Positions 1-64,000 of a DNA stretch of 64,000 bases are shown piece by piece. Below the pieces are notes generated by a model, which saw nothing but the letters and a program-made list of their open reading frames with translations, was not told the DNA's origin and did no database searches. This stretch comes from a bacterium (lineage in GTDB: Bacteria > Deinococcota > Deinococci > Deinococcales > Deinococcaceae), in contig JAJZIR010000001.1 in the NCBI GenBank assembly GCA_021810505.1, forward strand, positions 62,001-126,000. The letters run 5' to 3'. Made by a program: the position numbers and the translations under genes. Position 1 is the first letter of the stretch; every line of letters begins with the position of its first letter.

Positions 1-2133
1 CGCCTGGTGGTGCTCACCGAGGACCTGCTCTACGGCTTTCAGGGCGGGACGACCCGGCTGGCCAAGACCGGCCTATCTAGGACTATCCCGGACCCCCAGG
101 GCTTGCAGGTCGGTGATTACCTGATTCACCCGGAACACGGGATCGGCCGCTTCGAGGGACTTGAGACCAGGGAAGTCTTAGGGGTACGCCGCGACTACCT
201 GCAGCTGCGGTACGCCGGTGAGGCCAAGATCTACTTGCCGATCGACCTCCTGCCCATCATGCGGCGGCATTCCGGTACCACCGACGAACCGCCCAAGCTC
301 TCCAGCCTGGGGCGGGGGGACTGGCAACGGGTCAAAGAGCGGGCTAAAGTCGACGCGGAGCAGGTCGCAGCCAAGATGCTGGTCCACTACGCCCGGCGTC
401 AGCTGGCGCCTGGGTACCCGCATACCCCGCTCCCGGATTGGGATCCGCTGATCGAGGCCGGGTTTGGTTACCGCCTCACCCGAGATCAGCAGCTGGCCTG
501 GAGCGATGTGGATCAGGATCTGGCCAGCCCGCACCCCATGGACCGGTTGATCAGCGGAGACGTCGGCTTTGGTAAGACCGAGGTGGCGATCCGGGCTGCC
601 CACCGAGTGGTCGGGCACGGCCGCCAGGCGATCGTCTTCGTCCCCACCACGCTGCTCGCCGAGCAGCACGCCGAGACTTTTCGCCAGCGCTTTGCGGATC
701 TCCCGGTGCGGGTGGCAGGTCTCTCCAGGTTCACCGCGGAGCGGCAGGCCCAGGAGATCTTGGCCGACTTCAGCGCCGGACAGATCGATATCCTGATCGG
801 GACCCACCGGCTGCTCTCCAGCGACGTGCGGCCGGCGCGCCTGGGCTTGCTGGTGATCGACGAGGAACACCGCTTCGGTGTCGAGCAGAAGGAGCGCCTG
901 CGCGAGATGACCGGCGTCGACCTGAGCCGCGCTGACCAGGATCTCGGGGACCTGAAGGAGACACCTACTCCCGACGCGCTCTCTCTCTCGGCGACCCCGA
1001 TCCCTCGGACCCTGTACATGAGCTTGGTCGGTCTGCGCGACCTGAGCAGCATCCAGACCCCCCCCGAGGGGCGCAAGCCGATCCACACCATCTTGACTAC
1101 CTACGACCCCATGGCCGTGCGCGACGCCGTTCTGAGCGAGATGGACCGCGGAGGCCGCTGTTTCTACATCCACGACCGGGTCGCCTCCATGCCGACCAGG
1201 GCGCTCTACCTCCAGCGGCTGATCCCCGAGGCCCGCTTCGGATTGGCGCACGGCCAGATGCCGGAAGCCCAGCTGGAAGAGATCATGGCCGACTTCGATC
1301 GGGGTGCCTTCGACGTGCTGATCAGCACCACCATCGTGGAGTCCGGCCTGGATATCCCCCTGGCGAATACCATCCTGATCGAACGGGCAGACCGCCTCGG
1401 TCTAGCCCAGCTGTACCAGTTGCGCGGTCGGGTCGGTCGCCGCGACCTCGGGGCCTTTGCCTACCTGTTCTATCCACCCAAGGTGACCAGCTCGGCGGTA
1501 CGCCGGTTAGCGGCTATCGAGGATTTGCAGGACTTAGGCTCGGGTCACCTGGTTGCGGAGCGGGACATGGAGATCCGCGGCGTCGGCAACCTCTTGGGTG
1601 CGGAACAGCACGGCCATATCCAGGCAGTGACCCTGGAAGTATATACCGAGCTGCTGGCCGAGGCGGTGGCTCAGCTCAAGGGCGAACCGAGAGCGGAGCC
1701 ACCGCCCTCGGTGGTTATCGACCTGCCTGTCGAGGCCAGATTGACGGTAGAGTATTTCGGAGACGAGGTGCACCAAGTCGCCGCCTACGGTCAGCTCGGT
1801 GAGGTGCGCAGCTTACCGGCCCTGCGCCGCCTGGAGCGCTCCTGGCAGCGCAGCTTTGGCCCCTTGCCCCTGGAAGTGGCCAGCTGCGTGGCGCTCACCC
1901 GCCTGCGCCTCCTGGCCGCTCAGAAGAGGGTCGCCTCCATCTCGGCGGGACGTACCCAGTTGGAGGTGCAATTCCGCTACCGACCTCTGGACTATGACGC
2001 CAGCGCGCTGCGCCGTTTCCCCTATCCGGTCAAGATCCTCACTTACCCCCCCGCGGCGACGGTAGAGCGAGCGGCGCTCAGCCCCTCGCTCTACTTAGAG
2101 GTACTCAGCGACCTGCTGACCTGCTTCGCTTGA
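1..2133 (+). CDS. mfd: Transcription-repair coupling factor Mfd (C-terminal part; 5' end outside window)
   Basis: Mfd is an ATP-driven translocase that removes RNA polymerase stalled at DNA damage and recruits nucleotide excision repair. The frame is open from the first base, so the N-terminal UvrB-like part lies upstream of the window. Counting from the GTG at base 7, the order is: RNA-polymerase-interacting CarD-like domain (about residues 30-95), RecG-like motor with Walker A GDVGFGKT (184-191), DEEHRFG (285-291), SATPIPRT (328-335), a second motor domain with the arginine-rich [10 protein letters not shown] motif, and the C-terminal TRCF domain. About 20 residues (301-323) separate DEEHRFG from SATPIPRT beyond what I recall in relatives. 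The 3' end overlaps the convergent murT-gatD gene by 29 nt. Identification is secure from these motifs and their order. Confidence 0.96.
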
Positions 2134-4198
2134 GGGTATGCGCCTCGGAATCCCGCCGTGGGGGAGGTGCCGAGGCGGTTTCTTGCAGCAATAGCGTGCG
2201 CGCCTGCCGCTCTAGATCGTCGTCGGCCTCGAGGGGGGGCAGCCGCCAGCCCTGACGCTCTGCCGCGAGCTGCAGCAGGTGGTCAGCCATCCAGGGGTTG
2301 CGGGCCAGGACGGGTCCGTGCAGATAGGTCCCCAGAACCTGGCGGTAGCGTATTCCCTCCTCTCCGCCACCTTCCCGGTTGCCGTGCCCGTGCAGGACCT
2401 TCCCCAATGGCTCCCCCCCTGAGCGGGTGGTTCGCCCTCCGTGGTTTTCGAAACCGACCAGGACTTCGCCGATCTGCTCGCTGCTGACGGATAGACGACC
2501 CACCAAGCGGCCACTGCCCGGTCGCGTCTCCAGCGGGAGGAGGTCGAGCCCGGCTAGCTCCCGGCCAGAGACAGTGAGTCTCTCCCCGAACTGCTGGAGC
2601 GCGCCGCAGATCAGTAGACCCGGTACTCCGTCCTCGATTGCGGACCGCAGGTTCTCGCGCAGCCTGCGCATCGAATCCAAGATCAGCTCTTGGGCGAGAT
2701 CCTCTCCGCCCCCCATCAGGAGGAGGTCGGGGCTGCCCGGCCAGCTATCGCCGGGACCCAACTTCCACACTTCGGCGCCGAGACCCCGCCACTCCAGCCG
2801 GCGGCGCAGGACGATCAGGTTGCCGTTGTCTCCGTAGGTCCCCATCTGCTCGGGATAGAGCTGCAGGATCTTCAGCCTCCTGGGCGGCGGGCTCGGGCTG
2901 TAGGTGGTTTTGGGAAGCCCTGCCGCCTGGACCTCCCGCGCACTACGGGGCGATGGGCCGGCGCGCAGCAGCTGACGCTCGGCCTGGAGGTTGGTGTAGG
3001 TCGAGAGGATGAGCCCCCGCTGCCCTTCTCCTAGCTCGCGGATCAGAGCGCCGGTTGCGCCGGCTAGGTCTGGGAAGCAGCGAGCGCTCGGGGTAGGGTC
3101 TAGGTAGCGCAGCCGGATCATCATCTCGAACCGGCGGTTGCCCGCCACCACCACCTTCTCGAGCTGCTCGCCGTAGTGGGCATCCCACAGCCAAGAGACG
3201 TCGCGGCCATCAGCGGCCCCGTCGTTGATCAGGAACAGGTGGGCGTCCGCTCCGGGCTGCGCGAGATTCCAGCTCAGGCTGGCTGGGTTCTTGGCCAAGG
3301 TCAGAGTGACCTGTCGCCCCCCCAGCAGGTAGGTCTCGCCGCGCCCCCAGGCTGGCTGCGGCCAGGTCGGTCCTGGCTGCACGCCGAGCATGGCGCTGGC
3401 CGAGAGCGCGGCGGCGGCGCTGTAAGGGTGGAGATAAGGGGGCATCGTCCTGGCCAGGCCGCCTTGAAAGACCAGCTCGCCAGCTGCGATGTGGGCTCGG
3501 AAATGGGCTTCCGGGTTCTGAAAACCGCATCTGGGGCACTGGTAGCGCCCCAGATGGGCGTAGTAGTGCTCCTGGTAGGACAGGGCTGCCCCGCAGCGAG
3601 GGCATCCAGGTAGGTCTCCGGGAACCAGCAGGGCGATTCCGGAGACCGAGAAGAAGGCGTCGCCTTCCCGAGCGAGGCTGGCGGCCAGCGGGTCGTCCGC
3701 GTTGAGCAGAAGCTGCCCAGGGAAGCGGCCCAGCGCCTCGGCCAGGCGCCTGTGCAGCGCGGTCACCTCGCCGAAGCGGTCCAGTTGATCCCGGAACAGC
3801 CCAGTCACGATGATCAGTTGGGGTTCGAGCAGCTCCGCGCCGGAGGCCAAGGTCAGCTCATCGGTCTCCAGCAAAAGGGTGGCGCCCGGCGCCCCTTCCA
3901 ACAAGGTGGTGGCCAGGCCGCTGGAGAGGTTGGCACCCTCCGCGTTGCTCACCACCTTGTGCCCTGCCCCCTCCAGGAAATGGCGGATCAGGTGCACCGT
4001 CGAGGTTTTGCCGTTGGTTCCGGTCACCAGGACCCGGCGCGGGAAGCGCGCCGCCTGATTGGCCAGGAAATCGGGGTCGATCTTGAGAGCGATCAGACCG
4101 GGCAGGGAAGTCCCACTGCCCGGTCTGATCGCTCTCAGAGCGCCGCGCGCCAGCTTGCCAGCCAGCGCGGCGGCGCCAGTTCTCCCCCCGCGCTTCAA
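2105..4198 (-). CDS. MurT-GatD fusion: lipid II isoglutaminyl synthase in one polypeptide
   Basis: MurT and GatD together amidate the D-glutamate of lipid II to D-isoglutamine; they are normally two proteins from adjacent genes. Here one 697-residue frame carries both. Residues 1-412 are MurT: ATP loop TGTNGKTS (59-66), a four-cysteine ribbon (Cys199/202 and Cys221/224), and the acidic [10 protein letters not shown] signature (330-339). Residues 413-440 form a Pro/Ser-rich linker. Residues 441-680 are GatD, a class-I glutamine amidotransferase, with nucleophile Cys531 ([11 protein letters not shown]) and active-site His627 (GTYLHG). No stop or frameshift lies between the halves. The start is TTG at 4198, 25 nt after the rpsA stop, without a clear Shine-Dalgarno. 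The 3' end overlaps mfd. A strong hairpin lies 61-114 nt into the coding region. Function follows from the two families; activity of the fused chain is inference. Confidence 0.93.
4084..4137. repeat. 22-bp perfect inverted repeat inside the 5' coding region of murT-gatD
   Basis: Bases 4084-4105 and 4116-4137 are exact reverse complements, separated by 10 nt. They sit 61-114 nt after the start codon, and the two arms encode parts of the segment LRAIRPGS...LPGLIALK. In the mRNA this would form a very stable hairpin early in the coding region, where it could slow initiation or expose a downstream site. The repeat is seen directly; a regulatory role is inference. Confidence 0.85.
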
Positions 4199-4223
4199 CT
4201 GCCGGCGCTACGGAGGTGGCGCC

Positions 4224-5972
4224 TCACTCCTCGGAGTTCTCCGCGCTTTTCGGCGCTTCCTGGGCTTCCGTTCCGGCTTCAGGGGTCTCGGTCTCCGGCT
4301 CTGGCTTGCCCGCATTCTCTTTGGACCCCAGGCCGAACTGAGCGAACAGGTCCGCGTAGACGTCGCCGAGCTTGGTGCTGATCTTCCCGCTGCTGGCCTC
4401 GTTGGCAGCGTAGCTGTAGTCGTAGTCGAAACCGTCCCTCCGCCTCCGTCCGGAGCGGCCGCTCGAACCGGGACCGCTGCGGCCATGGGCAGCGTCCGGC
4501 CGCTCGCGGGCTGGGCCGGTGTAGGGGAGCAGCCTCTTGCGGCTCAGGCTGGCGCGCTGCTCGACGGGGTCGATGTTGATGATGACGGCTTCGACCTCGT
4601 CGCCTTTCTTGAACAGCTCGCCGGGCTCGGTGACCCGTTCGTGGGCCAGCTCGGAGATGTGGATGAGCCCCTCGATGCCCTCTTCGATCTCCATGAAGAT
4701 ACCGAAGTCGGTGATCCCGGTGACCTTGCCCTTGACGGTCGTCCCCGGTGGATAGCGGTCCGGCAGCGTGCTCCAGGGATCTTCCTGGACTTGGCGCAGC
4801 CCCAAGCTGATCCTCCGCTCCTTGGTATCGATCCGGAGGATGACCGCCTCGACCTCTTCCCCTTCTTTGAGGATCTCGTTGGGGTGGCGGATCCGCTTGG
4901 TCCAGCTCATCTCGGAGATGTGGATGAGCCCTTCCAGGCCGGGCTGGATCTCTACGAAGGCGCCGAAATTGGTCAGGTTGGTCACGCGCCCCCGGATATG
5001 CTGGCCGATGCTGTACTGATCGATGGACGACTGCCAGGGGTCCTCGGTCAGGGCTTTCATCGACAGGTTGATGCGGTCGCGGCTGTTATCTAAGTCGATG
5101 ACCTGGACCTGGACGCGATCGCCGATCTTCACGACGTCCCTTGGATGGTTGAAGCGGCCGTAGGTCAACTCAGAGCGGTGTACCAAGCCGTCGATACCAC
5201 CTAAATTGACGAAGACGCCGAAATCGGTGATCTCGACGACCTCCCCTTCCAAGATGGCGCCAGGAGTGAGGTGCTCCATGGTGCGCTCCCGGGCTTCGGC
5301 TTTGCGCGCCTCCAAGACGGCGCGGTGGCTGATGATGACCCGATTGCGCTTGCGGTTCAGCTCGATCAGTTTGACCGGCAGGACCTGGCCGACATAGGGG
5401 CTGAGGTCGTTGACCCTGCGCAGGTCGACTTGTGAGGCTGGCAGGAAAGCCCGGATCCCGTCGATGGAGGCGACCAACCCGCCCCGCACTTTGTCCTGGA
5501 CCTCGATCGGGAACTCTTGGTTGCGGTTTTGTAGCTCGGCCAACAACCTCCAGCCGCGGTCCTGATCGGCCCGGCGTTTGCTGAGGACGATCACCCCGTT
5601 GGGGATGTCGGTCCTTACCACCATGGCGTCGATGGCATCCCCTGGGCGGAAGCGCTCTTGGGCCTCTTCCAGAGTCAGCGGCTCCTCGGCGATCTGGTTG
5701 AGCGGGATGATCGCTTCGACTTTAGCCCCCACGTCGACCGCAATCCCCTCGGAGCTCACCAAGACGACGCGGCCGCTGACGATCTCGTTGCGGTGCACTT
5801 CGTGGAACTGGAGATCCTGCTCGGCCTGGAGCACATCCTCCATAGTCATGGCCGGATAGTTCTCCGTGCTGGACGAGGTTTCGCTGGAGCTGACCTGTCG
5901 GCCCTCTTCGTGGGCGGTCGTGTCCCGGCCCAGCTCTTCGCTGGGGCGGATCGGGGTTGGCGTGTCTTCCAT
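4224..5972 (-). CDS. rpsA: 30S ribosomal protein S1
   Basis: S1 binds mRNA on the small ribosomal subunit and helps load structured messages. The product (582 residues) carries five S1 RNA-binding repeats, the last three with clear GxVxxITxFGxFVxL-type cores, followed by a tail of about 100 residues that is first Arg/Gly/Ser-rich and then Glu-rich and acidic. I chose the ATG at 5972 because AAGGAGG lies 10 nt upstream; an in-frame start further upstream (6026) has no such site. The gene is followed by murT-gatD after 25 nt, so the two may be co-transcribed. Bacterial S1 proteins have four to six repeats, so five is within range. Confidence 0.95.
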
Positions 5973-6077
5973 GGACTTGGATCCTCCTTGAACCGGGCGC
6001 CGAGAGGCCACCCGGAAGCAACCCATTCTAGCGCGTGGGAACTCAGCAGGTAAAGGGGTATTTCGGCTCTGCCCGCT

Positions 6078-6479
6078 TCAGCTCCGGCCGGAGCAGCAGA
6101 GCGGGCAGAGCCCAGTCAGGGTCACTTGGTGGGACTCGACCAGGAAACCAGCCTCGGCTAGAAGCTGGTTTCCTGGGAGCTGGCAGGCCTGGGGAGCTGC
6201 CTGCAGGTCGAATACCCTGTGGCACAGGCGGCAGCGAAAGTGGTGGTGGTGCCCCAGATCGGCGCTCTCATAGCGCACCTCGCTCCGCTCCAGCCAGACG
6301 GAGCGTACTTTCCCCTGCTCTTCTAGTAGCTTCAGGGTCCGGTAAACGGTGGCTTGCCCTAGGCCAGCCTTGAGCCGCTGCGCCTTCCGGAAGATCTCCG
6401 CCCTGCTCAGCGGCCCTTCCGCGTTTTCCAGGACGCTCTGGATCGCTTGGCGCTGAGCGGTATGTCGGCTGCCGGCCAC
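6078..6479 (-). CDS. Fur-family metal-responsive repressor
   Basis: This 133-residue protein has the Fur/PerR/Zur layout: an N-terminal winged helix (RHTAQRQAI...QATVYRTLKLLEE) and a C-terminal dimerisation half with a histidine-rich metal segment (GHHHHFRC) and two CxxC pairs (CRLC, CPLC) that normally hold structural zinc. Which metal or signal it reads (iron, zinc, manganese, peroxide) cannot be decided from sequence alone. The GTG start at 6479 lies 6 nt after a TAGGCT -10-like hexamer, suggesting a leaderless transcript of its own. It precedes rpsA on the same strand. Confidence 0.92.
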   Translation of the reverse strand: MAGSRHTAQRQAIQSVLENAEGPLSRAEIFRKAQRLKAGLGQATVYRTLKLLEEQGKVRSVWLERSEVRYESADLGHHHHFRCRLCHRVFDLQAAPQACQLPGNQLLAEAGFLVESHQVTLTGLCPLCCSGRS

Positions 6480-6485
6480 GCCGTC

Positions 6486-6491
6486 AGCCTA
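6486..6491 (-). promoter_or_regulatory. Leaderless -10 element for the fur-family gene
   Basis: On the minus strand TAGGCT is followed by 6 nt (GACGGC) and the GTG start at 6479. The hexamer fits TANNNT, so transcription would begin at or next to the start codon. No Shine-Dalgarno is present. Confidence 0.5.
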
Positions 6492-6541
6492 ACACTGCTC
6501 AGAGCGGACAAGGCGCTGCCGCGGCTGGCCGAGCGCCCCCG

Positions 6542-6913
6542 CTACAAGCTGGTCCGGAGCTTCGGCGGCTGCAACTCGAACTCCCGGAGCACCGAGCCGC
6601 CGAAGCTGACCACTGCCCGCGCACTTGGATTGCTTCCCCGCAGCCGGAAAGTTGCGGTGGGGTGGGCGGGATCGACGTAGCGGGAGTCCTCGGAGACCTT
6701 CAGCCCGTTCTCGAACCACAGCACCTCGAAGTACCCGGACTCCCTGGAGAGGAGCCGGACTTGCAAGACCGTGTTTCCCCCCTGCAAGCCGATGTGGCCA
6801 GTGATCTGAACTGGAAATTGGCCGTGGATCGGCGTAGGGATGAGCGGAAAGGTGGTGTAGCGGCAAGCGCTCAGGAGTAGGAGCAGGGTCAGGTAAACCG
6901 GATACTTGCTCAT
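6542..6913 (-). CDS. Small putative lipoprotein
   Basis: The 123-residue product begins MSKYPVYLTLLLLLSACRY, a lipoprotein signal peptide with the lipobox LSAC, so the mature protein should be lipidated on Cys17 and held at the outer face of a membrane. The rest is a small beta-rich domain with no family I recognise. A longer frame reaches upstream to 7000, but the signal peptide and the ATGA overlap with the preceding 74-residue frame fix the start at 6913. It is the downstream member of the prmA run and is followed after 62 nt by the fur gene. Confidence 0.75.
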   Translation of the reverse strand: MSKYPVYLTLLLLLSACRYTTFPLIPTPIHGQFPVQITGHIGLQGGNTVLQVRLLSRESGYFEVLWFENGLKVSEDSRYVDPAHPTATFRLRGSNPSARAVVSFGGSVLREFELQPPKLRTSL

Positions 6914-7134
6914 CCGGCGGTTGCCCTGAGGGCTTCGGGCCAGGCCGCAGGGGAGGCTAGCTCTGCCCACCTTCCCCTTCCCAGTCTGGTGGTTACCCAA
7001 AAAGCCCCGCTCGCTTCGCCGCCCCGACCACCGGCGATCAGGAGCCCTGTATCCTTAGGCAGCCGGAGGTGGCGCAGGTTCGAGGCGGGTAGGGGTGTCG
7101 GGCGGCTTAGATGGTTGTCCCGTAGCCGCCTCAT
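6910..7134 (-). CDS. Possible 74-residue protein between prmA and the lipoprotein gene
   Basis: This frame starts with ATG overlapping the prmA stop (ATGA at 7131-7134) and ends with a TGA overlapping the ATG of the lipoprotein gene (ATGA at 6910-6913). Such coupling at both ends is the pattern of real genes in this cluster. The product is basic (many Arg), without a signal peptide or membrane segment, and I recognise no family. It could be the remnant of a larger enzyme or a spacer frame open by chance; the high GC content makes chance open frames common. Confidence 0.4.
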   Translation of the reverse strand: MRRLRDNHLSRPTPLPASNLRHLRLPKDTGLLIAGGRGGEASGAFWVTTRLGRGRWAELASPAAWPEALRATAG

Positions 7135-7904
7135 CGCTGAACGCGCAGCGCGACCCAGCCGCCCTCCTCCCTCTGCTCGATTTCGGCCGGCCCCGCGCGC
7201 CGCAAGGCCCCGAGGACTATCTGGCAGCGCTCGGCCAAGATTCCGCTCATGATCAGGACCCCCGGGCGGCGCAGGCGCGCTAAGTATCCGGGTAAAAGGT
7301 CGGCGTGCAGCTCGGCGAAGAGGTTGGCGACCAAGACGTCGAAGCTGGGGCGCTCCGCCAGGCTGGCCAGCTGCCCCGCGCGGAACTCTGCCGGCAGGGA
7401 ATTGATCGCTGCGTTTTCCCTGGCTACGGCGACGGCTTGGGGGTCGGTGTCCAGGCCCAGGCAGCGCGCTCCCCGCCGGGCGGCAGCCAGCGCCAGGATA
7501 CCGCTGCCGCTGCCCAGGTCGAGTAGGTCTTTTCCTGCCAGCGGCGCCTCTAGCATCAGCTCCAGGGCCAGCCGGGTGCTGGCGTGGTGACCGGTACCGA
7601 AGGCCTGGCCGGGGTCGAGGATCAACTGCTCGGTGCCGGGCGGCGGGCGCCGCCAGGAGGGCGCGATGGTCAGGCCAGCGACCTGGAGGGGTTCTAGCCC
7701 CTGCTTCCAAGCCTCCTGCCAGTCGACGTCCGGCTCTTGCTGCCAGGTGCCGCCCAGGGATAACTCGGCCGGCTCCTCGAAGTAACCCCGGATCCAGCCG
7801 GGTCCTTCTTCCAACCCTAGGCAACCAGCTTCCCACAGCAGCTCGAGCTGGTCGGCCACCTGCTCCGGGTCGCCCTGCAGCTGATAGGACCACATCGCCT
7901 TCAC
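7131..7904 (-). CDS. prmA: Ribosomal protein L11 methyltransferase
   Basis: PrmA trimethylates ribosomal protein L11 using S-adenosylmethionine. The 257-residue product has an N-terminal substrate-recognition domain of about 95 residues, then the PrmA signature LDPGQAFGTGHHAST, the SAM loop DLGSGSGILALAA, GLDTDPQAV, and the catalytic motif VANLFAELH (NL/F-type). The start is GTG at 7904, overlapping the stop of the HAD phosphatase gene as GTGA; an ATG three codons further in is an alternative. The C-terminus leads directly into a small frame through an ATGA overlap. The assignment is strong. Confidence 0.95.
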   Translation of the reverse strand: MKAMWSYQLQGDPEQVADQLELLWEAGCLGLEEGPGWIRGYFEEPAELSLGGTWQQEPDVDWQEAWKQGLEPLQVAGLTIAPSWRRPPPGTEQLILDPGQAFGTGHHASTRLALELMLEAPLAGKDLLDLGSGSGILALAAARRGARCLGLDTDPQAVAVARENAAINSLPAEFRAGQLASLAERPSFDVLVANLFAELHADLLPGYLARLRRPGVLIMSGILAERCQIVLGALRRAGPAEIEQREEGGWVALRVQR

Positions 7905-8527
7905 TCTAGCAGCAGCTCTACTAGGTGATGGAGGTCTCGGCCCAAGATATCCGGGCGCACAGAGAGCAGGCGCTCTACGGGGTGATCCCAGACCACCCCG
8001 TAGGTGCGCAGGCCGGCGGCGCGGCCGGCCAAGATGTCCTGCGGGCTATCCCCCACCATCCAGAGCCCGCGCCCTCTGCTCGCAGCCACCGCGCGCCGTA
8101 CGGTGTGCGGAGCCGGCTTGGGTGGCAGCTGGTCGGCTCCGACCAGGGCGCAGAAGTGCGGCAAGACGCCCAGACCGGACAGCAGCCGGTAGGCGTTCGA
8201 GGCGCGCTTGTTGGTGGCGACAGCCAGACGGTAGTGCCGGCTCAGCCCAGCCAGCGCCTCGGCGACCCCCGGGTACAGCTGGCTGCGGTCCAGCAAATGC
8301 TCGGCGTAGTAGGCCCGGTAGTGCTCGCTGAGCTCCTCGGCGCGGTCGGCTGGGGCCAGAACGCTGAGCAGGCCCGCTAGGGGAAGACCGATTGCCGCTC
8401 GGACCGCCACCGGATCAGGGTCGGGGAGCCCGATCGCCGAGAAGCTGTACCGGACCGCCGCCAGGATGTCGGGCGCGGAATCGACCAGCGTGCCGTCGAC
8501 GTCGAAGACCAGGACTCCATCAGGCAT
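7901..8527 (-). CDS. HAD-superfamily phosphatase, phosphoglycolate phosphatase-like
   Basis: The 208-residue product shows all four HAD motifs: FDVDGTLVDS with the nucleophile Asp near the N-terminus, the Thr of AVATNK, the Lys of PPKPAPH, and GDSPQDILAG. A cap domain lies between motifs I and II, as in the Gph/PgmB/Nagd-like subfamily that hydrolyses phosphoglycolate or similar small phosphates. The real substrate cannot be read from sequence. It overlaps the diacylglycerol-kinase-like gene by 8 nt and prmA by 4 nt, so all three are likely translated from one mRNA. Confidence 0.88.
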   Translation of the reverse strand: MPDGVLVFDVDGTLVDSAPDILAAVRYSFSAIGLPDPDPVAVRAAIGLPLAGLLSVLAPADRAEELSEHYRAYYAEHLLDRSQLYPGVAEALAGLSRHYRLAVATNKRASNAYRLLSGLGVLPHFCALVGADQLPPKPAPHTVRRAVAASRGRGLWMVGDSPQDILAGRAAGLRTYGVVWDHPVERLLSVRPDILGRDLHHLVELLLE

Positions 8528-9410
8528 CGGACGCAGGGGGAGCCAAGACTGTCAGGGCGCCTGGGTGCACGCGGATGGAGAGGGGCGTTTGGGTGACCAG
8601 ATCCCCATCCACGTCGGCGGCCAGCGATCTGGCCGAACGGACGCTCAGTTCGGTCGTCTCGAAGAAGTGCGTTGCCCTGGACCGGTCGCTGCGGTGGCTG
8701 AGCAGAGCCAGCAGGCTGCTGGCGAAGCCGAGCCAGTGGCCGTCGCCCAAGGCGAAGACGTCCAAGCGCCCGTTGTTCAGAGAGGCCGATCCGGTGGGGA
8801 TGAGGCTGGCCGCGATGCAGGGGCCGTTGGAGATGACCAGCTGGCGGGTGCGCAGCACCTGGCGCCTTCCCCCCGGCTCCTCGAGCTCGAGCTGCATCTC
8901 GCGCAGGTGCCGGTGGGTGAGCCGCAGGGCGGCGATCGGCCAAGCTAGAAGCCCGTAGCGCCGCTTCAGCTTGGAGTTGAGCTCCTCGACGATGGCCGCC
9001 GAGAGACCCAGCGTCACGCTGTTCAGGAATAGGATCCCGTTGACCTCTCCCACGTCGACCTGGCGCCGGTGCTGGGCGGCGATGACTTTGGCGGCGGCAG
9101 GGATCTGGAGCGGTAGGCGCAGGCTGCGGGCAAAAGTGTTGCCGCTGCCCATGGGTAAGATCCCCAGGGCGGTCTGGCTCCCGCGCAGCCGGGCGGCCGC
9201 CCGGGCCAGCGTCCCGTCCCCTCCGCCGACCACCACCATGGGGGCTTGGGCGGCGACTTCTTCGGAGAGCTGCCGGGCAGCTTCCTCGCTGTCGGAGGTC
9301 TCCAGGACGCGGAGCTCGTGCAGACCAGCCTCGCTCAGGGCCTGGCGGGCCGCTTGGAGGTGCTCCCCGCTGCGCGCGCTCGGGTTGAGCAGGACTAGGA
9401 CCGGCCTCAC
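8520..9410 (-). CDS. Diacylglycerol/lipid kinase family protein (DAGK catalytic domain)
   Basis: The 296-residue product belongs to the YegS/DgkB/LCB5 lipid-kinase family, which phosphorylates diacylglycerol or other lipids. Visible motifs are LVLLNPSARSG near the start, the nucleotide-binding VVVGGGDGTLARA, and ILPMGSGNTFAR, followed by the beta-sandwich C-terminal domain ending in an AADVDGDLV segment typical of the family. The start is GTG at 9410, overlapping the queA stop as GTGA; a longer frame to 9653 lies inside queA and has no family match before the GTG. The lipid substrate is not determined. Confidence 0.9.
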   Translation of the reverse strand: MRPVLVLLNPSARSGEHLQAARQALSEAGLHELRVLETSDSEEAARQLSEEVAAQAPMVVVGGGDGTLARAAARLRGSQTALGILPMGSGNTFARSLRLPLQIPAAAKVIAAQHRRQVDVGEVNGILFLNSVTLGLSAAIVEELNSKLKRRYGLLAWPIAALRLTHRHLREMQLELEEPGGRRQVLRTRQLVISNGPCIAASLIPTGSASLNNGRLDVFALGDGHWLGFASSLLALLSHRSDRSRATHFFETTELSVRSARSLAADVDGDLVTQTPLSIRVHPGALTVLAPPASDA

Positions 9411-10396
9411 TGCGGCTCCGGGAACAGCAGCATGGCGTCTCCCAGGCTGTAGAAACGGTAGCCCTCGGTGATCGCCGCCTGGTAGGCGGCTTGCATCCGC
9501 TGCTCCCCGCCGAGGGCGCTGACCAGCAAGAGCAGCGTCGACCTGGGCAAGTGGAAGTTGGTGATGAGCCCGTCGATGACCGCGAACCGGTAGGGGGGGC
9601 GGATCATCAGCTCGGTAGAGCCGGCGCCGGGGACAACCTGCTCGCCGTCCCAAGCGCTCTCCAGGGTTCTGACCGTGGTGGTACCGACTGCGATGACGCG
9701 CCGGCCCTCCCTGCGCGCCGCACCGATCGCTTCGGCCGCTGCCTCCGGTACCTCGTAGGCTTCGCGGTGCATGCGGTGTTGGTTGGGGTCCCCCTTGATG
9801 GGGGCGAAGGTCCCGGGGCCGACATGCAGGCAGATCTTAGCTAGCTCGATTCCTCTGACCTGAAGGCGCTCCAGGAGGGCCTCGGTGAAGTGTAGCCCGG
9901 CTGTGGGCGCCGCCACACTGCCGGGGACTTTGGCGTACACCGTCTGATAGCGCTCTCCCGAGACCCCTCCTTCCTGGATGTACGGCGGGAATGGGATCTC
10001 GCCCAGCTCACCGAGCAGGGGTTTGGGGTCGCGATTGAAGCGCAGGATCCGGGTCCCGTCGGCCTCGCTGCCCTCTACCCAGATCTCCAGGGGGCCTAGC
10101 TCCAGCTTCGGTCCGGCCCGCTTGGCTGGCCGCAGCCAAGCGCTCCACAGCCCAGGCGCTCGCTCCGCGATCAGCAGCACCTCGACTTGCCCTCCGCTGG
10201 ACTTATGCGCCCTCAGCCTGGCCGGGATCACCTTGGACTCGTTGAGGACCAGGAGGTCGCCGGGCCTGAGCAGTTCGGGCAGGTCGCGGACGTGGCGGTG
10301 CAGCAGCTGCTCTCCGACCACCATCAGCCTAGCCGCGTCCCTGGGTTCGCAGCCCTCCTGGGCGATGCGCTCCGGCGGCAGCGCGAACTCCCACAT
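9407..10396 (-). CDS. queA: S-adenosylmethionine:tRNA ribosyltransferase-isomerase QueA
   Basis: QueA transfers and rearranges the ribosyl group of S-adenosylmethionine onto preQ1 in tRNA, giving epoxyqueuosine. The 329-residue protein has the usual length and signatures: LPPERIAQ at the start, LVLNESKVIPARL, PGSVAAPTAGLHFT, HVGPGTFAPIKGD, AVGTTTVRTLES, and the C-terminal TNFHLPRSTLLLLVSALGG. The ATG at 10396 overlaps the stop of the NYN-domain gene (TGATG); a TTG one codon earlier is possible. No other queuosine genes are present in the window. Confidence 0.97.
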   Translation of the reverse strand: MWEFALPPERIAQEGCEPRDAARLMVVGEQLLHRHVRDLPELLRPGDLLVLNESKVIPARLRAHKSSGGQVEVLLIAERAPGLWSAWLRPAKRAGPKLELGPLEIWVEGSEADGTRILRFNRDPKPLLGELGEIPFPPYIQEGGVSGERYQTVYAKVPGSVAAPTAGLHFTEALLERLQVRGIELAKICLHVGPGTFAPIKGDPNQHRMHREAYEVPEAAAEAIGAARREGRRVIAVGTTTVRTLESAWDGEQVVPGAGSTELMIRPPYRFAVIDGLITNFHLPRSTLLLLVSALGGEQRMQAAYQAAITEGYRFYSLGDAMLLFPEPQ

Positions 10397-10935
10397 CAAA
10401 CTTTGGCCCTCTTATCGCTGACCGGCATCAGCGCATCTTCGATGTCGGTCAGGTGGGTGAAGCGGTCGCAGACGTCGACGAGGCGCTGCGCGGTGGTTTC
10501 CCGGAAGGCGATCACCTCGACGCGCTTCCCCTGCTCCTGGAACACCTCCAGCATGTCGACGAAGTCTCCGTCGCCGCTCCCCAGCACGATGATGTCTAGG
10601 TGTTCGGCGACCCTGGTCATATCGGCCACGATGCCCATATCCCAATTGCCTTCCCAGATCGGCTTTCCCTGGTCGTTGACGTGGTGCAGGTGCAAGGTCA
10701 TGCGCCGGACCCGGTAGCCTAAAGTGGATAGCTTGTAGATGAAGGGCCAGGCGCTGTTATCGCCATCGCGCTCCACCACGTAGGCGGTGGCGTGGACGAG
10801 GTAGCGGTCTTTGGTAGCGTAACGCAGCAGGCTCTCGAAGTTGACGGTGCGTTCGTGGAGATCGCGAGCCGAGTGGTAGAGGTTCTGGGTGTCGATGAAG
10901 ACGCCGACGCGTGGGCTGTGAGTCATACTCTGCAT
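10396..10935 (-). CDS. NYN/LabA-like PIN-fold domain protein (DUF88)
   Basis: The 179-residue protein fits the NYN domain, a PIN-like nuclease fold: VGVFIDTQNLYHSAR at the N-terminus and the acidic LGSGDGDFVDMLEVFQEQGKRVEVIAF segment near the middle. The Asp residues of FID and GSGDGDF are where metal-binding acids of this fold are expected. Members are proposed ribonucleases, but the target here is unknown. It lies between rlmB and queA, both of which modify RNA, which fits an RNA-linked job. ATG at 10935 is used; an internal ATG three codons later is equally possible. Confidence 0.85.
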   Translation of the reverse strand: MQSMTHSPRVGVFIDTQNLYHSARDLHERTVNFESLLRYATKDRYLVHATAYVVERDGDNSAWPFIYKLSTLGYRVRRMTLHLHHVNDQGKPIWEGNWDMGIVADMTRVAEHLDIIVLGSGDGDFVDMLEVFQEQGKRVEVIAFRETTAQRLVDVCDRFTHLTDIEDALMPVSDKRAKV

Positions 10936-10966
10936 AGTTTGCGGACTCCATTGTAGGGGGTGGCGC

Positions 10967-11677
10967 TCACTGTGACCTCCGCTGCTCTTGGCAGCTGTAC
11001 ACCATCAAGGCTGCCGCGACGCTGGCGTTGAGGCTGCGGACTTGGCCCCTGAGCGGGATGGCGGCCAGGGCGTCGCAGCGCTCCCGCACCAGCCTGCGCA
11101 GCCCCTGCCCCTCGGAGCCGATGGCGATGGCGACCGGTCGGCAGAAATCGAGCTGCGAGACGGGTAGATCGGCCTCTCCGGCTGCCCCGTACACCCAGAC
11201 ACCCTGCTGCTGCAGGGTGCGGATGTAGCTGGGAAGATTTTTGACCCGGAGCAAGGATAGGTGGGCGGTGGCGCCTGCGGCGGCCTTGACGGCGGCGGGG
11301 CTCAGCGGGGCGCTGCGGTGCTCCTCGGTGATCACCCCGTGGGCCCCCAAAGCTTCGGCGGAGCGCAGGATCGCTCCCAAGTTGTGGGGGTCGGTGATCC
11401 CGTCCAGCAGCAGCAACAGGGGCCATTCACCGGCGGCGGCGGCCCGCTCGAGCGGCGAGGCGGTAGGGGGCCTTTCGGTGACCTCGGCCAGGACACCCTG
11501 ATGCTTGGTGGTCCCGAACAAAGTGTCTAGCTCGATGCGGCTGACCCAACGGATAGGGACCCCGGAGCTCGCCACCTCGCGGTACAGGCCGCCTTGTACC
11601 CCCCGGGCCAACCAGATCTCGGAAACCGTGCCAGCTTGCAGCGCCTCGAGGACTGGCCTGCGCCCGTAAATCCTCAT
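10967..11677 (-). CDS. rlmB: 23S rRNA/tRNA 2'-O-methyltransferase, RlmB/TrmH family
   Basis: The 236-residue protein is a SPOUT-class RNA ribose methyltransferase. An N-terminal substrate-binding domain begins IYGRRPVLEAL, and the C-terminal knotted domain shows LLLDGITDPHNLGAILRSAEALG, IAIGSEGQGLRRLV and IPLRGQVRSLNASVAAALMVY, the three motifs of the family; the Asn, Arg and Glu in these blocks are the expected catalytic and SAM-binding residues. RlmB methylates G2251 of E. coli 23S rRNA; the exact target here is not proven. A TACAGT hexamer 7 nt before the ATG suggests a leaderless start. Confidence 0.94.
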   Translation of the reverse strand: MRIYGRRPVLEALQAGTVSEIWLARGVQGGLYREVASSGVPIRWVSRIELDTLFGTTKHQGVLAEVTERPPTASPLERAAAAGEWPLLLLLDGITDPHNLGAILRSAEALGAHGVITEEHRSAPLSPAAVKAAAGATAHLSLLRVKNLPSYIRTLQQQGVWVYGAAGEADLPVSQLDFCRPVAIAIGSEGQGLRRLVRERCDALAAIPLRGQVRSLNASVAAALMVYSCQEQRRSQ

Positions 11678-11684
11678 GACGGCG

Positions 11685-11690
11685 ACTGTA
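11685..11690 (-). promoter_or_regulatory. Leaderless -10 element for rlmB
   Basis: On the minus strand TACAGT lies 7 nt before the rlmB ATG (11677), in the 26-nt gap after ilvD. It would give the rlmB run its own promoter in addition to read-through from the ilv operon. Confidence 0.45.
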
Positions 11691-11703
11691 GCACGCCGGT
11701 AGC

Positions 11704-13383
11704 TCAGCCGGTCACTGCCCCGCCCGCGGCGCTCCCCACCAACTTGGCGTACTTGGCCAGCACGCCGCTCCGGTAGCGCGGCGCCGGCGGGGTCCAGGCG
11801 CTCCGGCGCCTGGCTAACTCCGCCTCGCTGACGTTGAGCTGCAGCAACCGCCGGTCGGCGTCCAGGGTGACGCTGTCTCCCTCCTCGACCAAGGCCAACG
11901 TCCCCCCCACGGCCGCTTCGGGGGCGATGTGCCCCACCACCAGCCCGTGGGTCCCCCCCGAGAAGCGGCCGTCGGTGATCAGGCAGACCTGGTCCCCCAA
12001 CCCCTTGCCGATGATGGCGCTGGTGGGGGAGAGCATCTCGCGCATCCCCGGTCCGCCTACCGGGCCCTCGTAGCGGATCACGATCACGTCTCCGGGCTGG
12101 ATCCGGTCACCCAAGATGGCCTCCATGCAGGCTTCCTCGGAGTCGAAAACTCGCGCTGGCCCGGTCATCTGCAGGATCTTCAGGCCGCTGATCTTGGCTA
12201 CCGCCCCCTCGCTGGCCAGGTTGCCCCGCAAGATGGCCAGGTGCCCGTCTGGATGAAACGGGTGGCTTACCGGGCGGATGACCTCCTGGCCCGGGCTGGG
12301 CTGGCTGGGGGCCTCGGCCAGATTTTCCCGCACCGTCTTGCCGGTGACGGTCAGGCAGTCCCCCTCTAGGAGGCCGGCGTCTAGCAGCAACCGCATGATC
12401 AGGGGAATCCCGCCAGCCCTATGCAGGTCGGTGGCCACGTAGCGCCCTGACGGCTTGAGGTCGGCCAGCAGCGGGGTGGTCTCGCGGATCCTTTCGAAGT
12501 CGTCCAGGCTGAGGTCGACTTGGGCGGCGTGGGCGATGGCCATCAGATGAAGCACCGCGTTGGTGGACCCCCCGACTGCCATCACCACGCGGATGGCGTT
12601 TTCGAAGGCGGCCTTGGTCAGGATCTGCCGGGGCGTCAGGTTGCGCTCGATCAGAGCGACCAGGGCTTGGCCGCTAGCTCGGGTGCTGAGCGCCTTTTCC
12701 GGATCCTCGGCGGCCATGGTCGAAGAGTAGGGCAGGCTCATCCCCATGGCTTCGAAGGTGCTGGACATGGTGTTGGCCGTGTACATCCCTCCGCAGGCCC
12801 CTTTGCCCGGGCAGGCGAACCTCTCCACGTCCTCGAACTCGGCCCGGCTGATCCGGCCGGCGCTGAACTCACCCACCGCCTCGAAGGTGCTCACGATGGT
12901 CAGGTCCCGGCCGCGCAGGTGGCCCGGCTTGATGGTCCCGCCGTAGACGAAGATGGCCGGGATGTCCAGGCGAGCCATGGCGATCATGGCCCCGGGCATG
13001 TTCTTGTCGCAGCCACCGACCACGATCAGTCCGTCCATGGACTGTCCCCGGCAGACCGTCTCGATGCTGTCGGCGATCACTTCTCGGCTGACCAGGCTGT
13101 ACTTCATCCCCTCGGTTCCCATGGAGATGCCGTCGGAGACGGTGATCGTTCCGAAGATCTGGGGCATCGCCCCAGCTTCACGGATAGCTGCCTCTGCCTC
13201 CGCGGCCAAGTCTCCCAAGCCGGCGTTGCAGGGGGTGATGGTGCTGTGGGCGTGGGCGACCCCTACGATCGGCTTACCGAAATCCTGATCCCCGAAGCCG
13301 ACGGCCCGTAGCATGGCCCGGTTGGGGGCCCGTTGGTCGCCCTGGGTGATGATGTGGGAGTGGCGGTTGGGCAGCTCGGGCAT
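11704..13383 (-). CDS. ilvD: Dihydroxy-acid dehydratase
   Basis: IlvD dehydrates dihydroxy acids to the keto acids that precede valine and isoleucine. The 559-residue protein carries the iron-sulfur cysteines in [11 protein letters not shown] and [16 protein letters not shown], plus the C-terminal [10 protein letters not shown] signature. The ATG has AGGAG five bases upstream. It is the last gene of the ilvB-ilvN-ilvC-leuA-ilvD run; the ordering puts the entire shared branched-chain pathway, with the first leucine step, under one promoter and attenuator upstream of ilvB. Confidence 0.97.
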
Positions 13384-13417
13384 GTTTTCTCCTATCCTGT
13401 GCGCGGTCGGTCGGGTT

Positions 13418-14941
13418 TCAGGGGGTCGGTTCGGCCGGTCGCAGCGAGCGAGACCCGCCGACCACCTGGTTGAGGGCTTGGATCCAGGCCCTGGCGCTGG
13501 CTTCGACTACGTCGGTAGCCAGCCCGATCCCGGAGACCAGAGCTCCGCGGTGGCGGGCAGTGACGCTGACCTCGCCTAGGGCGTCCCCACCCCGGGTCAC
13601 CGACTGGATCCGGTAGGCTTCCAGCTCCAACTCCAGCTCGCTGAGCTGGCTGATCGCCAGGAAGGTGGCTTCCACTGGGCCATCTCCGGTGGCGGCGGCC
13701 TGGCGGATCCCTTGGGGGGTGCGCAGCCGCACCGTGGCCATGGGGGTGACGTGCGTTCCGGACAGCACCTGGAGAGACTCCAAGACGAAATGCTGCGGCA
13801 CCTCGCTCTCGGCGTCGATCAGCGCCCGGAGATCCTCGCTGTGGATCTGCCCCTTGCGGTCGGCCAAGTCCTTGAAGCGCCCGAACAGCTCGGCGATCCG
13901 CTCCTCGCTGAGGTTGTAGCCGAGCTCGACGACAGCTTTGCGGAAGGCGGCGCGCCCGGAGTGCTTGCCGAGGACCAGGACAGCTGCCTCTCGGCCGACC
14001 AGATCGGCGTTCATGATCTCGTAGGTCTCTCTGGCCTTGATCACGCCGTCTTGGTGGATCCCTGACTCGTGGGCGAAGGCGTTGTCGCCGACGACGGCTT
14101 TGTTGGGCTGCACCAGCATTCCGGTCAGCCGGGAGACCAGCCGGGAACTGCGGTAGAGCTCTCGGGTGTTCACCCCCGTCTCCATGGGGTAGCTATCCCG
14201 CCGGGTGTGCAGCGCCATCACGATCTCCTCGAGGCTGGCGTTGCCGGCCCGCTCGCCGATCCCGTTGACGGTGCACTCCAGCTGCCCCGCCCCGGCCTCT
14301 ATGGCCGCGAGGCTGTTGGCGACCGCCAGGCCCAAGTCGTCGTGGCAGTGTGCGCTGAGGGTGCTCTCCGGGAGGGCGGCGCAGAGTCGGCCGATCAGCT
14401 CCCCGTACTCCCTGGGGGTGGCGTAACCGACCGTGTCGGGGGCGTTCAAGACGCTAGCTCCGGCCTGGGCGGCGGCTCGGAAGATCTGGATCAAGAAATC
14501 CAGTTCGGAGCGGCTGGCGTCCTCGGCGGAGAACTCGACCTCGGCGGCGAGCTGCTTGGCCAGGGTCACCGCTTGGACGGCCCGGTCGATCACCGCCTCG
14601 GGCGAGAGCTGCAGCTTCTTGGCCATGTGGATGGGACTGGTGGCGATGAAGACATGAATCCGCCCGTGCTCGGCAGCTTCCAGCGCGCGAGCCGCCACTT
14701 CGATATCGGTCTTGGCCGCCCTGGCCAGGGCGGCTATGGTCACCCCGCGGACCTCGCGCGCGATCCGCGCTACCCCCTCCGCGTCCCCGGGCGAGGAGAT
14801 GGGGAAACCCGCCTCGATCACGTCCACGCCGAGGTGAGCCAGCTGGTGGGCGATTTCCAGCTTCTGCCCGTGATGGAGGGCTACCCCTGGGGATTGCTCG
14901 CCGTCGCGCAGCGTGGTGTCAAAAATCTGGATCCTTCGCAT
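13418..14941 (-). CDS. leuA: 2-isopropylmalate synthase
   Basis: LeuA condenses acetyl-CoA with 2-oxoisovalerate, the first committed step of leucine synthesis. The 507-residue product has the catalytic TIM barrel starting [15 protein letters not shown], the metal-binding [15 protein letters not shown] and [14 protein letters not shown] motifs, and a C-terminal regulatory domain of about 120 residues that normally binds leucine for feedback inhibition. The ATG at 14941 has GGAGG three bases upstream. It sits 32 nt after ilvC and 34 nt before ilvD. Confidence 0.96.
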
Positions 14942-14973
14942 GGTCCTCCCGCCGGTCTCGGCGCCTGTGCGCC

Positions 14974-15978
14974 TCAGACCTCCAGCTCCTGTTTGCGGAT
15001 GAACGGCATCATGGCCCGCAGCCGCTCCCCCACCTGCTCCAGGGGGTGTTGGGCGGCCTGGTCGCGCATCCGCTGGAAATTGGGCCTTCCAGCCTTGGAC
15101 TCGGCCACGAACTCTCTGGCGAACTCGCCGCTCTGAATGCGCCCTAGGACCTCCTCCATGGCTTGACGGCTGGCCGCTCCCACCACCTTGGGTCCGCTGA
15201 CGAAGTCGCCGTACTCGGCGGTGTTGGAGATGCTGTGGCGCATGCCCTTAAAGCCCTTCTCGTAGACCAGATCGACGATCAACTTCATCTCGTGGAGGAC
15301 TTCGAAGTAGGCGATCTCGGGCTGATACCCCGCCGCGGTGAGCACTTCGAAGCCGTTGCGGATCAGGCTGGTCAGGCCACCGCAGAGCACCGCCTGCTCG
15401 CCGAATAGGTCGGTCTCGGTCTCCTCCTTGAAGGTGGTCTCCAGGACACCGGCCCGGGTGCTGCCGATCCCCCGCGCGTAGGCCAGGGTCAGCTCCCGGG
15501 CCCGGCCGCTGGCATCTTGGTGGACCGCGAAGATCGACGGGATTCCAGCTCCCTCCAGGTACATCCGCCTGAGCATGTGGCCGGGACCCTTGGGAGCCAC
15601 CATAAACACGTCGAGGTTTCGGCTCGGGGTGATCTGGCCGAAGTGGATGTTGAAGCCGTGGGCGAAGGCCAGCGCTGTTCCCGGCCTTTGGTGGGGTGCG
15701 ACCTGATTTTGATAGACCTCGGGCATGATCTCGTCGGGGATGAGCAGCATCACCAGGTCCGCCCCGGCTGCTTCCTCGATGTCGGCCACCCTGAGACCGG
15801 CCTGCGACGCCTTGGTCCGGCTCGGCGATCCGGACCGGAGGCCGACCACCACTTCGACCCCGCTATCTTGAAGGTTTTGGGCGTGGGCGTGGGCCTGGCT
15901 GCCGTAGCCGATGATCGCCACCGTCTTCCCGGCTAGGGGGGTTAAGCTCACATCTGCGTCGTAGTACACCTTGGTCAT
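14974..15978 (-). CDS. ilvC: Ketol-acid reductoisomerase
   Basis: IlvC isomerises and reduces acetolactate and acetohydroxybutyrate in valine and isoleucine synthesis. The 334-residue length marks the short class I form. Visible are VYYDADVSL, the dinucleotide loop [24 protein letters not shown] (the loop that selects NADPH), [12 protein letters not shown], and the C-terminal [12 protein letters not shown] metal-binding helix. The start codon overlaps the ilvN stop (ATGA), and an AAGGAG lies inside the end of ilvN. Confidence 0.97.
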
Positions 15979-16550
15979 ACCGACTCCTTAGAAGAGGGGG
16001 ATGGGGGGAGGATGGGCTCCAGCGTCTGGCTCGGGCCCGGTGCGTAGCGCTGGCTTTGGATCTCCGCGTTGCTCCCGCGAGTCAGGGCGATCCGGCCGGT
16101 GCGCATGGTTTCCAGGATACCGAAGGGGCGCATCTGTTCGATGAAGGCGGTGATCTTCCCTTCGTCTCCAGTGACTTCGAAGACCAGGGCCCGGCGGCCT
16201 ACGTCGACGATGCGGGCGCGAAAATCCTCGGCGATGTGGCGGATTTCGACCCGTTGGTCGGGGCCCTCTATGCGCACCTTGACCAAGACCAATTCGCGGT
16301 CGACGTACTTCTCCTCGCGGTGATCGATGACCCGGATCACGTCGACCAGCTTCTCCAGCTGCTGCCTGGCTTGATCGACCACCCGGTCGTCCCCCTCCAC
16401 CACGATGGTCATCCTGGATACTCCCCGCTGTTCGGTGCGGCCTACCGAAAGGCTCTTGATATTGAAGTTGCGCCTGGCGAACAGCCCGCTGATCCGGGTC
16501 AAGACCCTCGGCTCGTCCTGGACGATGACGCTGAGCAACCGCTCGCTCAC
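15975..16550 (-). CDS. ilvN: Acetolactate synthase small (regulatory) subunit
   Basis: IlvN binds valine and controls the catalytic subunit IlvB. The product (191 residues) has an ACT domain ([22 protein letters not shown], residues 2-75) and the C-terminal small-subunit domain. I chose the GTG at 16550, which overlaps the ilvB stop as GTGA and fits the family's usual start; a longer frame to 16823 lies wholly inside ilvB. The end overlaps ilvC, so the three genes are translationally linked. The tail (about 25 residues) is Pro/Ser-rich and not part of the domain. Confidence 0.95.
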
Positions 16551-18205
16551 GCTTGGACCGCAGCGGGATCGTCTTCGATCATCTCGGAGAGCGCAGCGCC
16601 CTGCGGGACCATCGGGAACACCGCGTGCTCGTTCGGGACGACCACCTCGAGCAGGGCTGGTCCGGGGCAGCTGAGCCAGCTGGGAACTGTACCCGCCAAC
16701 TCCGAGGCGTCGGTGGCCCTCCAGGACGGAATCCCGTAGGCCTTGGCCAAGATCCCGAAGTCCGGATTGGACTCCCCGATGTAGACTTCGGAATAGCGCC
16801 GGTCGTTGAACATCTCCTGCCACTGCCGGACCATCCCCAGGTAGCTGTTGTTGAGGATCGCGAGCTTAACCGGGATATCGTAGCGCTTGAGAGTGGCCAA
16901 CTCCTGCATGGTCATCTGGAAGCCCCCGTCGCCGACGATCGCGACCGTACGGCAATCCGGCGCAGCCAGAGCGGCCCCCAGCGCCGCTGGGAGGCCGAAT
17001 CCCATGGTCCCGAGTCCGCCGGAGGTCAGCCACCGCCGGGGCCGTTGGAAGCGGGCCAGCTGCGCGGCTAGCATCTGGTGCTGCCCCACATCGGTGGCCA
17101 GGATGTCATTCTCTGCCAGCTGGCCGCACAGAAAGCCGATCGCCTGCCCTGCCCCCCAAGCTGCGTGCGCGACCTGCCTGCCCTTCCACTCCCGGATTTT
17201 CTCCCACCAGGGGTGCAGGTTCTGAGGTTCGGCCCCCTCGGCCAGGCGAGCCGCGACGTCAGAGGCCTCCCCGCGCAGCCCTAGGTGGGTTCGGACCAGC
17301 TTGCCGAGTTCCGAGGCGTCGATATCGACGTGGATGATCTGGGCCTTGGGCGCGAAGCCGGAGATCCTTCCGGTCACCCGGTCGTCGAAGCGCATCCCGA
17401 CACCGATGAGCAGGTCGGACTCGCTGATGCTGCGGTTGGCTGCGACCGAACCGTGCATCCCCGGCATGCCCAGCCAGAGAGGGTCGGCCGCTGGGAAAAT
17501 CCCCAAGCCCATCAGGGTAGTGATGGTCGGAAGGTTCCAGGCCCGGGCTAGGCGGGTGATCTCGAAGCTGGCTTCCTGGGCGCCGCCACCTACCACCAAG
17601 ACCGGCCGCCGCGCCCCTCTCAGCAGGGCCTTGGCCTGCTCGATGTACTCCTCGGAAACGGTGCCCACGGAGGGGCGAGGTCGCGGCGGGCAGAAGCTCC
17701 CGGTGAAGGCTTCCAGCTGGACGTCCTTGGGGATATCGATCAGGACCGGTCCTGGCCGACCGCCCGAAGCCACCGAGACGGCCTCGGCCAGAATCCTCGG
17801 CAGGTCATCGGCTCGCCGGACCAGGTAGTTATGCTTGGTAACGGGTAGGGTGATTCCGGTGATGTCGGCCTCCTGGAATGCGTCCGTTCCCAGCAGGTGA
17901 CGGGCCACGTTCCCGGTGATCGCCAGCAGCGGGACGCTATCCAGCATGGCATCGGCGAGACCGGTGACCAGGTTGGTTGCTCCGGGCCCACTGGTGGCCA
18001 GGCAAACTCCCACCTTGCCGGTGGCCTTGGCCCAGCCCTCGGCGGCGTGGGCAGCTCCCTGTTCGTGGCGGGTCAGGACGTGACGGATCTCTGGGCGGGC
18101 GGTGAGGGCGTCGTAGAGCGGGATCACTGCCCCGCCCGGGTAGCCAAAGATGGTGGTGAGCCCATGGTCGATCAGGCTCTGCAGCAGGGCGTCGGCTCCG
18201 TTCAT
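16547..18205 (-). CDS. ilvB: Acetolactate synthase large (catalytic) subunit
   Basis: IlvB uses thiamine diphosphate and FAD to join pyruvate with pyruvate or 2-oxobutyrate. The 552-residue protein has the thiamine-enzyme layout: FGYPGGAVIPLYDAL and the activating Glu in RHEQGAAHAAEG, a central FAD domain, and the C-terminal GDGGFQMTMQEL...NNSYLGMVRQWQ thiamine motif. ATG at 18205 has GGAGG 9 nt upstream. It is first in its operon, preceded by a leader with a short peptide and a terminator hairpin. Confidence 0.97.
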   Translation of the reverse strand: MNGADALLQSLIDHGLTTIFGYPGGAVIPLYDALTARPEIRHVLTRHEQGAAHAAEGWAKATGKVGVCLATSGPGATNLVTGLADAMLDSVPLLAITGNVARHLLGTDAFQEADITGITLPVTKHNYLVRRADDLPRILAEAVSVASGGRPGPVLIDIPKDVQLEAFTGSFCPPRPRPSVGTVSEEYIEQAKALLRGARRPVLVVGGGAQEASFEITRLARAWNLPTITTLMGLGIFPAADPLWLGMPGMHGSVAANRSISESDLLIGVGMRFDDRVTGRISGFAPKAQIIHVDIDASELGKLVRTHLGLRGEASDVAARLAEGAEPQNLHPWWEKIREWKGRQVAHAAWGAGQAIGFLCGQLAENDILATDVGQHQMLAAQLARFQRPRRWLTSGGLGTMGFGLPAALGAALAAPDCRTVAIVGDGGFQMTMQELATLKRYDIPVKLAILNNSYLGMVRQWQEMFNDRRYSEVYIGESNPDFGILAKAYGIPSWRATDASELAGTVPSWLSCPGPALLEVVVPNEHAVFPMVPQGAALSEMIEDDPAAVQA

Positions 18206-18257
18206 GCGATCTTGCCTCCGTGTCGGACGCTTGGGGGTCTGAGTTCCCGGTGTGATG

Positions 18258-18285
18258 AAAAATCCCCGGCTGAGGCCGGGGATTT
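18258..18285 (-). terminator. ilv attenuator (intrinsic terminator in the ilvB leader)
   Basis: On the minus strand AAATCCCCGGC (18285-18275) pairs over 11 bp with GCCGGGGATTT (18270-18260) across a 4-nt loop, and is followed by a run of five T. It stands between the leader peptide and ilvB. An alternative pairing is visible: CGGGGAATCC in the leader-peptide region (18314-18323) with GGAAATCCCCG (18277-18287), which would use up the left terminator arm. This is the layout of amino-acid attenuation. Confidence 0.85.
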
Positions 18286-18305
18286 CCTTAGAAGGCGTGG
18301 TCTGG

Positions 18306-18356
18306 CTACCTTCGGATTCCCCGAAGGCTTCCTAGCAGACCCACCGTCCACCACAT
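18306..18356 (-). CDS. ilv operon leader peptide, 16 residues
   Basis: The frame reads MWWTVGLLGSLRGIRR and stops with TAG. Five of 16 codons are branched-chain ones (Leu x3 as CTG, CTA, CTT; Val; Ile), as expected for a peptide whose translation senses leucine, valine and isoleucine supply. Its ATG lies 7 nt after the -10 hexamer and has no good Shine-Dalgarno, so it would be read from a leaderless transcript. The downstream half of the frame forms one arm of an internal hairpin (CCTTCGG/CCGAAGG) and part of the proposed antiterminator. Confidence 0.75.
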   Translation of the reverse strand: MWWTVGLLGSLRGIRR

Positions 18357-18363
18357 GCCCTAG

Positions 18364-18392
18364 AGACTAGCAAGCCGCGCCGCCCTTGTCAA
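18364..18392 (-). promoter_or_regulatory. Promoter of the ilvB-ilvN-ilvC-leuA-ilvD operon
   Basis: TTGACA (18392-18387) and TAGTCT (18369-18364) are separated by 17 nt on the minus strand, a near-consensus sigma-70 promoter. The ATG of the leader peptide follows 7 nt later, so the transcript probably begins at or next to that codon. Confidence 0.8.
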
Positions 18393-18393
18393 C

Positions 18394-18415
18394 CTGTGCC
18401 CGGCGCCGGGCACAG
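18394..18415. repeat. 22-bp perfect palindrome between the PEGA gene and the ilv promoter
   Basis: CTGTGCCCGGC and its exact reverse complement abut without a spacer. The palindrome starts directly after the stop codon of the PEGA-domain gene and ends 1 bp before the ilv -35 box. It can serve as a terminator (although no T-run follows) or as an operator for the ilv promoter; the sequence does not decide. Confidence 0.7.
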
Positions 18416-19648
18416 CTAAGGCGCGCGGTTGAGGTTGGCTACCAGGACTTGGTTACCGGTCAGGTCCACCTGCTGCACCGACACCAGGTAGCCACCCGCC
18501 AGGACCACGATCTGATAGCTCCCCGGGGTCAAGCTGCGCGACAGGCTGCCGTTTCCGATCCGGCCGATCGGGTGCCCGTTGGCGAAGACGGTCGCCCCGT
18601 TGACGTTGCTGAAGACCTGGAGAAGATCCCGCAGAGGATTCAGCTGCGCGTTCACCGTGGTCAGGCCGGGAACGATCTCGACCTGGCGATTGAAGGTCTG
18701 GTAACCCGCCCTGCTCACGCTGAGCCGGTAGCTGCCAGCAGTCAGCTGGTGCACGGTCAAGGGAGTCTGCCCCAGCGGGTTGCCGTCCAAATCGACCTCG
18801 GCTCCGGGCACGTTGCTGGTGACCAGCAGGTCGCCTTGTTGGATCCGCCGGGCCAAAGTCACGCTGAGGGTGTCGATCTGGCCCCTGGCGACGAAGGCGC
18901 TGGTCTGCTCGGGATAGTATCCGGGGTCGCTGAAGCGGACCTGGTGGGCGCCCGGCCTCACCGGGAGATCGAGCGGGGTGCGGCCGACCAGCTGGTTGTC
19001 GACGAAGACGAAGGCGCCGCTAGGGTTGCTGCGCAGCTGCAGCGTGCCGGTCTGGGGTCTAGGGTGGGGGTTGGCCACTTGATAGTAAGCCACTGCGCTC
19101 ACCCAGGAGGCCTGCGGGACAGGATGGACCGCGATCGAGAGCGCGTGAGCCAGGCCGCTTTCCCCGCGCACGCGCACCCGAGCGAAGCCCTGCCCCTGGA
19201 ACTGAGCGATCTGCCCGAGCTGGAGTGGTACCCGGCTAGCGATAGCCAGCACCCGGTTCAAGCCGAAGGGGCCAGTGACGGTAAAGTTGAAGGGATCGCC
19301 GGGCCCCGGAAATACTCGTGTCGTACCAGCGCTGAGATAGTTCCCGCCGTTGGAGTAGTGGTTGGGCAGGATCAGATCGATGCGGCCGTGTGGTCCGATA
19401 TTGAACAGGTAGACGTAGGAGTTCTGAGTGACGTGCACGAAGATGTGGATGGGGTTGCCCGGGTAATAGCCGGGCGCGCCCAGGCCACTGGGGGCCTTGC
19501 CGACCCAGACCCGTACTCCGACCTGGGCCGGTACCGGGTTGACGATGATGCTCTCGGGACTGATCACCGAGCGCGCCCGGGCGACCCAAGTTAGCGGCAG
19601 CAGGACGATAGCCAGCAGGGTGATGAGCCAGTATCTCTTGGTGTACAT
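18416..19648 (-). CDS. Secreted DUF4384/PEGA-domain protein
   Basis: The 410-residue protein begins with MYTKRYWLITLLAIVLLPL, a signal peptide or anchor. Residues about 40-190 match the DUF4384 type (IHIFVHVTQNSYVYLFNIGPHGRIDLILPN). After a spacer come three PEGA repeats (about 210-280, 285-345, 345-410), each with a GxxVxxxxxxxGxTPL core and GxYxxxxxxxGY end; such domains are linked to S-layer and envelope surfaces. AGGAGG lies five bases before the ATG at 19648; the nine upstream in-frame codons are not needed. Its role is unproven, but surface location is likely. Confidence 0.85.
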   Translation of the reverse strand: MYTKRYWLITLLAIVLLPLTWVARARSVISPESIIVNPVPAQVGVRVWVGKAPSGLGAPGYYPGNPIHIFVHVTQNSYVYLFNIGPHGRIDLILPNHYSNGGNYLSAGTTRVFPGPGDPFNFTVTGPFGLNRVLAIASRVPLQLGQIAQFQGQGFARVRVRGESGLAHALSIAVHPVPQASWVSAVAYYQVANPHPRPQTGTLQLRSNPSGAFVFVDNQLVGRTPLDLPVRPGAHQVRFSDPGYYPEQTSAFVARGQIDTLSVTLARRIQQGDLLVTSNVPGAEVDLDGNPLGQTPLTVHQLTAGSYRLSVSRAGYQTFNRQVEIVPGLTTVNAQLNPLRDLLQVFSNVNGATVFANGHPIGRIGNGSLSRSLTPGSYQIVVLAGGYLVSVQQVDLTGNQVLVANLNRAP

Positions 19649-19744
19649 GTGCTCCTCCTGAAAACACGGTAGCAATCCAGGCTGCTCGCCGCGTGAGAGC
19701 GGGACGCGCTGTCCTTCAGGGGGAATCAGCTCCCAGTCAGCGAC

Positions 19745-20341
19745 TCAGAGCAACCCGCAGAGCTTTCCACCGGAGACTAGCGCTCTGCGCTCGAGCTCGG
19801 AGCTCAGCTGAGGGTCTAGGGCTCCGGGCTCGCCGGCCAAAACCAGTACCGGCCGGGCTTCTAGAGCGATTTCCCCACCGCTCTCCTCCATGCGCGCCTC
19901 GACGCTTTCGGGAGTCCAATCCAGGTCCCAGAGCTGCTTGATGGCGACCGGCAACTCCCAGCCCGGTGAACCCAGTTGGCAGCTGACCGCAAAGGTCTGG
20001 CCCGGCCTGCGCAGGTGGACCGGACCGCGCAGGCCGAGGCGCCGCAGCGCCAGGTAGAGCGCGCTCAGCGTATCGTCCAAAAAATAGCAGTGGTGGAGGA
20101 GCTGCTGTGCCTCGGCGCAGGCCATAAAAAAAGCCCGCTCGTCAAAGACCGCCTTCCGGTGCCGAGCAAAACACTGCGAGAGCTGGTGGGGGAGGCCGTT
20201 GGTCCGGTAGAAGTCCTCCTCGAAGCTGCTAAGCAGGACCAAGCCAGCGCTTAGGCGGTCGGGGTGGCGGGCCAGCCGCTGGCTCTCCTCTCCGACTTGG
20301 TTCGCGGGGTAGGCGAGAGCTTCGTCGATACGGCACAACAA
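19745..20341 (-). CDS. Uncharacterised protein following ftsH
   Basis: The 198-residue frame begins with TTG directly after the ftsH stop codon (no gap; a second TTG follows at once), and an AGGTGGGG stretch lies just before, so it is probably read together with ftsH. The protein is soluble-looking, with no signal peptide or membrane segment, an N-terminal helical part and a C-terminal alpha/beta part, and several scattered Cys. I recognise no family. Co-transcription with a membrane protease suggests a link to protein quality control, but this is only context. Confidence 0.65.
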   Translation of the reverse strand: MLCRIDEALAYPANQVGEESQRLARHPDRLSAGLVLLSSFEEDFYRTNGLPHQLSQCFARHRKAVFDERAFFMACAEAQQLLHHCYFLDDTLSALYLALRRLGLRGPVHLRRPGQTFAVSCQLGSPGWELPVAIKQLWDLDWTPESVEARMEESGGEIALEARPVLVLAGEPGALDPQLSSELERRALVSGGKLCGLL

Positions 20342-22234
20342 CTAGGCCCCACCTGGCCTCAGCAGCCCGCCGATTCCCGGAACGTCCTCGTCATCCGAGC
20401 CGCTCTCCTGGCTCCCAGAGGAGGTTGAAGCTTCAGCCAACGTCCCACCCTTGAGCAGGATACGGAATTCGTCTCCGGTGAGCGTCTCGCGGCTGATCAG
20501 GATCTCGACGACGCGGTGTAGGTCATGCTCGCGGCCCTGCAGCAGCGAGCGCACCCGCTGGTACTGCTCATCCAGGATGCGCTTGACTTCGGCATCGATC
20601 CGCTGGGCGGTCAGCTCGCTGTAGGCCGAGCGGTCTCCACCTCCGCCCAGGTACCCCTCGCTCTCTGCTCCATTGGCGACTTTGCCCAGCTCCGGGCTCA
20701 TTCCCCACTCGGTGACCATCCTCCTGGCCACCCCGGTAGCTTTCTGGAAATCGGAAGAGGCGCCGGTAGTGATCTCTCCATAGACCACTTCCTCGGAAGC
20801 TTGACCAGCCAACGCCACCGCGATCATGTCCAACAGAACCCGCTCGCTGTAGTGCATGCGGTCTTCCGGGAGGGGCATCATGTAGCCGGCGGCGCGGCCT
20901 CTCGGGACCACGGTCAACTTGTGGACCCGATCGGCGAAGGGGAGCACCTCCGCTGCCAGCGCGTGCCCGACCTCGTGGTAGGCGGTGAGCTCCTTGTCTT
21001 TCTGGGAAATGACCCGGCTCTTGCGCTCCGGCCCCATGGTGACGCGGTCGGCGGCCTCATCCAGGTCGCGCATGGAGATGCGCTTGCGGCCTTCCCGAGC
21101 GGCTACCAGGGCGGCCTCGTTGAGCAGGTTCTCTAGGTCGGCTCCCACCATCCCGGCTGTCCGGCTGGCCAACACGTGCAGATCCACCCCCGGCTCCAGG
21201 GGTTTCTTGCGGGCGTGAATACGCAGGATCTGCTCCCTTCCCTTGATGTCCGGAGCGTCCACGATGATCTGCCGGTCGAAGCGGCCAGGTCGTAGCAGCG
21301 CAGGATCTAAGACATCCGGGCGATTGGTGGCGGCCAGGATGATCACATCGTGCTTGGTATCGAAGCCGTCCATCTCCACCAAGAGCTGGTTGAGGGTCTG
21401 TTCCCGCTCATCGTTGCCGCCCCCGATGTTGAGTCCACGGCGTCTCCCCACCGCGTCGATCTCATCGATGAAGATGATGCAGGGGGCCGCCTTCTTGGCC
21501 TGATCGAACAGGTCCCGGACTCGGGCGGCGCCCACGCCGACAAACATCTCGACGAAGTCGGAGCCGGAGATCGAGAAAAAGGGGACTTTGGCCTCGCCGG
21601 CCACAGCCTTGGCCAATAGAGTCTTCCCGCTTCCCGGAGGGCCAACTAGCAGCACTCCTCGGGGAATACGCGCTCCCAGGGCGTGAAAGCGTTCGGCGCT
21701 GCGCAGGAATTCCACTACTTCCGCCAGGTCGGCCTTGGCCTCATCGCAGCCGGCGATGTCAGCAAAAGTCAGCTTGACGCTTCCCTCGGCCATCACGTGC
21801 GCTCGCGACTTGCCGAAGCTCTGGGCCCCTGAATCTCCCGTGGAGCGGCTGCCCCTGGTCATGTAGTAGATCAAGACCAAGAGCAGGGCTACCGATGCGA
21901 CCGGTAGGATCAGATTAGTCCAGTCGAAGTTGTTGGCTGGAGCGATGCTGACGTTGACGCCTTCTTTGCTCAGCGCCTGCGGGTTGATGGTGGAGTCGTT
22001 GGACAGCGTGCTCAGGGAAAAGTTGCTGCCGTCTTGCAGCTGCCCTCGCACCGAGGTGACCCCACCGCTGGGGGTGAGAACTACCGAGGAGACCAGCTTT
22101 TTGGACAGGAGGGCGTCGAACTGGTTGATGCTCATTCCCTGGGGGGTGGAGCGCTGGATACCGAGACTGATCACGATGGCGACCCCGATCAGGACGAGCA
22201 GCACCCACCACAGATTGAGCCCGCGATACTTCAT
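20342..22234 (-). CDS. ftsH: ATP-dependent zinc metalloprotease FtsH
   Basis: FtsH pulls membrane and soluble proteins into a protease chamber. The 630-residue protein has two membrane segments (about 8-27 and 105-126) around a periplasmic domain, an AAA module with Walker A GPPGSGKT (198-205), Walker [16 protein letters not shown] and the second region of homology ([19 protein letters not shown]), and the zinc site HEVGH (HExGH; often HEAGH elsewhere). The C-terminal 30 residues are Ser/Gly/Asp-rich. It is divergent from dnaK across a 187-nt region holding a candidate heat-shock repressor site, which fits joint control. Confidence 0.97.
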
Positions 22235-22313
22235 GGCTCACTTTATCCCGAATGCCCCCAGGAACTCTGAGAGCTATGGTACCTTCAAGCTCTGTAGCTG
22301 TAATTCTACGAAA

Positions 22314-22334
22314 CTTGATAGTTATACACTCAAC
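22314..22334. promoter_or_regulatory. HAIR-like operator (HspR type) between ftsH and dnaK
   Basis: CTTGATA-N7-ACTCAAC matches the HspR consensus CTTGAGT-N7-ACTCAAG at 11 of 14 positions with the exact 7-nt spacer. It ends 4 bp before the dnaK -35 box. HspR is known to repress dnaK-type operons in Deinococcus and actinobacteria; no hspR gene is present in this window. Confidence 0.55.
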
Positions 22335-22338
22335 TCTG

Positions 22339-22368
22339 TTGACAACTGATTGCTGAATTCGCTAAGAT
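22339..22368 (+). promoter_or_regulatory. dnaK promoter
   Basis: TTGACA (22339-22344) and TAAGAT (22363-22368) with an 18-nt spacer form a near-consensus vegetative promoter, 53 nt before the dnaK ATG. No CIRCE element is seen. Confidence 0.75.
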
Positions 22369-22421
22369 CGGAGTGCGTGGGGCCTACCGCTTAGTGGGCC
22401 CGGGAACGGATAGGAGTCATC

Positions 22422-24302
22422 ATGCCGAGAGCTGTAGGAATCGATCTGGGAACCACCAACTCCGTCATCGCCGTGATGGAGGGAGGCCGCCCAGAGGTGA
22501 TCGTCAACAACGAGGGATCCAGGACTACCCCCAGCGTGGTCGCTTACAAGGGGGACGAACGCTTGGTGGGTCAGATCGCCAAGCGCCAGGCGGCCCTGAA
22601 CCCCGAATCTACTCTCTATGAGGTAAAGCGGCTGATCGGTCGCCGCTGGTCTGAGGTGGCAGATGAAGCCGCTCGGATGCCCTTCAAGGTCAGGCCCGGC
22701 CCGTCGGACGGCGTCCGCATCGAGGTGGCTGGTCGGGAGCTGGCTCCGGAGCAGGTGAGCGCCGAGGTGTTGAGGAAGCTGGCTTCCGACGCCAGCAGTA
22801 AGATCGGCACCCCCATCAAGGACGTCGTGATCACGGTGCCCGCCTACTTCGACAACTCGCAGCGAGAGGCTACCCGCCAGGCCGGTGAGATCGCCGGCCT
22901 CAACGTGCTCAGGGTGATCAACGAGCCGACTGCCGCAGCCTTGGCGTATGGGTTGGAGAAGAAAGGCAACGAGAAGGTACTGGTCTTCGACTTGGGCGGC
23001 GGTACTTTCGATGTGACCGTTCTGGAGTTGGGCGACGGTGTCTTCGAGGTCAAGTCGACTGCTGGGGACACCCATCTGGGTGGCTCGGACTTCGATCACC
23101 GGATCGTCGATTGGTTGGCTAAGGAGTTCGATTCCGAGCACTCCTTCGATCTTCGGAAAGACCCCCAGGCCCTGCAGCGCCTGATCGAGGCGGCAGAGAA
23201 GGCTAAGATCGAGCTTTCCAGCGCCTTGGAGACCACTATCAGCTTGCCTTTTATCACCTTCGATCCCAATACCCGCACTCCTTTGCACCTGGAGCGCAAG
23301 CTGACCAGGGCCAAGTTCGAAGAGCTGACCGCCGATCTCTTGCGCCGGGTCAGGGAACCAGTGCTGCAGGCACTGCGCGACGCTAAGCTCTCTGCTAGCG
23401 ATATCGATGAGGTCATCTTGGTCGGTGGTTCGACGAGGACCCCGGCAGTCAAGAAGATCGTGCGCGACCTGATGGGTAAGGAGCCCAACGAGTCGGTGAA
23501 CCCCGATGAGGCGGTGGCGCTGGGGGCGGCCGTGCAGGCCGGGATCATCTCCGGTGACAGCGCCCTGGGTGACATCGTCTTGGTCGATGTCACTCCCCTC
23601 ACCCTGGGGGTCGAGGTGAAGGGTGGGGTGGTCGCCCCCCTGATCACCAGGAACACCACCGTCCCGGCCAAGAAGACCGAGATCTTCACTACAGCCGAGA
23701 ACAACCAGCCCGCTGTGGACATCGTCGTGCTGCAGGGCGAACGGCCCATGGCGGCCGACAACAAGAGCCTGGGGCGTTTCAAGCTGGAGGGGATTCCGCC
23801 CATGCGCGCTGGGCAGCCCCAGATCGAGGTCACCTTCGACATAGATGCCAACGGTATCCTGCACGTGACCGCCCGCGAGAAGTCCAGCGGTAAGGAAGCC
23901 TCCATCCGCATCGAGAACACCACTACCCTGGACAAGGCGGAAGTCAACCGCATGGTCAAGGAGGCCGAGCAAAACGCCGAAGCCGACCGGCGGCAGCGCG
24001 AGAGCGTCGAGCGCAAGAATACCATCGATGCGCAGAGGGTGCGACTCCAGCAGATGGTCGAGGAGCGCCCCGGCTTGGCCGAGGACTTGCGCGCGCGGGT
24101 AGCCAGCTTGGGGGAGGAGGTCGGAAAGGCCCTGGGAGGTGATCCCAGCTCCGATCAGCTCGCCGAACTCGAGCGCAAGCTGCGGGACTTGACCGAAGAG
24201 GTCTCCAAGGTTCCGGCCGGCACGGCAGAAGCGGCTTCGGCTGGCCCCCAGCAGCCTTCGGATGAGGATGTGATCGACGCCGATTACAAGCCGGCCGACT
24301 GA
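22422..24302 (+). CDS. dnaK: Chaperone DnaK (Hsp70)
   Basis: DnaK binds and releases unfolded segments under ATP control with DnaJ and GrpE. The 626-residue protein starts with the nucleotide-binding signature GIDLGTTNSVIAVMEGG, has the phosphate loops FDLGGGTFDVT and VGGSTRTPAV, and a substrate-binding domain with the TPLTLGVE linker region. AGGAG lies five bases before the ATG at 22422. It heads the dnaK-grpE-dnaJ set, the gene order known from Thermus. The C-terminal tail ends in EDVIDADYKPAD, as in the family. Confidence 0.98.
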   Translation: MPRAVGIDLGTTNSVIAVMEGGRPEVIVNNEGSRTTPSVVAYKGDERLVGQIAKRQAALNPESTLYEVKRLIGRRWSEVADEAARMPFKVRPGPSDGVRIEVAGRELAPEQVSAEVLRKLASDASSKIGTPIKDVVITVPAYFDNSQREATRQAGEIAGLNVLRVINEPTAAALAYGLEKKGNEKVLVFDLGGGTFDVTVLELGDGVFEVKSTAGDTHLGGSDFDHRIVDWLAKEFDSEHSFDLRKDPQALQRLIEAAEKAKIELSSALETTISLPFITFDPNTRTPLHLERKLTRAKFEELTADLLRRVREPVLQALRDAKLSASDIDEVILVGGSTRTPAVKKIVRDLMGKEPNESVNPDEAVALGAAVQAGIISGDSALGDIVLVDVTPLTLGVEVKGGVVAPLITRNTTVPAKKTEIFTTAENNQPAVDIVVLQGERPMAADNKSLGRFKLEGIPPMRAGQPQIEVTFDIDANGILHVTAREKSSGKEASIRIENTTTLDKAEVNRMVKEAEQNAEADRRQRESVERKNTIDAQRVRLQQMVEERPGLAEDLRARVASLGEEVGKALGGDPSSDQLAELERKLRDLTEEVSKVPAGTAEAASAGPQQPSDEDVIDADYKPAD

Positions 24303-24326
24303 GTCCGGCGTCAGAGGAGGCCCCTA

Positions 24327-25016
24327 GTGGAACGCGATGACATCGCCGGAGAGCAGCTGTCTCCGGTGCAGGAAGAGCAGGGAAGTGCGGAGGGCAGGCC
24401 CTCCTTGAACGGTCAGGTCCCGCCGGAGGAACCCGCCGCCGAGGCGGTACGACCCCCCAGCGAGCCCGAGGGCGTTGCTGGGGAGGCGGACCAGTCTGCT
24501 CCGGACCGCTCCGGTGAAGGGGAAGGGAACATAGACCCCGCGGCGCTCGAGGAGGTGCGGCGGGTCTTGGAGGGCATCAGCCGTCTTCAGGAACTGGAGC
24601 GTGAGCTTAGCTCCTGGAAAGAGCGTTATGGGCGGCTGCAGGCGGATTTCGAGTCCTACCGCTTTCGGATGGGTAACGAGGTCGATGCGGCGCACGGCGC
24701 GGGCGTAGCCAAGGCCGCAGAGCAACTTCTGCCTGTCTTGGACGATCTCCGCCGGGCCATCGGGATCGGCAGCGAACACCCCGAGCAGCTGATCGCCGGC
24801 CTCAGGGGAGTGGAGAGCGCGCTCCTGTCCAGATTGGAGGCTTTGGGCCTTCAGGTGACCGGTAAGGTAGGGGAGCCCTTCGATCCAGAGCTGCACGAAG
24901 CATTGAGCGTAGTCCAGGGCGAGGAGGACAACACCATCGTGCAGGTGTACCAGCAGGGTGCCCTGCTGGCCGGCCGGTTGATCCGGCCAGCCCGGGTGGT
25001 CGTCTCCAAGCGCTGA
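24327..25016 (+). CDS. grpE: Nucleotide exchange factor GrpE
   Basis: GrpE speeds ADP release from DnaK and often acts as its thermal sensor. The 229-residue product has a long acidic, low-complexity N-terminus (about 75 residues), a helical coiled-coil stretch (ELERELSSWKERYGRLQADFESYR), and the C-terminal beta domain with GEPFDPELHEAL and the GRLIRPARVVVSK ending. The start is GTG at 24327 with AGAGGAGG about 8 nt upstream. It follows dnaK after 24 nt. The N-terminal extension is longer than in E. coli GrpE. Confidence 0.94.
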   Translation: MERDDIAGEQLSPVQEEQGSAEGRPSLNGQVPPEEPAAEAVRPPSEPEGVAGEADQSAPDRSGEGEGNIDPAALEEVRRVLEGISRLQELERELSSWKERYGRLQADFESYRFRMGNEVDAAHGAGVAKAAEQLLPVLDDLRRAIGIGSEHPEQLIAGLRGVESALLSRLEALGLQVTGKVGEPFDPELHEALSVVQGEEDNTIVQVYQQGALLAGRLIRPARVVVSKR

Positions 25017-25037
25017 GCTGGATCCCAGGAGGTGGGT

Positions 25038-25958
25038 ATGGCCTATCAGGACTACTACCGTATTCTCGGGGTGGACCGACAGGCCACCGCTGACGAGATC
25101 AAATCGGCCTATAGGCGTCTGGCCCGCAAACACCACCCAGATAAGGGGGGCAGCGAGGAGAAGTTCAAGGAGCTCAACGAGGCCTACGCGGTGCTGTCCG
25201 ACCCCAAGAAGCGCGGGCTTTACGACCAGTATGGAGCCAGCGGTCAGATCCCGCCGGATGCCGTGCGCGGCGGCTCCGTCGGTATCAACCCCGAAGATTT
25301 GGGCCAGTTCAGCGACTTCTTCAGGCAATTCTTCGGGGGAGGCCTGGGCGGGTTCGGCGGCGGCTTGGGAGACTTCAGCAGGATCGACCTGGGAAACCTG
25401 GGCGGCATGGGCCGGGGTAGCCGGGTGCGCGTCGGAGGCTTCGGGAACGCGGCTGGGGGGAGCGCCGTCTCTGCTCCGGTACAAGCTGAGTTCACCTTGC
25501 CGCTGTCCAAGGCTTTCCAGGGTGGGCGGCAGACCGTACGCCTGGCCGGTCAGACCGTGCAGCTGCAGATCCCCCCTGGGGTTCAAAGCGGCGCCCACTT
25601 CAGCGGCCGCTCCTCGAGCGGAAGCCCTATCGAGCTGACGCTCCGGGTCCAGGACGAGGATGGGTTGCACCTGGAGGGAGAAGATGTGTACAGCGCCGTC
25701 TCGATCCCGGTCGACGTCGCCGTCTTGGGTGGGGCACAGCCGGTGAAGACCCTGGAAGGGGTTGTCCAGGTGACGGTCCCTCCCGGCAGCGGGCCCGGCC
25801 GCAGGCTGCGCCTGCGCGGCCAGGGCTGGCCGCGCCCGGGCGGTGGGCGCGGGGACCAGATCGTGGAGCTGCAGGTTCAGATCCCTGACCGGATCACTCC
25901 CGAGGAGCGCCGCCTCTACCAGGCCCTGCGCGACCTGCGCTCGCGGGGCCGCCCGTGA
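25038..25958 (+). CDS. dnaJ: DnaJ-family co-chaperone without zinc finger (type B)
   Basis: The 306-residue protein has a J-domain (residues 1-70) with the DnaK-activating HPD motif in RKHHPDKGG, a Gly/Phe-rich stretch (about 95-135), and two C-terminal substrate-binding domains; the CxxCxGxG zinc repeats of type A DnaJ are absent. This is the architecture of Thermus DnaJ and E. coli CbpA. I use the ATG at 25038, with AGGAGG five bases upstream, rather than the GTG two codons earlier. Its stop overlaps the following small gene as GTGA. Confidence 0.95.
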
Positions 25959-26314
25959 TCCGCGTCGAGCCGCAGGCCTTCTCCGACTGGCTGGCTGGGC
26001 TTCTGGAGGTCAACGGCCGCCTGTACCGCAGAGATGACCCCGGGCTGGGTCAGCTGAACCCCCAAGACGCCCTGGAAGACGTCGACCTCTACGTGCTCTC
26101 CGGGCACCTAGAAGCCCTGCGCTCCGAGACCATCGACGGCAGGAACTTAGAGGTTGCGGCCGACCTGGAACTTCTTTGCTCCAGCGAGGAGGAAGCCTGG
26201 TCCGGAATCCTCGCGTTTTACTGCGAGCGCGGCGCTCTCTGGATCGCTGTGGGAGAAGATGAGTACCTGATCTCCCCGGAGTTGGCCCGGCGGCTGCGCC
26301 TCCCGGGGCTCTAG
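25955..26314 (+). CDS. Uncharacterised 119-residue protein coupled to dnaJ
   Basis: The GTG start overlaps the dnaJ stop (GTGA), so expression should follow the chaperone genes. The product is acidic, soluble-looking, with no signal peptide, and I cannot assign it to a family. In Thermus the gene after dnaJ is dafA, a 78-residue DnaK-DnaJ assembly factor; this gene has that position but a larger product, and I see no clear similarity I can vouch for. It may be an unrelated local gene. Confidence 0.6.
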
Positions 26315-26315
26315 G

Positions 26316-26456
26316 ATGCGGGTGCTCGGGCTGCTAATCCTGCTGCTACTGGGATACTGGATCTACCGCCGCTGGCCCAGGCTGCGCCGCCTCCTCGCTC
26401 CGTCGCTGCTGGCCGCTGCCGCTCAGCTGCGCCGCTTAGTTCCCAAGGAACCGTGA
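26316..26456 (+). CDS. 46-residue single-span membrane micro-protein
   Basis: After a TAG stop and one base, ATG opens a 46-codon frame: a hydrophobic N-terminal span (VLGLLILLLLGYWIY) followed by a basic, amphipathic C-terminus. Its stop overlaps the GTG of the glycosyltransferase gene (GTGA at 26453-26456). The tight fit on both sides and the membrane-span composition support a real gene. The likely location is the inner membrane with the Arg-rich end inside. It could anchor the adjacent glycosyltransferase, but this is inference. Confidence 0.55.
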   Translation: MRVLGLLILLLLGYWIYRRWPRLRRLLAPSLLAAAAQLRRLVPKEP

Positions 26457-27589
26457 GCGCGCCTCTGCCACCCCGCCGCATCCTGGTAGTCAGCCACGCC
26501 TGCGCGGCGCCGCTCAACCAGCGGCTCTACGCCGAGCTGGCCGATCAGGCCGGCTGGCAGGTGACCCTGTTGGTGCCGCGGCGCTGGAGGAGCGAGTACG
26601 GCGAGAGGCGCGCCAGGCGCGATCCCTACTACCAGGGTGCCTTGGAGCTGGTTCCGGTCTTGGGGAGCGGAAATATCCCGCTGCGCGCCTATCTGGCGGA
26701 TTGGGGGGCCCTGTTCCGGCGCGCTCGTCCGGATCTGCTCTACGTCCACCATGAGGCCTACGGGGTCGCCACGCTGCAGGCTTTCCTGGCGGCGCGGCGC
26801 GCGCGGGTCCCGGCCGCCTTCTACTCGGCCCAAAACCTCTTGAAGTCTTACCCACCGCCATTTCGCCAGGCTGAGGCCTGGGTATACCGCCAGGCCGCCC
26901 TGGCCCTGCCGGTATCCGCTTCGGTGGCCGAGGTCCTGCGGGCCAAGGGCTACCGGGGGGCCCTGGAGGTCTTGCCCCTGGCAGTAGACCTGCGCCTGTA
27001 CTGCCCAACCGCTTCCCAAGAGCGGGAGAGCGGGCCGCTGCACTTGGGCTACGTGGGGCGGCTGGTTCCGGAGAAAGGCGTCGACGTCCTCCTGCAAGCC
27101 TTGACCCTGCTCCAGGATGCCGTGCTCTGGGTGGTCGGCTCCGGCCCCGAGGAGGCAGCGCTGCGGAAGCTGGCTGCCCAACTGGGCTTAGGGGACCGAG
27201 TGCACTTCGTCGGGGCGGTTCCCCAAGACGCGGTTCCCTCCTGGATGCGCCGTTTCGACCTGCTGGTGCTCCCCTCGCGCTCGCTGCCCTCTTGGTCCGA
27301 GCAGTTCGGCCGCGTCCTGATCGAGGCGCTGGCCTGCGGGGTGCCGGTGATCGGGTCCAGCGCCGGGGAGATCCCCCACCTGATCGCCGCCACCGGCGGC
27401 GGCCTAACTTTTCCAGAAGGGGACGCCTCCGCTCTGGCCGCCCGCGCCGAAGAGCTGCGCGCTCCTCTGGAGCGCGCAGCTCTGTCTTCCGCCGGTCTAG
27501 CTTCGGTGCGCCGCGACTACAGCCAAGAAGTGGTCGCCTCGCGCCTAGCCTTGGCCCTAGAGGAGGCTATCCGGCGCGGCTCAGCCTGA
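26453..27589 (+). CDS. Glycosyltransferase, GT4 family
   Basis: The 378-residue product has the two-domain GT-B layout of family 4: an N-terminal acceptor domain and a C-terminal donor domain with LGYVGRLVPEKGVDVLLQAL, VVGSGPEEAALRKLA, and the EX7E-type segment in EQFGRVLIEALACGVPVIGSSAGEIPHLI. It probably transfers a sugar to a surface glycan or lipid; donor and acceptor cannot be inferred. GTG start overlaps the preceding micro-protein stop. It lies downstream of the chaperone run and is convergent with the BMP gene. Confidence 0.9.
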   Translation: MSAPLPPRRILVVSHACAAPLNQRLYAELADQAGWQVTLLVPRRWRSEYGERRARRDPYYQGALELVPVLGSGNIPLRAYLADWGALFRRARPDLLYVHHEAYGVATLQAFLAARRARVPAAFYSAQNLLKSYPPPFRQAEAWVYRQAALALPVSASVAEVLRAKGYRGALEVLPLAVDLRLYCPTASQERESGPLHLGYVGRLVPEKGVDVLLQALTLLQDAVLWVVGSGPEEAALRKLAAQLGLGDRVHFVGAVPQDAVPSWMRRFDLLVLPSRSLPSWSEQFGRVLIEALACGVPVIGSSAGEIPHLIAATGGGLTFPEGDASALAARAEELRAPLERAALSSAGLASVRRDYSQEVVASRLALALEEAIRRGSA

Positions 27590-27606
27590 AGCGCCGCACC
27601 TCCAGG

Positions 27607-28596
27607 TCAGTTGGTCTTAGGGATGTTGGGGCTGACCTTGATCTTGCCGCTGGCGATCTCGGCGGCCAGCTTGGCGATCTCGGCCTTGAACTTGGCGGGG
27701 ACGCTGGAGAGGATGGTCCCGATCCCCACGCCGTGGTTCTGGAGGTCGAAGGTGGAGATCCCTGGGCGGAACTTTCCCTTGGTCAGCGCAGCGATGGTGT
27801 CGTAGACCGAGGTGTTGACGCCCTTGACCGCGCTGGTCAGGACGTGGTGGGGTGCCAGGTAAGCCTGGTCGGTGTCGACCCCTATGGCGTAGAAGTTCCC
27901 CTGCTTGGCGGCCTGGATTCCCCCCAACCCGGTGCCGCCCGCGTCCATGAACACGATGTCAGCCCCCTGGCTGTGCTGGGCCAAGGTCAGCTGCTTGCCG
28001 GCGGCCGGGTCGTTGAAGTTGCCGGTGTAGCCGCGCAGGATCTTGATGTTGGGGTCGGTGGCCATGGCGCCCTGGTAGTACCCGGCGATGTAGGTGTTGA
28101 CCGGTGGGATGGAGATCCCGCCGACCACCCCGATGATGTTGTTGTGGGCTAGGCCCGGTAGCTTGAGCGCCTTGTCTTTCTCTACCAGCCCGGCCAGAGC
28201 GCCCACCAAGTAGCCGCACTCCTGGGTACTGAAGATCGCGCTGGTCACGTTCTTTCGGTTGGTGATGGCGCTGTCGATGATCAGGAACTTGGTGTTGGGA
28301 AACTCTTTGGAGACCCGTTCCACCGCGTCCTGCATCAGGTACCCGACCGCGATGACCAGGTTGTAACCGTTGCGTGCGAAGTTGCTCAGGTTCGGCACGT
28401 AGTCGCTCTGGGCCTGCGACTGCACCACGCTGCCGGTGATCCCCAAGGTTTTCTCCGCCCGCAGCAGGCCCTGGTAGGCCAACTGGTTGAAGCCGTGGTC
28501 GTTGAGCCCTCCGATGTCGGTGACCAGCCCAACCTTGAGCGGCGCTGCCAAGGCGGCGCCTGAGAGGACTGCGGCGAGCAGCAAGACGCGTTTCAT
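27607..28596 (-). CDS. BMP-family substrate-binding protein of an ABC transporter
   Basis: The 329-residue protein starts with a signal peptide (MKRVLLLAAVLSGAALAAP), then the Med/BMP fold: KVGLVTDIGGLNDHGFNQLAYQGL, FLIIDSAI, VGGISIPPVNTYIAGY, FMDAGGTGLGGIQAA and IGVDTDQAYL. Such proteins mainly bind purine nucleosides for uptake. No permease or ATPase gene of the transporter lies in the window. It follows ftsI by 59 nt, in place of the murE-type genes that usually come next. AGGAGG lies 8 nt before the ATG, inside an 11-bp hairpin. Confidence 0.9.
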   Translation of the reverse strand: MKRVLLLAAVLSGAALAAPLKVGLVTDIGGLNDHGFNQLAYQGLLRAEKTLGITGSVVQSQAQSDYVPNLSNFARNGYNLVIAVGYLMQDAVERVSKEFPNTKFLIIDSAITNRKNVTSAIFSTQECGYLVGALAGLVEKDKALKLPGLAHNNIIGVVGGISIPPVNTYIAGYYQGAMATDPNIKILRGYTGNFNDPAAGKQLTLAQHSQGADIVFMDAGGTGLGGIQAAKQGNFYAIGVDTDQAYLAPHHVLTSAVKGVNTSVYDTIAALTKGKFRPGISTFDLQNHGVGIGTILSSVPAKFKAEIAKLAAEIASGKIKVSPNIPKTN

Positions 28597-28605
28597 AGAT
28601 CCTAC

Positions 28606-28630
28606 CTCCTGAAGCGGTGCGCTTCAGGAG
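28606..28630 (-). promoter_or_regulatory. Hairpin masking the Shine-Dalgarno of the BMP gene
   Basis: CTCCTGAAGCG (28606-28616) and CGCTTCAGGAG (28620-28630) are perfect 11-bp arms with a 3-nt loop. On the minus strand the second arm covers all but one base of AGGAGG (28610-28605), the ribosome-binding site 8 nt before the ATG. Opening this hairpin would be needed for translation; it might alternatively end ftsI transcription. Confidence 0.65.
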
Positions 28631-28655
28631 CAGAGTGTACAGGATTTTCCCCTTC

Positions 28656-29987
28656 CTAGTAGAGCCCACCATTGGCCGGAGGGATGTTCCAGTGGGACAG
28701 TACCCCAGCGGCGATGTCGCGGAAGATCGGAGCGGCCAGGTCCGAGCCGAAGTAGTTGCGCTTGGCTCCGTGGATCATCACCGCCACGGTGATCCTGGGC
28801 TCTTCGGCCGGGAAGAAGCCGGTGTAGGTGCTATCGTAGATGGAGTTGCTGTAGCGCCCCCCGGAGACCACCTCCTGGGCCGTCCCGGTCTTCCCGCCCA
28901 GGCTATAGCCAGGGATGGTCGCCTCGTAGGGGATCTGGATGGCCGTGGCGATGCGCAGCAGCCCGCGGATCAGCCTGGTGACCGCTGGGTGCAGCACCTG
29001 GACGGGTGGCTGGCGCTTGGCCCCTTCGACGACCTGGGGTTGCTGGTAGATCCCGTTGTCGGCCAAGACGTTGTAGGCGGCGGCTAGCTGTAGGGTGGTG
29101 GTGGCGACCCCTTGGCCGAAAGCCATAGTGGCGCGCCCTAGGGTACCCCAGGTCTGCCAGGGATTCAGCTGCCCGGGGTCGGTGTAGATCTTGGGGACGC
29201 CGGTGGGTTGACCGAAGCCGTACTGCGCGAAATAGCGGTGCATCAGCCTGGCTGGGAAGTGCTGCACCACGTGGGACATCCCGATGTTCGAGGAGTACTG
29301 CAAGATTCCCTGGATGGTCATGTGGCCGGGGTGGGGGACGACGTCGTGGATCAACACCCCACCGACTACCCGCTGCATCGGGGTCGGGAAGACCTGGGTG
29401 GGGGTGGCGTAGCCGGAGTTGAGCACTGCCCCCACCGTCAATCCTTTCATGACGCTGCCCGGCTCGAACTCAGAGTTGAAGGCGGTGTTGCGCTGCACTT
29501 TGGGGCTGTACCTCCGCCAGTGGTTGGGGTCGAAGCTGGGGTAGTTGGCTACCGCGAGCACCTGGGCAGTGCGCGTGTCTAGGACCACCACCGAGCCGTA
29601 CATCCCCAGCTGCTTCTTGGCTTCCTTATCGAGTACCTGCTGGGCGATGGCCTGGATGGTGGGATCGATGGTCAAGGTCACGCTGTGCCCGGAAGCCAGG
29701 CGGTGGTTGTAGAAGTACTCGATACCGCTGAGTCCCTGGTCGGTCCCCATCATCCCGATCAGCTGTCCAGCCAAGCTCCCCTGAGGGTAGACGCGTTTCC
29801 CCTGCACGGTTTCGGCTAGGACCATCCCGTTGCTGGCCAAGATTTCGCCCCTGGTCAGAACCAGCTGGGAGCGCAGGGGTGCTGGGATCGCCAGCTGCAC
29901 CCTGGTGTAGAGGAGGGCCAGCAGCAAGAAGAGGATCAGGCTCACTAGGGAAAGCGCGCGGGTGCGGCGGATCAGCTTTACTTCCAT
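28656..29987 (-). CDS. ftsI: Septal peptidoglycan transpeptidase FtsI (PBP2/PBP3 type)
   Basis: FtsI cross-links peptidoglycan at the division septum. The 443-residue protein has one N-terminal membrane span (about 10-30), a short pedestal, and a transpeptidase domain with SVMK (178-181), SSN (232-234) and KTG (366-368). It is short for the family because the N-terminal dimerisation region is reduced. The ATG at 29987 is used, overlapping the ftsL end by 10 nt; the in-frame extension upstream lies within ftsL. The gene is fourth in the mraZ-rsmH-ftsL-ftsI run. Confidence 0.95.
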   Translation of the reverse strand: MEVKLIRRTRALSLVSLILFLLLALLYTRVQLAIPAPLRSQLVLTRGEILASNGMVLAETVQGKRVYPQGSLAGQLIGMMGTDQGLSGIEYFYNHRLASGHSVTLTIDPTIQAIAQQVLDKEAKKQLGMYGSVVVLDTRTAQVLAVANYPSFDPNHWRRYSPKVQRNTAFNSEFEPGSVMKGLTVGAVLNSGYATPTQVFPTPMQRVVGGVLIHDVVPHPGHMTIQGILQYSSNIGMSHVVQHFPARLMHRYFAQYGFGQPTGVPKIYTDPGQLNPWQTWGTLGRATMAFGQGVATTTLQLAAAYNVLADNGIYQQPQVVEGAKRQPPVQVLHPAVTRLIRGLLRIATAIQIPYEATIPGYSLGGKTGTAQEVVSGGRYSNSIYDSTYTGFFPAEEPRITVAVMIHGAKRNYFGSDLAAPIFRDIAAGVLSHWNIPPANGGLY

Positions 29988-30307
29988 GAGGTCACGATCT
30001 CCAGGGTGGTGTGGGGTTTGCTGGGCAAGCGGATGGGGGGGAGGGGCTGGAAGCTCTGCCGGTACTTGGTGGCTTGGCTGAAGGGGAGCATGTGGTGCTG
30101 GAGCGCCCAAGTCCGGATGGCTAGGGGGCTCTGCGCGCGCTGCAGGGCGAGCGACAAAGCGGCGCGTTCGCGGCGTAGCTGATGGACCTGTTGGTCCAAG
30201 CGGTCCAAGTGGCCGGCTAAGTGGCGGGTCTCATAGCGCAGGCCGACCAGGAGGAGGGCTAGGATGGCGAAGACGGCCAAGTAGGTGAGAATCCTGGAAT
30301 AGCTCAC
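29978..30307 (-). CDS. ftsL: FtsL-like septum protein
   Basis: The 109-residue protein has a short cytoplasmic start, one membrane span (ILTYLAVFAILALLLVG) and a coiled-coil region of about 45 residues (heptad-like Leu/Arg pattern), the layout of FtsL, which links FtsB and FtsQ with FtsI/FtsW. FtsL proteins are poorly conserved, so the call rests mainly on topology and on the position between rsmH and ftsI. GTG start overlaps the rsmH stop (GTGA). Confidence 0.8.
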   Translation of the reverse strand: MSYSRILTYLAVFAILALLLVGLRYETRHLAGHLDRLDQQVHQLRRERAALSLALQRAQSPLAIRTWALQHHMLPFSQATKYRQSFQPLPPIRLPSKPHTTLEIVTSWK

Positions 30308-31173
30308 GTCTCGGTCTCCTGCCGGACTGCCCAGCGGAGCTTAGCGCTGCGCGCCCTAGGGTTGTCTTGCTGCTCCCGCTGCTCCGGGACGACCGGTTGT
30401 TTACCCGGCGCGACCAGCGAGCGACGGCCCGCCAGGAACCGCTTGACCTGGCGATCCTCCAGGCTGTGGAAACTGATGACGGCCAGGCGCCCTCCGGGGC
30501 GCAGCAGCTCCTCGGAAGCGGCCAGAGCTCTGCTCAAGGCTTCCATCTCGCCGTTGACTGCGATCCGCAGGGCCTGAAAGCTCCGGCGCGCCGGGTGCCC
30601 GCCGCGCCGGTGCCCGGTGGCCTTCCGGATCAGCTCGGCCAGCTCGGTGGTGGTCTGGATGGGCCGGTGCTCCCTGGCTTGCAGGATCGCGCGCGCGATC
30701 CTGCGCGAGGCCGGCTCCTCCCCGTAGGCGTAGAGGATTCTGGCCAGGTCTTCCAAGCTGGCCCGGTTGACCAGATCCAGGGCACTGGGTCCTGCCTGAG
30801 CCATTCGCATGTCCAGCGGGCCCTCCAGCTGATACGAGAAGCCCCTGTGGGGCTGATCTAGCTGATGACTGGAGACCCCTAAGTCGAATAGGATGCCGTC
30901 GACCTGCCGGTAGGGGGTGCTTCCCAACAGCTCAGGCAGATCGCCGAAATTTCCTCGGATCAGCTGGAACCTATCCGAGGCCATCGGCTGGTTGTGTGCG
31001 ATCGCGTCCGGGTCCTGGTCGATGCCCACCACGCTGGCCCCTCCCGCGAGCAGGGCGCGGCTGTGCCCGCCTCCGCCCAAAGTCGCGTCGACGAGGACTT
31101 TCCCGGGAGCAGGGCTGAGGATCTCCACTACGGCTTCCAACAGGACCGGTCGGTGGTAGGCTTGAGGCTCCAT
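30304..31173 (-). CDS. rsmH: 16S rRNA (cytosine-1402 N4)-methyltransferase RsmH (MraW)
   Basis: RsmH methylates C1402 in the decoding centre of 16S rRNA. The 289-residue protein starts with AYHRPVLLEAVVEIL, has the SAM loop VDATLGGGGHSRALL, FDLGVSSHQLD and GFSYQLEGPLDMRM, and ends near RSAKLRWAVR. ATG at 31173 is used, overlapping the mraZ stop as TGATG; a TTG one codon earlier is possible. It lies in the standard place after mraZ in the division cluster. Confidence 0.97.
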   Translation of the reverse strand: MEPQAYHRPVLLEAVVEILSPAPGKVLVDATLGGGGHSRALLAGGASVVGIDQDPDAIAHNQPMASDRFQLIRGNFGDLPELLGSTPYRQVDGILFDLGVSSHQLDQPHRGFSYQLEGPLDMRMAQAGPSALDLVNRASLEDLARILYAYGEEPASRRIARAILQAREHRPIQTTTELAELIRKATGHRRGGHPARRSFQALRIAVNGEMEALSRALAASEELLRPGGRLAVISFHSLEDRQVKRFLAGRRSLVAPGKQPVVPEQREQQDNPRARSAKLRWAVRQETET

Positions 31174-31601
31174 CAAGCCACCAGGTTGGCCAGCAGGTCT
31201 GGTCTGGGGGGGTGATCGCTGGCCTCGCTGAGCAGATCGTTCCAGCGCTTGGGTTGCCAGAGCTCTAGGCGGTTGGGGGCCCCGGCGATGATCAGCTCGT
31301 CTTCCAGGCCCGCGAAATCTCTCAGGTTGGCGGGGATGCTGACTCGGCTCTGGTTATCCAGCCGGCCCTTGTAGGCTCCGGAGTAGAAGAAGCGGATGAA
31401 AGCTCGGCTCGGAGCGTCGGTCAGCGGCAAGGTCACCAACTGCTCCTCGAGGTGCCTCCAGACCGCGCTGGGGAAGAGATACAAGCAGGTCTCCATCCCC
31501 CGAGTAAGGACCCAGCCCTCCTCCACAAACGGCCGGAAAGCCGGCGGGAGCACCACCCTCCCCTTGTCGTCCATGGCGTAGCTGTACTCTCCAAACGGCA
31601 T
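31173..31601 (-). CDS. mraZ: Transcriptional regulator MraZ
   Basis: MraZ is a DNA-binding ring protein that controls the division and cell-wall cluster starting with its own gene. The 142-residue product shows two AbrB-like swapped-hairpin repeats: YSYAMDDKGRVVLPPAFRP and GRLDNQSRVSIPANLRDF, each with the DxxGR/DxxxR-P signature. The upstream region contains TGGGN repeats at 10-bp intervals, as expected for self-repression. It opens the run mraZ-rsmH-ftsL-ftsI. Confidence 0.96.
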   Translation of the reverse strand: MPFGEYSYAMDDKGRVVLPPAFRPFVEEGWVLTRGMETCLYLFPSAVWRHLEEQLVTLPLTDAPSRAFIRFFYSGAYKGRLDNQSRVSIPANLRDFAGLEDELIIAGAPNRLELWQPKRWNDLLSEASDHPPRPDLLANLVA

Positions 31602-31673
31602 CTAGGCTCCGGTCGACCCCGCGCTGAGCGCTGAGCGGTTCTGACCCGCAAACTTTACCACGGATTCCCACAA

Positions 31674-31722
31674 CGTATAGCAAATACCCCCAGTTCTTAC
31701 TAAAAATTCCCACCGGTTCCCA
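31674..31722 (-). promoter_or_regulatory. mraZ promoter with MraZ-binding repeats
   Basis: On the minus strand TGGGA (31722-31718), TGGGA (31712-31708), TAGTA (31702-31698) and TGGGG (31692-31688) start exactly 10 bp apart, i.e. 5-nt boxes with 5-nt spacers; the third is degenerate. They cover the -35 region of a promoter with extended -10 TGCTATACG (TATACG at 31679-31674). Another pair, TGGGA-N5-TGGTA, lies at 31670-31656. This matches the TGGGN boxes described for MraZ in E. coli. Confidence 0.75.
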
Positions 31723-31732
31723 CTGCTGCCCC

Positions 31733-31772
31733 TTAGCTCCACTACCCAGCGGCCGCTGGGTAGTGGAGCTAA
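31733..31772. repeat. 40-bp perfect palindrome between divergent mraZ and pckA
   Basis: The left half TTAGCTCCACTACCCAGCGG is followed directly by its exact reverse complement, with no spacer. It lies 11 bp upstream of the pckA -35 box and 11 bp beyond the first MraZ box, between two genes read away from each other. No coding frame explains it. It could be an operator, an insulator/terminator or a cruciform-forming element. Confidence 0.85.
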
Positions 31773-31783
31773 CAAACGACTGT

Positions 31784-31811
31784 TTGACAAGACGCCGCAA
31801 CGTGTTACAGT
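31784..31811 (+). promoter_or_regulatory. pckA promoter
   Basis: TTGACA (31784-31789) and TACAGT (31806-31811) with a 16-nt spacer, 43 nt upstream of the pckA start codon. Confidence 0.65.
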
Positions 31812-31854
31812 GTGGCCGTTCGCGCCAGCCCGGAGGGTTGGCTAGGAGGTCCGA

Positions 31855-33432
31855 GTGCAACAGACTGCTACTCCGTTATCCGAGCTCGCCCCAGGCCTGT
31901 CGGCCGGCCGGGTGCACTGGAATCTGTCCGTGCCCGAGCTATACGAGGCGGCCTTGCGCCGGGGTGAGGGGCATATCGCCGAAGGTGGCCCCCTGGTGTT
32001 TGTGACGGCGCCCTTCACCGGCCGCTCTCCCAAGGACCGCTTCATCGTGGAGGACGCGCTGACGTCCTCCGAGGTGTGGTGGGGGGGGTTCAACACCAAG
32101 ATCGCTCCGGCGGCCTTTGACCGCCTCTACGAGCGGGTCGCCGCTTACCTGCGCGACCGAGAGGTGTTCGTCCAAGACTTACAGGTCGGTAGCGATCCCC
32201 TCCACCGCCTGCCGGTGCGGGTGATCACCGAGTCGGCTTACCACAGCCTGTTCTGCCGCAATATGTTCGTACACCCGGCCGAGCCGGCGCTGCCGGAGTT
32301 CACGGTGATCAACGTTCCCTCCTTCCGAGCCGACCCGCAGCGAGACGGGACCCGCAGCGAGACGTTCATCCTGATCAACTTCTCCCGCCGCATGATCCTG
32401 GTGGGGGGTACCGGGTACGCCGGAGAGAACAAGAAAGGGCTGTTCGGTGTGCTGAACTTCCTGCTCCCGGCTCAGGGAGTCCTGCCGATGCACTGCTCGG
32501 CCAACGCCGGCGACGCCGGCGACGTGGCCCTGTTCTTCGGCTTGTCCGGAACCGGGAAGACCACCTTGTCGAGCGACTCGCAGCGGCACCTGATCGGGGA
32601 TGACGAGCACGGTTGGTCGGACGCGGGCGTCTTCAACTTCGAGGGGGGTTGCTACGCCAAGGTGATCCACCTAGACGCTGCCGCCGAGCCCGCCATCGCC
32701 AGCGCGGCGCAGCGCTTCGGGACGGTCTTGGAGAATGTAGTGATGCGGGAAGACCGCACCCTGGATTTCGAGGACGCTTCGCTGACCGAGAATACCCGGG
32801 CGGCCTACCCGATCGAGTACATGGACGGGATCGTCCCGGGGGGGCTGGGGGGGCATCCCCAACATATCTTCTTCCTCACCGCCGACGCCTTCGGGGTCCT
32901 ACCCCCGATCAGCCGCCTCAGCCGCGCGCAGATGATCTACCACTTCGTGAGCGGCTACACCGCCAAGATCCCGGGTACCGAGCGAGGGGTGACCGAGCCG
33001 AGCGCGACCTTCTCGACCTGCTTCGGAGCCCCCTTCATGCCCAGGCACCCCAAAATCTATGCCGAGATGCTGGCGGACCGGGTGGAGCTCCACGGCAGCA
33101 AGGTGTGGCTGGTAAATACCGGTTGGACCGGGGGGCCCTACGGGACCGGCCGCCGGATCAGCATCGCCGACACCCGCCGCCTGCTCCGGGCCGTGCTCGC
33201 CGGGGAGCTGGAGCGGGTCCAGTGGCGCAGGGAGCCGTTTTTCGGACTGGAGATCCCCACGGCTGTCCCGGGGGTTCCGAGCGAGATCCTTTCCCCGCAG
33301 CTGACTTGGGCGGACCCCCAGGCTTACCTGGAAGCGGCTAACCGCCTGGCCAGGATGTTCCGGGAGAATTTCGCCCGCTTCACTCCCGACTTAGCAGAGG
33401 TCGCCGGCGCCATGCCGGACCCGACCCGGTAG
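31855..33432 (+). CDS. pckA: Phosphoenolpyruvate carboxykinase (ATP)
   Basis: PckA converts oxaloacetate and ATP to phosphoenolpyruvate, the entry to gluconeogenesis. The 525-residue protein shows TGRSPKDRF, the CO2/oxaloacetate region, the kinase-like P-loop FFGLSGTGKTTLS, DDEHGWSD with metal-binding Asp, and the ATP signature GFNTGWTGG-like NTGWTGGPYGTG. The length and these motifs mark the ATP-using form, not the GTP form. The GTG start at 31855 has AGGAGG about 7 nt upstream. It faces the anti-sigma gene downstream. Confidence 0.97.
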   Translation: MQQTATPLSELAPGLSAGRVHWNLSVPELYEAALRRGEGHIAEGGPLVFVTAPFTGRSPKDRFIVEDALTSSEVWWGGFNTKIAPAAFDRLYERVAAYLRDREVFVQDLQVGSDPLHRLPVRVITESAYHSLFCRNMFVHPAEPALPEFTVINVPSFRADPQRDGTRSETFILINFSRRMILVGGTGYAGENKKGLFGVLNFLLPAQGVLPMHCSANAGDAGDVALFFGLSGTGKTTLSSDSQRHLIGDDEHGWSDAGVFNFEGGCYAKVIHLDAAAEPAIASAAQRFGTVLENVVMREDRTLDFEDASLTENTRAAYPIEYMDGIVPGGLGGHPQHIFFLTADAFGVLPPISRLSRAQMIYHFVSGYTAKIPGTERGVTEPSATFSTCFGAPFMPRHPKIYAEMLADRVELHGSKVWLVNTGWTGGPYGTGRRISIADTRRLLRAVLAGELERVQWRREPFFGLEIPTAVPGVPSEILSPQLTWADPQAYLEAANRLARMFRENFARFTPDLAEVAGAMPDPTR

Positions 33433-33489
33433 CCAGCCGAGCTTCCCGGACCAGGCGGTGCGGTGCGGGGGAGCGGACTCCACAGCTAG

Positions 33490-33523
33490 CCGCCCCCCGG
33501 CGCACGGCTATCCCGGGGGGCGG
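33490..33523. terminator. Hairpin between convergent pckA and the anti-sigma gene
   Basis: CCGCCCCCCGG (33490-33500) pairs perfectly with CCGGGGGGCGG (33513-33523) across 12 nt. It sits between two convergent genes and could end transcription from both sides, although the T-runs are weak. Confidence 0.65.
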
Positions 33524-33534
33524 TTGGTCTCGGC

Positions 33535-34173
33535 TCAGAGCTTGGCCACCGCGACCGGGGCCGAGGTGGGTTGCGGGCTCCCCCCCGGGGGCTCTAAGGT
33601 CACGCCGATGACCGCTGATCGCGGCCCGATCGCCTTCGGCGTCACGAAGTCGTGCCCCTGAAAGATCCCCAAGGACTGCTTCTTGCCGGAGGTGATCTGC
33701 CAGGCCTGATAGACCCGCCCGCGAGCGGGTGGGCGGTCCAGGGCCAAGAAGACCTGGCCGTTGTCGAGATGAACCAAGAGGCCCACCGGTTGCCCGGTTG
33801 CCCCTAGCAGGGGCTGGGTGACCGATCCCGGCCGTTTCAGGTAGCTGCTGACGATCTGCCGCTGCTGCCAGGTATTGAATGAGGGCTCCACCCCGACCAG
33901 CAAGACCAGCGCTACGGCAGCGGCCAGGATTGCCCAAGCCCAAGAAGGTCGGGTGGGTCTGGAGCGTATCTTGCGCAGGACCTGCTCCAGCTCGCCCTCG
34001 GGGTTGGGCTCTGGCTCGAGATCGAGGACCAAGGCGGCCAGCGCTTCCTGGTCGAGCGCCACCTCCTCGGCATCGGCGGGGGACTGTGTCAGGTGGCGCT
34101 CTACGGCCGCTTGGCGGGCAGGTCGCAGGCTGCCGAGAACGTATGCGGTCAGCTCGTCACGGTCAATAGCCAT
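33535..34173 (-). CDS. Anti-sigma factor, RskA-like
   Basis: The 212-residue protein has an N-terminal cytosolic domain resembling the zinc-less anti-sigma fold (DELTAYVLGSLRPARQAAVERHL), one membrane span at about 80-95 (WAWAILAAAVALVLLVGV) and an extracytoplasmic RskA-type domain with the VYQAWQI and VTLEPPGGSPQPT signatures. It should hold the adjacent sigma factor at the membrane until an outside signal leads to cleavage. It overlaps the sigma gene by 11 nt, as is normal for such pairs. The HxxxCxxC zinc motif is not present. Confidence 0.88.
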   Translation of the reverse strand: MAIDRDELTAYVLGSLRPARQAAVERHLTQSPADAEEVALDQEALAALVLDLEPEPNPEGELEQVLRKIRSRPTRPSWAWAILAAAVALVLLVGVEPSFNTWQQRQIVSSYLKRPGSVTQPLLGATGQPVGLLVHLDNGQVFLALDRPPARGRVYQAWQITSGKKQSLGIFQGHDFVTPKAIGPRSAVIGVTLEPPGGSPQPTSAPVAVAKL

Positions 34174-34687
34174 GATGCACTTCCAAACTCTCCCGCAGCT
34201 GGGCCAGGGCCGAGCGCAGCCTGGTCTTGACCGACCCTAGTGGCTGGCCGAGCAGCTGCGCCAGCTCTGTGTGCGAGTATCCACGAAAGAAAGCTAACTC
34301 GAGGAGCTCGCGCTCCTCTTTCCTGAGCCTACCCATGGCCCGCTCCACCAAGATGCGGTCGATCGGATCTGGAGCCTCGCTGGGTCCGTCCCAGTCTTCT
34401 AGGGTCAGGTTTTCTGGGGGGCGGTCGCGCAGCGCGTTGAGCGCCAAGCGGTGGGCGATGGTGACCAGCCAAGTCTTGCCGCTGGCCTTGCCGGCGTCGA
34501 AGCGCCCCGCTGCCTTCCAGGCCTGGACGAAAGCGTCTTGGACACACTCGTGGACCAAGTCGTTATCCATGAGCATGCGCCGCGCCATCGCGCGGATGTA
34601 GGGAGCGTAGCGCCGGTACAGCTCTGCCAGGGCCGACTCATCCCTGGCGGCCATCCTGGCGATGAGCTCTTCGTCGGCCTCGGTCAT
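34163..34687 (-). CDS. ECF-type RNA polymerase sigma factor
   Basis: The 174-residue protein has region 2 (ALAELYRRYAPYIRAMARRML...VHECVQDAFVQAWKAAGRFD) and region 4 (KEERELLELAFFRGYSHTELAQLLGQPLGSVKTRLRSAL in pieces), the two-domain layout of extracytoplasmic-function sigma factors, close to the SigK group paired with RskA. Its own TATAAC hexamer lies 5 nt before the ATG. Targets of the regulon are unknown; divergent pgi is a candidate neighbour but not shown to be controlled. Confidence 0.92.
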   Translation of the reverse strand: MTEADEELIARMAARDESALAELYRRYAPYIRAMARRMLMDNDLVHECVQDAFVQAWKAAGRFDAGKASGKTWLVTIAHRLALNALRDRPPENLTLEDWDGPSEAPDPIDRILVERAMGRLRKEERELLELAFFRGYSHTELAQLLGQPLGSVKTRLRSALAQLRESLEVHHGY

Positions 34688-34692
34688 GTCCC

Positions 34693-34698
34693 GTTATA
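34693..34698 (-). promoter_or_regulatory. Leaderless -10 element for the ECF sigma gene
   Basis: TATAAC on the minus strand is followed by 5 nt (GGGAC) and the ATG at 34687; no Shine-Dalgarno. Confidence 0.45.
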
Positions 34699-34726
34699 CA
34701 CCGCAGCTACCGAGCTTGGATTGGAC

Positions 34727-34732
34727 TAGACT
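34727..34732 (+). promoter_or_regulatory. Leaderless -10 element for pgi
   Basis: TAGACT is followed by 6 nt (GCTGCC) and the pgi ATG at 34739. With the divergent sigma-gene element it packs two promoters into 51 bp. Confidence 0.5.
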
Positions 34733-34738
34733 GCTGCC

Positions 34739-36115
34739 ATGCTCACTCTCAACCTCGATAACATCGATGTGGCCCGGCTCGGGCCCGACCAGGGTCTGCG
34801 CTGGAAGGACGAATTACGCGCCCACGCGGAGCAGCTGGAGCGCGCCGCGGCGGAGCTGGAGTCCAGGCGCTCCGACCCCCAGAGCTTCTTGGGCTGGATG
34901 GATGTGATCTCCGACAGCCAACTCACCGCTTCGGTCAAGGAGTTGGCCGGCCGCGTCTCCCCTGCAATCGATGACCTGGTGGTCCTGGGTATCGGCGGGA
35001 GCAGCCTGGGCGGGCTCACCGTAGTGACTGCCCTGCAGCACCCCTACCACCAGCTGCTGCGCTCCAGGCCAGCGCCCAGGGTGCATTTCGTGGACAACGT
35101 CGATGGAGACGTTCTGCTCGGCTTGATGGAAGTCCTCGATCCAGCGCGGACGGCCATCAACGTGATCTCCAAGAGCGGGACCACCACCGAGACCATGAGC
35201 GCCTACCTGCTGTTCAAGGACTGGCTGAGCCGGGCCCTAGGGGACGCCTACCGCAGCCACGTGGTAGCTACCACCGACCCGGTGCACGGTATCTTGCGGC
35301 CGCTCTCCTCCAAGGAGGGCTTTGCCACCCTGCCGGTTCCGGCCAACATTGGGGGTCGCTACAGCGTGCTCTGTCCGGTCGGCCTGTTCCCGGCCGCGGT
35401 GGCTGGGGTCGATATCGACGCTTTGCTGGCTGGAGCTAGGGAGGCCCAGGCTTCCTTCGGCGCCAAGGCCGCCGAGAATCCGGTCCTTCAGGCTGCCCTG
35501 GTCCACCTGCTCTACGCCAAGCGCGGAAAGAATATCTGCGTGTTCATGCCCTACTCGACCCGCCTGCGCTACCTCTCCGACTGGTTCGCTCAGCTGTGGG
35601 CCGAAAGTTTGGGGAAGGAGGTCGACCGCCTGGGTAGCGTGGTGCACAGCGGTACTACGCCGGTCAAAGCGCTCGGCACCACCGACCAGCACAGCCAGGT
35701 GCAGCTCTACCGCGAGGGCCCTCTGGATAAGCTCACGGTGTTTGTGCGCGTCGAAAAGGAAGGGCGACCTGCGCCGATCCCCAACGCCGAGCCGGATCAG
35801 CCGGACATGAATTACCTAGCCGGACGCCGGATGCAGGAGCTGATGAACGCCGAGCTGGCCGCGACCGCGCACGCCCTGGCCGAAGCGCGCCGGCCCTCCT
35901 ACACCATGCACCTCCCGGCCATCGACGCCCGCGCGCTGGGCTACATCCTGCAATTCCTGATGCTCCAGACAGCGGTCGTCGGCGAGGTCCTAGGGATCGA
36001 CACCTTCAACCAACCCGGTGTGGAGCTGGGGAAGGTGCTCACCTACGCGCTGATGGGGCGGCCGGGTTACGAGACCCAGCTGGCCGAGCTGCGGCAGGCT
36101 GGCGTCAAGCCTTAG
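34739..36115 (+). CDS. pgi: Glucose-6-phosphate isomerase
   Basis: Pgi interconverts glucose-6-phosphate and fructose-6-phosphate. The 458-residue protein has the two SIS domains with LGIGGSSLGG, ISKSGTTTET, the catalytic region NIGGRYSVL, and the C-terminal TFNQPGVELGK. The length is typical of the shorter bacterial form found in Firmicutes and Thermus rather than the about 550-residue E. coli enzyme. Its end overlaps a small convergent membrane-protein gene by 11 nt. Confidence 0.96.
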   Translation: MLTLNLDNIDVARLGPDQGLRWKDELRAHAEQLERAAAELESRRSDPQSFLGWMDVISDSQLTASVKELAGRVSPAIDDLVVLGIGGSSLGGLTVVTALQHPYHQLLRSRPAPRVHFVDNVDGDVLLGLMEVLDPARTAINVISKSGTTTETMSAYLLFKDWLSRALGDAYRSHVVATTDPVHGILRPLSSKEGFATLPVPANIGGRYSVLCPVGLFPAAVAGVDIDALLAGAREAQASFGAKAAENPVLQAALVHLLYAKRGKNICVFMPYSTRLRYLSDWFAQLWAESLGKEVDRLGSVVHSGTTPVKALGTTDQHSQVQLYREGPLDKLTVFVRVEKEGRPAPIPNAEPDQPDMNYLAGRRMQELMNAELAATAHALAEARRPSYTMHLPAIDARALGYILQFLMLQTAVVGEVLGIDTFNQPGVELGKVLTYALMGRPGYETQLAELRQAGVKP

Positions 36116-36311
36116 GTGATCTAGGCGAGCCTTTCCGCCGCTTCTCCTTGGGTGGGTCCTTGCCGTAGACCAGCTCGCCTATGGCCAGGACCAAGGCCAC
36201 GATTCCGGTGATGAGATAGGTCGGAATGGAGGGTCCTAGGCCGAGCAGTGCCCGCCCGAGAAAGAACAGGGCGACGATCAGGAAAAAACCCGGATAGAGG
36301 TAGCGGCGCAC
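36105..36311 (-). CDS. Small two-span membrane protein
   Basis: The 68-residue product has two hydrophobic segments (PGFFLIVALFFLGRALLGL and YLITGIVALVLAIGELVYG) and a highly basic C-terminus (KDPPKEKRRKGSPRSPKA). I recognise no family. GTG at 36311 is preceded by TAAGGT at a 6-nt distance, a leaderless promoter pattern that supports a real gene. It overlaps the pgi end on the opposite strand. Confidence 0.65.
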   Translation of the reverse strand: MRRYLYPGFFLIVALFFLGRALLGLGPSIPTYLITGIVALVLAIGELVYGKDPPKEKRRKGSPRSPKA

Positions 36312-36317
36312 CCCAGC

Positions 36318-36323
36318 ACCTTA
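36318..36323 (-). promoter_or_regulatory. Leaderless -10 element for the small membrane protein
   Basis: TAAGGT on the minus strand, then 6 nt (GCTGGG) and GTG at 36311. Confidence 0.45.
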
Positions 36324-36329
36324 GCACGG

Positions 36330-37664
36330 CTAGAAGGTCGGGCTGATCCACCCCTTGGGCTGGTTGCCCTGCAGCACACCTTCTTGGAACCAGAAGCTGC
36401 GCGCGTCGATCAGCGGGCTGCCGCCGGTGTAGCCGATCAGTTCCCCGGCCGACACCGCGCTACCGCTCTGGACCGCAGGTTGTTGCAAGCCGGTGTAGAC
36501 GGCCACCAGTTGGTTGCTGATCTGCTCCACGATGACCCAGCCCAGGTTGGCATAGTAGGCGGCTTGAAGCACCTGCCCGGAGCTGCTAGCCCGGACCGGG
36601 CTGTTGCGGTGGGTGCCGCTGATGACGACGTAAGGTCCCTGCGTCCCGTAGGGTTCGGCCACCCGGCCCCCGGCGATCGGGAGGAGCAGTGGGCCGCTCT
36701 GAGCGCTGAGGGTCGGGAGAGCTTGGGGGATGTTGGCCAGCTGGCTCTGGCGGGTTTGGATGGCTTGCTCTTCCTGAGTGATACGCGCCCGCTGGGCTGG
36801 GCTCCGCGCCAAGCGGCGCTCTTTGGCCAGCTTGGCCTGTTCGGCGGCCAGCTTGGCGCGCCGCCTGGCCGCCGCTTCCGCGGCCAGCTTGGCCTGCTCG
36901 GCCAGCTTGGCGCGCTCGGCCAGCACTTCCCCGACGATCTGATCCACCTGAGCGCTGAGCCTGCGCTGCTCCTGAGCCGCCCTGAGCAGCAGCAGCTGCT
37001 GCCCTTGCCGGCTCTTGGCCAGCTGAGCGGCAGCCTGCTTCTGCCTCTGCTGCTCAGCGGTCAGCTGGGCAATCTCGGAGGATAGGTGGGTGCGCAGCTG
37101 CTCGACTTGCGCCAGGGAGCTGGCCAGAGCTTTGCGCTGCTGAGCCAGCAGGGAGACCTGCCGCTTCAGGTTCGCGATCAGGGCCAGGTCATAGCGCCCT
37201 AGCTCGTTGACGTAGTGCCCCTGGATCAGGAGGTCGTAGAGGTTGGTGCTCTGGGACAGCAGCAGGACGAAACGGTTGCTCTGCTCCTCGTAGAGCTGGA
37301 GCATCACCCGTCTGACCTCGTGTTGGTCCAGGGCCACCTTGGCCTCGGTGATGGCCGACTCCGCGCGCAGCACGTGGACGCGATGCCTCAGCGCCTGGAT
37401 TTCGGCCAGAACCTTAGTTTTGCGCTGCTCTAGAACCGCCGTCTCTTTTCCCAGTTGGCTCAGCTGCGCCGCCAAGGCGGCCTGCTCCGCACCGAGGTGA
37501 GTCAGCTTGCCCTGCAGCGCGTGGATCTGGGTGGCCTGAACTGCCGCGGCCTGCTTGGCCCGCTGCAGCTCCCCTTGGAGCCGGCTCAGCGTCGATGCGG
37601 GCAATAGGACCAGGCCCAGCAGACCAGCAACCAGCCAGGCCGCCCAGACTCGGAACCGGCCCAT
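36330..37664 (-). CDS. EnvC-like protein: coiled coil plus degenerate LytM (M23) domain
   Basis: The 444-residue protein has an N-terminal signal/anchor (WAAWLVAGLLGLVLLPAS), a long coiled coil rich in Ala/Gln/Leu (about 25-300), and a C-terminal M23/LytM fold (about 325-444: GGRVAEPYG, SSGQVLQAAYYANLGWVIV, VQSGSAVSAGELIGYTG). The zinc ligands HxxxD and HxH of active M23 peptidases are missing, as in EnvC, which does not cut but activates amidases. It follows ftsE and ftsX in one run, matching the FtsEX-EnvC division system. Confidence 0.88.
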   Translation of the reverse strand: MGRFRVWAAWLVAGLLGLVLLPASTLSRLQGELQRAKQAAAVQATQIHALQGKLTHLGAEQAALAAQLSQLGKETAVLEQRKTKVLAEIQALRHRVHVLRAESAITEAKVALDQHEVRRVMLQLYEEQSNRFVLLLSQSTNLYDLLIQGHYVNELGRYDLALIANLKRQVSLLAQQRKALASSLAQVEQLRTHLSSEIAQLTAEQQRQKQAAAQLAKSRQGQQLLLLRAAQEQRRLSAQVDQIVGEVLAERAKLAEQAKLAAEAAARRRAKLAAEQAKLAKERRLARSPAQRARITQEEQAIQTRQSQLANIPQALPTLSAQSGPLLLPIAGGRVAEPYGTQGPYVVISGTHRNSPVRASSSGQVLQAAYYANLGWVIVEQISNQLVAVYTGLQQPAVQSGSAVSAGELIGYTGGSPLIDARSFWFQEGVLQGNQPKGWISPTF

Positions 37665-37665
37665 T

Positions 37666-38538
37666 TCAGCTCAGCTCGCGCAAGTAGCGCCTGGAAGCCA
37701 TCCAGCTCGCAGCCACACCGAGGACGATCCCTAGCCCAGCGACGGCCTCCAGCAGCTCGTTCACGGTCTTGGAGCTGCCCAGCAGCGGCAGGGCTGGCAG
37801 CAGCTGCTGCAGCGAGCCGATGCTGGAGCGGTAAAGCCAGCCCAACCCCAGAGCGGTGATCCCCCCAGCCAGCAGGCCGAGCAGGAGGCCTTCGAGCAGG
37901 TAAGGGGTCTGGATAAAGCCGCGGCCGGCCCCCAGGAGCCGCATCACCGCGATCTCGTCCCTGCGGGCGTAGATGCCCACTCGGACAGTGGTGAGGACGT
38001 TGAACACGCTGTTGATCAGCAGCAGGATGACCAGGCCGTCTCCGACGTACTCGGCGGCATCGATCACCCGGACTGCCCGGGTGACGTAGCCAGCTCCGTA
38101 CTCGACGCTGTGTACCCCGGGGAGTTTCCCGACCTGCTTGGCGACCTCGGTGGTGTCGATGGGGTCCTTGAGCCGGATGCGGATGGTGTTTGGAAAGGGA
38201 TTGCTCACCAGCAGCGCCGCGTCCTTCAGGTAGGGGTACTGAGCGCTCATTTGGGCCAGGATCTGTTGCTTGGTGACCAGCCTGGCCGACCGGATCTTAG
38301 CGAAAGATGGGGAGGACTGGAGCTCGGCGAAGACCTGGCGCGCATCGGCATGGGGAGAGAGGAAGGCGGCGATTTGTACTTGGCTGGCTAAATGGCCCAG
38401 GATGTTCTGGAGATTCAAGATGGTCAAGCTGACCGCCCCCAGCATGGCCAGCGTCAGGGTCATGGTGGTCAGGGTGGCCAGGGTGGCGGTGAGGTTGGCG
38501 ACCATGGCCAACCACATCTGCTGCAGCTGATAGCTCAT
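37666..38538 (-). CDS. ftsX: Cell-division membrane protein FtsX
   Basis: FtsX is the membrane half of the FtsEX complex, which passes ATP hydrolysis in the cytoplasm to peptidoglycan hydrolase activators outside. The 290-residue protein has a first membrane span near residue 25-45, an extracellular domain (about 55-165) and three further spans (about 170-190, 215-240, 265-285), the MacB-like FtsX fold. It starts 16 nt after ftsE and ends 1 nt before the EnvC-like gene. Confidence 0.93.
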   Translation of the reverse strand: MSYQLQQMWLAMVANLTATLATLTTMTLTLAMLGAVSLTILNLQNILGHLASQVQIAAFLSPHADARQVFAELQSSPSFAKIRSARLVTKQQILAQMSAQYPYLKDAALLVSNPFPNTIRIRLKDPIDTTEVAKQVGKLPGVHSVEYGAGYVTRAVRVIDAAEYVGDGLVILLLINSVFNVLTTVRVGIYARRDEIAVMRLLGAGRGFIQTPYLLEGLLLGLLAGGITALGLGWLYRSSIGSLQQLLPALPLLGSSKTVNELLEAVAGLGIVLGVAASWMASRRYLRELS

Positions 38539-38554
38539 CCTCTGGATTCACCCA

Positions 38555-39238
38555 TCACAGCGCGTAGCCCCCGTAGGGATCGTCACGGATCAAGCGGCCT
38601 TTCCGCAGGGTGAGCGTCCGCCTGCGGAAGTGCTCGACGACCTCGTGGGCGTGGGTGGCCAGCAAGATGGTCGTGCCCTGCAGGTTGATCTCGTGGAGAA
38701 GGCGGATCACCTGGTCGGTGGTGTCGGGATCGAGGTTGCCGGTCGGTTCGTCGCAGAGCAGCAGGGGTGGCCTGGCCACGATCGCCCGGGCGATGGCTAC
38801 CCGCTGCTGCTCTCCTTGGGAGAGCTGCCTAGGCAGGTGGCTGGCCCTGTGTTCCAGCCCGACCAACTCCAGGACCTCTCCGACCCGGTCGCTCCACTGC
38901 CGCTTGGGCAAGCCGGCTACCCGCAGCGCGAAGGCTACGTTCTGCCAGGCGCTGAGGTGCTCCAGCAGCAGGTTGTCTTGGAACACCATGCCGATCCTCC
39001 TGCGGTGCAGGGCGACTCGGGCACCTCGGTAGCGGCTCAGCGGCTCGTTCAGGACGTAGATCTGTCCTTTGGAAGGTCGTTGGCGCCGGATCAGCAAGTG
39101 CATCAGGCTGGTCTTGCCCGCCCCGCTGTGCCCGATCAGGTACACGAACTCACCCTTCTTGATGTGCAAGTTGATGTCGTCGAGAGCCAAGGTCGCCTCC
39201 CCCGGATACTCTAGGGCGACGTGGTGAAAATCGATCAC
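38555..39238 (-). CDS. ftsE: Cell-division ATP-binding protein FtsE
   Basis: The 227-residue ATPase has Walker A GHSGAGKTS, the ABC signature LSQGEQQRVAIARAIV, Walker B LLLCDEPTGNLD and the H-loop LLATHAHEVV. It drives FtsX in the same operon. The start is GTG at 39238 (MIDFHHVALEYPG). A short hairpin (GCGCCC/GGGCGC) lies just before the start codon and may affect initiation. The operon is divergent from the ctpA-type protease. Confidence 0.95.
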   Translation of the reverse strand: MIDFHHVALEYPGEATLALDDINLHIKKGEFVYLIGHSGAGKTSLMHLLIRRQRPSKGQIYVLNEPLSRYRGARVALHRRRIGMVFQDNLLLEHLSAWQNVAFALRVAGLPKRQWSDRVGEVLELVGLEHRASHLPRQLSQGEQQRVAIARAIVARPPLLLCDEPTGNLDPDTTDQVIRLLHEINLQGTTILLATHAHEVVEHFRRRTLTLRKGRLIRDDPYGGYAL

Positions 39239-39356
39239 AGACGCGCCCCCTGCGGGCGCCCAAAAAGGCCTCGCACGGCTCGAGCATAACCGAGCTGACC
39301 TGGCCTTGCATGAAGAGATTGGACGGCAGCTTGCAGGTAAGCCTACGGCTTTGGTT

Positions 39357-39362
39357 TAGCAT
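39357..39362 (+). promoter_or_regulatory. Leaderless -10 element for the C-terminal processing protease
   Basis: TAGCAT is followed by 6 nt (AGCCGA) and GTG at 39369; no Shine-Dalgarno. Confidence 0.45.
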
Positions 39363-39368
39363 AGCCGA

Positions 39369-40733
39369 GTGAAGATCGGACGCTACCTGTGGATCGGCCT
39401 CGGTGCCGCCTTGGCGGTGGGCGCTGGCTACGCTCAGCTCAACTCGACCACTCCCCCGGCTGGTTTCGGGCTTTCTAGCTCCCCCAAGTCCGTGCAGCGG
39501 GCGGGTGCAGCCTTTGCTCAGGTTTACGCTGCGCTCAACCAGATCTACCTCTACAAAGTGAGCCCCACCAAGCTCTGGGAGGGGGCAATCCAGGGGATGC
39601 TCAGCGTGGCGGGTAGCCCCTTCAACTACTATTTTCCGCCCCACCTCAACTCCGTCTTGAACCAGAACGAGAACGGGAAATTCTACGGGATCGGCGTCGG
39701 GATCCAAGCAGCCAACCCGAACGGGACCGGCGCAGTCATCAGCGTGGTCTACAAGGGGTATCCCGCGATTCGGGCGGGGCTCAGGGCCGGGGATCAGGTC
39801 GTCAGCGTGGACGGTAAGCCGGTGGCGAAGTTGAATTTGGACCAGATCGTGGCGCTCATCCGCGGCCCCAAGGGTACGCTGGTGCACCTGGTGGTCAAGC
39901 GGGGGGAGACGCTCTACCACTTTGCGATCCCCCGCGCCAAGGTCACCATCGCCGCGGTACAGAGCACCATCCTCCCCGGTAAGATCGGCTATATCGCGCT
40001 GGATACTTTCGATAACGTGCGGGTGCCCCACCAGATGGCGCGGGCCATCGCCGATATGAACCGCCACCATATCCACAAGCTGATCCTCGACCTGCGGGAT
40101 AACCCCGGAGGCCTGCTCTGCGTGGGTATCGATGTGGCCAATGATTTCCTGACCAAAGGGGTCATCGTCCAGCTCAAAAACCGTCAGGGTAAGGTCTCGC
40201 CGGCCTATGGTTGCCCCAACAACGGCTTTGCCACCTCCACCGGCCTGAAGTACCGAGGCAAGCTGGTAGTCTTGGTCAACCACAACACGGTCTCGGCCGC
40301 CGAGATCGTCACCGGGGCGCTCAAGGATAACCACCGGGCTACCATCGTCGGCGAGAAAACCTTCGGTAAGGGGGTGGCCCAGGACGTCTTGCCCTTAGCC
40401 GACGGCGGTACCGCGGAGATCGTGGCCCAGGAGTGGCTGCGCCCCAACGGCAGCAATATCCAGGGTCGCGGCATCAACCCCAACGTGGTGGTCCCGGATA
40501 CCCGCTACCCCAACCCGGTCACCGTCAGCGGGGCTGGAGCCAAGCCGGGTAGCCAGGTCACCGTCACGGTGAACGGCAAGACCCTCACCCTGTCCGCCAA
40601 CGCCAAGGGGAAGTTCAGCTATACCGCCCCGGTCCCGCAGCTGCCGCAGTCGTCGGTGCAGAGCCAGGCGCTGGTCAACCCTAAGACCGACGCCGAGCTG
40701 GCCAAGGCGATTCAGATCTTAGGCGGAGAGTAA
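39369..40733 (+). CDS. C-terminal processing peptidase (S41 family, CtpA type)
   Basis: The 454-residue secreted protease has a signal peptide (YLWIGLGAALAVGAGYAQ), a PDZ domain (about 105-185) and the S41 catalytic core with Ser309 in NTVSAAEI and Lys334 in GEKTFGKG, the Ser-Lys dyad at the family's usual 25-residue spacing. Such enzymes trim the C-termini of envelope proteins. A C-terminal extension of about 85 residues with a Val/Thr-rich beta repeat (TVSGAGAKPGSQVTVTVNG) follows the core and is not standard. It is next to the ftsE-ftsX operon but on the other strand. Confidence 0.93.
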   Translation: MKIGRYLWIGLGAALAVGAGYAQLNSTTPPAGFGLSSSPKSVQRAGAAFAQVYAALNQIYLYKVSPTKLWEGAIQGMLSVAGSPFNYYFPPHLNSVLNQNENGKFYGIGVGIQAANPNGTGAVISVVYKGYPAIRAGLRAGDQVVSVDGKPVAKLNLDQIVALIRGPKGTLVHLVVKRGETLYHFAIPRAKVTIAAVQSTILPGKIGYIALDTFDNVRVPHQMARAIADMNRHHIHKLILDLRDNPGGLLCVGIDVANDFLTKGVIVQLKNRQGKVSPAYGCPNNGFATSTGLKYRGKLVVLVNHNTVSAAEIVTGALKDNHRATIVGEKTFGKGVAQDVLPLADGGTAEIVAQEWLRPNGSNIQGRGINPNVVVPDTRYPNPVTVSGAGAKPGSQVTVTVNGKTLTLSANAKGKFSYTAPVPQLPQSSVQSQALVNPKTDAELAKAIQILGGE

Positions 40734-40847
40734 GGCTGCCGCTCGGAGATCGCCCCCGAGCAGGCCAAGGCCCGCTAACCCCCTCGGTCTTCTAGGGCGG
40801 TCTCAGCGGCTACCCCTCCGGCACTCCGCTGCCGGTTGGAGCTCAGC

Positions 40848-40891
40848 CTACAGCCCACCACCAGCCCGGCCGGGCTGGTGGTGGGCTGTAG
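40848..40891. repeat. 44-bp perfect palindrome between convergent genes
   Basis: CCTACAGCCCACCACCAGCC (followed by CG) meets its exact reverse complement at a central GGCC; both halves are 22 bp. It stands between the protease gene and the ABC ATPase gene, which converge, so it may end transcription from both sides. A weaker repeat CCGGCA-N6-TGCCGG lies at 40818-40835. No T-run follows on either strand. Confidence 0.85.
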
Positions 40892-40922
40892 CTAGAGAGT
40901 GAGCCCGCTGACCACGGACCGG

Positions 40923-42014
<1,092 letters not shown>

Positions 42015-42033
42015 TTTGACCTCGTCCCACCTC

Positions 42034-42057
42034 TCATCCGTGAGCTTCCTCGGATGA
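42034..42057. promoter_or_regulatory. Inverted repeat upstream of the ABC ATPase gene
   Basis: TCATCCG (42034-42040) and CGGATGA (42051-42057) are perfect 7-bp arms with a 10-nt spacer, 20 nt before the GTG. It may be an mRNA hairpin or a repressor site; nothing else is visible in the 117-nt gap before tyrA. Confidence 0.4.
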
Positions 42058-42131
42058 CCTGGGAATCTGCGAGAGCTCTTGGGCTTACGCCAACGCCGAT
42101 TTTCCACCCCATCCTAGCACAGCTTTGCTGC

Positions 42132-43208
42132 TCAGCTCAACGAGCGGGTGGTGTAACCCGCATGGGCCAGGGTGGCGCTGGCCAGCGCCACCTGTTCGGG
42201 ACTCTCCAGGCCTAGCCGGATCGCGCCGCCCTGGTCGCGGATGGCCAGCATCTCGATGTCCTTGATATTGATCTGGGTCTGCCCCAGCAGCTGGGTAATT
42301 CGGCCCAGCTCCCCGGGCCGGTCTTCAACGGCCACGATCAGGTCGTGCAGCGCCGGCAACAGGGAGCGGCGCACTACCGGGAGGCTGTCCCTGGTGGCTT
42401 TCCCGGCGCGGGCCGAGGCCAAGAGGACCTCGGGCTGGTCCAGCTGGAGGTTGAGCCGGTCCAGCTCGCGCTGGAAGCGGTTGAGCGCATCTCTGAGCGC
42501 CTGCTTGTTGTTGATCACCATGTCCCGGCTCATCACCGGATCCCCGCTGGCGACCCGGGTGATATCCCGAAAACCCCCTGCGGCCAACAGGGCCAGCCGC
42601 TCGTCCCTGGCCACCATGTGGGTGAGCGCCAGGGCGGTGAGGTAGGGGAGATGCGAGATGGTCGCTACCAGCTGGTCGTGTGCCTCCGGTGGCATCACCA
42701 CCGGCGAGGCGCCCAGGGCCTCCACCAGCTCCCGAATCCTTCCCAGGGCGGACAGCGAGGTCTCCTCGGTGGGGGTGAGGACCCAGATAGCGTTCTCGAT
42801 CAGGTTGGCCCGGGCGTGTTCCACGCCGGCCCGCTCGCTGCCGGCCAAGGGATGGCCTGGGACGAAGCCTTCCAGGGAGAGAGACCGGCTGAGCGGCACT
42901 TTGACGCTGCCGACGTCGGTGAGCAGAGCGTCGGATCTCAGCCAGGGCAACAAGCTCCCGGCGACCTCCGACAGCAGCCCGACTGGAACGGCCAGGACGA
43001 CCAGGTCGGCCTGGCGCAGCCAGGGCCCCACCTCGAGCTGACCCTCGTCGATGACCCCCAGGGCCAGCGCAGTGGTCAGAGCGCCAGCCTGTGCGTCCAG
43101 GCCGATCAGGTGGCGGCACAGCCCGCGCCGCTTCAGCCCCAGGGCTACGCTCCCACCGATCAGCCCGACGCCGACGATGGCTACACAATCTAGAATAGGA
43201 GCGTCCAC
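42132..43208 (-). CDS. tyrA: Prephenate dehydrogenase with C-terminal ACT domain
   Basis: TyrA oxidatively decarboxylates prephenate to 4-hydroxyphenylpyruvate in tyrosine synthesis. The 358-residue protein has the dinucleotide loop VAIVGVGLIGGSVALGL, LTDVGSVK, GHPLAGSERAG, ATISHLPYL, and a C-terminal ACT domain (about 285-358) that usually senses tyrosine. The GTG start at 43208 lies 6 nt after TACATT, a leaderless promoter pattern. It follows gltB after 46 nt on the same strand. Confidence 0.95.
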   Translation of the reverse strand: MDAPILDCVAIVGVGLIGGSVALGLKRRGLCRHLIGLDAQAGALTTALALGVIDEGQLEVGPWLRQADLVVLAVPVGLLSEVAGSLLPWLRSDALLTDVGSVKVPLSRSLSLEGFVPGHPLAGSERAGVEHARANLIENAIWVLTPTEETSLSALGRIRELVEALGASPVVMPPEAHDQLVATISHLPYLTALALTHMVARDERLALLAAGGFRDITRVASGDPVMSRDMVINNKQALRDALNRFQRELDRLNLQLDQPEVLLASARAGKATRDSLPVVRRSLLPALHDLIVAVEDRPGELGRITQLLGQTQINIKDIEMLAIRDQGGAIRLGLESPEQVALASATLAHAGYTTRSLS

Positions 43209-43214
43209 CGCGCC

Positions 43215-43220
43215 AATGTA
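43215..43220 (-). promoter_or_regulatory. Leaderless -10 element for tyrA
   Basis: TACATT on the minus strand, 6 nt (GGCGCG), then the GTG at 43208. Confidence 0.45.
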
Positions 43221-43254
43221 CCAAATTTACCTTGCGACCGGAGCGGCAGCGCCC

Positions 43255-46200
43255 TCACTCCGTCGACAGCCGCGGGTCCACCTGCTGGGCGGCCGGCAGG
43301 ACCATCCGGAAGTGCTCGGAGGGGTTGACCAGAAGCTCGGCGACCCTTCTGGCCGCCTCCAGCTGCTCGGAGCGGATCAGGGCCTGGTGGTAGTCGGTGA
43401 GCAGCTCGCGGACGTCGGCGACCCCTTGGGCGTGGAGCGGGTGGATGCGCACCGCCGCTCCCTTGGCCAACCGGCGCTGCAGCGCGGCGTCGTCCAGGCC
43501 GATTCTGGGGGCGTGGCGCAGGTAGACGACGCCGCCCGACATCCCCGAGCAGATCCAGGGCCCGGGATCGCCGAGCACCACTGCCCTCCCGGCAGTCATG
43601 TACTCGAAGGCAAAGCCTTTGATGTTGGCCCGGGTGGCCAACATCCCCAACGAGTCGTCGACCCTGGGCCTCAGCTCGCCCCCCAGCACCACGTCGGCTC
43701 CGGAGAGCCGCACACAGAAGCGGCTGTCGGCGTCCCCCTGGATCAGGAACCTTCCGCCGATCGCCCCGTACCCGAAGGATTTGCCCACCGAGCCGTCGAT
43801 GCGCTGGCCCTGGTGGTTGCGCCCCTTCAGGACGGTGATGCGCCCGCCCAGGCTGCTCTTGCCGACCCCGTCTTGGGCCCCGCCGTCGACCAGGATCTCG
43901 ACCGGGGCGTCGTTGAAAGCCCCCAGCCCATTGCCCGGGATGCTGCCGGCCTCGAAGTGCAGGCGCACGTCCCGCACCCCGCTGCGGCGGTGCCGGGTCA
44001 GCGTCCCGACCAGGTGGGTGCCCAACGCCCGCTCTGAGCTGACCACCGGACCGTCGCGGTACACTACCTCGCCTTCCTCCAAGAAGTCCTCCAGCCACTC
44101 GCTGATCATCTTGGTCATGGAGTTGAGGGATCGGTGGATCACCAGGCGGCCGGTGTGGGCTGGTAGCTTGCATTCGGCTACCGACAGCAGGTCGGAGAAG
44201 TCGATGGCCAGGCTGCCGGGGTGCAGCAGGTCGGCCCGGCCGCGCAGGGCTCCGATCTCCCTCAGGCCCAGGCTGGCCAGAATCCCCCGCAGCTCCTTGG
44301 CCAGACCCCCGTAGAAATTGACCAGCCGCTGCACCTCATCGGGGAGGTTGCGCGGCACCCAGCGCTTCATCCCGTGGCGCTGCGCGTCCTCTTCGCTCTC
44401 CACCTGGGTGGCGATCCCGACGTGGCAGGTGTCGAGCTGGCAGCCGCGGCAGATGGTGCAGCCGATCGCGACCATACTGAGGGTGCCGAAGCCGATCCGG
44501 TCGGCCCCCAAGGCCACCATCCGGGCCACGTCGAGCGCGGTCTTGAGCCCTCCGTCGGCCCACAACTCTACCCGCTCCCGCAGGCCAGCCAGGGTGAGCG
44601 AGCGGTGGGCCTGCTGCACACCGTATTCGACCGGCATGCCGGCGTATTTGAGGGCGTGGGCCCGGGCCGCTCCGGTCCCCCCCTCGAAACCCGACAGGGT
44701 GATGATGTTGGCTCCGGCCTTGGCGACTCCCAGGGCGATGGTGCCCACCCCCTCCACGACCGGGATCTTGACACCGATCTTGGCGGTGGGGTTGATGGTG
44801 CGCAGCTCCTCGATCAGCTGGGCTAGGTCCTCGATCGAGTAGACGTCGTGGTTGTTGCTGGGGCTGATCAGGTCGATGCCGGGAGTGGCGTGGCGGGCGT
44901 GCGCGATCTTCTCGGTCACCTTCTTGCCTGGGAGGTGGCCGCCCTCTCCGGGTTTGGCGCCCTGCCCTACCTTGATCTCGATGACCGTGGCTGAGTTGAG
45001 CATGCGGCTGGACACGCCGAAGCGGCCCGAGGCCACCTGCTGCCCCCGCCAGTGGGGATAGCGGCCGATCATATCCGGGATCTCTCCCCCCTCGCCGTTC
45101 ATGGCCAGGATGTTGAGCTCCTTGGCTGCTTCGGCGTAGCTGCGGAAAGCGGTCTCGCCCTGGGAGCCGAAGCTCATCCCGCTGATCACGAAGGGCAGCG
45201 AGTGTCCGCCGACTGCCAGGTCGACTTCGTCGGCATCGACCTCGGACTCGGCCAGCCTCTCGAAGGACAGCAGCTGCCGGGCGGCCAGCGGCATCTCCGC
45301 CTCGAGGGCCTGCACCCGCGCCGCGTAGTCGGCTGGTTCCAGCTCGCCGTTAGCCATCGCGAACGCGGCCTTGAACAGCCTGGGATTGAAGCGGACGTCC
45401 CGTTCGGGGGTTTCCTCGCTGCGCTGCGCGGCTTCCAACCTCCTCAGGATCTCCTGCTCCAGGTCAGCCAGGCCGTACCCCCGCGCCTCGCCCCAGATGG
45501 AGCGGGTGCCGATAGCCGCAGCCAGGTCTTTGGCCAGGCCGATGCCGGTAAAGGTCTGGCCGTAGCCGCGCAGCTCGTGGATGCCCATGGTGCTCATCAC
45601 CTTCTCGATGCCCTTGGTCAAGCCGGTGAGCAGCTTCCCCCTGGCTTCCTCGCCCTGGTGCAGCGCGTAGATCAGATAGGGCTCGACGGCCTCGGCGCCC
45701 AGGCCCAGCAAGACCATCAGGTCGTGTAGGTTGCGGGCCTGGGCGCTGCGCACCACCAGCCCGCAGCGCCTGCGCCAGGACAGCCCCTGATCGCCAGGAG
45801 CTAGCAGCTGCTGCTCCAGCCAGCCCAGCGCCAAGACGATGTCGATAGCGGCCTGCCCCCCCTGATAGAGGGAGGTGTCGTCCAAGATCAGCAGCTCCGC
45901 CCCTCCCATCACCGCTTCCAGCGCCTGCCGGCCCAGCTCTTCCAGCGCCCGTTGAAGCGTCTGGCCGCTGCTGAGAGACGGGACCAAGGTAACTGAGCGC
46001 AGCTCAGCTTGCAGGCTGGCCAGCGTCAGGGTGCGGTGCATCCGGGCCAGCGCGGCGTTGGGGGCGAGCAGCGGGGTGAGCAGCTCGACCGAGTGATCGG
46101 ACCCGGTTGGGTTGGGCCTGGGCCCAACCAGGGTCCGGGTGGAGAAGTGCTCGATCTCCCGCTCGCGGTCGATGGCCGGGTTGGTGACCACCGCGACGGT

Positions 46201-47739
46201 TTCCTTGAAAAACTCTGCCAAGTTAGGCTTTCGCCCGCGCAGAGCTGGCAGCTGTCCGTCGTACCCCAGGCTGGAGATGGGCTCGGCGCCCGCCTCGGCG
46301 ACGTGCCCCAGGTAGCCTTCATCCCACTTCTCCAACCCGAAAGCGACCCGTCTGGGAGGGTCGACTTGGTAGCTGTCCTCTCTCTCTACCAGTGGCCAGT
46401 GCGGCCCATCCAGCCGGCTGCGGGCGGCGCTGAGGGTGGAAGCCCGGTCGTGGACCCGGTGGAGTACCAGGCGCTGGACCTCCTCGTTGGCATGGATGCG
46501 GGCCTGCCCGCCCTGCAGCTGCACCACCATCTTCTCCCCGGGAGACAGCGGGGCAGGGTCGCGCACCATCTCGCCGAGCGGGATGACTCCCCGCTCGGAG
46601 CTCCAGAAGTACTCCTTCTCGGTCTCGCCGAACCACAGCGGCCGCAAGCCCAGGGCGTCCACCGCGCAGACCAGCTCGTCGGCCTGCCGGGCGATGATCG
46701 CAGCCGGTCCCTGGGCCAGCGGCCCCCCAGCAGCCCGCAGGCCCATGTAGGCTTCCTGCTGCGGTGAGCTGAAGGACCGCACCTCGCTCAGGACCGGTGG
46801 GAATACCGACTCCGCCGCCTCGAGCGGGCTCAGCCCGTGCTCGAAGATGTATCCGGATAGGATCCGGTTGAGATCCTGCGAGTCGGAACCACCGGTGAGC
46901 GGTATGCCGAGTTGCAGACCCTCCCGGCGCAGGCGCGAGATGGTGTTGATCTCCCCGTTGTGGGCCAGCAGGGTGAAGGGCTGGACCTGTTCGAAGGTGG
47001 AGAGGGTATTGGTGGAATAGCGGTTGTGGCCGATAGTGACCATGCTGGTGAACAGCGGCGAGTTCAGCTCGGGGTAGTAGCGCGGCAACACCTCGGCGCT
47101 GGCGCGAACCTTATAGACCACCGTCCTCGCGGACAAGCTGACTACGTGCACGGGCTGGGCCGCCTCCAGCTCCAGGCCCAATCGGTAGAGCGCAGCTTCC
47201 CGCTGGCCGGGTTGCTCGGCCTCGAGCAGCCCGGCTACCTGGACGAACTGCGGGGCGGTGAGCTGGGCTAGAGGGCCCAGTGCCCGGCTGTACACCTGAT
47301 TCTGGCGCTCTAAGAGGATCTGGAGCCGGTAACGGCTCCCGGCTACCCGCAGCAGGTCCAAGAGTTCCCGGACAGCGTGGCCCTGAGGGTAGAAGAAGTG
47401 CCCCACGAAGAACCGCGGGTCTGCTGCCAGGGTGGGGTCCAAGCCGCTCTGCAGCAGGTGTTGCGCCCACAGCTCTCTGGGCAGGTCGGTCATCACTCCG
47501 CACCCGTCCCCCTCCCCTCGGACCTCTCCGGAGCGGTGAGCCATGCAGGCCAGCGCCTCCAGGGTCCGGACCAGGTTGCCGTGGGTGGCTTTCCCGCTCT
47601 TGCGGACCCTGGCGATGATGCCGCAGGCATCGCGCTCCATGCCGCCTAGGGCTCCCGGGAACTGGCTCTCGAGCTGAGCCCGCACCGCAGCGCGGTAGCG
47701 GCTTTCTAGCGGAACCTGTCGTTGGTGGGGACCTTTCAT
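43255..47739 (-). CDS. gltB: Glutamate synthase large subunit
   Basis: GltB transfers the amide of glutamine to 2-oxoglutarate. The 1494-residue protein carries a short propeptide before the amidotransferase nucleophile Cys39 (DACGIIARV), the central domain, the FMN/glutamate-synthase domain with GEGGHLPGKKVTEKIA and the cysteine cluster ICRGCQLDTCHVG for the [3Fe-4S] centre, and the C-terminal beta-helix (GXXG repeats). No GltD small subunit is encoded in the window, so the electron donor could be a distant GltD or ferredoxin. GAGGAG lies five bases before the ATG. Confidence 0.96.
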   Translation of the reverse strand: MKGPHQRQVPLESRYRAAVRAQLESQFPGALGGMERDACGIIARVRKSGKATHGNLVRTLEALACMAHRSGEVRGEGDGCGVMTDLPRELWAQHLLQSGLDPTLAADPRFFVGHFFYPQGHAVRELLDLLRVAGSRYRLQILLERQNQVYSRALGPLAQLTAPQFVQVAGLLEAEQPGQREAALYRLGLELEAAQPVHVVSLSARTVVYKVRASAEVLPRYYPELNSPLFTSMVTIGHNRYSTNTLSTFEQVQPFTLLAHNGEINTISRLRREGLQLGIPLTGGSDSQDLNRILSGYIFEHGLSPLEAAESVFPPVLSEVRSFSSPQQEAYMGLRAAGGPLAQGPAAIIARQADELVCAVDALGLRPLWFGETEKEYFWSSERGVIPLGEMVRDPAPLSPGEKMVVQLQGGQARIHANEEVQRLVLHRVHDRASTLSAARSRLDGPHWPLVEREDSYQVDPPRRVAFGLEKWDEGYLGHVAEAGAEPISSLGYDGQLPALRGRKPNLAEFFKETVAVVTNPAIDREREIEHFSTRTLVGPRPNPTGSDHSVELLTPLLAPNAALARMHRTLTLASLQAELRSVTLVPSLSSGQTLQRALEELGRQALEAVMGGAELLILDDTSLYQGGQAAIDIVLALGWLEQQLLAPGDQGLSWRRRCGLVVRSAQARNLHDLMVLLGLGAEAVEPYLIYALHQGEEARGKLLTGLTKGIEKVMSTMGIHELRGYGQTFTGIGLAKDLAAAIGTRSIWGEARGYGLADLEQEILRRLEAAQRSEETPERDVRFNPRLFKAAFAMANGELEPADYAARVQALEAEMPLAARQLLSFERLAESEVDADEVDLAVGGHSLPFVISGMSFGSQGETAFRSYAEAAKELNILAMNGEGGEIPDMIGRYPHWRGQQVASGRFGVSSRMLNSATVIEIKVGQGAKPGEGGHLPGKKVTEKIAHARHATPGIDLISPSNNHDVYSIEDLAQLIEELRTINPTAKIGVKIPVVEGVGTIALGVAKAGANIITLSGFEGGTGAARAHALKYAGMPVEYGVQQAHRSLTLAGLRERVELWADGGLKTALDVARMVALGADRIGFGTLSMVAIGCTICRGCQLDTCHVGIATQVESEEDAQRHGMKRWVPRNLPDEVQRLVNFYGGLAKELRGILASLGLREIGALRGRADLLHPGSLAIDFSDLLSVAECKLPAHTGRLVIHRSLNSMTKMISEWLEDFLEEGEVVYRDGPVVSSERALGTHLVGTLTRHRRSGVRDVRLHFEAGSIPGNGLGAFNDAPVEILVDGGAQDGVGKSSLGGRITVLKGRNHQGQRIDGSVGKSFGYGAIGGRFLIQGDADSRFCVRLSGADVVLGGELRPRVDDSLGMLATRANIKGFAFEYMTAGRAVVLGDPGPWICSGMSGGVVYLRHAPRIGLDDAALQRRLAKGAAVRIHPLHAQGVADVRELLTDYHQALIRSEQLEAARRVAELLVNPSEHFRMVLPAAQQVDPRLSTE

Positions 47740-47767
47740 GTGTACTCCTCAGAGTAGGGGTCGCCGG

Positions 47768-47787
47768 CTACCGGTAAGTGTCGGTAG
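47768..47787. promoter_or_regulatory. Inverted repeat upstream of gltB
   Basis: CTACCG-N8-CGGTAG, perfect 6-bp arms, 29 nt before the gltB start, in the 131-nt gap to the GGDEF-EAL gene. A candidate operator; I recognise no regulator consensus. Confidence 0.35.
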
Positions 47788-47870
47788 TACGCGATTCTTG
47801 GAAGTATCCCAAGGAGGGTGGGTGGAGGGCAAGCCTGTTGCCTAGAAAGCTGGCGGCTCAGGGGGCTTGT

Positions 47871-50141
47871 TTACTTTTCGCGCGTAAGGTCAGACAGCAG
47901 TTCGCTGAGCGAGAGGGGCCTGCCCAAGTGGAAGCCCTGCAGCAGGTCGCAGCCCATCTCGATCAGGGAAGCCTGTTGGCTACCGGTTTCGACCCGCTCG
48001 GCCAGGGCCAGCATGTCCAGAGCGTGGGCCATGTCCACCATCGTCTTCAGCAGGCGTCCCCCTCCCGGGTGGTTTCTGAGCAGCTGCTCGACGAAATGCC
48101 CGTCGATCTTGATCAGATCGAGCGGGTAATCCTGCAGGTAGGCGAGGCTAGAGTACCCGACGCCGAAGTCGTCTGCGGCCAAGCGGATCCCCATGGCGTG
48201 GATGCCCTCTAGGACCGGCCTGGCCAGCTCGGGGTTCAGCAGGGTCCGCTCGGTGATCTCGACGATCAGCTGGTCACCGGGGAAACCGTGCTGGTCCAAG
48301 GCTGCGCGCAGCCGGTCCTGGATCCCCGGGTCGTGGAACGAGGCGGGAGAGAGGTTCACCGCCAGCCGCAGACCTCGCTCCCGCAAGGTCTGGGCCGCTT
48401 CCAGAGCCAGCGATAGCACCAGGCGGTCCAGCTCCAGGATCAGGCCGCGCCGCTCGGCCAGGGGCACGAAGACCCCAGGGGGGATATCCCCCAGGGCGGG
48501 GTCGCACCAGCGGGCCAGCGCCTCGACCCCCCAGGTCCCGCCGCTCGCCGCCCGAATCGGTTGAAAGTGCACCTGCAGCCGGCCTCGCCGCAAGGCCTCC
48601 CAGAGAGCTCCTTCCAGCCTAAAGACATCTCCCGCTGGGACCGGTGCCGCTGCCTGAGGGCCGGCGTCGGCGATAACCTGCCCGAACTGCCTGGCCCGCA
48701 GCCGCGCTGTCTCGGCTTGCTGAAGGAGCGCGTCCGGGGTGGTGCCAGGCTGGGACTGCGCGTAACCGCCCCGAAGCTGGAACCAAACCGGCTGCTCACC
48801 CAGCTCGACCGGGGCGCTGAGCGCACCGACCAGCCGCTGGAGCTCCGCGGCTTCGGTCGGGTTGCTCAGGACGACGACGAACTCATCGCCGCCGATCCGG
48901 CTGACCAGTTCGCTGAGCTGGCTGAGCCGGCGAGCCAATTCGCACAGGACGGTGTCGCCGGCGGCTAGACCGTGCGACAGGTTGATCCACTTGAAGTCGA
49001 TGACGTCAACCAGCAGCACGGTCAACGTATCTCCTAGGTCCAGGCGGCGCTCCAGCTCGGCGATCAGGCCGTTGCGGTTGTGCAGCCCGGTCAGCAGGTC
49101 TAGCCGCGCCTGACGCTGGACCTGCTCAGCCAGCTGCACCTCGCCGCTGACGTCGCGCTGGAGCTCGAGCCGTCCGGTGCCCCCTGGTAGGGCGAATTCC
49201 GCCTCCAGCTTCTGGAAGTGGTGCAGGTGCCCGGATGGGTCCGGCGCCTGCACCCTGCTGCAGTCGGTGGAGAGTGCCAGGCCGGGCTGACCCCGGGCGG
49301 CGCAGTTGCGGTAGAGCAGCCGCTGCTGGGGCCCCAGGATCTGGAGCTGGTCTGGAAGAACTTCTACTGCGGCCAGGAGGACCTCGGCTCTCTTGTTGCG
49401 GAGCAGCTGGACCAGATTGCGCTCTAGCGAATCGCAGAGGATTTTCAACTCTCTCCAGCTGCCCGTGACCGGTGTGCGCGGTGGCCGGTTGGGGCAGACC
49501 AGAACCAGCCAGCCCAGCAGACGAGTTCCGTCCCGGATGGGGAGAATCAAGTGCTGCCCCCTCCGGGCTCCCGAAGGCCAGGTCGAAGGGCCCGCCAAGC
49601 CGGCCAACTCCGCGCGGGGCGGTAGGGGCAGCTCCGGGTCCACCTCGGCGTCGACCAGTAGCTGGGCCAGATCGGGCTCGGCGCTCCCGGCAGCGGACTC
49701 TCTGGACCAGAGCAGCGCTCCGGAGCGGAAGCCACACTGCAGGAATAGCTCCAGCACCCGGTCGCTCCAGAGTTCCAGGGGCTGGTGGGCGCTCAGCTCA
49801 GCTACTTGGCTCTGCAGCTGCAATCTGGTCCAGCCTCTGCGCAGCTGCTGATTTTGGCAGGTTAAGTCCCGCAAGCCCCCGCAGAGGGCGCCGCAGAGCA
49901 GGGGCGCGGCCAGAGCGGCCGGCGCTCCCTGTCCGGTGGCCCAGAGCAGCAAGCTCAGCAGGGCGCCGCCCAGGGCCCCAGCCAGCCAGCCGGACAGCAG
50001 GCCGGCCGTACCCCCCAGCAGCAGATACACACCGGTTGGGGTCCCCGATAGCGAGATCGCGCCGCTGGCGCTCAGGAGGCCCAGCGCCGAAGCCGGGAGC
50101 AGGGCTACCCACAGAGAAGTGCTCGGCGCAGAACTGCTCAA
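47871..50141 (-). CDS. GGDEF-EAL cyclic-di-GMP signalling protein with membrane N-terminus
   Basis: The 756-residue protein has two to three N-terminal membrane spans (about 10-85), a GAF-like region (about 120-245), a short PAS-like region (255-335), a GGDEF domain with an intact GGDEF motif (417-421) and an EAL domain with EAL (540-542), ITERT, DDFGVGYSS, IKID and AERVET. Both active sites look complete, so it could make and degrade cyclic-di-GMP; there is no RxxD inhibitory site before GGDEF. The only start is TTG at 50141, without a good Shine-Dalgarno, so the true N-terminus is uncertain. Confidence 0.9.
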   Translation of the reverse strand: MSSSAPSTSLWVALLPASALGLLSASGAISLSGTPTGVYLLLGGTAGLLSGWLAGALGGALLSLLLWATGQGAPAALAAPLLCGALCGGLRDLTCQNQQLRRGWTRLQLQSQVAELSAHQPLELWSDRVLELFLQCGFRSGALLWSRESAAGSAEPDLAQLLVDAEVDPELPLPPRAELAGLAGPSTWPSGARRGQHLILPIRDGTRLLGWLVLVCPNRPPRTPVTGSWRELKILCDSLERNLVQLLRNKRAEVLLAAVEVLPDQLQILGPQQRLLYRNCAARGQPGLALSTDCSRVQAPDPSGHLHHFQKLEAEFALPGGTGRLELQRDVSGEVQLAEQVQRQARLDLLTGLHNRNGLIAELERRLDLGDTLTVLLVDVIDFKWINLSHGLAAGDTVLCELARRLSQLSELVSRIGGDEFVVVLSNPTEAAELQRLVGALSAPVELGEQPVWFQLRGGYAQSQPGTTPDALLQQAETARLRARQFGQVIADAGPQAAAPVPAGDVFRLEGALWEALRRGRLQVHFQPIRAASGGTWGVEALARWCDPALGDIPPGVFVPLAERRGLILELDRLVLSLALEAAQTLRERGLRLAVNLSPASFHDPGIQDRLRAALDQHGFPGDQLIVEITERTLLNPELARPVLEGIHAMGIRLAADDFGVGYSSLAYLQDYPLDLIKIDGHFVEQLLRNHPGGGRLLKTMVDMAHALDMLALAERVETGSQQASLIEMGCDLLQGFHLGRPLSLSELLSDLTREK

Positions 50142-50239
50142 CGCCCTGGCTCTGGCTGGGCGGCGCAGGGGGGAGCGGGTGGGGAGGCCGGTCCGCCAAA
50201 CATTTCTTCGCAGTATACAGGTCTTTTTCGGAGAGGGTC

Positions 50240-50268
50240 TTGTCGCCAGAAGATGAGTCTACTATGAT
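50240..50268 (+). promoter_or_regulatory. spoVS promoter
   Basis: TTGTCG (50240-50245) and TATGAT (50263-50268) with a 17-nt spacer, 52 nt before the spoVS start codon. It lies in the divergent region shared with the GGDEF-EAL gene. Confidence 0.65.
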
Positions 50269-50320
50269 AGACGCTGCGCATCACCCTGCAGCAAGGTCGG
50301 CGTGGTCTCGGAGGTTCACT

Positions 50321-50593
50321 GTGGAAACGTTGCGCGTCTCTGGAAAGTCCAGGCCGAATGCGGTGGCGGGAGCCATCGCCGCGCTGCTCAGGGCCCAATC
50401 GGAGATCGAGGTACAGGCGATCGGCCCGCTGGCGGTGAACCAGGCGGTCAAGGCGATGGCTATCGCCCGCAGCTACCTGCTGGACGATCAACTCGATTTC
50501 TTCGTCCAGCCCTCCTTTGTCCGGCTGGAACTCGACGATGAGGAGCGCACCGCGCTGCGCTTCGCCTTGCTCAGGTCCCCTCAGTCCCGGTGA
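50321..50593 (+). CDS. spoVS: SpoVS-family protein
   Basis: The 90-residue protein matches stage V sporulation protein S, a small Alba-like fold (METLRVSGKSRPNAVAGAIA...VQAIGPLAVNQAVKAMAIAR in pieces). In Bacillus it affects spore assembly, but close relatives exist in non-sporulating Thermus and Deinococcus, where a nucleic-acid-binding role is assumed. The start is GTG at 50321, with GGAGG six bases upstream; the frame is open far upstream but that part lies inside the divergent gene. The stop overlaps rsmB as GTGA, hinting at joint expression. Confidence 0.93.
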   Translation: METLRVSGKSRPNAVAGAIAALLRAQSEIEVQAIGPLAVNQAVKAMAIARSYLLDDQLDFFVQPSFVRLELDDEERTALRFALLRSPQSR

Positions 50594-51825
50594 CGCAGGT
50601 CAACCCCGCCCGGCGGCTGGCCAGCGCTGTGCTGGCCCGCGTTCTGGAGCGCGGGGAGTGGGCTGCTCCGGCCTTGGAGGCCGAGCTCGCCGCCCGCCGG
50701 CTGGACCTCAGGGATCAGCGCCTGGCCACCCACCTGGTCTACGGGACCTTGCGGCGGGTCCTGCGCCTGAGCGGGCTGATCACCCGCTTCTGCCGCCGCC
50801 CGCCCTCCCCAGGCTTGCGCCGCGCCCTGCTGCTCTCGGCTTTCGAGGCGCTCGGCTCCTCCACTCCGCCCCACGCTCTGCTCAGCCAGTATGCTGCCCT
50901 GCTCGGCTCCGGGACCGCCCGGCTGCTGCGAGCCTGGCTGGCCGCTCTCCCGCCCAGCACCGAGGAGCTCGAGCCAGCCTATGACCTGCCACCCTGGCTG
51001 GCCGAGGAGTACCGCGCCGCTTACCCGGACTGCGCCGAAGCGGTGATGGCCGACCTGGAGCTGCCGCCCCCGCTGTGGCTCTGGGTGGCTCCCGGCGGGA
51101 CCGACCGTTTGCAGCGAGAGGGGGCCCAGATCCTGCGGGCGGTCGGCCAGGTCTGTGCGGTGCGCTTGCCTGGGCGTCTCCCGGAGAGCCCTAGCTACCG
51201 GGCCGGCCTGCTGCAGCCGGTCAACCCTGCCTCGGCTGCTGCCGTGCGGGCCCTCGGGGAGGTCCAGGGCCGTCGGGTGCTGGACTTAGCCGGTGGCCGA
51301 GGGGTCAAGGCCGCGCTGCTCGCGGCCGAGGGCGCCTCGGTGCTCAGCGCCGACCTGAGCGCGGGCCGCCAGCGGCAAGCCGGCGAAAACCTGCGCCGGC
51401 TGGGTCTGACCGCGGAGTTCCACTTAGTGGACTTGACTGAGTCCCAGCTGGGCCGGTTGCCCAGCTCCGAGCGGGTCCTGCTGGACGCCCCCTGCAGCGG
51501 CAGCGGGACCCTGCGCAACCACCCGGAGATCAAGCTGCGGCTCCGCCCCGGTGACCTGGCCGAGCGGGCCGCCCTGCAGGCCAGGATGCTCAAGGTTGCA
51601 GCTGAATTGGTGCTGCCCAGAGGGCGTCTGGTCTACAGCGTCTGCTCGGTCGCTGCGGCCGAGGGTCCCGAGCAGGTCCTGGACTTCCTGGCTGAGCACC
51701 CCGACTTCTCGCTGGTAGATCCCCCGGAGACCGGCGTCCCGCTCGGCCCGGCCGCAGCGGGTCACTACACCCTGGCCCTGCAGGGAGTCGATAGCTTTTT
51801 TCTGGCTGTGCTGGAGCGGCGCTGA
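50590..51825 (+). CDS. rsmB: 16S rRNA m5C methyltransferase, RsmB/Sun family
   Basis: The 411-residue protein joins an N-terminal NusB-like RNA-binding domain (about 1-130) to an m5C-methyltransferase domain. SAM-binding VLDLAGGRGVKAALLA, the DAPCSGSGT motif with the release Cys, and YSVCSV with the nucleophile Cys are visible. RsmB methylates C967 of E. coli 16S rRNA; the exact target here is inferred. GTG start overlaps the spoVS stop. Confidence 0.93.
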   Translation: MTQVNPARRLASAVLARVLERGEWAAPALEAELAARRLDLRDQRLATHLVYGTLRRVLRLSGLITRFCRRPPSPGLRRALLLSAFEALGSSTPPHALLSQYAALLGSGTARLLRAWLAALPPSTEELEPAYDLPPWLAEEYRAAYPDCAEAVMADLELPPPLWLWVAPGGTDRLQREGAQILRAVGQVCAVRLPGRLPESPSYRAGLLQPVNPASAAAVRALGEVQGRRVLDLAGGRGVKAALLAAEGASVLSADLSAGRQRQAGENLRRLGLTAEFHLVDLTESQLGRLPSSERVLLDAPCSGSGTLRNHPEIKLRLRPGDLAERAALQARMLKVAAELVLPRGRLVYSVCSVAAAEGPEQVLDFLAEHPDFSLVDPPETGVPLGPAAAGHYTLALQGVDSFFLAVLERR

Positions 51826-53838
<2,013 letters not shown>

Positions 53839-53890
53839 GCGTTCCGGATGTTCCGCGGGCGGGACTGGAGTGAGCGGGGAGGAGGAGAAA

Positions 53891-54343
53891 TTGGGAGCCC
53901 AGCTGCCGGCGGAGACGGAGCGGCACTCCCGGGCGGCCCGGGAGGTCGCCTTCACGCTGCTCTTCGAGCTGCAGCGCGGTGGGGGTGCGCCCAGCCAGGT
54001 GTTGCGGCGCCTGGAAACTCCCGGTACAGAAGATCCCCAGCTGGATCCGGCCGACCGCGCCTTCGCCAAACAGCTGCTGACCGGCTTTCTGGAGCGACAG
54101 GTCCAAGTCGACCAGCTGCTCGGAGAGGTCATCCGCGGTTGGAGTTTCTCCCAGATGAATCAGGCCGACTTGAACGTGCTCCGGCTGGCTGCCTACGAGC
54201 TCTGCTACCTGGGGACCTCGCTGCCGCTGGTGGTGACGGTGGCCCAGCGGATCGCCCGGCGTTTCGGCGGCAGCGATTCCGGCCGTTTCGTCCACGGGGT
54301 TCTGGCCGACCTGGGCAGGCGTTTGGAGGAGGGGAAGCCTTGA
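53891..54343 (+). CDS. nusB: Transcription antitermination/RNA-binding protein NusB
   Basis: The NusB fold is visible: RHSRAAREVAFTLLFEL, a helical core, then QMNQADLNVLRLAAYELCYL and the C-terminal helix; it binds boxA RNA with NusE in rRNA antitermination. I place the start at TTG 53891 because GAGGAG lies 6 nt upstream; a GTG at 53870 is possible. The protein would be 150 residues. Its stop TGA is overlapped by the TTG of the following DUF212 gene, so the two are coupled. Confidence 0.85.
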   Translation: MGAQLPAETERHSRAAREVAFTLLFELQRGGGAPSQVLRRLETPGTEDPQLDPADRAFAKQLLTGFLERQVQVDQLLGEVIRGWSFSQMNQADLNVLRLAAYELCYLGTSLPLVVTVAQRIARRFGGSDSGRFVHGVLADLGRRLEEGKP

Positions 54344-54786
54344 ACGCGCTGGACAACCAGGTGCTGATCACCGCGGTGATCGCCTCTTTGTTGGCCCAGA
54401 GCATCAAGGTGTTTCTGATCTGGCTGGTGGAGGGCAGCTGGCAGCTGGGCAAGTTGGCCGAGACCGGTGGGATGCCCAGCAGCCACAGCGCCATGGTGGT
54501 GGCTCTGGCCACCGGGGTGGGGCTGCGCAGCGGCTGGCACGGCTCGCTGTTCGCGGTGGCCACCGTCTTTGCCCTGATCGTGATGTACGACTCCAGCGGG
54601 GTACGCCGCTCCGCCGGGATGCAGGCCGGGCTGATCAATGACCTCTTGGTGGAGCTGCAGGCGGTGGTGCGCGAGGGCTTCCGCCCCGAACCGCTCAAGG
54701 TGTTGCTGGGCCACACCTACTTCGAGGTGGTGGTGGGCGCCCTGCTGGGCGTCGCCGTAGCTCTAGCGAGCTTCCGCCTGTTTTGA
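54340..54786 (+). CDS. Divergent PAP2 family (DUF212) membrane protein
   Basis: The 148-residue protein has the DUF212 signatures: SIKVFLIWLVEG, GGMPSSHSAMVVALA, VMYDSSGVRRSAGMQA, and LLGHTYFEVVVGALLG, with about four membrane segments. It is related to PAP2 phosphatases; the substrate is unknown. The TTG start overlaps the nusB stop and has GGAGG 9 nt upstream. The 3' end overlaps the convergent gene at 54763-54786 by 24 nt. Confidence 0.88.
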   Translation: MNALDNQVLITAVIASLLAQSIKVFLIWLVEGSWQLGKLAETGGMPSSHSAMVVALATGVGLRSGWHGSLFAVATVFALIVMYDSSGVRRSAGMQAGLINDLLVELQAVVREGFRPEPLKVLLGHTYFEVVVGALLGVAVALASFRLF

Positions 54787-55164
54787 GGCCTGCTCGACCA
54801 ACTCCTCCAGGCGGGCACGGTCCAGCCGCCAGCTGCCCTGCTGCAGGCCCTGAGCCCCCGCGTGCAGGTGCCAATAGCGGGAACCGCCCATCAGCCGCAG
54901 CTGCACCGACTTGGCAGCGACGTGGCGGGGCGACACCGAGGCCAGCAGCAAGGGGACGCCACCCCGGTCGCAGATGCTGGCGCTGGCGGTGGTGACCGGG
55001 AGATCGTAGGGCCGCTCCATCCGGTAGATGTAGTCTGGGAAGTCGGAGATCTTCTGGTAGCGCAGCCCCCGCTCGCGGGCGATCTCCTGCATCCAAGTCA
55101 GCAGCTCGGCCCAGCTGGCGTAGATAGGCGCGCTCGCGCCGGTGTGTTCCTCGACCTGACTCAC
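54763..55164 (-). CDS. Conserved-looking hypothetical protein
   Basis: The 133-residue product has no signal peptide or membrane segment and no family I recognise. It contains an alternating basic/hydrophobic stretch (VPLLLASVSPRHVAAKSVQLRLMGGSRY in pieces) and a helical, charged C-terminus. The start is GTG at 55164, 6 nt after TAGACT on the minus strand, i.e. the leaderless pattern used by neighbours, which supports a real gene. Overlap with DUF212 at the end is seen on the opposite strand. Confidence 0.65.
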   Translation of the reverse strand: MSQVEEHTGASAPIYASWAELLTWMQEIARERGLRYQKISDFPDYIYRMERPYDLPVTTASASICDRGGVPLLLASVSPRHVAAKSVQLRLMGGSRYWHLHAGAQGLQQGSWRLDRARLEELVEQASKQAEAR

Positions 55165-55170
55165 CTACTC

Positions 55171-55176
55171 AGTCTA
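55171..55176 (-). promoter_or_regulatory. Leaderless -10 element for the hypothetical gene
   Basis: TAGACT on the minus strand, 6 nt (GAGTAG), then the GTG at 55164. Confidence 0.45.
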
Positions 55177-55203
55177 CACGCTTCTGCGCGCTGGGCGCTC
55201 CTC

Positions 55204-55662
55204 TCAGCAGGGAGGTACGTTGCCGGTAGGGCTGACTGGGGTGGCGCTGCGCACCCAGGAGGTGGTGCGCCCGCCGGGAGAGACCCCCTGGACGTAGAGG
55301 GTGAGCGGTGGCGTGAAGCCCGGGCTGATCCATTGGGCCTGCAGGTTGCCGGAGCTGCTCACGGTCACGGCGATCTGGCCGCTCTGCTGCCCACCCGGAT
55401 TAGCGTTGGAGACGATGGTCTGGCCATAAATGGTGGCTCCGTTGCCAGGCCCCCCCTGGTTTTGCTGGGTCAGGTCGGCGGTGTAGCTGCCCAAGTCGCT
55501 GGAACTGAAGCTATAATTGACATAGGTCGTGCTGCCAGCATCGCTGCAGTAGGAGGCGTCGTTGCTCAGGTTACTCACCGAAGGACCCGGCGATCCCACG
55601 ATGACCACGCTGCATCCGGCCAACAAGGCGGCCAAGCCGCCCAGGAGTAAAGTGCGCCGCAT
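55204..55662 (-). CDS. Putative lipoprotein
   Basis: The 152-residue product starts with a lipoprotein signal (MRRTLLLGGLAALLAGCSVV) with lipobox LAGC. The mature part is Ser/Gly/Thr/Asn-rich, beta-type, and no family is recognised. The frame is open further upstream to 55722, but the signal peptide sets the start at 55662; a GATACT hexamer lies 6 nt before the ATG. Two mature Cys (one at the very C-terminus) could form a disulphide. Confidence 0.7.
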   Translation of the reverse strand: MRRTLLLGGLAALLAGCSVVIVGSPGPSVSNLSNDASYCSDAGSTTYVNYSFSSSDLGSYTADLTQQNQGGPGNGATIYGQTIVSNANPGGQQSGQIAVTVSSSGNLQAQWISPGFTPPLTLYVQGVSPGGRTTSWVRSATPVSPTGNVPPC

Positions 55663-55796
55663 GCCCTGAGTATCTGGCGGGTTTGCTGACGCTAGGTGTG
55701 CGCGCTGCGGCCTGACCTTCATCTAGCCTCACCGCAGTCACCGCTGGACGGCTCCCTGAGGCAGGGGGGCGCAAGCATCTGTTAAGCTGAACAGCC

Positions 55797-57614
55797 ATGG
55801 AACTGAGGGAGCCGCTCAGGCGAGCCATTCTGGAGGCGGCAGTTCGGATCGATCCGGCGGCCGCCAACGTCGAGGTGATCATCCAGGAGACCCCCGAGGA
55901 CCTGCCCGGCGACTACGGGACGCCGGTGGCCTTCGCGCTGGCCCGCCTGCTGCGCCGTTCGCCGCTGGAGATCGCCGACCAGCTGGCTGCCACCATCCAG
56001 CTGCCCCCCCGCTTCGTCCGGGTGGAGGCCAGCAAGGCTTACCTCAACTTCTTCGTGGACCCGGCCTCTTTCCTCATCGGTGTGCTCTACGACCCCTTGA
56101 AGTTCGAAGAGACCGGCCACCGGGTCATCGTCGAGCACAGCAGCGTCAACCCCAACAAGGAGCTGCACGTGGGGCACCTGCGCAACGTGGTCCTGGGGGA
56201 CACCATGGCCAGGCTCGGCCGCTGGCTGGGCTACCGCATCGAGGTGCAGAACTATATCGATGACACCGGCCGGCAAGCCGCCGAGGCGCTGTTCGCGGCC
56301 GCGCACTTCGGCCTCCCGCGGGACGATTCCAAGTACGACCACTGGCTCGGGGAGCTCTACGTCTATCTACACCAGGAGCTGGCCAACCCGGAGCGCCGCT
56401 CCGAGCTCGAGCCCGGAATCCGCGCCGTGATGCACCAGCTGGAAGCTGGGGAGCGGCGCTCCGAGATCGAGCAGGTGGTGCGGGCTCAGCTGCAGACCTG
56501 TGCCGACCTGGGTGCCGACTACGATCTGCTGGTCTGGGAGTCCGATATCGTCTCGGGGGGGCTCCTGCGCCGCTCCCTGGAGCTGCTCCAGGCCAGCCCG
56601 CGCTGCCACTTCGCCGCTGAAGGGAAGTACGCCGGCTGCCTGGTCTTGGAGACCGAACAGGTCCTACCCGGCCTGGAGGATCCCACCCTGGTGCTGGTCC
56701 GCAGCGACGGGACCGCTACCTACATCGCCAAGGATATCGCCCTGCAATTCTGGAAATTTGGCCTCTTGGACGGCTTTCGTTACCAGATCTTCGGCGAGCA
56801 GCCCAGCGGGCGCCCGCTCTACACCACCGCCCCCCAAGGGGAACCAGCCGGCTTCGGCCACGCCGCCGAGGTGATCAACGTCGTCGACGACCGCCAGAGC
56901 TATCCCCAGGCGGTGGTCCGGGCCGCGCTGGAGCTGGTCGGCTACCCCATGGAGGCGGCCCAGAGCCACCACCTGGCCTACGGCCCGGTGCTGCTGGAGG
57001 GACAGACCATTTCCGGCCGCAAAGGGATCACCATCTCCATCGACGAGGTGATCGAGGAAGCGGTGCGCCGCGCCGGCGAGCTGCTCAGCTCCAAGCGGCT
57101 GGCCAACCCCGACCACCTGGCGCGCCAGATCGGTATCGGCGCGTTGCGCTTCTCCATGCTGCGCGCCGAGCCGGCCAGGAGGGTAGATTTCCGCTGGGAT
57201 TCCGCCCTGTCGCTGCAGGGGGACGCAGCCCCCTACCTCCAGTACGCTGCGGTGCGGGCGGCTGCGGTGATCCGCCGCGCCGAGGAAGCCGGCCTCTCCA
57301 TCTACAACGCCGAGTTCTTGCTGCTCGGTGAGGCCGAGGTCACCGTCGCCAAGGTGATCAACCGCTTGGCCGACATCGCCATGGCCGCCTGGCGGGAACG
57401 CGCCCCCCACCTGCTGGCCCAGTACGCGCTAGACCTGGCCAATTCCTTCAATATCTACTACAACCACAGAGATCCCTACGGCATCCCCGATACCCGGGTG
57501 TTGGCCACCGTCGGCGGCCAGGGGGAGGCCAGATTGGAGCTGATCAAGAAGGTCCACACCACCCTCAGCGAGGTTCTGAGCCTGCTGGGCATCGAGGTCC
57601 CGCAGGAGATGTAG
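55797..57614 (+). CDS. argS: Arginyl-tRNA synthetase
   Basis: ArgS charges tRNA-Arg. The 605-residue protein has the N-terminal additional domain, the HIGH-type motif as HVGH (124-127) in NPNKELHVGHLRN, the KMSKS-type region ISGRKGIT, and the C-terminal anticodon-binding DALR domain with an ANSFNIYYN-type helix and the ending LGIEVPQEM. Only ArgS among class I synthetases often lacks KMSKS, which fits the altered motif. ATG at 55797; TAAGCT lies 8 nt upstream. Confidence 0.96.
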   Translation: MELREPLRRAILEAAVRIDPAAANVEVIIQETPEDLPGDYGTPVAFALARLLRRSPLEIADQLAATIQLPPRFVRVEASKAYLNFFVDPASFLIGVLYDPLKFEETGHRVIVEHSSVNPNKELHVGHLRNVVLGDTMARLGRWLGYRIEVQNYIDDTGRQAAEALFAAAHFGLPRDDSKYDHWLGELYVYLHQELANPERRSELEPGIRAVMHQLEAGERRSEIEQVVRAQLQTCADLGADYDLLVWESDIVSGGLLRRSLELLQASPRCHFAAEGKYAGCLVLETEQVLPGLEDPTLVLVRSDGTATYIAKDIALQFWKFGLLDGFRYQIFGEQPSGRPLYTTAPQGEPAGFGHAAEVINVVDDRQSYPQAVVRAALELVGYPMEAAQSHHLAYGPVLLEGQTISGRKGITISIDEVIEEAVRRAGELLSSKRLANPDHLARQIGIGALRFSMLRAEPARRVDFRWDSALSLQGDAAPYLQYAAVRAAAVIRRAEEAGLSIYNAEFLLLGEAEVTVAKVINRLADIAMAAWRERAPHLLAQYALDLANSFNIYYNHRDPYGIPDTRVLATVGGQGEARLELIKKVHTTLSEVLSLLGIEVPQEM

Positions 57615-57619
57615 CACCC

Positions 57620-57625
57620 TATACT
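57620..57625 (+). promoter_or_regulatory. Leaderless -10 element for recN
   Basis: TATACT, 6 nt (GGACGG), then the recN GTG at 57632; it lies in the 17-nt gap after argS, so recN need not rely on argS transcription. Confidence 0.55.
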
Positions 57626-57631
57626 GGACGG

Positions 57632-59215
57632 GTGCTGACCCGCATCGAGCTGCGCAACCTGGCTCTGGTACAGCAGTTAGATCTCGACCTGGGCGGCGGC
57701 CTCATCGCCTTGACCGGCGAGACCGGGGCAGGGAAGAGCACGGTGGTGGAGGCCCTCCACCTGTTGGCCGGGGGTCGGGCCAGCTCCGAGCTGCTGCGGT
57801 CCGGTGCCGACCACCTGCTGGTGACGGCCTGGTGTGGGAATGTGGCGCTCAGCCGCAGGGTGTCCGCCGAGAGCCGCTCGGTCTGCCGCGTCGACGGCGA
57901 GGTGGTCGGTCTGCGGGAGCTCGCGGCGGCCAGCGCGGCGCACTTCACGGTGTACGGGCAGGGCAGCGCAGGAGCTCTGGGTGGGGATCAGGCCGCCCTC
58001 CTAGACCGCTGCTCGCCGCCCGCTCTCCGCCAGGAGGTGGCCGGGCGCTACCGCAGCTGGGCCGACGCGGCCGCTCGGCTGCGCCGGCTGGAAGCCGAAG
58101 CCTCGACCCGAGAGAGCCGGGCTGCCCTGCTGGCCTTCGAGGCGGCGGAGATCGACCGGGTCGGGCCGGTCGCCGGCGAGGAGCGCGACCTGGAAGCGCG
58201 CATCGGGCGGCTGCGGCACTACGAAGCGGTGCAACAGGGAACCATGGCCGCTGCAGCTGCGCTCAGCGGAGAGCCTTCTGCCGAGCAAGCTCTGCTCCGG
58301 GCGCTGCGTGAGCTGGGCGCAGCCGCCCGGCATGACGCCACCCTCGCGCCGCTGCTCTCCGAGCTGGAGTCGGCTCTGCAGGCGGTCCGCGCGGTGGGCG
58401 GGGAGCTGGCCGACCGCAGCCGCGCTGGCTTCGATCCAGCTGAGCTGGATCGCCTGCAGGAGCGCTCGGCGGCGCTGCGGCGGCTCGCGCGCTACGGCCA
58501 CTCCAGCGAGGAATTGGTGCTGCGCCGTCAGCGGATCGGTGCGGAGCTGGAGAGTCTCCAGGGCAGCGGCGCCGAGCTGGACCGCTTGCGCAACCAGGTG
58601 GAGCAGGAACTGACCGCTTGGTACCGGGCCGCCGCTGCCCTCAGCGCGGCGCGGCGCCAGGCCGCCGCGCCGCTAGCGGCTAAGCTGCAGCTGCGGCTGC
58701 GCCAGCTAGCCCTGCCCGCTGCCCGCTTGGACTTCCAAGAGATCCCCAGGGAGGGACCCAGCGAGCTGGGCGCCGAGGCGGTGCAGCTGCGCTTCAGCGC
58801 CAACCCCGACCAGCCCCTCCTCCCGCTGGAGCGGGTCGCTTCGGGTGGCGAGCTCTCCAGGATCATGCTGGCTACCTGCAGCGAGCTGGGCGCCGAGGTG
58901 CCGACTTTGGTTTTCGACGAGATCGACGCCGGCTTGGGCGGGCGGGCGGCGCTGAGCGTCGCGGCCCAGCTCGCCCAGCTAGCAGCTCACCACCAGGTGC
59001 TGGTGGTGACCCACTTAGCCCAAGTGGCCGCTCGCGCGGACGCGCATCTGGTGGTGGAGAAGACCCTGGAGCAGGGGCGGACCGCGCTGCGGGTTCGGCA
59101 GCTGGATGGCGAGGATCGGGTGGCCGAGCTGGCCAGGATGCTGAGCGGCCGGGTCACCGAAGTGGCGCTGCGCCACGCCCGCGAGCTGCTCGAAGCCAGG
59201 GGGGTGGGCTCCTGA
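57632..59215 (+). CDS. recN: DNA repair protein RecN
   Basis: RecN is an SMC-like ATPase that helps repair double-strand breaks. The 527-residue protein has Walker A GETGAGKST (29-37), a coiled-coil central region (about 150-345), and the C-terminal ABC signature VASGGELSRIMLA followed by Walker B LVFDEIDAGLGG and VVTHLAQVAARAD. Length is slightly below E. coli RecN. The GTG start at 57632 is taken from the promoter context. Confidence 0.95.
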   Translation: MLTRIELRNLALVQQLDLDLGGGLIALTGETGAGKSTVVEALHLLAGGRASSELLRSGADHLLVTAWCGNVALSRRVSAESRSVCRVDGEVVGLRELAAASAAHFTVYGQGSAGALGGDQAALLDRCSPPALRQEVAGRYRSWADAAARLRRLEAEASTRESRAALLAFEAAEIDRVGPVAGEERDLEARIGRLRHYEAVQQGTMAAAAALSGEPSAEQALLRALRELGAAARHDATLAPLLSELESALQAVRAVGGELADRSRAGFDPAELDRLQERSAALRRLARYGHSSEELVLRRQRIGAELESLQGSGAELDRLRNQVEQELTAWYRAAAALSAARRQAAAPLAAKLQLRLRQLALPAARLDFQEIPREGPSELGAEAVQLRFSANPDQPLLPLERVASGGELSRIMLATCSELGAEVPTLVFDEIDAGLGGRAALSVAAQLAQLAAHHQVLVVTHLAQVAARADAHLVVEKTLEQGRTALRVRQLDGEDRVAELARMLSGRVTEVALRHARELLEARGVGS

Positions 59216-59226
59216 GCCGCCGCGTG

Positions 59227-59232
59227 TACCAT
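59227..59232 (+). promoter_or_regulatory. Leaderless -10 element for the PrcB-domain lipoprotein gene
   Basis: TACCAT, 6 nt (GGGGGC), then ATG at 59239. An earlier in-frame start (59224) is not supported. Confidence 0.4.
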
Positions 59233-59238
59233 GGGGGC

Positions 59239-60339
59239 ATGTGGAGGCTCGCGCTGCTGGCAGCGCTGTTGGGTGGCTGCGCCCTCTTGGCCGCCCGCTC
59301 CGGCCCGCTGCGCGTCGATCAGGTCCTGGAATATGGCGCCCGCCAGCAGTCCTTGGCCTGGTTCTATGGCCGAGTTCCAGGGGGTAACAGCGGGGAGGTG
59401 ATCCAGGTGGGGAGCCAGACCCTCGAGCTCAGCCCGCCGCCCAGCCACGGCGGTGCGGTACTGCCGGGTACTTTGCTGGTCTCCGGCCACCCGGCCCTGC
59501 TCTCCGGCACCACCCCGCTTTCCGCCGGCGCGGTCTTCGCGGTCTCTGCGGTTCCTTTCAGCGGCCAACTGCTGCTGCAGACCCGGGAGGCAGTGCAGGC
59601 GGTGGTCTACGACGCTGCGGGGCGCTGGTTCCGCCTGAGCGGCCCGCTGGCTGCGGGCCGGGGCGGTCGGGTCTCCCCGGTCTTCTTGCCTAGGGGGCCC
59701 GCTGGAGTCGGGGAATTGACTTCAGCCGAGGCGGGGGCCGTGGAAGAGCAGTTCGCTGGCCGTGGCAACTTTGCCTTGGCTCTGCTGCCGGCCTCGGAGA
59801 TCCCCGACGCGCCGCTGTACATCTCTCCCGCCCCGGTCCAGTACCGGCGCACCGCCCTGGTGGTGCAGCGCGGAGTGCCGCTGGACCTGGCCGGCAACTT
59901 CGCGCCCCTGCTGGAGCAGCCGCTGGCGACCTCGCGCGTGGCGGCCGGCGACTTGGGCGCCCGGGGGCCGGCGCGTTTCTCAGCCGCCTTGGACGCCGAC
60001 CAGGCCTCGGTGGACCGCCTGTGGTCGTCTCTGGAACCCGGACAGAATCCGCCGATCCTCGCTGGCGGACAGCTGCTGTTGACCTTGGCCAGCGCCGTGC
60101 AGGAGAGCGGGGGCTACGCGCTCAAGCTGCTCTCGGTCTCCCAGCAAGGGGGACAGCTGAGCGCCGTGGTCCAGCTGCTGACCCCGCCGCCCGGCTCCAT
60201 CAACGCCATGGCCCTGAGCTCCCCGTGGCTGAGCGCCGTGGTCTCCGGGGCTTACGGGGTGCGCAGCCTGGTGGTGCGCAGTCCCCAGGGGGTGGTGTTG
60301 GCCACCGCTGCCCTGGACGGGGGGATCTCTGTCCGCTGA
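59239..60339 (+). CDS. Lipoprotein with PrcB-like C-terminal domain
   Basis: The 366-residue product begins with MWRLALLAALLGGCALLA, a lipoprotein signal with lipobox LGGC. The C-terminal part (about 285-345: GGYALKLLSVSQQGGQLSAVVQL...PGSINAMALSSPW) resembles the PrcB domain, which in Treponema is part of a protease complex. The rest is not recognised. It lies after recN with its own promoter. The surface location is well supported; a role in protease control is inference. Confidence 0.72.
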   Translation: MWRLALLAALLGGCALLAARSGPLRVDQVLEYGARQQSLAWFYGRVPGGNSGEVIQVGSQTLELSPPPSHGGAVLPGTLLVSGHPALLSGTTPLSAGAVFAVSAVPFSGQLLLQTREAVQAVVYDAAGRWFRLSGPLAAGRGGRVSPVFLPRGPAGVGELTSAEAGAVEEQFAGRGNFALALLPASEIPDAPLYISPAPVQYRRTALVVQRGVPLDLAGNFAPLLEQPLATSRVAAGDLGARGPARFSAALDADQASVDRLWSSLEPGQNPPILAGGQLLLTLASAVQESGGYALKLLSVSQQGGQLSAVVQLLTPPPGSINAMALSSPWLSAVVSGAYGVRSLVVRSPQGVVLATAALDGGISVR

Positions 60340-61132
60340 AGACGCTCCGACGCGGAGTTTTTCCTGGTCTGCCGAGCAGTACCTGCAGTTCGAGGAGCAG
60401 CGCAGCCGGCCGGCTGCCGACCTGATCGCCAGGGTCCCCAAGGGGCCGGTCCGGGCCGCGGCCGACCTCGGCTGTGGCCCTGGGAACTCCACCGAGCTGC
60501 TCGCTGGGGCTTTCCCGGGAGCCGAGATCGTGGGAGTGGACTCCTCGGTCGAGATGCTGCGCGCGGCCAGGGAGCGCTGCCCCACCGCCTCCTTCCAGCT
60601 CGCCGACCTGAGCTCCTGGCAGCCTGGCCGGCGCTTCGGGGTCATCCTGGCTAACGCGGTGCTGCAGTGGGTTCCCGGCCACGGCGCGCTGCTGCCCGCT
60701 CTGTTGGGGTGCCTGGAGCCGGGAGGGAGCTTGGCGGTCCAGATGCCGGATAACCTAGGGGAGCCGGCCCATCAGCGGATGCGCGAGGTCGCCTCTTCGG
60801 GGCCCTGGGCGGCGCGCCTAGCTGGCGTGGTCCGCCCGGAGGGGAGCCGTCTGGACCCAGCGGGGTACTACCGGCTGCTCAGCGGGGCTGGGGCCGCCGT
60901 GGACCTCTGGCGGACCACTTACTACCACCTGCTGCCCGGAGGCATTCCTGACCTGATCCGCTGGTTCCTAGGAACCGGCCTGCGGCCCTACCTGGCCCTC
61001 CTCGCCGAAGAGGAGCGAGCCGCTTTTCTGGCCAGCTACCGCTCGGCCTTGGAGGGGGCCTACCTAGAACTCCCTGGGGGAGCGCTGCTGCTGCCCTTCC
61101 CGCGGCTGTTCCTGGTGGCGACCCTGCGCTAG
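60329..61132 (+). CDS. Trans-aconitate 2-methyltransferase-like SAM enzyme (CTG start?)
   Basis: The frame encodes a full Tam-type methyltransferase: AEQYLQFEEQRSRPA at the N-terminus, the SAM loop AADLGCGPGNSTELLA, GVDSSVEML, ILANAVLQWVPGH, QMPDNLGEPAHQ, and TYYHLLPGG with the FLGTGLRPYLALL end. The first usual start codon (GTG at 60530) would cut away the SAM loop, and no ATG, GTG or TTG is found in frame between the last stop I can see upstream and the conserved part; CTG at 60329 (with GGGGG upstream, inside the previous gene's end) fits best. In E. coli Tam methylates trans-aconitate; the real substrate here is unproven. Confidence 0.8.
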   Translation: MSAEDAPTRSFSWSAEQYLQFEEQRSRPAADLIARVPKGPVRAAADLGCGPGNSTELLAGAFPGAEIVGVDSSVEMLRAARERCPTASFQLADLSSWQPGRRFGVILANAVLQWVPGHGALLPALLGCLEPGGSLAVQMPDNLGEPAHQRMREVASSGPWAARLAGVVRPEGSRLDPAGYYRLLSGAGAAVDLWRTTYYHLLPGGIPDLIRWFLGTGLRPYLALLAEEERAAFLASYRSALEGAYLELPGGALLLPFPRLFLVATLR

Positions 61133-61135
61133 CCT

Positions 61136-61225
61136 TCAGCCCCTCGCGGTGAACTGGCCGATCAAGAGCAGGACGGCCAGGATGGCCAGGAGGATCAGGG
61201 CGATCAGCAAGGCCCGTTGGCGCAT
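61136..61225 (-). CDS. Possible 29-residue membrane micro-protein
   Basis: ATG at 61225 opens a 29-codon frame, almost all hydrophobic (RALLIALILLAILAVLLLIGQ) with basic residues at both ends, a typical single-span peptide. No Shine-Dalgarno and no TANNNT hexamer at the right distance is seen, so the support is only composition and the gene-free interval between tam and nif3. Confidence 0.3.
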   Translation of the reverse strand: MRQRALLIALILLAILAVLLLIGQFTARG

Positions 61226-61284
61226 GTGCCCAGTTTGCCACGCCCGGGCCTCAGGGTGTCCTTCAGTAAGGGAACAGGGCCGTG

Positions 61285-61290
61285 TAAGGT
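61285..61290 (+). promoter_or_regulatory. Leaderless -10 element for the Nif3-like gene
   Basis: TAAGGT, 6 nt (AGGGGC), then ATG at 61297; no Shine-Dalgarno. Confidence 0.45.
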
Positions 61291-61296
61291 AGGGGC

Positions 61297-62055
61297 ATGC
61301 CCGTCCCCCTGCGCGACTTGACCGGCTGGATCGACGCCTATTTGGATATCGCCTCCTTCGAGGACGCCAGCCTGAACGGCTTGCAGGTCGAGGGGAACCC
61401 GCAGGTCTCCAAGGTCGCCCTCGGCGTCGACGCCTCTCTCGCGGCCATCACCGCTGCGGTGGAGGGGGGTGCGGATCTGCTCTTGGTGCATCACGGCCTG
61501 TTCTGGGGTCAGGTCCAGCCGGCGACCGGCCCGCTCGCTCGCCGCTTGGCTGCCGCTCTGGGCGCCGGGCTGAGCCTCTACGCCGCCCACCTGCCGCTGG
61601 ACGCCCACCCCGAAGTGGGCAACAACGCCTGCTTGGCTGATCTGCTGGGCCTGGTGGACCGCCTTCCCTTCGGTGCGCCCAGGGGGAAACCCATCGGGGT
61701 TGCCGGCCGGCTTCCAGCCCGCCTGCCGATCGACCGGCTAGCCGACGCCCTGCAGCGGATCACCGGCGAGGTCTGCTTGGTCCACCGCGGCGGCCCGGAG
61801 GAGGTGGAGCGCTTGGCTCTGCTCAGCGGCGGCGGCGCCCGCTTCGTGGCCGAGGCCGCCTTGGCCGGAATGGATACCCTAGTCACCGGGGAGCCCGAAC
61901 ACGCCCACTTCCACGACCCTTTCGAGTGGGGGATCAATGCGGTCTACGCCGGCCACTACGACACCGAGGTCTTTGGGGTCAGGGCGCTGGGGGCACGGCT
62001 CAGCGAGCGCTTCGGCCTGCCCTGCAGCTTCATCCCCGGGCCGACCGGCCTGTGA
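61297..62055 (+). CDS. Nif3-like dinuclear metal-binding protein (DUF34, YbgI type)
   Basis: The 252-residue protein fits the Nif3/YbgI family: NGLQVEG near the start, LLVHHGLFW with two metal-binding His, YAAHLPLDAHPEVGNN, and the C-terminal VTGEPEHAHFHDPFEWGINAVYAGHYDTE in pieces, with the further metal ligands. YbgI-type proteins form hexameric toroids and their function is still unsettled; one proposal is GTP cyclohydrolase-like activity, not shown here. The stop overlaps the tmk start (GTGA). Confidence 0.92.
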   Translation: MPVPLRDLTGWIDAYLDIASFEDASLNGLQVEGNPQVSKVALGVDASLAAITAAVEGGADLLLVHHGLFWGQVQPATGPLARRLAAALGAGLSLYAAHLPLDAHPEVGNNACLADLLGLVDRLPFGAPRGKPIGVAGRLPARLPIDRLADALQRITGEVCLVHRGGPEEVERLALLSGGGARFVAEAALAGMDTLVTGEPEHAHFHDPFEWGINAVYAGHYDTEVFGVRALGARLSERFGLPCSFIPGPTGL

Positions 62056-62669
62056 GCCCCCTGATCGCCTTCGAGGGGCCCGAGGGGGCCGGCAAGACGA
62101 CCCAGCTGGCTCGGTTGGACCGCCGGCTCTCGGCCATGGGTCAGAGGGTGCTCAGCCTGGCTGAACCGGGCGGGACCGAGCTGGGTGAGGCGGTCCGGTC
62201 GTTGCTGCTGGGCGGCGGAGGGCAGACCTCGCCGGTCGCCGAGCTCTTGCTGTTCGGGGCCAGCCGGGCTGAGCTGGTGGCCCAGCGGATCTTGCCGGCG
62301 TTGGCGGCCGGCGAGCTGGTCTTGTTGGACCGCTTCACCCTCTCCAGCAGGGCCTACCAGGGGGGCGGGCGCGGGATCCCTCAGATCTGGCTGGAGCAGC
62401 TCGAGTTCTGGGTGGCCGGCGGCCTGCGCCCGGACTTGACCCTGCTGCTGGACCTGCCACCCGAACAGGGCCTGGCCAGGGCTGCGCGGCGCCAGCCGCT
62501 GGACCGCATGGAAGGTCAGGGCCTGCAGTTCCACGCTCGGGTGGCCAGGGTCTACCGAGAAGCGGCCGCGGGGGATGCCAGCGTGGTGCTTCTGGATGCC
62601 GCCCAGCCCCAGGAGGTGGTGGCTGAGCGGATTTGGGAGCAGGTCACCTCCCGCTTCCAGCTGCCCTGA
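62052..62669 (+). CDS. tmk: Thymidylate kinase
   Basis: Tmk phosphorylates dTMP to dTDP. The 205-residue product has the P-loop FEGPEGAGKTTQ, EPGGTELGEAVRSLLL (dTMP contact), the DRF motif in LLDRFTLSSRAYQGGGR, and LLLDLPPEQGLARA, followed by a lid region. GTG start at 62052 overlaps the Nif3-like gene stop. No other nucleotide-synthesis genes flank it. Confidence 0.95.
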   Translation: MSPLIAFEGPEGAGKTTQLARLDRRLSAMGQRVLSLAEPGGTELGEAVRSLLLGGGGQTSPVAELLLFGASRAELVAQRILPALAAGELVLLDRFTLSSRAYQGGGRGIPQIWLEQLEFWVAGGLRPDLTLLLDLPPEQGLARAARRQPLDRMEGQGLQFHARVARVYREAAAGDASVVLLDAAQPQEVVAERIWEQVTSRFQLP

Positions 62670-62678
62670 GGCCCGTGG

Positions 62679-62684
62679 TATCGT
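62679..62684 (+). promoter_or_regulatory. Leaderless -10 element for the DUF192 gene
   Basis: TATCGT, 5 nt (CGGGC), then GTG at 62690. Confidence 0.35.
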
Positions 62685-62689
62685 CGGGC

Positions 62690-63190
62690 GTGCTGCCCCT
62701 GCTGCGGATCTGCGCCCTGTTGGCGGCCCTCTGCGGGGCAGCCTCGGCGATCCGCTGGAGCTACCCGCCCGGCGTCCCCGAGATGGCTTTCTCCGAGGCG
62801 GTTGTCTCTCTGCAGGTTGCCGGCCGGACGCTCTCCCTGGAACTGCTGCGGGCGACCAGCGGTCCGCAGCAACAGCGCGGCCTGATGTACGTCACCGCTC
62901 TCGGTCCGGACCAGGGCATGGTTTTCCTGAACCCGGCTCCGACTCGGGGGGCTTTCTGGATGGCACATACCGAGATTGCTCTAGACATCGTTTTCTTCGG
63001 CCGCTCGGGTCGCATCGTGGACCTGCTCCACATGCAGCCCTGCCGCCACACCCACCTCAGCCTCTGCCAACTCTACCGCCCGGCGCACCGCTACCTGGGG
63101 GCGATCGAGATGCGCCTGGGCTGGTTTGCCGCCCACGGCTTCGGCATGGGGAGCCGGGTCCGGGTGGCAGCGGGCGCCCAGCCCAACTGA
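62690..63190 (+). CDS. Secreted DUF192 protein
   Basis: The 166-residue product starts with a signal peptide (VLPLLRICALLAALCGAASA) and contains the DUF192 core: QQRGLMYVTALGPDQGMVFL, RGAFWMAHTEIALDIVFFG and the end RYLGAIEMRLGWFAAHGFG-type segment. DUF192 proteins have a small beta fold of unknown function and are usually exported. GTG at 62690 is chosen from the signal peptide; a frame open to 62633 adds only tmk-overlapping codons. Two Cys near the middle (PCRHTHLSLC) could form a disulphide. Confidence 0.85.
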   Translation: MLPLLRICALLAALCGAASAIRWSYPPGVPEMAFSEAVVSLQVAGRTLSLELLRATSGPQQQRGLMYVTALGPDQGMVFLNPAPTRGAFWMAHTEIALDIVFFGRSGRIVDLLHMQPCRHTHLSLCQLYRPAHRYLGAIEMRLGWFAAHGFGMGSRVRVAAGAQPN

Positions 63191-63191
63191 C

Positions 63192-64000
63192 GTGCCCCCG
63201 CTCTCGGTGCTGGTGGCTCCGGACGCTTTCAAGGGGAGCCTGAGCGCTCCCGCCGCGGCCGCGGCGATGGCGCGGGGGGTTCTGTCGGCCGATCCCGGCG
63301 CCGCCGTGCGGGAGCTCCCGATGGCCGACGGAGGGGAGGGGACGCTGGATTGCCTCTGCGCGGCGGCGGGCCGCCGCCACTGGATGACCGTCCAGGATCC
63401 CCTGGGCCGCCCGGTTCGGGCCAGCTGGGGGGAGTACCGGCGCGGTGGCCTGCGCAGCGCGGTGGTCGAGCTGGCCGCCGCCTCCGGCCTCCAGCTCCTG
63501 GACCGGGCCGAGCGCGATCCCCTGCGCGCGTCCAGCTTCGGGACCGGTCAACTGCTCGCTGCCGCCTTGGCCAGCGCCCCCGATCGCCTGATCGTCGCTT
63601 TGGGGGGCTCGGCGACGGTGGACGGCGGCGCCGGGATCCTCGGTGCCTTGGGCTTCCGGCTGCTCGACGCAGCTGGGGAGCCGCTGCCTCCGGGTGGGGA
63701 GGCCCTGCTGCGCCTGGAGCGGATCGATCCCCCGGAAGAGGGGCGCGCTGTCCCCGAGATCTGGCTGGCCTGCGACGTCGTCAGCCCGCTGCTCGGCCCG
63801 CAGGGAGCGCTGCTCTACGCAGCCCAGAAGGGCGCGGGTGGCCGGGAGCGCCGCCAGCTCGGCGGGGCCCTGCGCCGCTTCGCCGAGGTGGCACTCGCCA
63901 GCTTCGGTAGGGGGGACCCTCAGGCCCCTTACGGCGGTGCGGCTGGCGGCGCCGCCTTCGGCTTGGCGGCCGCCTTGGGCGCTCGGGCGGTCTCGGGCGC
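63192..64000 (+). CDS. Glycerate kinase (5' part; continues past window)
   Basis: The frame starts with GTG at 63192, one base after the DUF192 stop, and stays open to the last base. It shows the glycerate 2-kinase (GarK/GlxK) signatures: VAPDAFKGSLSAPAAAAAM, ELPMADGGEGTLD, ALGGSATVDGGAGIL, LACDVVSPLLGPQGA and the Gly-rich end AGGAAFGLAA. The enzyme phosphorylates glycerate to 2-phosphoglycerate, linking to glycolysis. About 269 codons are visible of roughly 370. Confidence 0.93.
   Translation, partial: MPPLSVLVAPDAFKGSLSAPAAAAAMARGVLSADPGAAVRELPMADGGEGTLDCLCAAAGRRHWMTVQDPLGRPVRASWGEYRRGGLRSAVVELAAASGLQLLDRAERDPLRASSFGTGQLLAAALASAPDRLIVALGGSATVDGGAGILGALGFRLLDAAGEPLPPGGEALLRLERIDPPEEGRAVPEIWLACDVVSPLLGPQGALLYAAQKGAGGRERRQLGGALRRFAEVALASFGRGDPQAPYGGAAGGAAFGLAAALGARAVSG

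Follow-up and report, generated by a model that had tools for sequence, protein, structure and literature searches.

The window analysed here, a stretch of 64,000 nt from a 2.3 Mb genome, carries the cluster ilvB-ilvN-ilvC-leuA-ilvD, with all five genes in one direction and the start of ilvN overlapping the stop of ilvB (GTGA). Ahead of ilvB lie a promoter, a short leader frame and a set of potential RNA hairpins ending in an intrinsic terminator (Table 1). Two base pairs upstream of the -35 element, just past the stop of the neighbouring gene, is a perfect 20-bp palindrome (TGTGCCCGGCGCCGGGCACA, 18395-18414); it lacks a T tail, is not repeated exactly elsewhere in the genome (one copy has three mismatches), and could serve as an operator or as a weak terminator. 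The neighbouring gene itself (18416-19675), upstream of the leader, has a predicted product that is secreted or membrane-bound and contains repeated domains, and its match to the LIC10124 lipoprotein family was weak and far below the cut-off.

Table 1. Features of the ilvB leader and the ilv cluster (positions within the window)
Feature	Position	Strand	Basis
-35 element TTGACA	18392-18387	minus	sequence; perfect -35; TTGAC[A/G] at the equivalent place in 58/58 genomes
-10 element TAGTCT (TAnnnT type)	18369-18364	minus	sequence; 17-nt spacer; ATG (18356) 7 nt beyond
Leader peptide frame MWWTVGLLGSLRGIRR + stop TAG	18356-18306	minus	sequence; LIV-rich peptides at the equivalent place in relatives; masking model
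Anti-antiterminator hairpin GCCTTCGG/CCGAAGGT, inside leader frame	18308-18328	minus	folds; forms without ribosome
Predicted antiterminator: CGGGGAATCCGAAGG with GCCTTC...GGAAATCCCCG	18277-18323	minus	masked folds, codons 2-8; captures terminator 5' arm
Intrinsic terminator TCCCCGGC CTCA GCCGGGGA, then TTTTT	18282-18258	minus	sequence and folds
ilvB, acetolactate synthase large subunit	16547-18205	minus	TIGR00118 above cut-off; Shine-Dalgarno GGAGG just before ATG
ilvN, ilvC, leuA, ilvD	11704-16550	minus	TIGR00119, TIGR00465, TIGR00973, TIGR00110 above cut-offs (NCBIfam); ORFs

The preliminary description of this DNA had proposed an ilv attenuator driven by a leaderless leader peptide and transcribed from a near-consensus promoter. 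The perfect TTGACA and the length of the spacer agree with that wording; the -10 hexamer, which matches TATAAT at only three of six bases, makes it generous, and the promoter was missed by a generic promoter scan. The exact combination of promoter and ATG spacing has one match in the window and was absent from 100 shuffles, and a looser version of the pattern occurs twice across the whole genome. The leader ATG does lie 7 nt past the -10 element, as had been claimed; from this geometry we predict a 5' untranslated region of 0-1 nt, with transcription probably starting at or beside the leader ATG.

We compared the regions upstream of ilvB in this genome and 57 relatives (58 genomes from five families), drawn from a phylum set of 111 genomes in five families. 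The ribosomal protein L4 of this genome had as its best solved match a chain of 1NKW and 2ZJP, which we take to be from Deinococcus radiodurans, and one set of the relatives is Thermus-like by the same protein; we infer that the genomes compared belong to the Deinococcus-Thermus phylum. The same layout was present in all 58: TTGAC[A/G], 16-18 nt, a TAnnnT-type box, some 6-10 nt, a start codon (ATG or GTG), a short reading frame and, last, a terminator. All 58 genomes passed a single fixed rule, against 1 of 5,800 dinucleotide shuffles, a count in which the genomes, being related to each other, are not independent events. The same rule was then applied to forty further, held-out genomes, one of which has a contig that ends at ilvB; 38 of the remaining 39 passed, G109 being the exception. 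The gap between the -10 element and the start codon was 6-10 nt in nearly all 58 genomes, suggesting 5' untranslated regions of at most about 4 nt in the relatives. The leader start was set by hand rather than by the automatic choice in two relatives (G013 and G047), and in G002 the scan took GATACT (9-nt gap) where TACTCT (7 nt) suits the family better. The comparison of leaders in related genomes, which the preliminary description had put forward as a check, thus supports its central proposal of attenuation through a leaderless leader peptide well, with the start of the transcript deduced from promoter position.

The poor -10 hexamer and the absence of the promoter from the generic scan would fit an arrangement in which the attenuator is real, but transcription starts further upstream, giving the leader a conventional 5' untranslated region. 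Against this, the TTGACA and TAnnnT boxes are held at a near-fixed distance before the start codon across five families and, on inspection of the sequence, the leader ATG has no Shine-Dalgarno element, whereas ilvB has one. We regard an upstream start as unlikely.

The leader frame itself comprises 16 codons on the minus strand, as previously described, and its TAG stop (18308-18306) lies 100 nt before ilvB. Codons 7 and 8 form a Leu-Leu pair (CTG CTA), the rare CTA being one of the three Leu codons. Its description as rich in Leu, Val and Ile was overstated for this copy, in which 5 of the 15 codons after Met encode these residues (P ~0.26 relative to the genome's own proteins); this weak enrichment is therefore no proof of attenuation by itself. 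The description suits the leaders of the relatives better. Their peptides include MTRNAYIVIRLLVAGSGRSRG (same family), MRFGLILSLGLVLIVGPAGGGV (Thermus-like group) and MKNAPIIVVVVALSKGVAA (another family), and the pooled leaders have a Leu/Ile/Val content of 37%, compared with values mainly of 4-24% in the two alternative frames. Similarly, CTA makes up 52% of leader Leu codons, as against 1.6% in ilvB of the relatives and 5.5% across the genes of this genome. The convincing case is that of the family of related leaders and not of this single one.

Two other readings of the leader were set aside. The leader in this genome contains two Trp codons; control by tryptophan through them was rejected, the codons being unconserved in relatives and the cluster being without a trp gene. 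A 50-codon GTG frame (18354-18202, minus), in another frame of the same strand, crosses the terminator and extends over the start codon of ilvB; as an alternative leader it is unsupported and probably due to chance.

The competing hairpins and the terminator with five T residues (18262-18258) that had been noted before ilvB were both recovered, the terminator in the sequence and the competition in silico. The terminator, which a generic terminator scan missed at this position, ends 52 nt upstream of the ilvB ATG, and the leader region folds better than its dinucleotide shuffles (z -4.15). We modelled a translating ribosome by masking successive codons, in folds that ignore transcription kinetics except that the terminator 3' arm was left out. 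With the mask extending to codon 7 or 8, the terminator 5' arm pairs upstream in an antiterminator, GGGGAAUCCGAAGG...CCUUC...GGAAAUCCCC; with the mask at the stop codon, the terminator alone remains; and with no ribosome, formation of a GCCUUCGG/CCGAAGGU hairpin tips the balance towards termination. The predicted switch point is Leu7-Leu8. At codon 7 the antiterminator reached -19.9 kcal/mol, a value that 11 of 500 shuffles equalled or bettered; at codon 8 the signal was weak (80 of 500). The antiterminator duplex of this genome was not better than shuffles (z -0.39), and in several relatives the arms exceeded them strongly (z down to -4.8). When arms were swapped between genera, cognate specificity was modest (P ~0.04).

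Across the 58 genomes, the mean probability that the terminator 5' arm pairs upstream was 0.64 with the ribosome at Leu/Ile/Val codons and 0.16 at the stop, with the former exceeding the latter in 56 of 58. Early codons for other amino acids also gave antitermination in the masking model (mean 0.53), so the model shows where a stall would be permitted and not which amino acid is sensed.

These results bear on whether this particular copy still works. A constitutive partial terminator beside a small frame, decayed here so that it senses no amino acids though the copies in relatives do, would account for the fact that the evidence is weakest in this genome, both in the Leu/Ile/Val count and in the antiterminator arm. 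Every part is nevertheless preserved, the Leu-Leu pair coincides with the predicted switch point and a CTA is retained, and we give decay slightly less credence than an upstream start. The idea that the frame is incidental and the RNA a ligand-binding riboswitch, T-box or protein-bound leader using the same terminator is very improbable: ppGpp riboswitches are known among ilvB leaders elsewhere (PMC10272879) and the leader here is just mildly Leu/Val/Ile-rich, but the frame, its Leu/Ile/Val content and the CTA bias are kept while the nucleotide sequence diverges, and a search of the window against Rfam (T-box, riboswitch and other families) returned no family at its gathering score, low-threshold matches being far below theirs.

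Given the parts, conservation, codon bias and in silico fold logic observed, we consider it highly probable that a ribosome-mediated transcription attenuator governs the ilvBNC-leuA-ilvD cluster, its leader peptide being read from an mRNA that is leaderless or has a 5' untranslated region of 0-1 nt; the transcript start, ribosome stalling and control by amino acid supply are the interpretive part of this proposal. RNA polymerase would initiate on or beside the ATG of the leader, leaving a 5' AUG for a ribosome to load on. When leucine (and probably valine and isoleucine) is ample, the ribosome would reach the stop codon and cover the left arm of the antiterminator, so that the terminator would form. 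When leucine is short, it would stall at CTG CTA, the antiterminator would capture the terminator 5' arm and the operon would be read. If no ribosome were present, the hairpin within the leader, GCCTTCGG/CCGAAGGT, would favour termination.

What the comparison documents for Deinococcus-Thermus is an attenuator of branched-chain amino acid synthesis that is apparently ancestral. That the ilv operon throughout the phylum is under such an ancestral attenuator, with its leader always read from leaderless or near-leaderless mRNA, we hold at about even odds. If so, the timing of attenuation would be set by 70S loading on a 5' AUG and not by Shine-Dalgarno initiation. Thermus and its relatives offer a tractable setting for studying transcription-translation coupling where each ribosome has to load on a bare 5' AUG. 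One report indicates that a 5'-terminal AUG can be bound by 70S ribosomes (PMC9031893), and leaderless initiation would for that reason be compatible with coupling.

Within the open-licence literature we found no description of this ilvB leader in Thermus or Deinococcus. The preliminary description had considered a leaderless attenuator leader an unusual variant, a view that published systems do not support: leaderless or 1-nt leaders occur at ilvL of Streptomyces lividans (PMC8079986), ilvL of Corynebacterium glutamicum (PMC11857589) and trpL of Sinorhizobium meliloti (PMC7298713). About 40% of Deinococcus-Thermus genes are predicted to be leaderless (PMC3160421), and a leaderless leader is therefore the expected form in this phylum; the arrangement is an ordinary one there, of a kind already known elsewhere.

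The closest parallels share some features and differ in others. The ilvL of the S. lividans ilvBHC operon is a leaderless 13-codon Leu/Ile/Val leader (MRTRILVLGKRVG) with a terminator before ilvB, in another phylum and with a peptide not evidently related to the one here (PMC8079986). In Streptomyces coelicolor, mutation of the ilvB leader control codons was without effect (cited in PMC1262725), suggesting that leaders of this type need not act as classical attenuators. At ilvBNC of C. glutamicum, transcription starts 1 nt from the ATG of a 15-codon branched-chain leader with competing hairpins and a terminator, and start-codon and Val-codon mutants alter expression (PMC11857589; PMC10272879); there, however, Val codons are those shown to matter, and the transcript starts 292 bp before ilvB as against about 150 here. 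The RNA of S. meliloti trpL likewise begins at the leader peptide ATG, but belongs to a tryptophan gene, and both its leader RNA and its peptide have functions in trans as well (PMC7298713). A recent attenuation model for ilvB1 of Mycobacterium tuberculosis uses a similar masking argument (PMC13236596). The Salmonella leu attenuator shares the use of rare CUA Leu control codons (Carter 1986, cited in PMC1183508); it serves an enterobacterial leu operon and is not described as leaderless in PMC1183508, which states that rare control codons increase its sensitivity.
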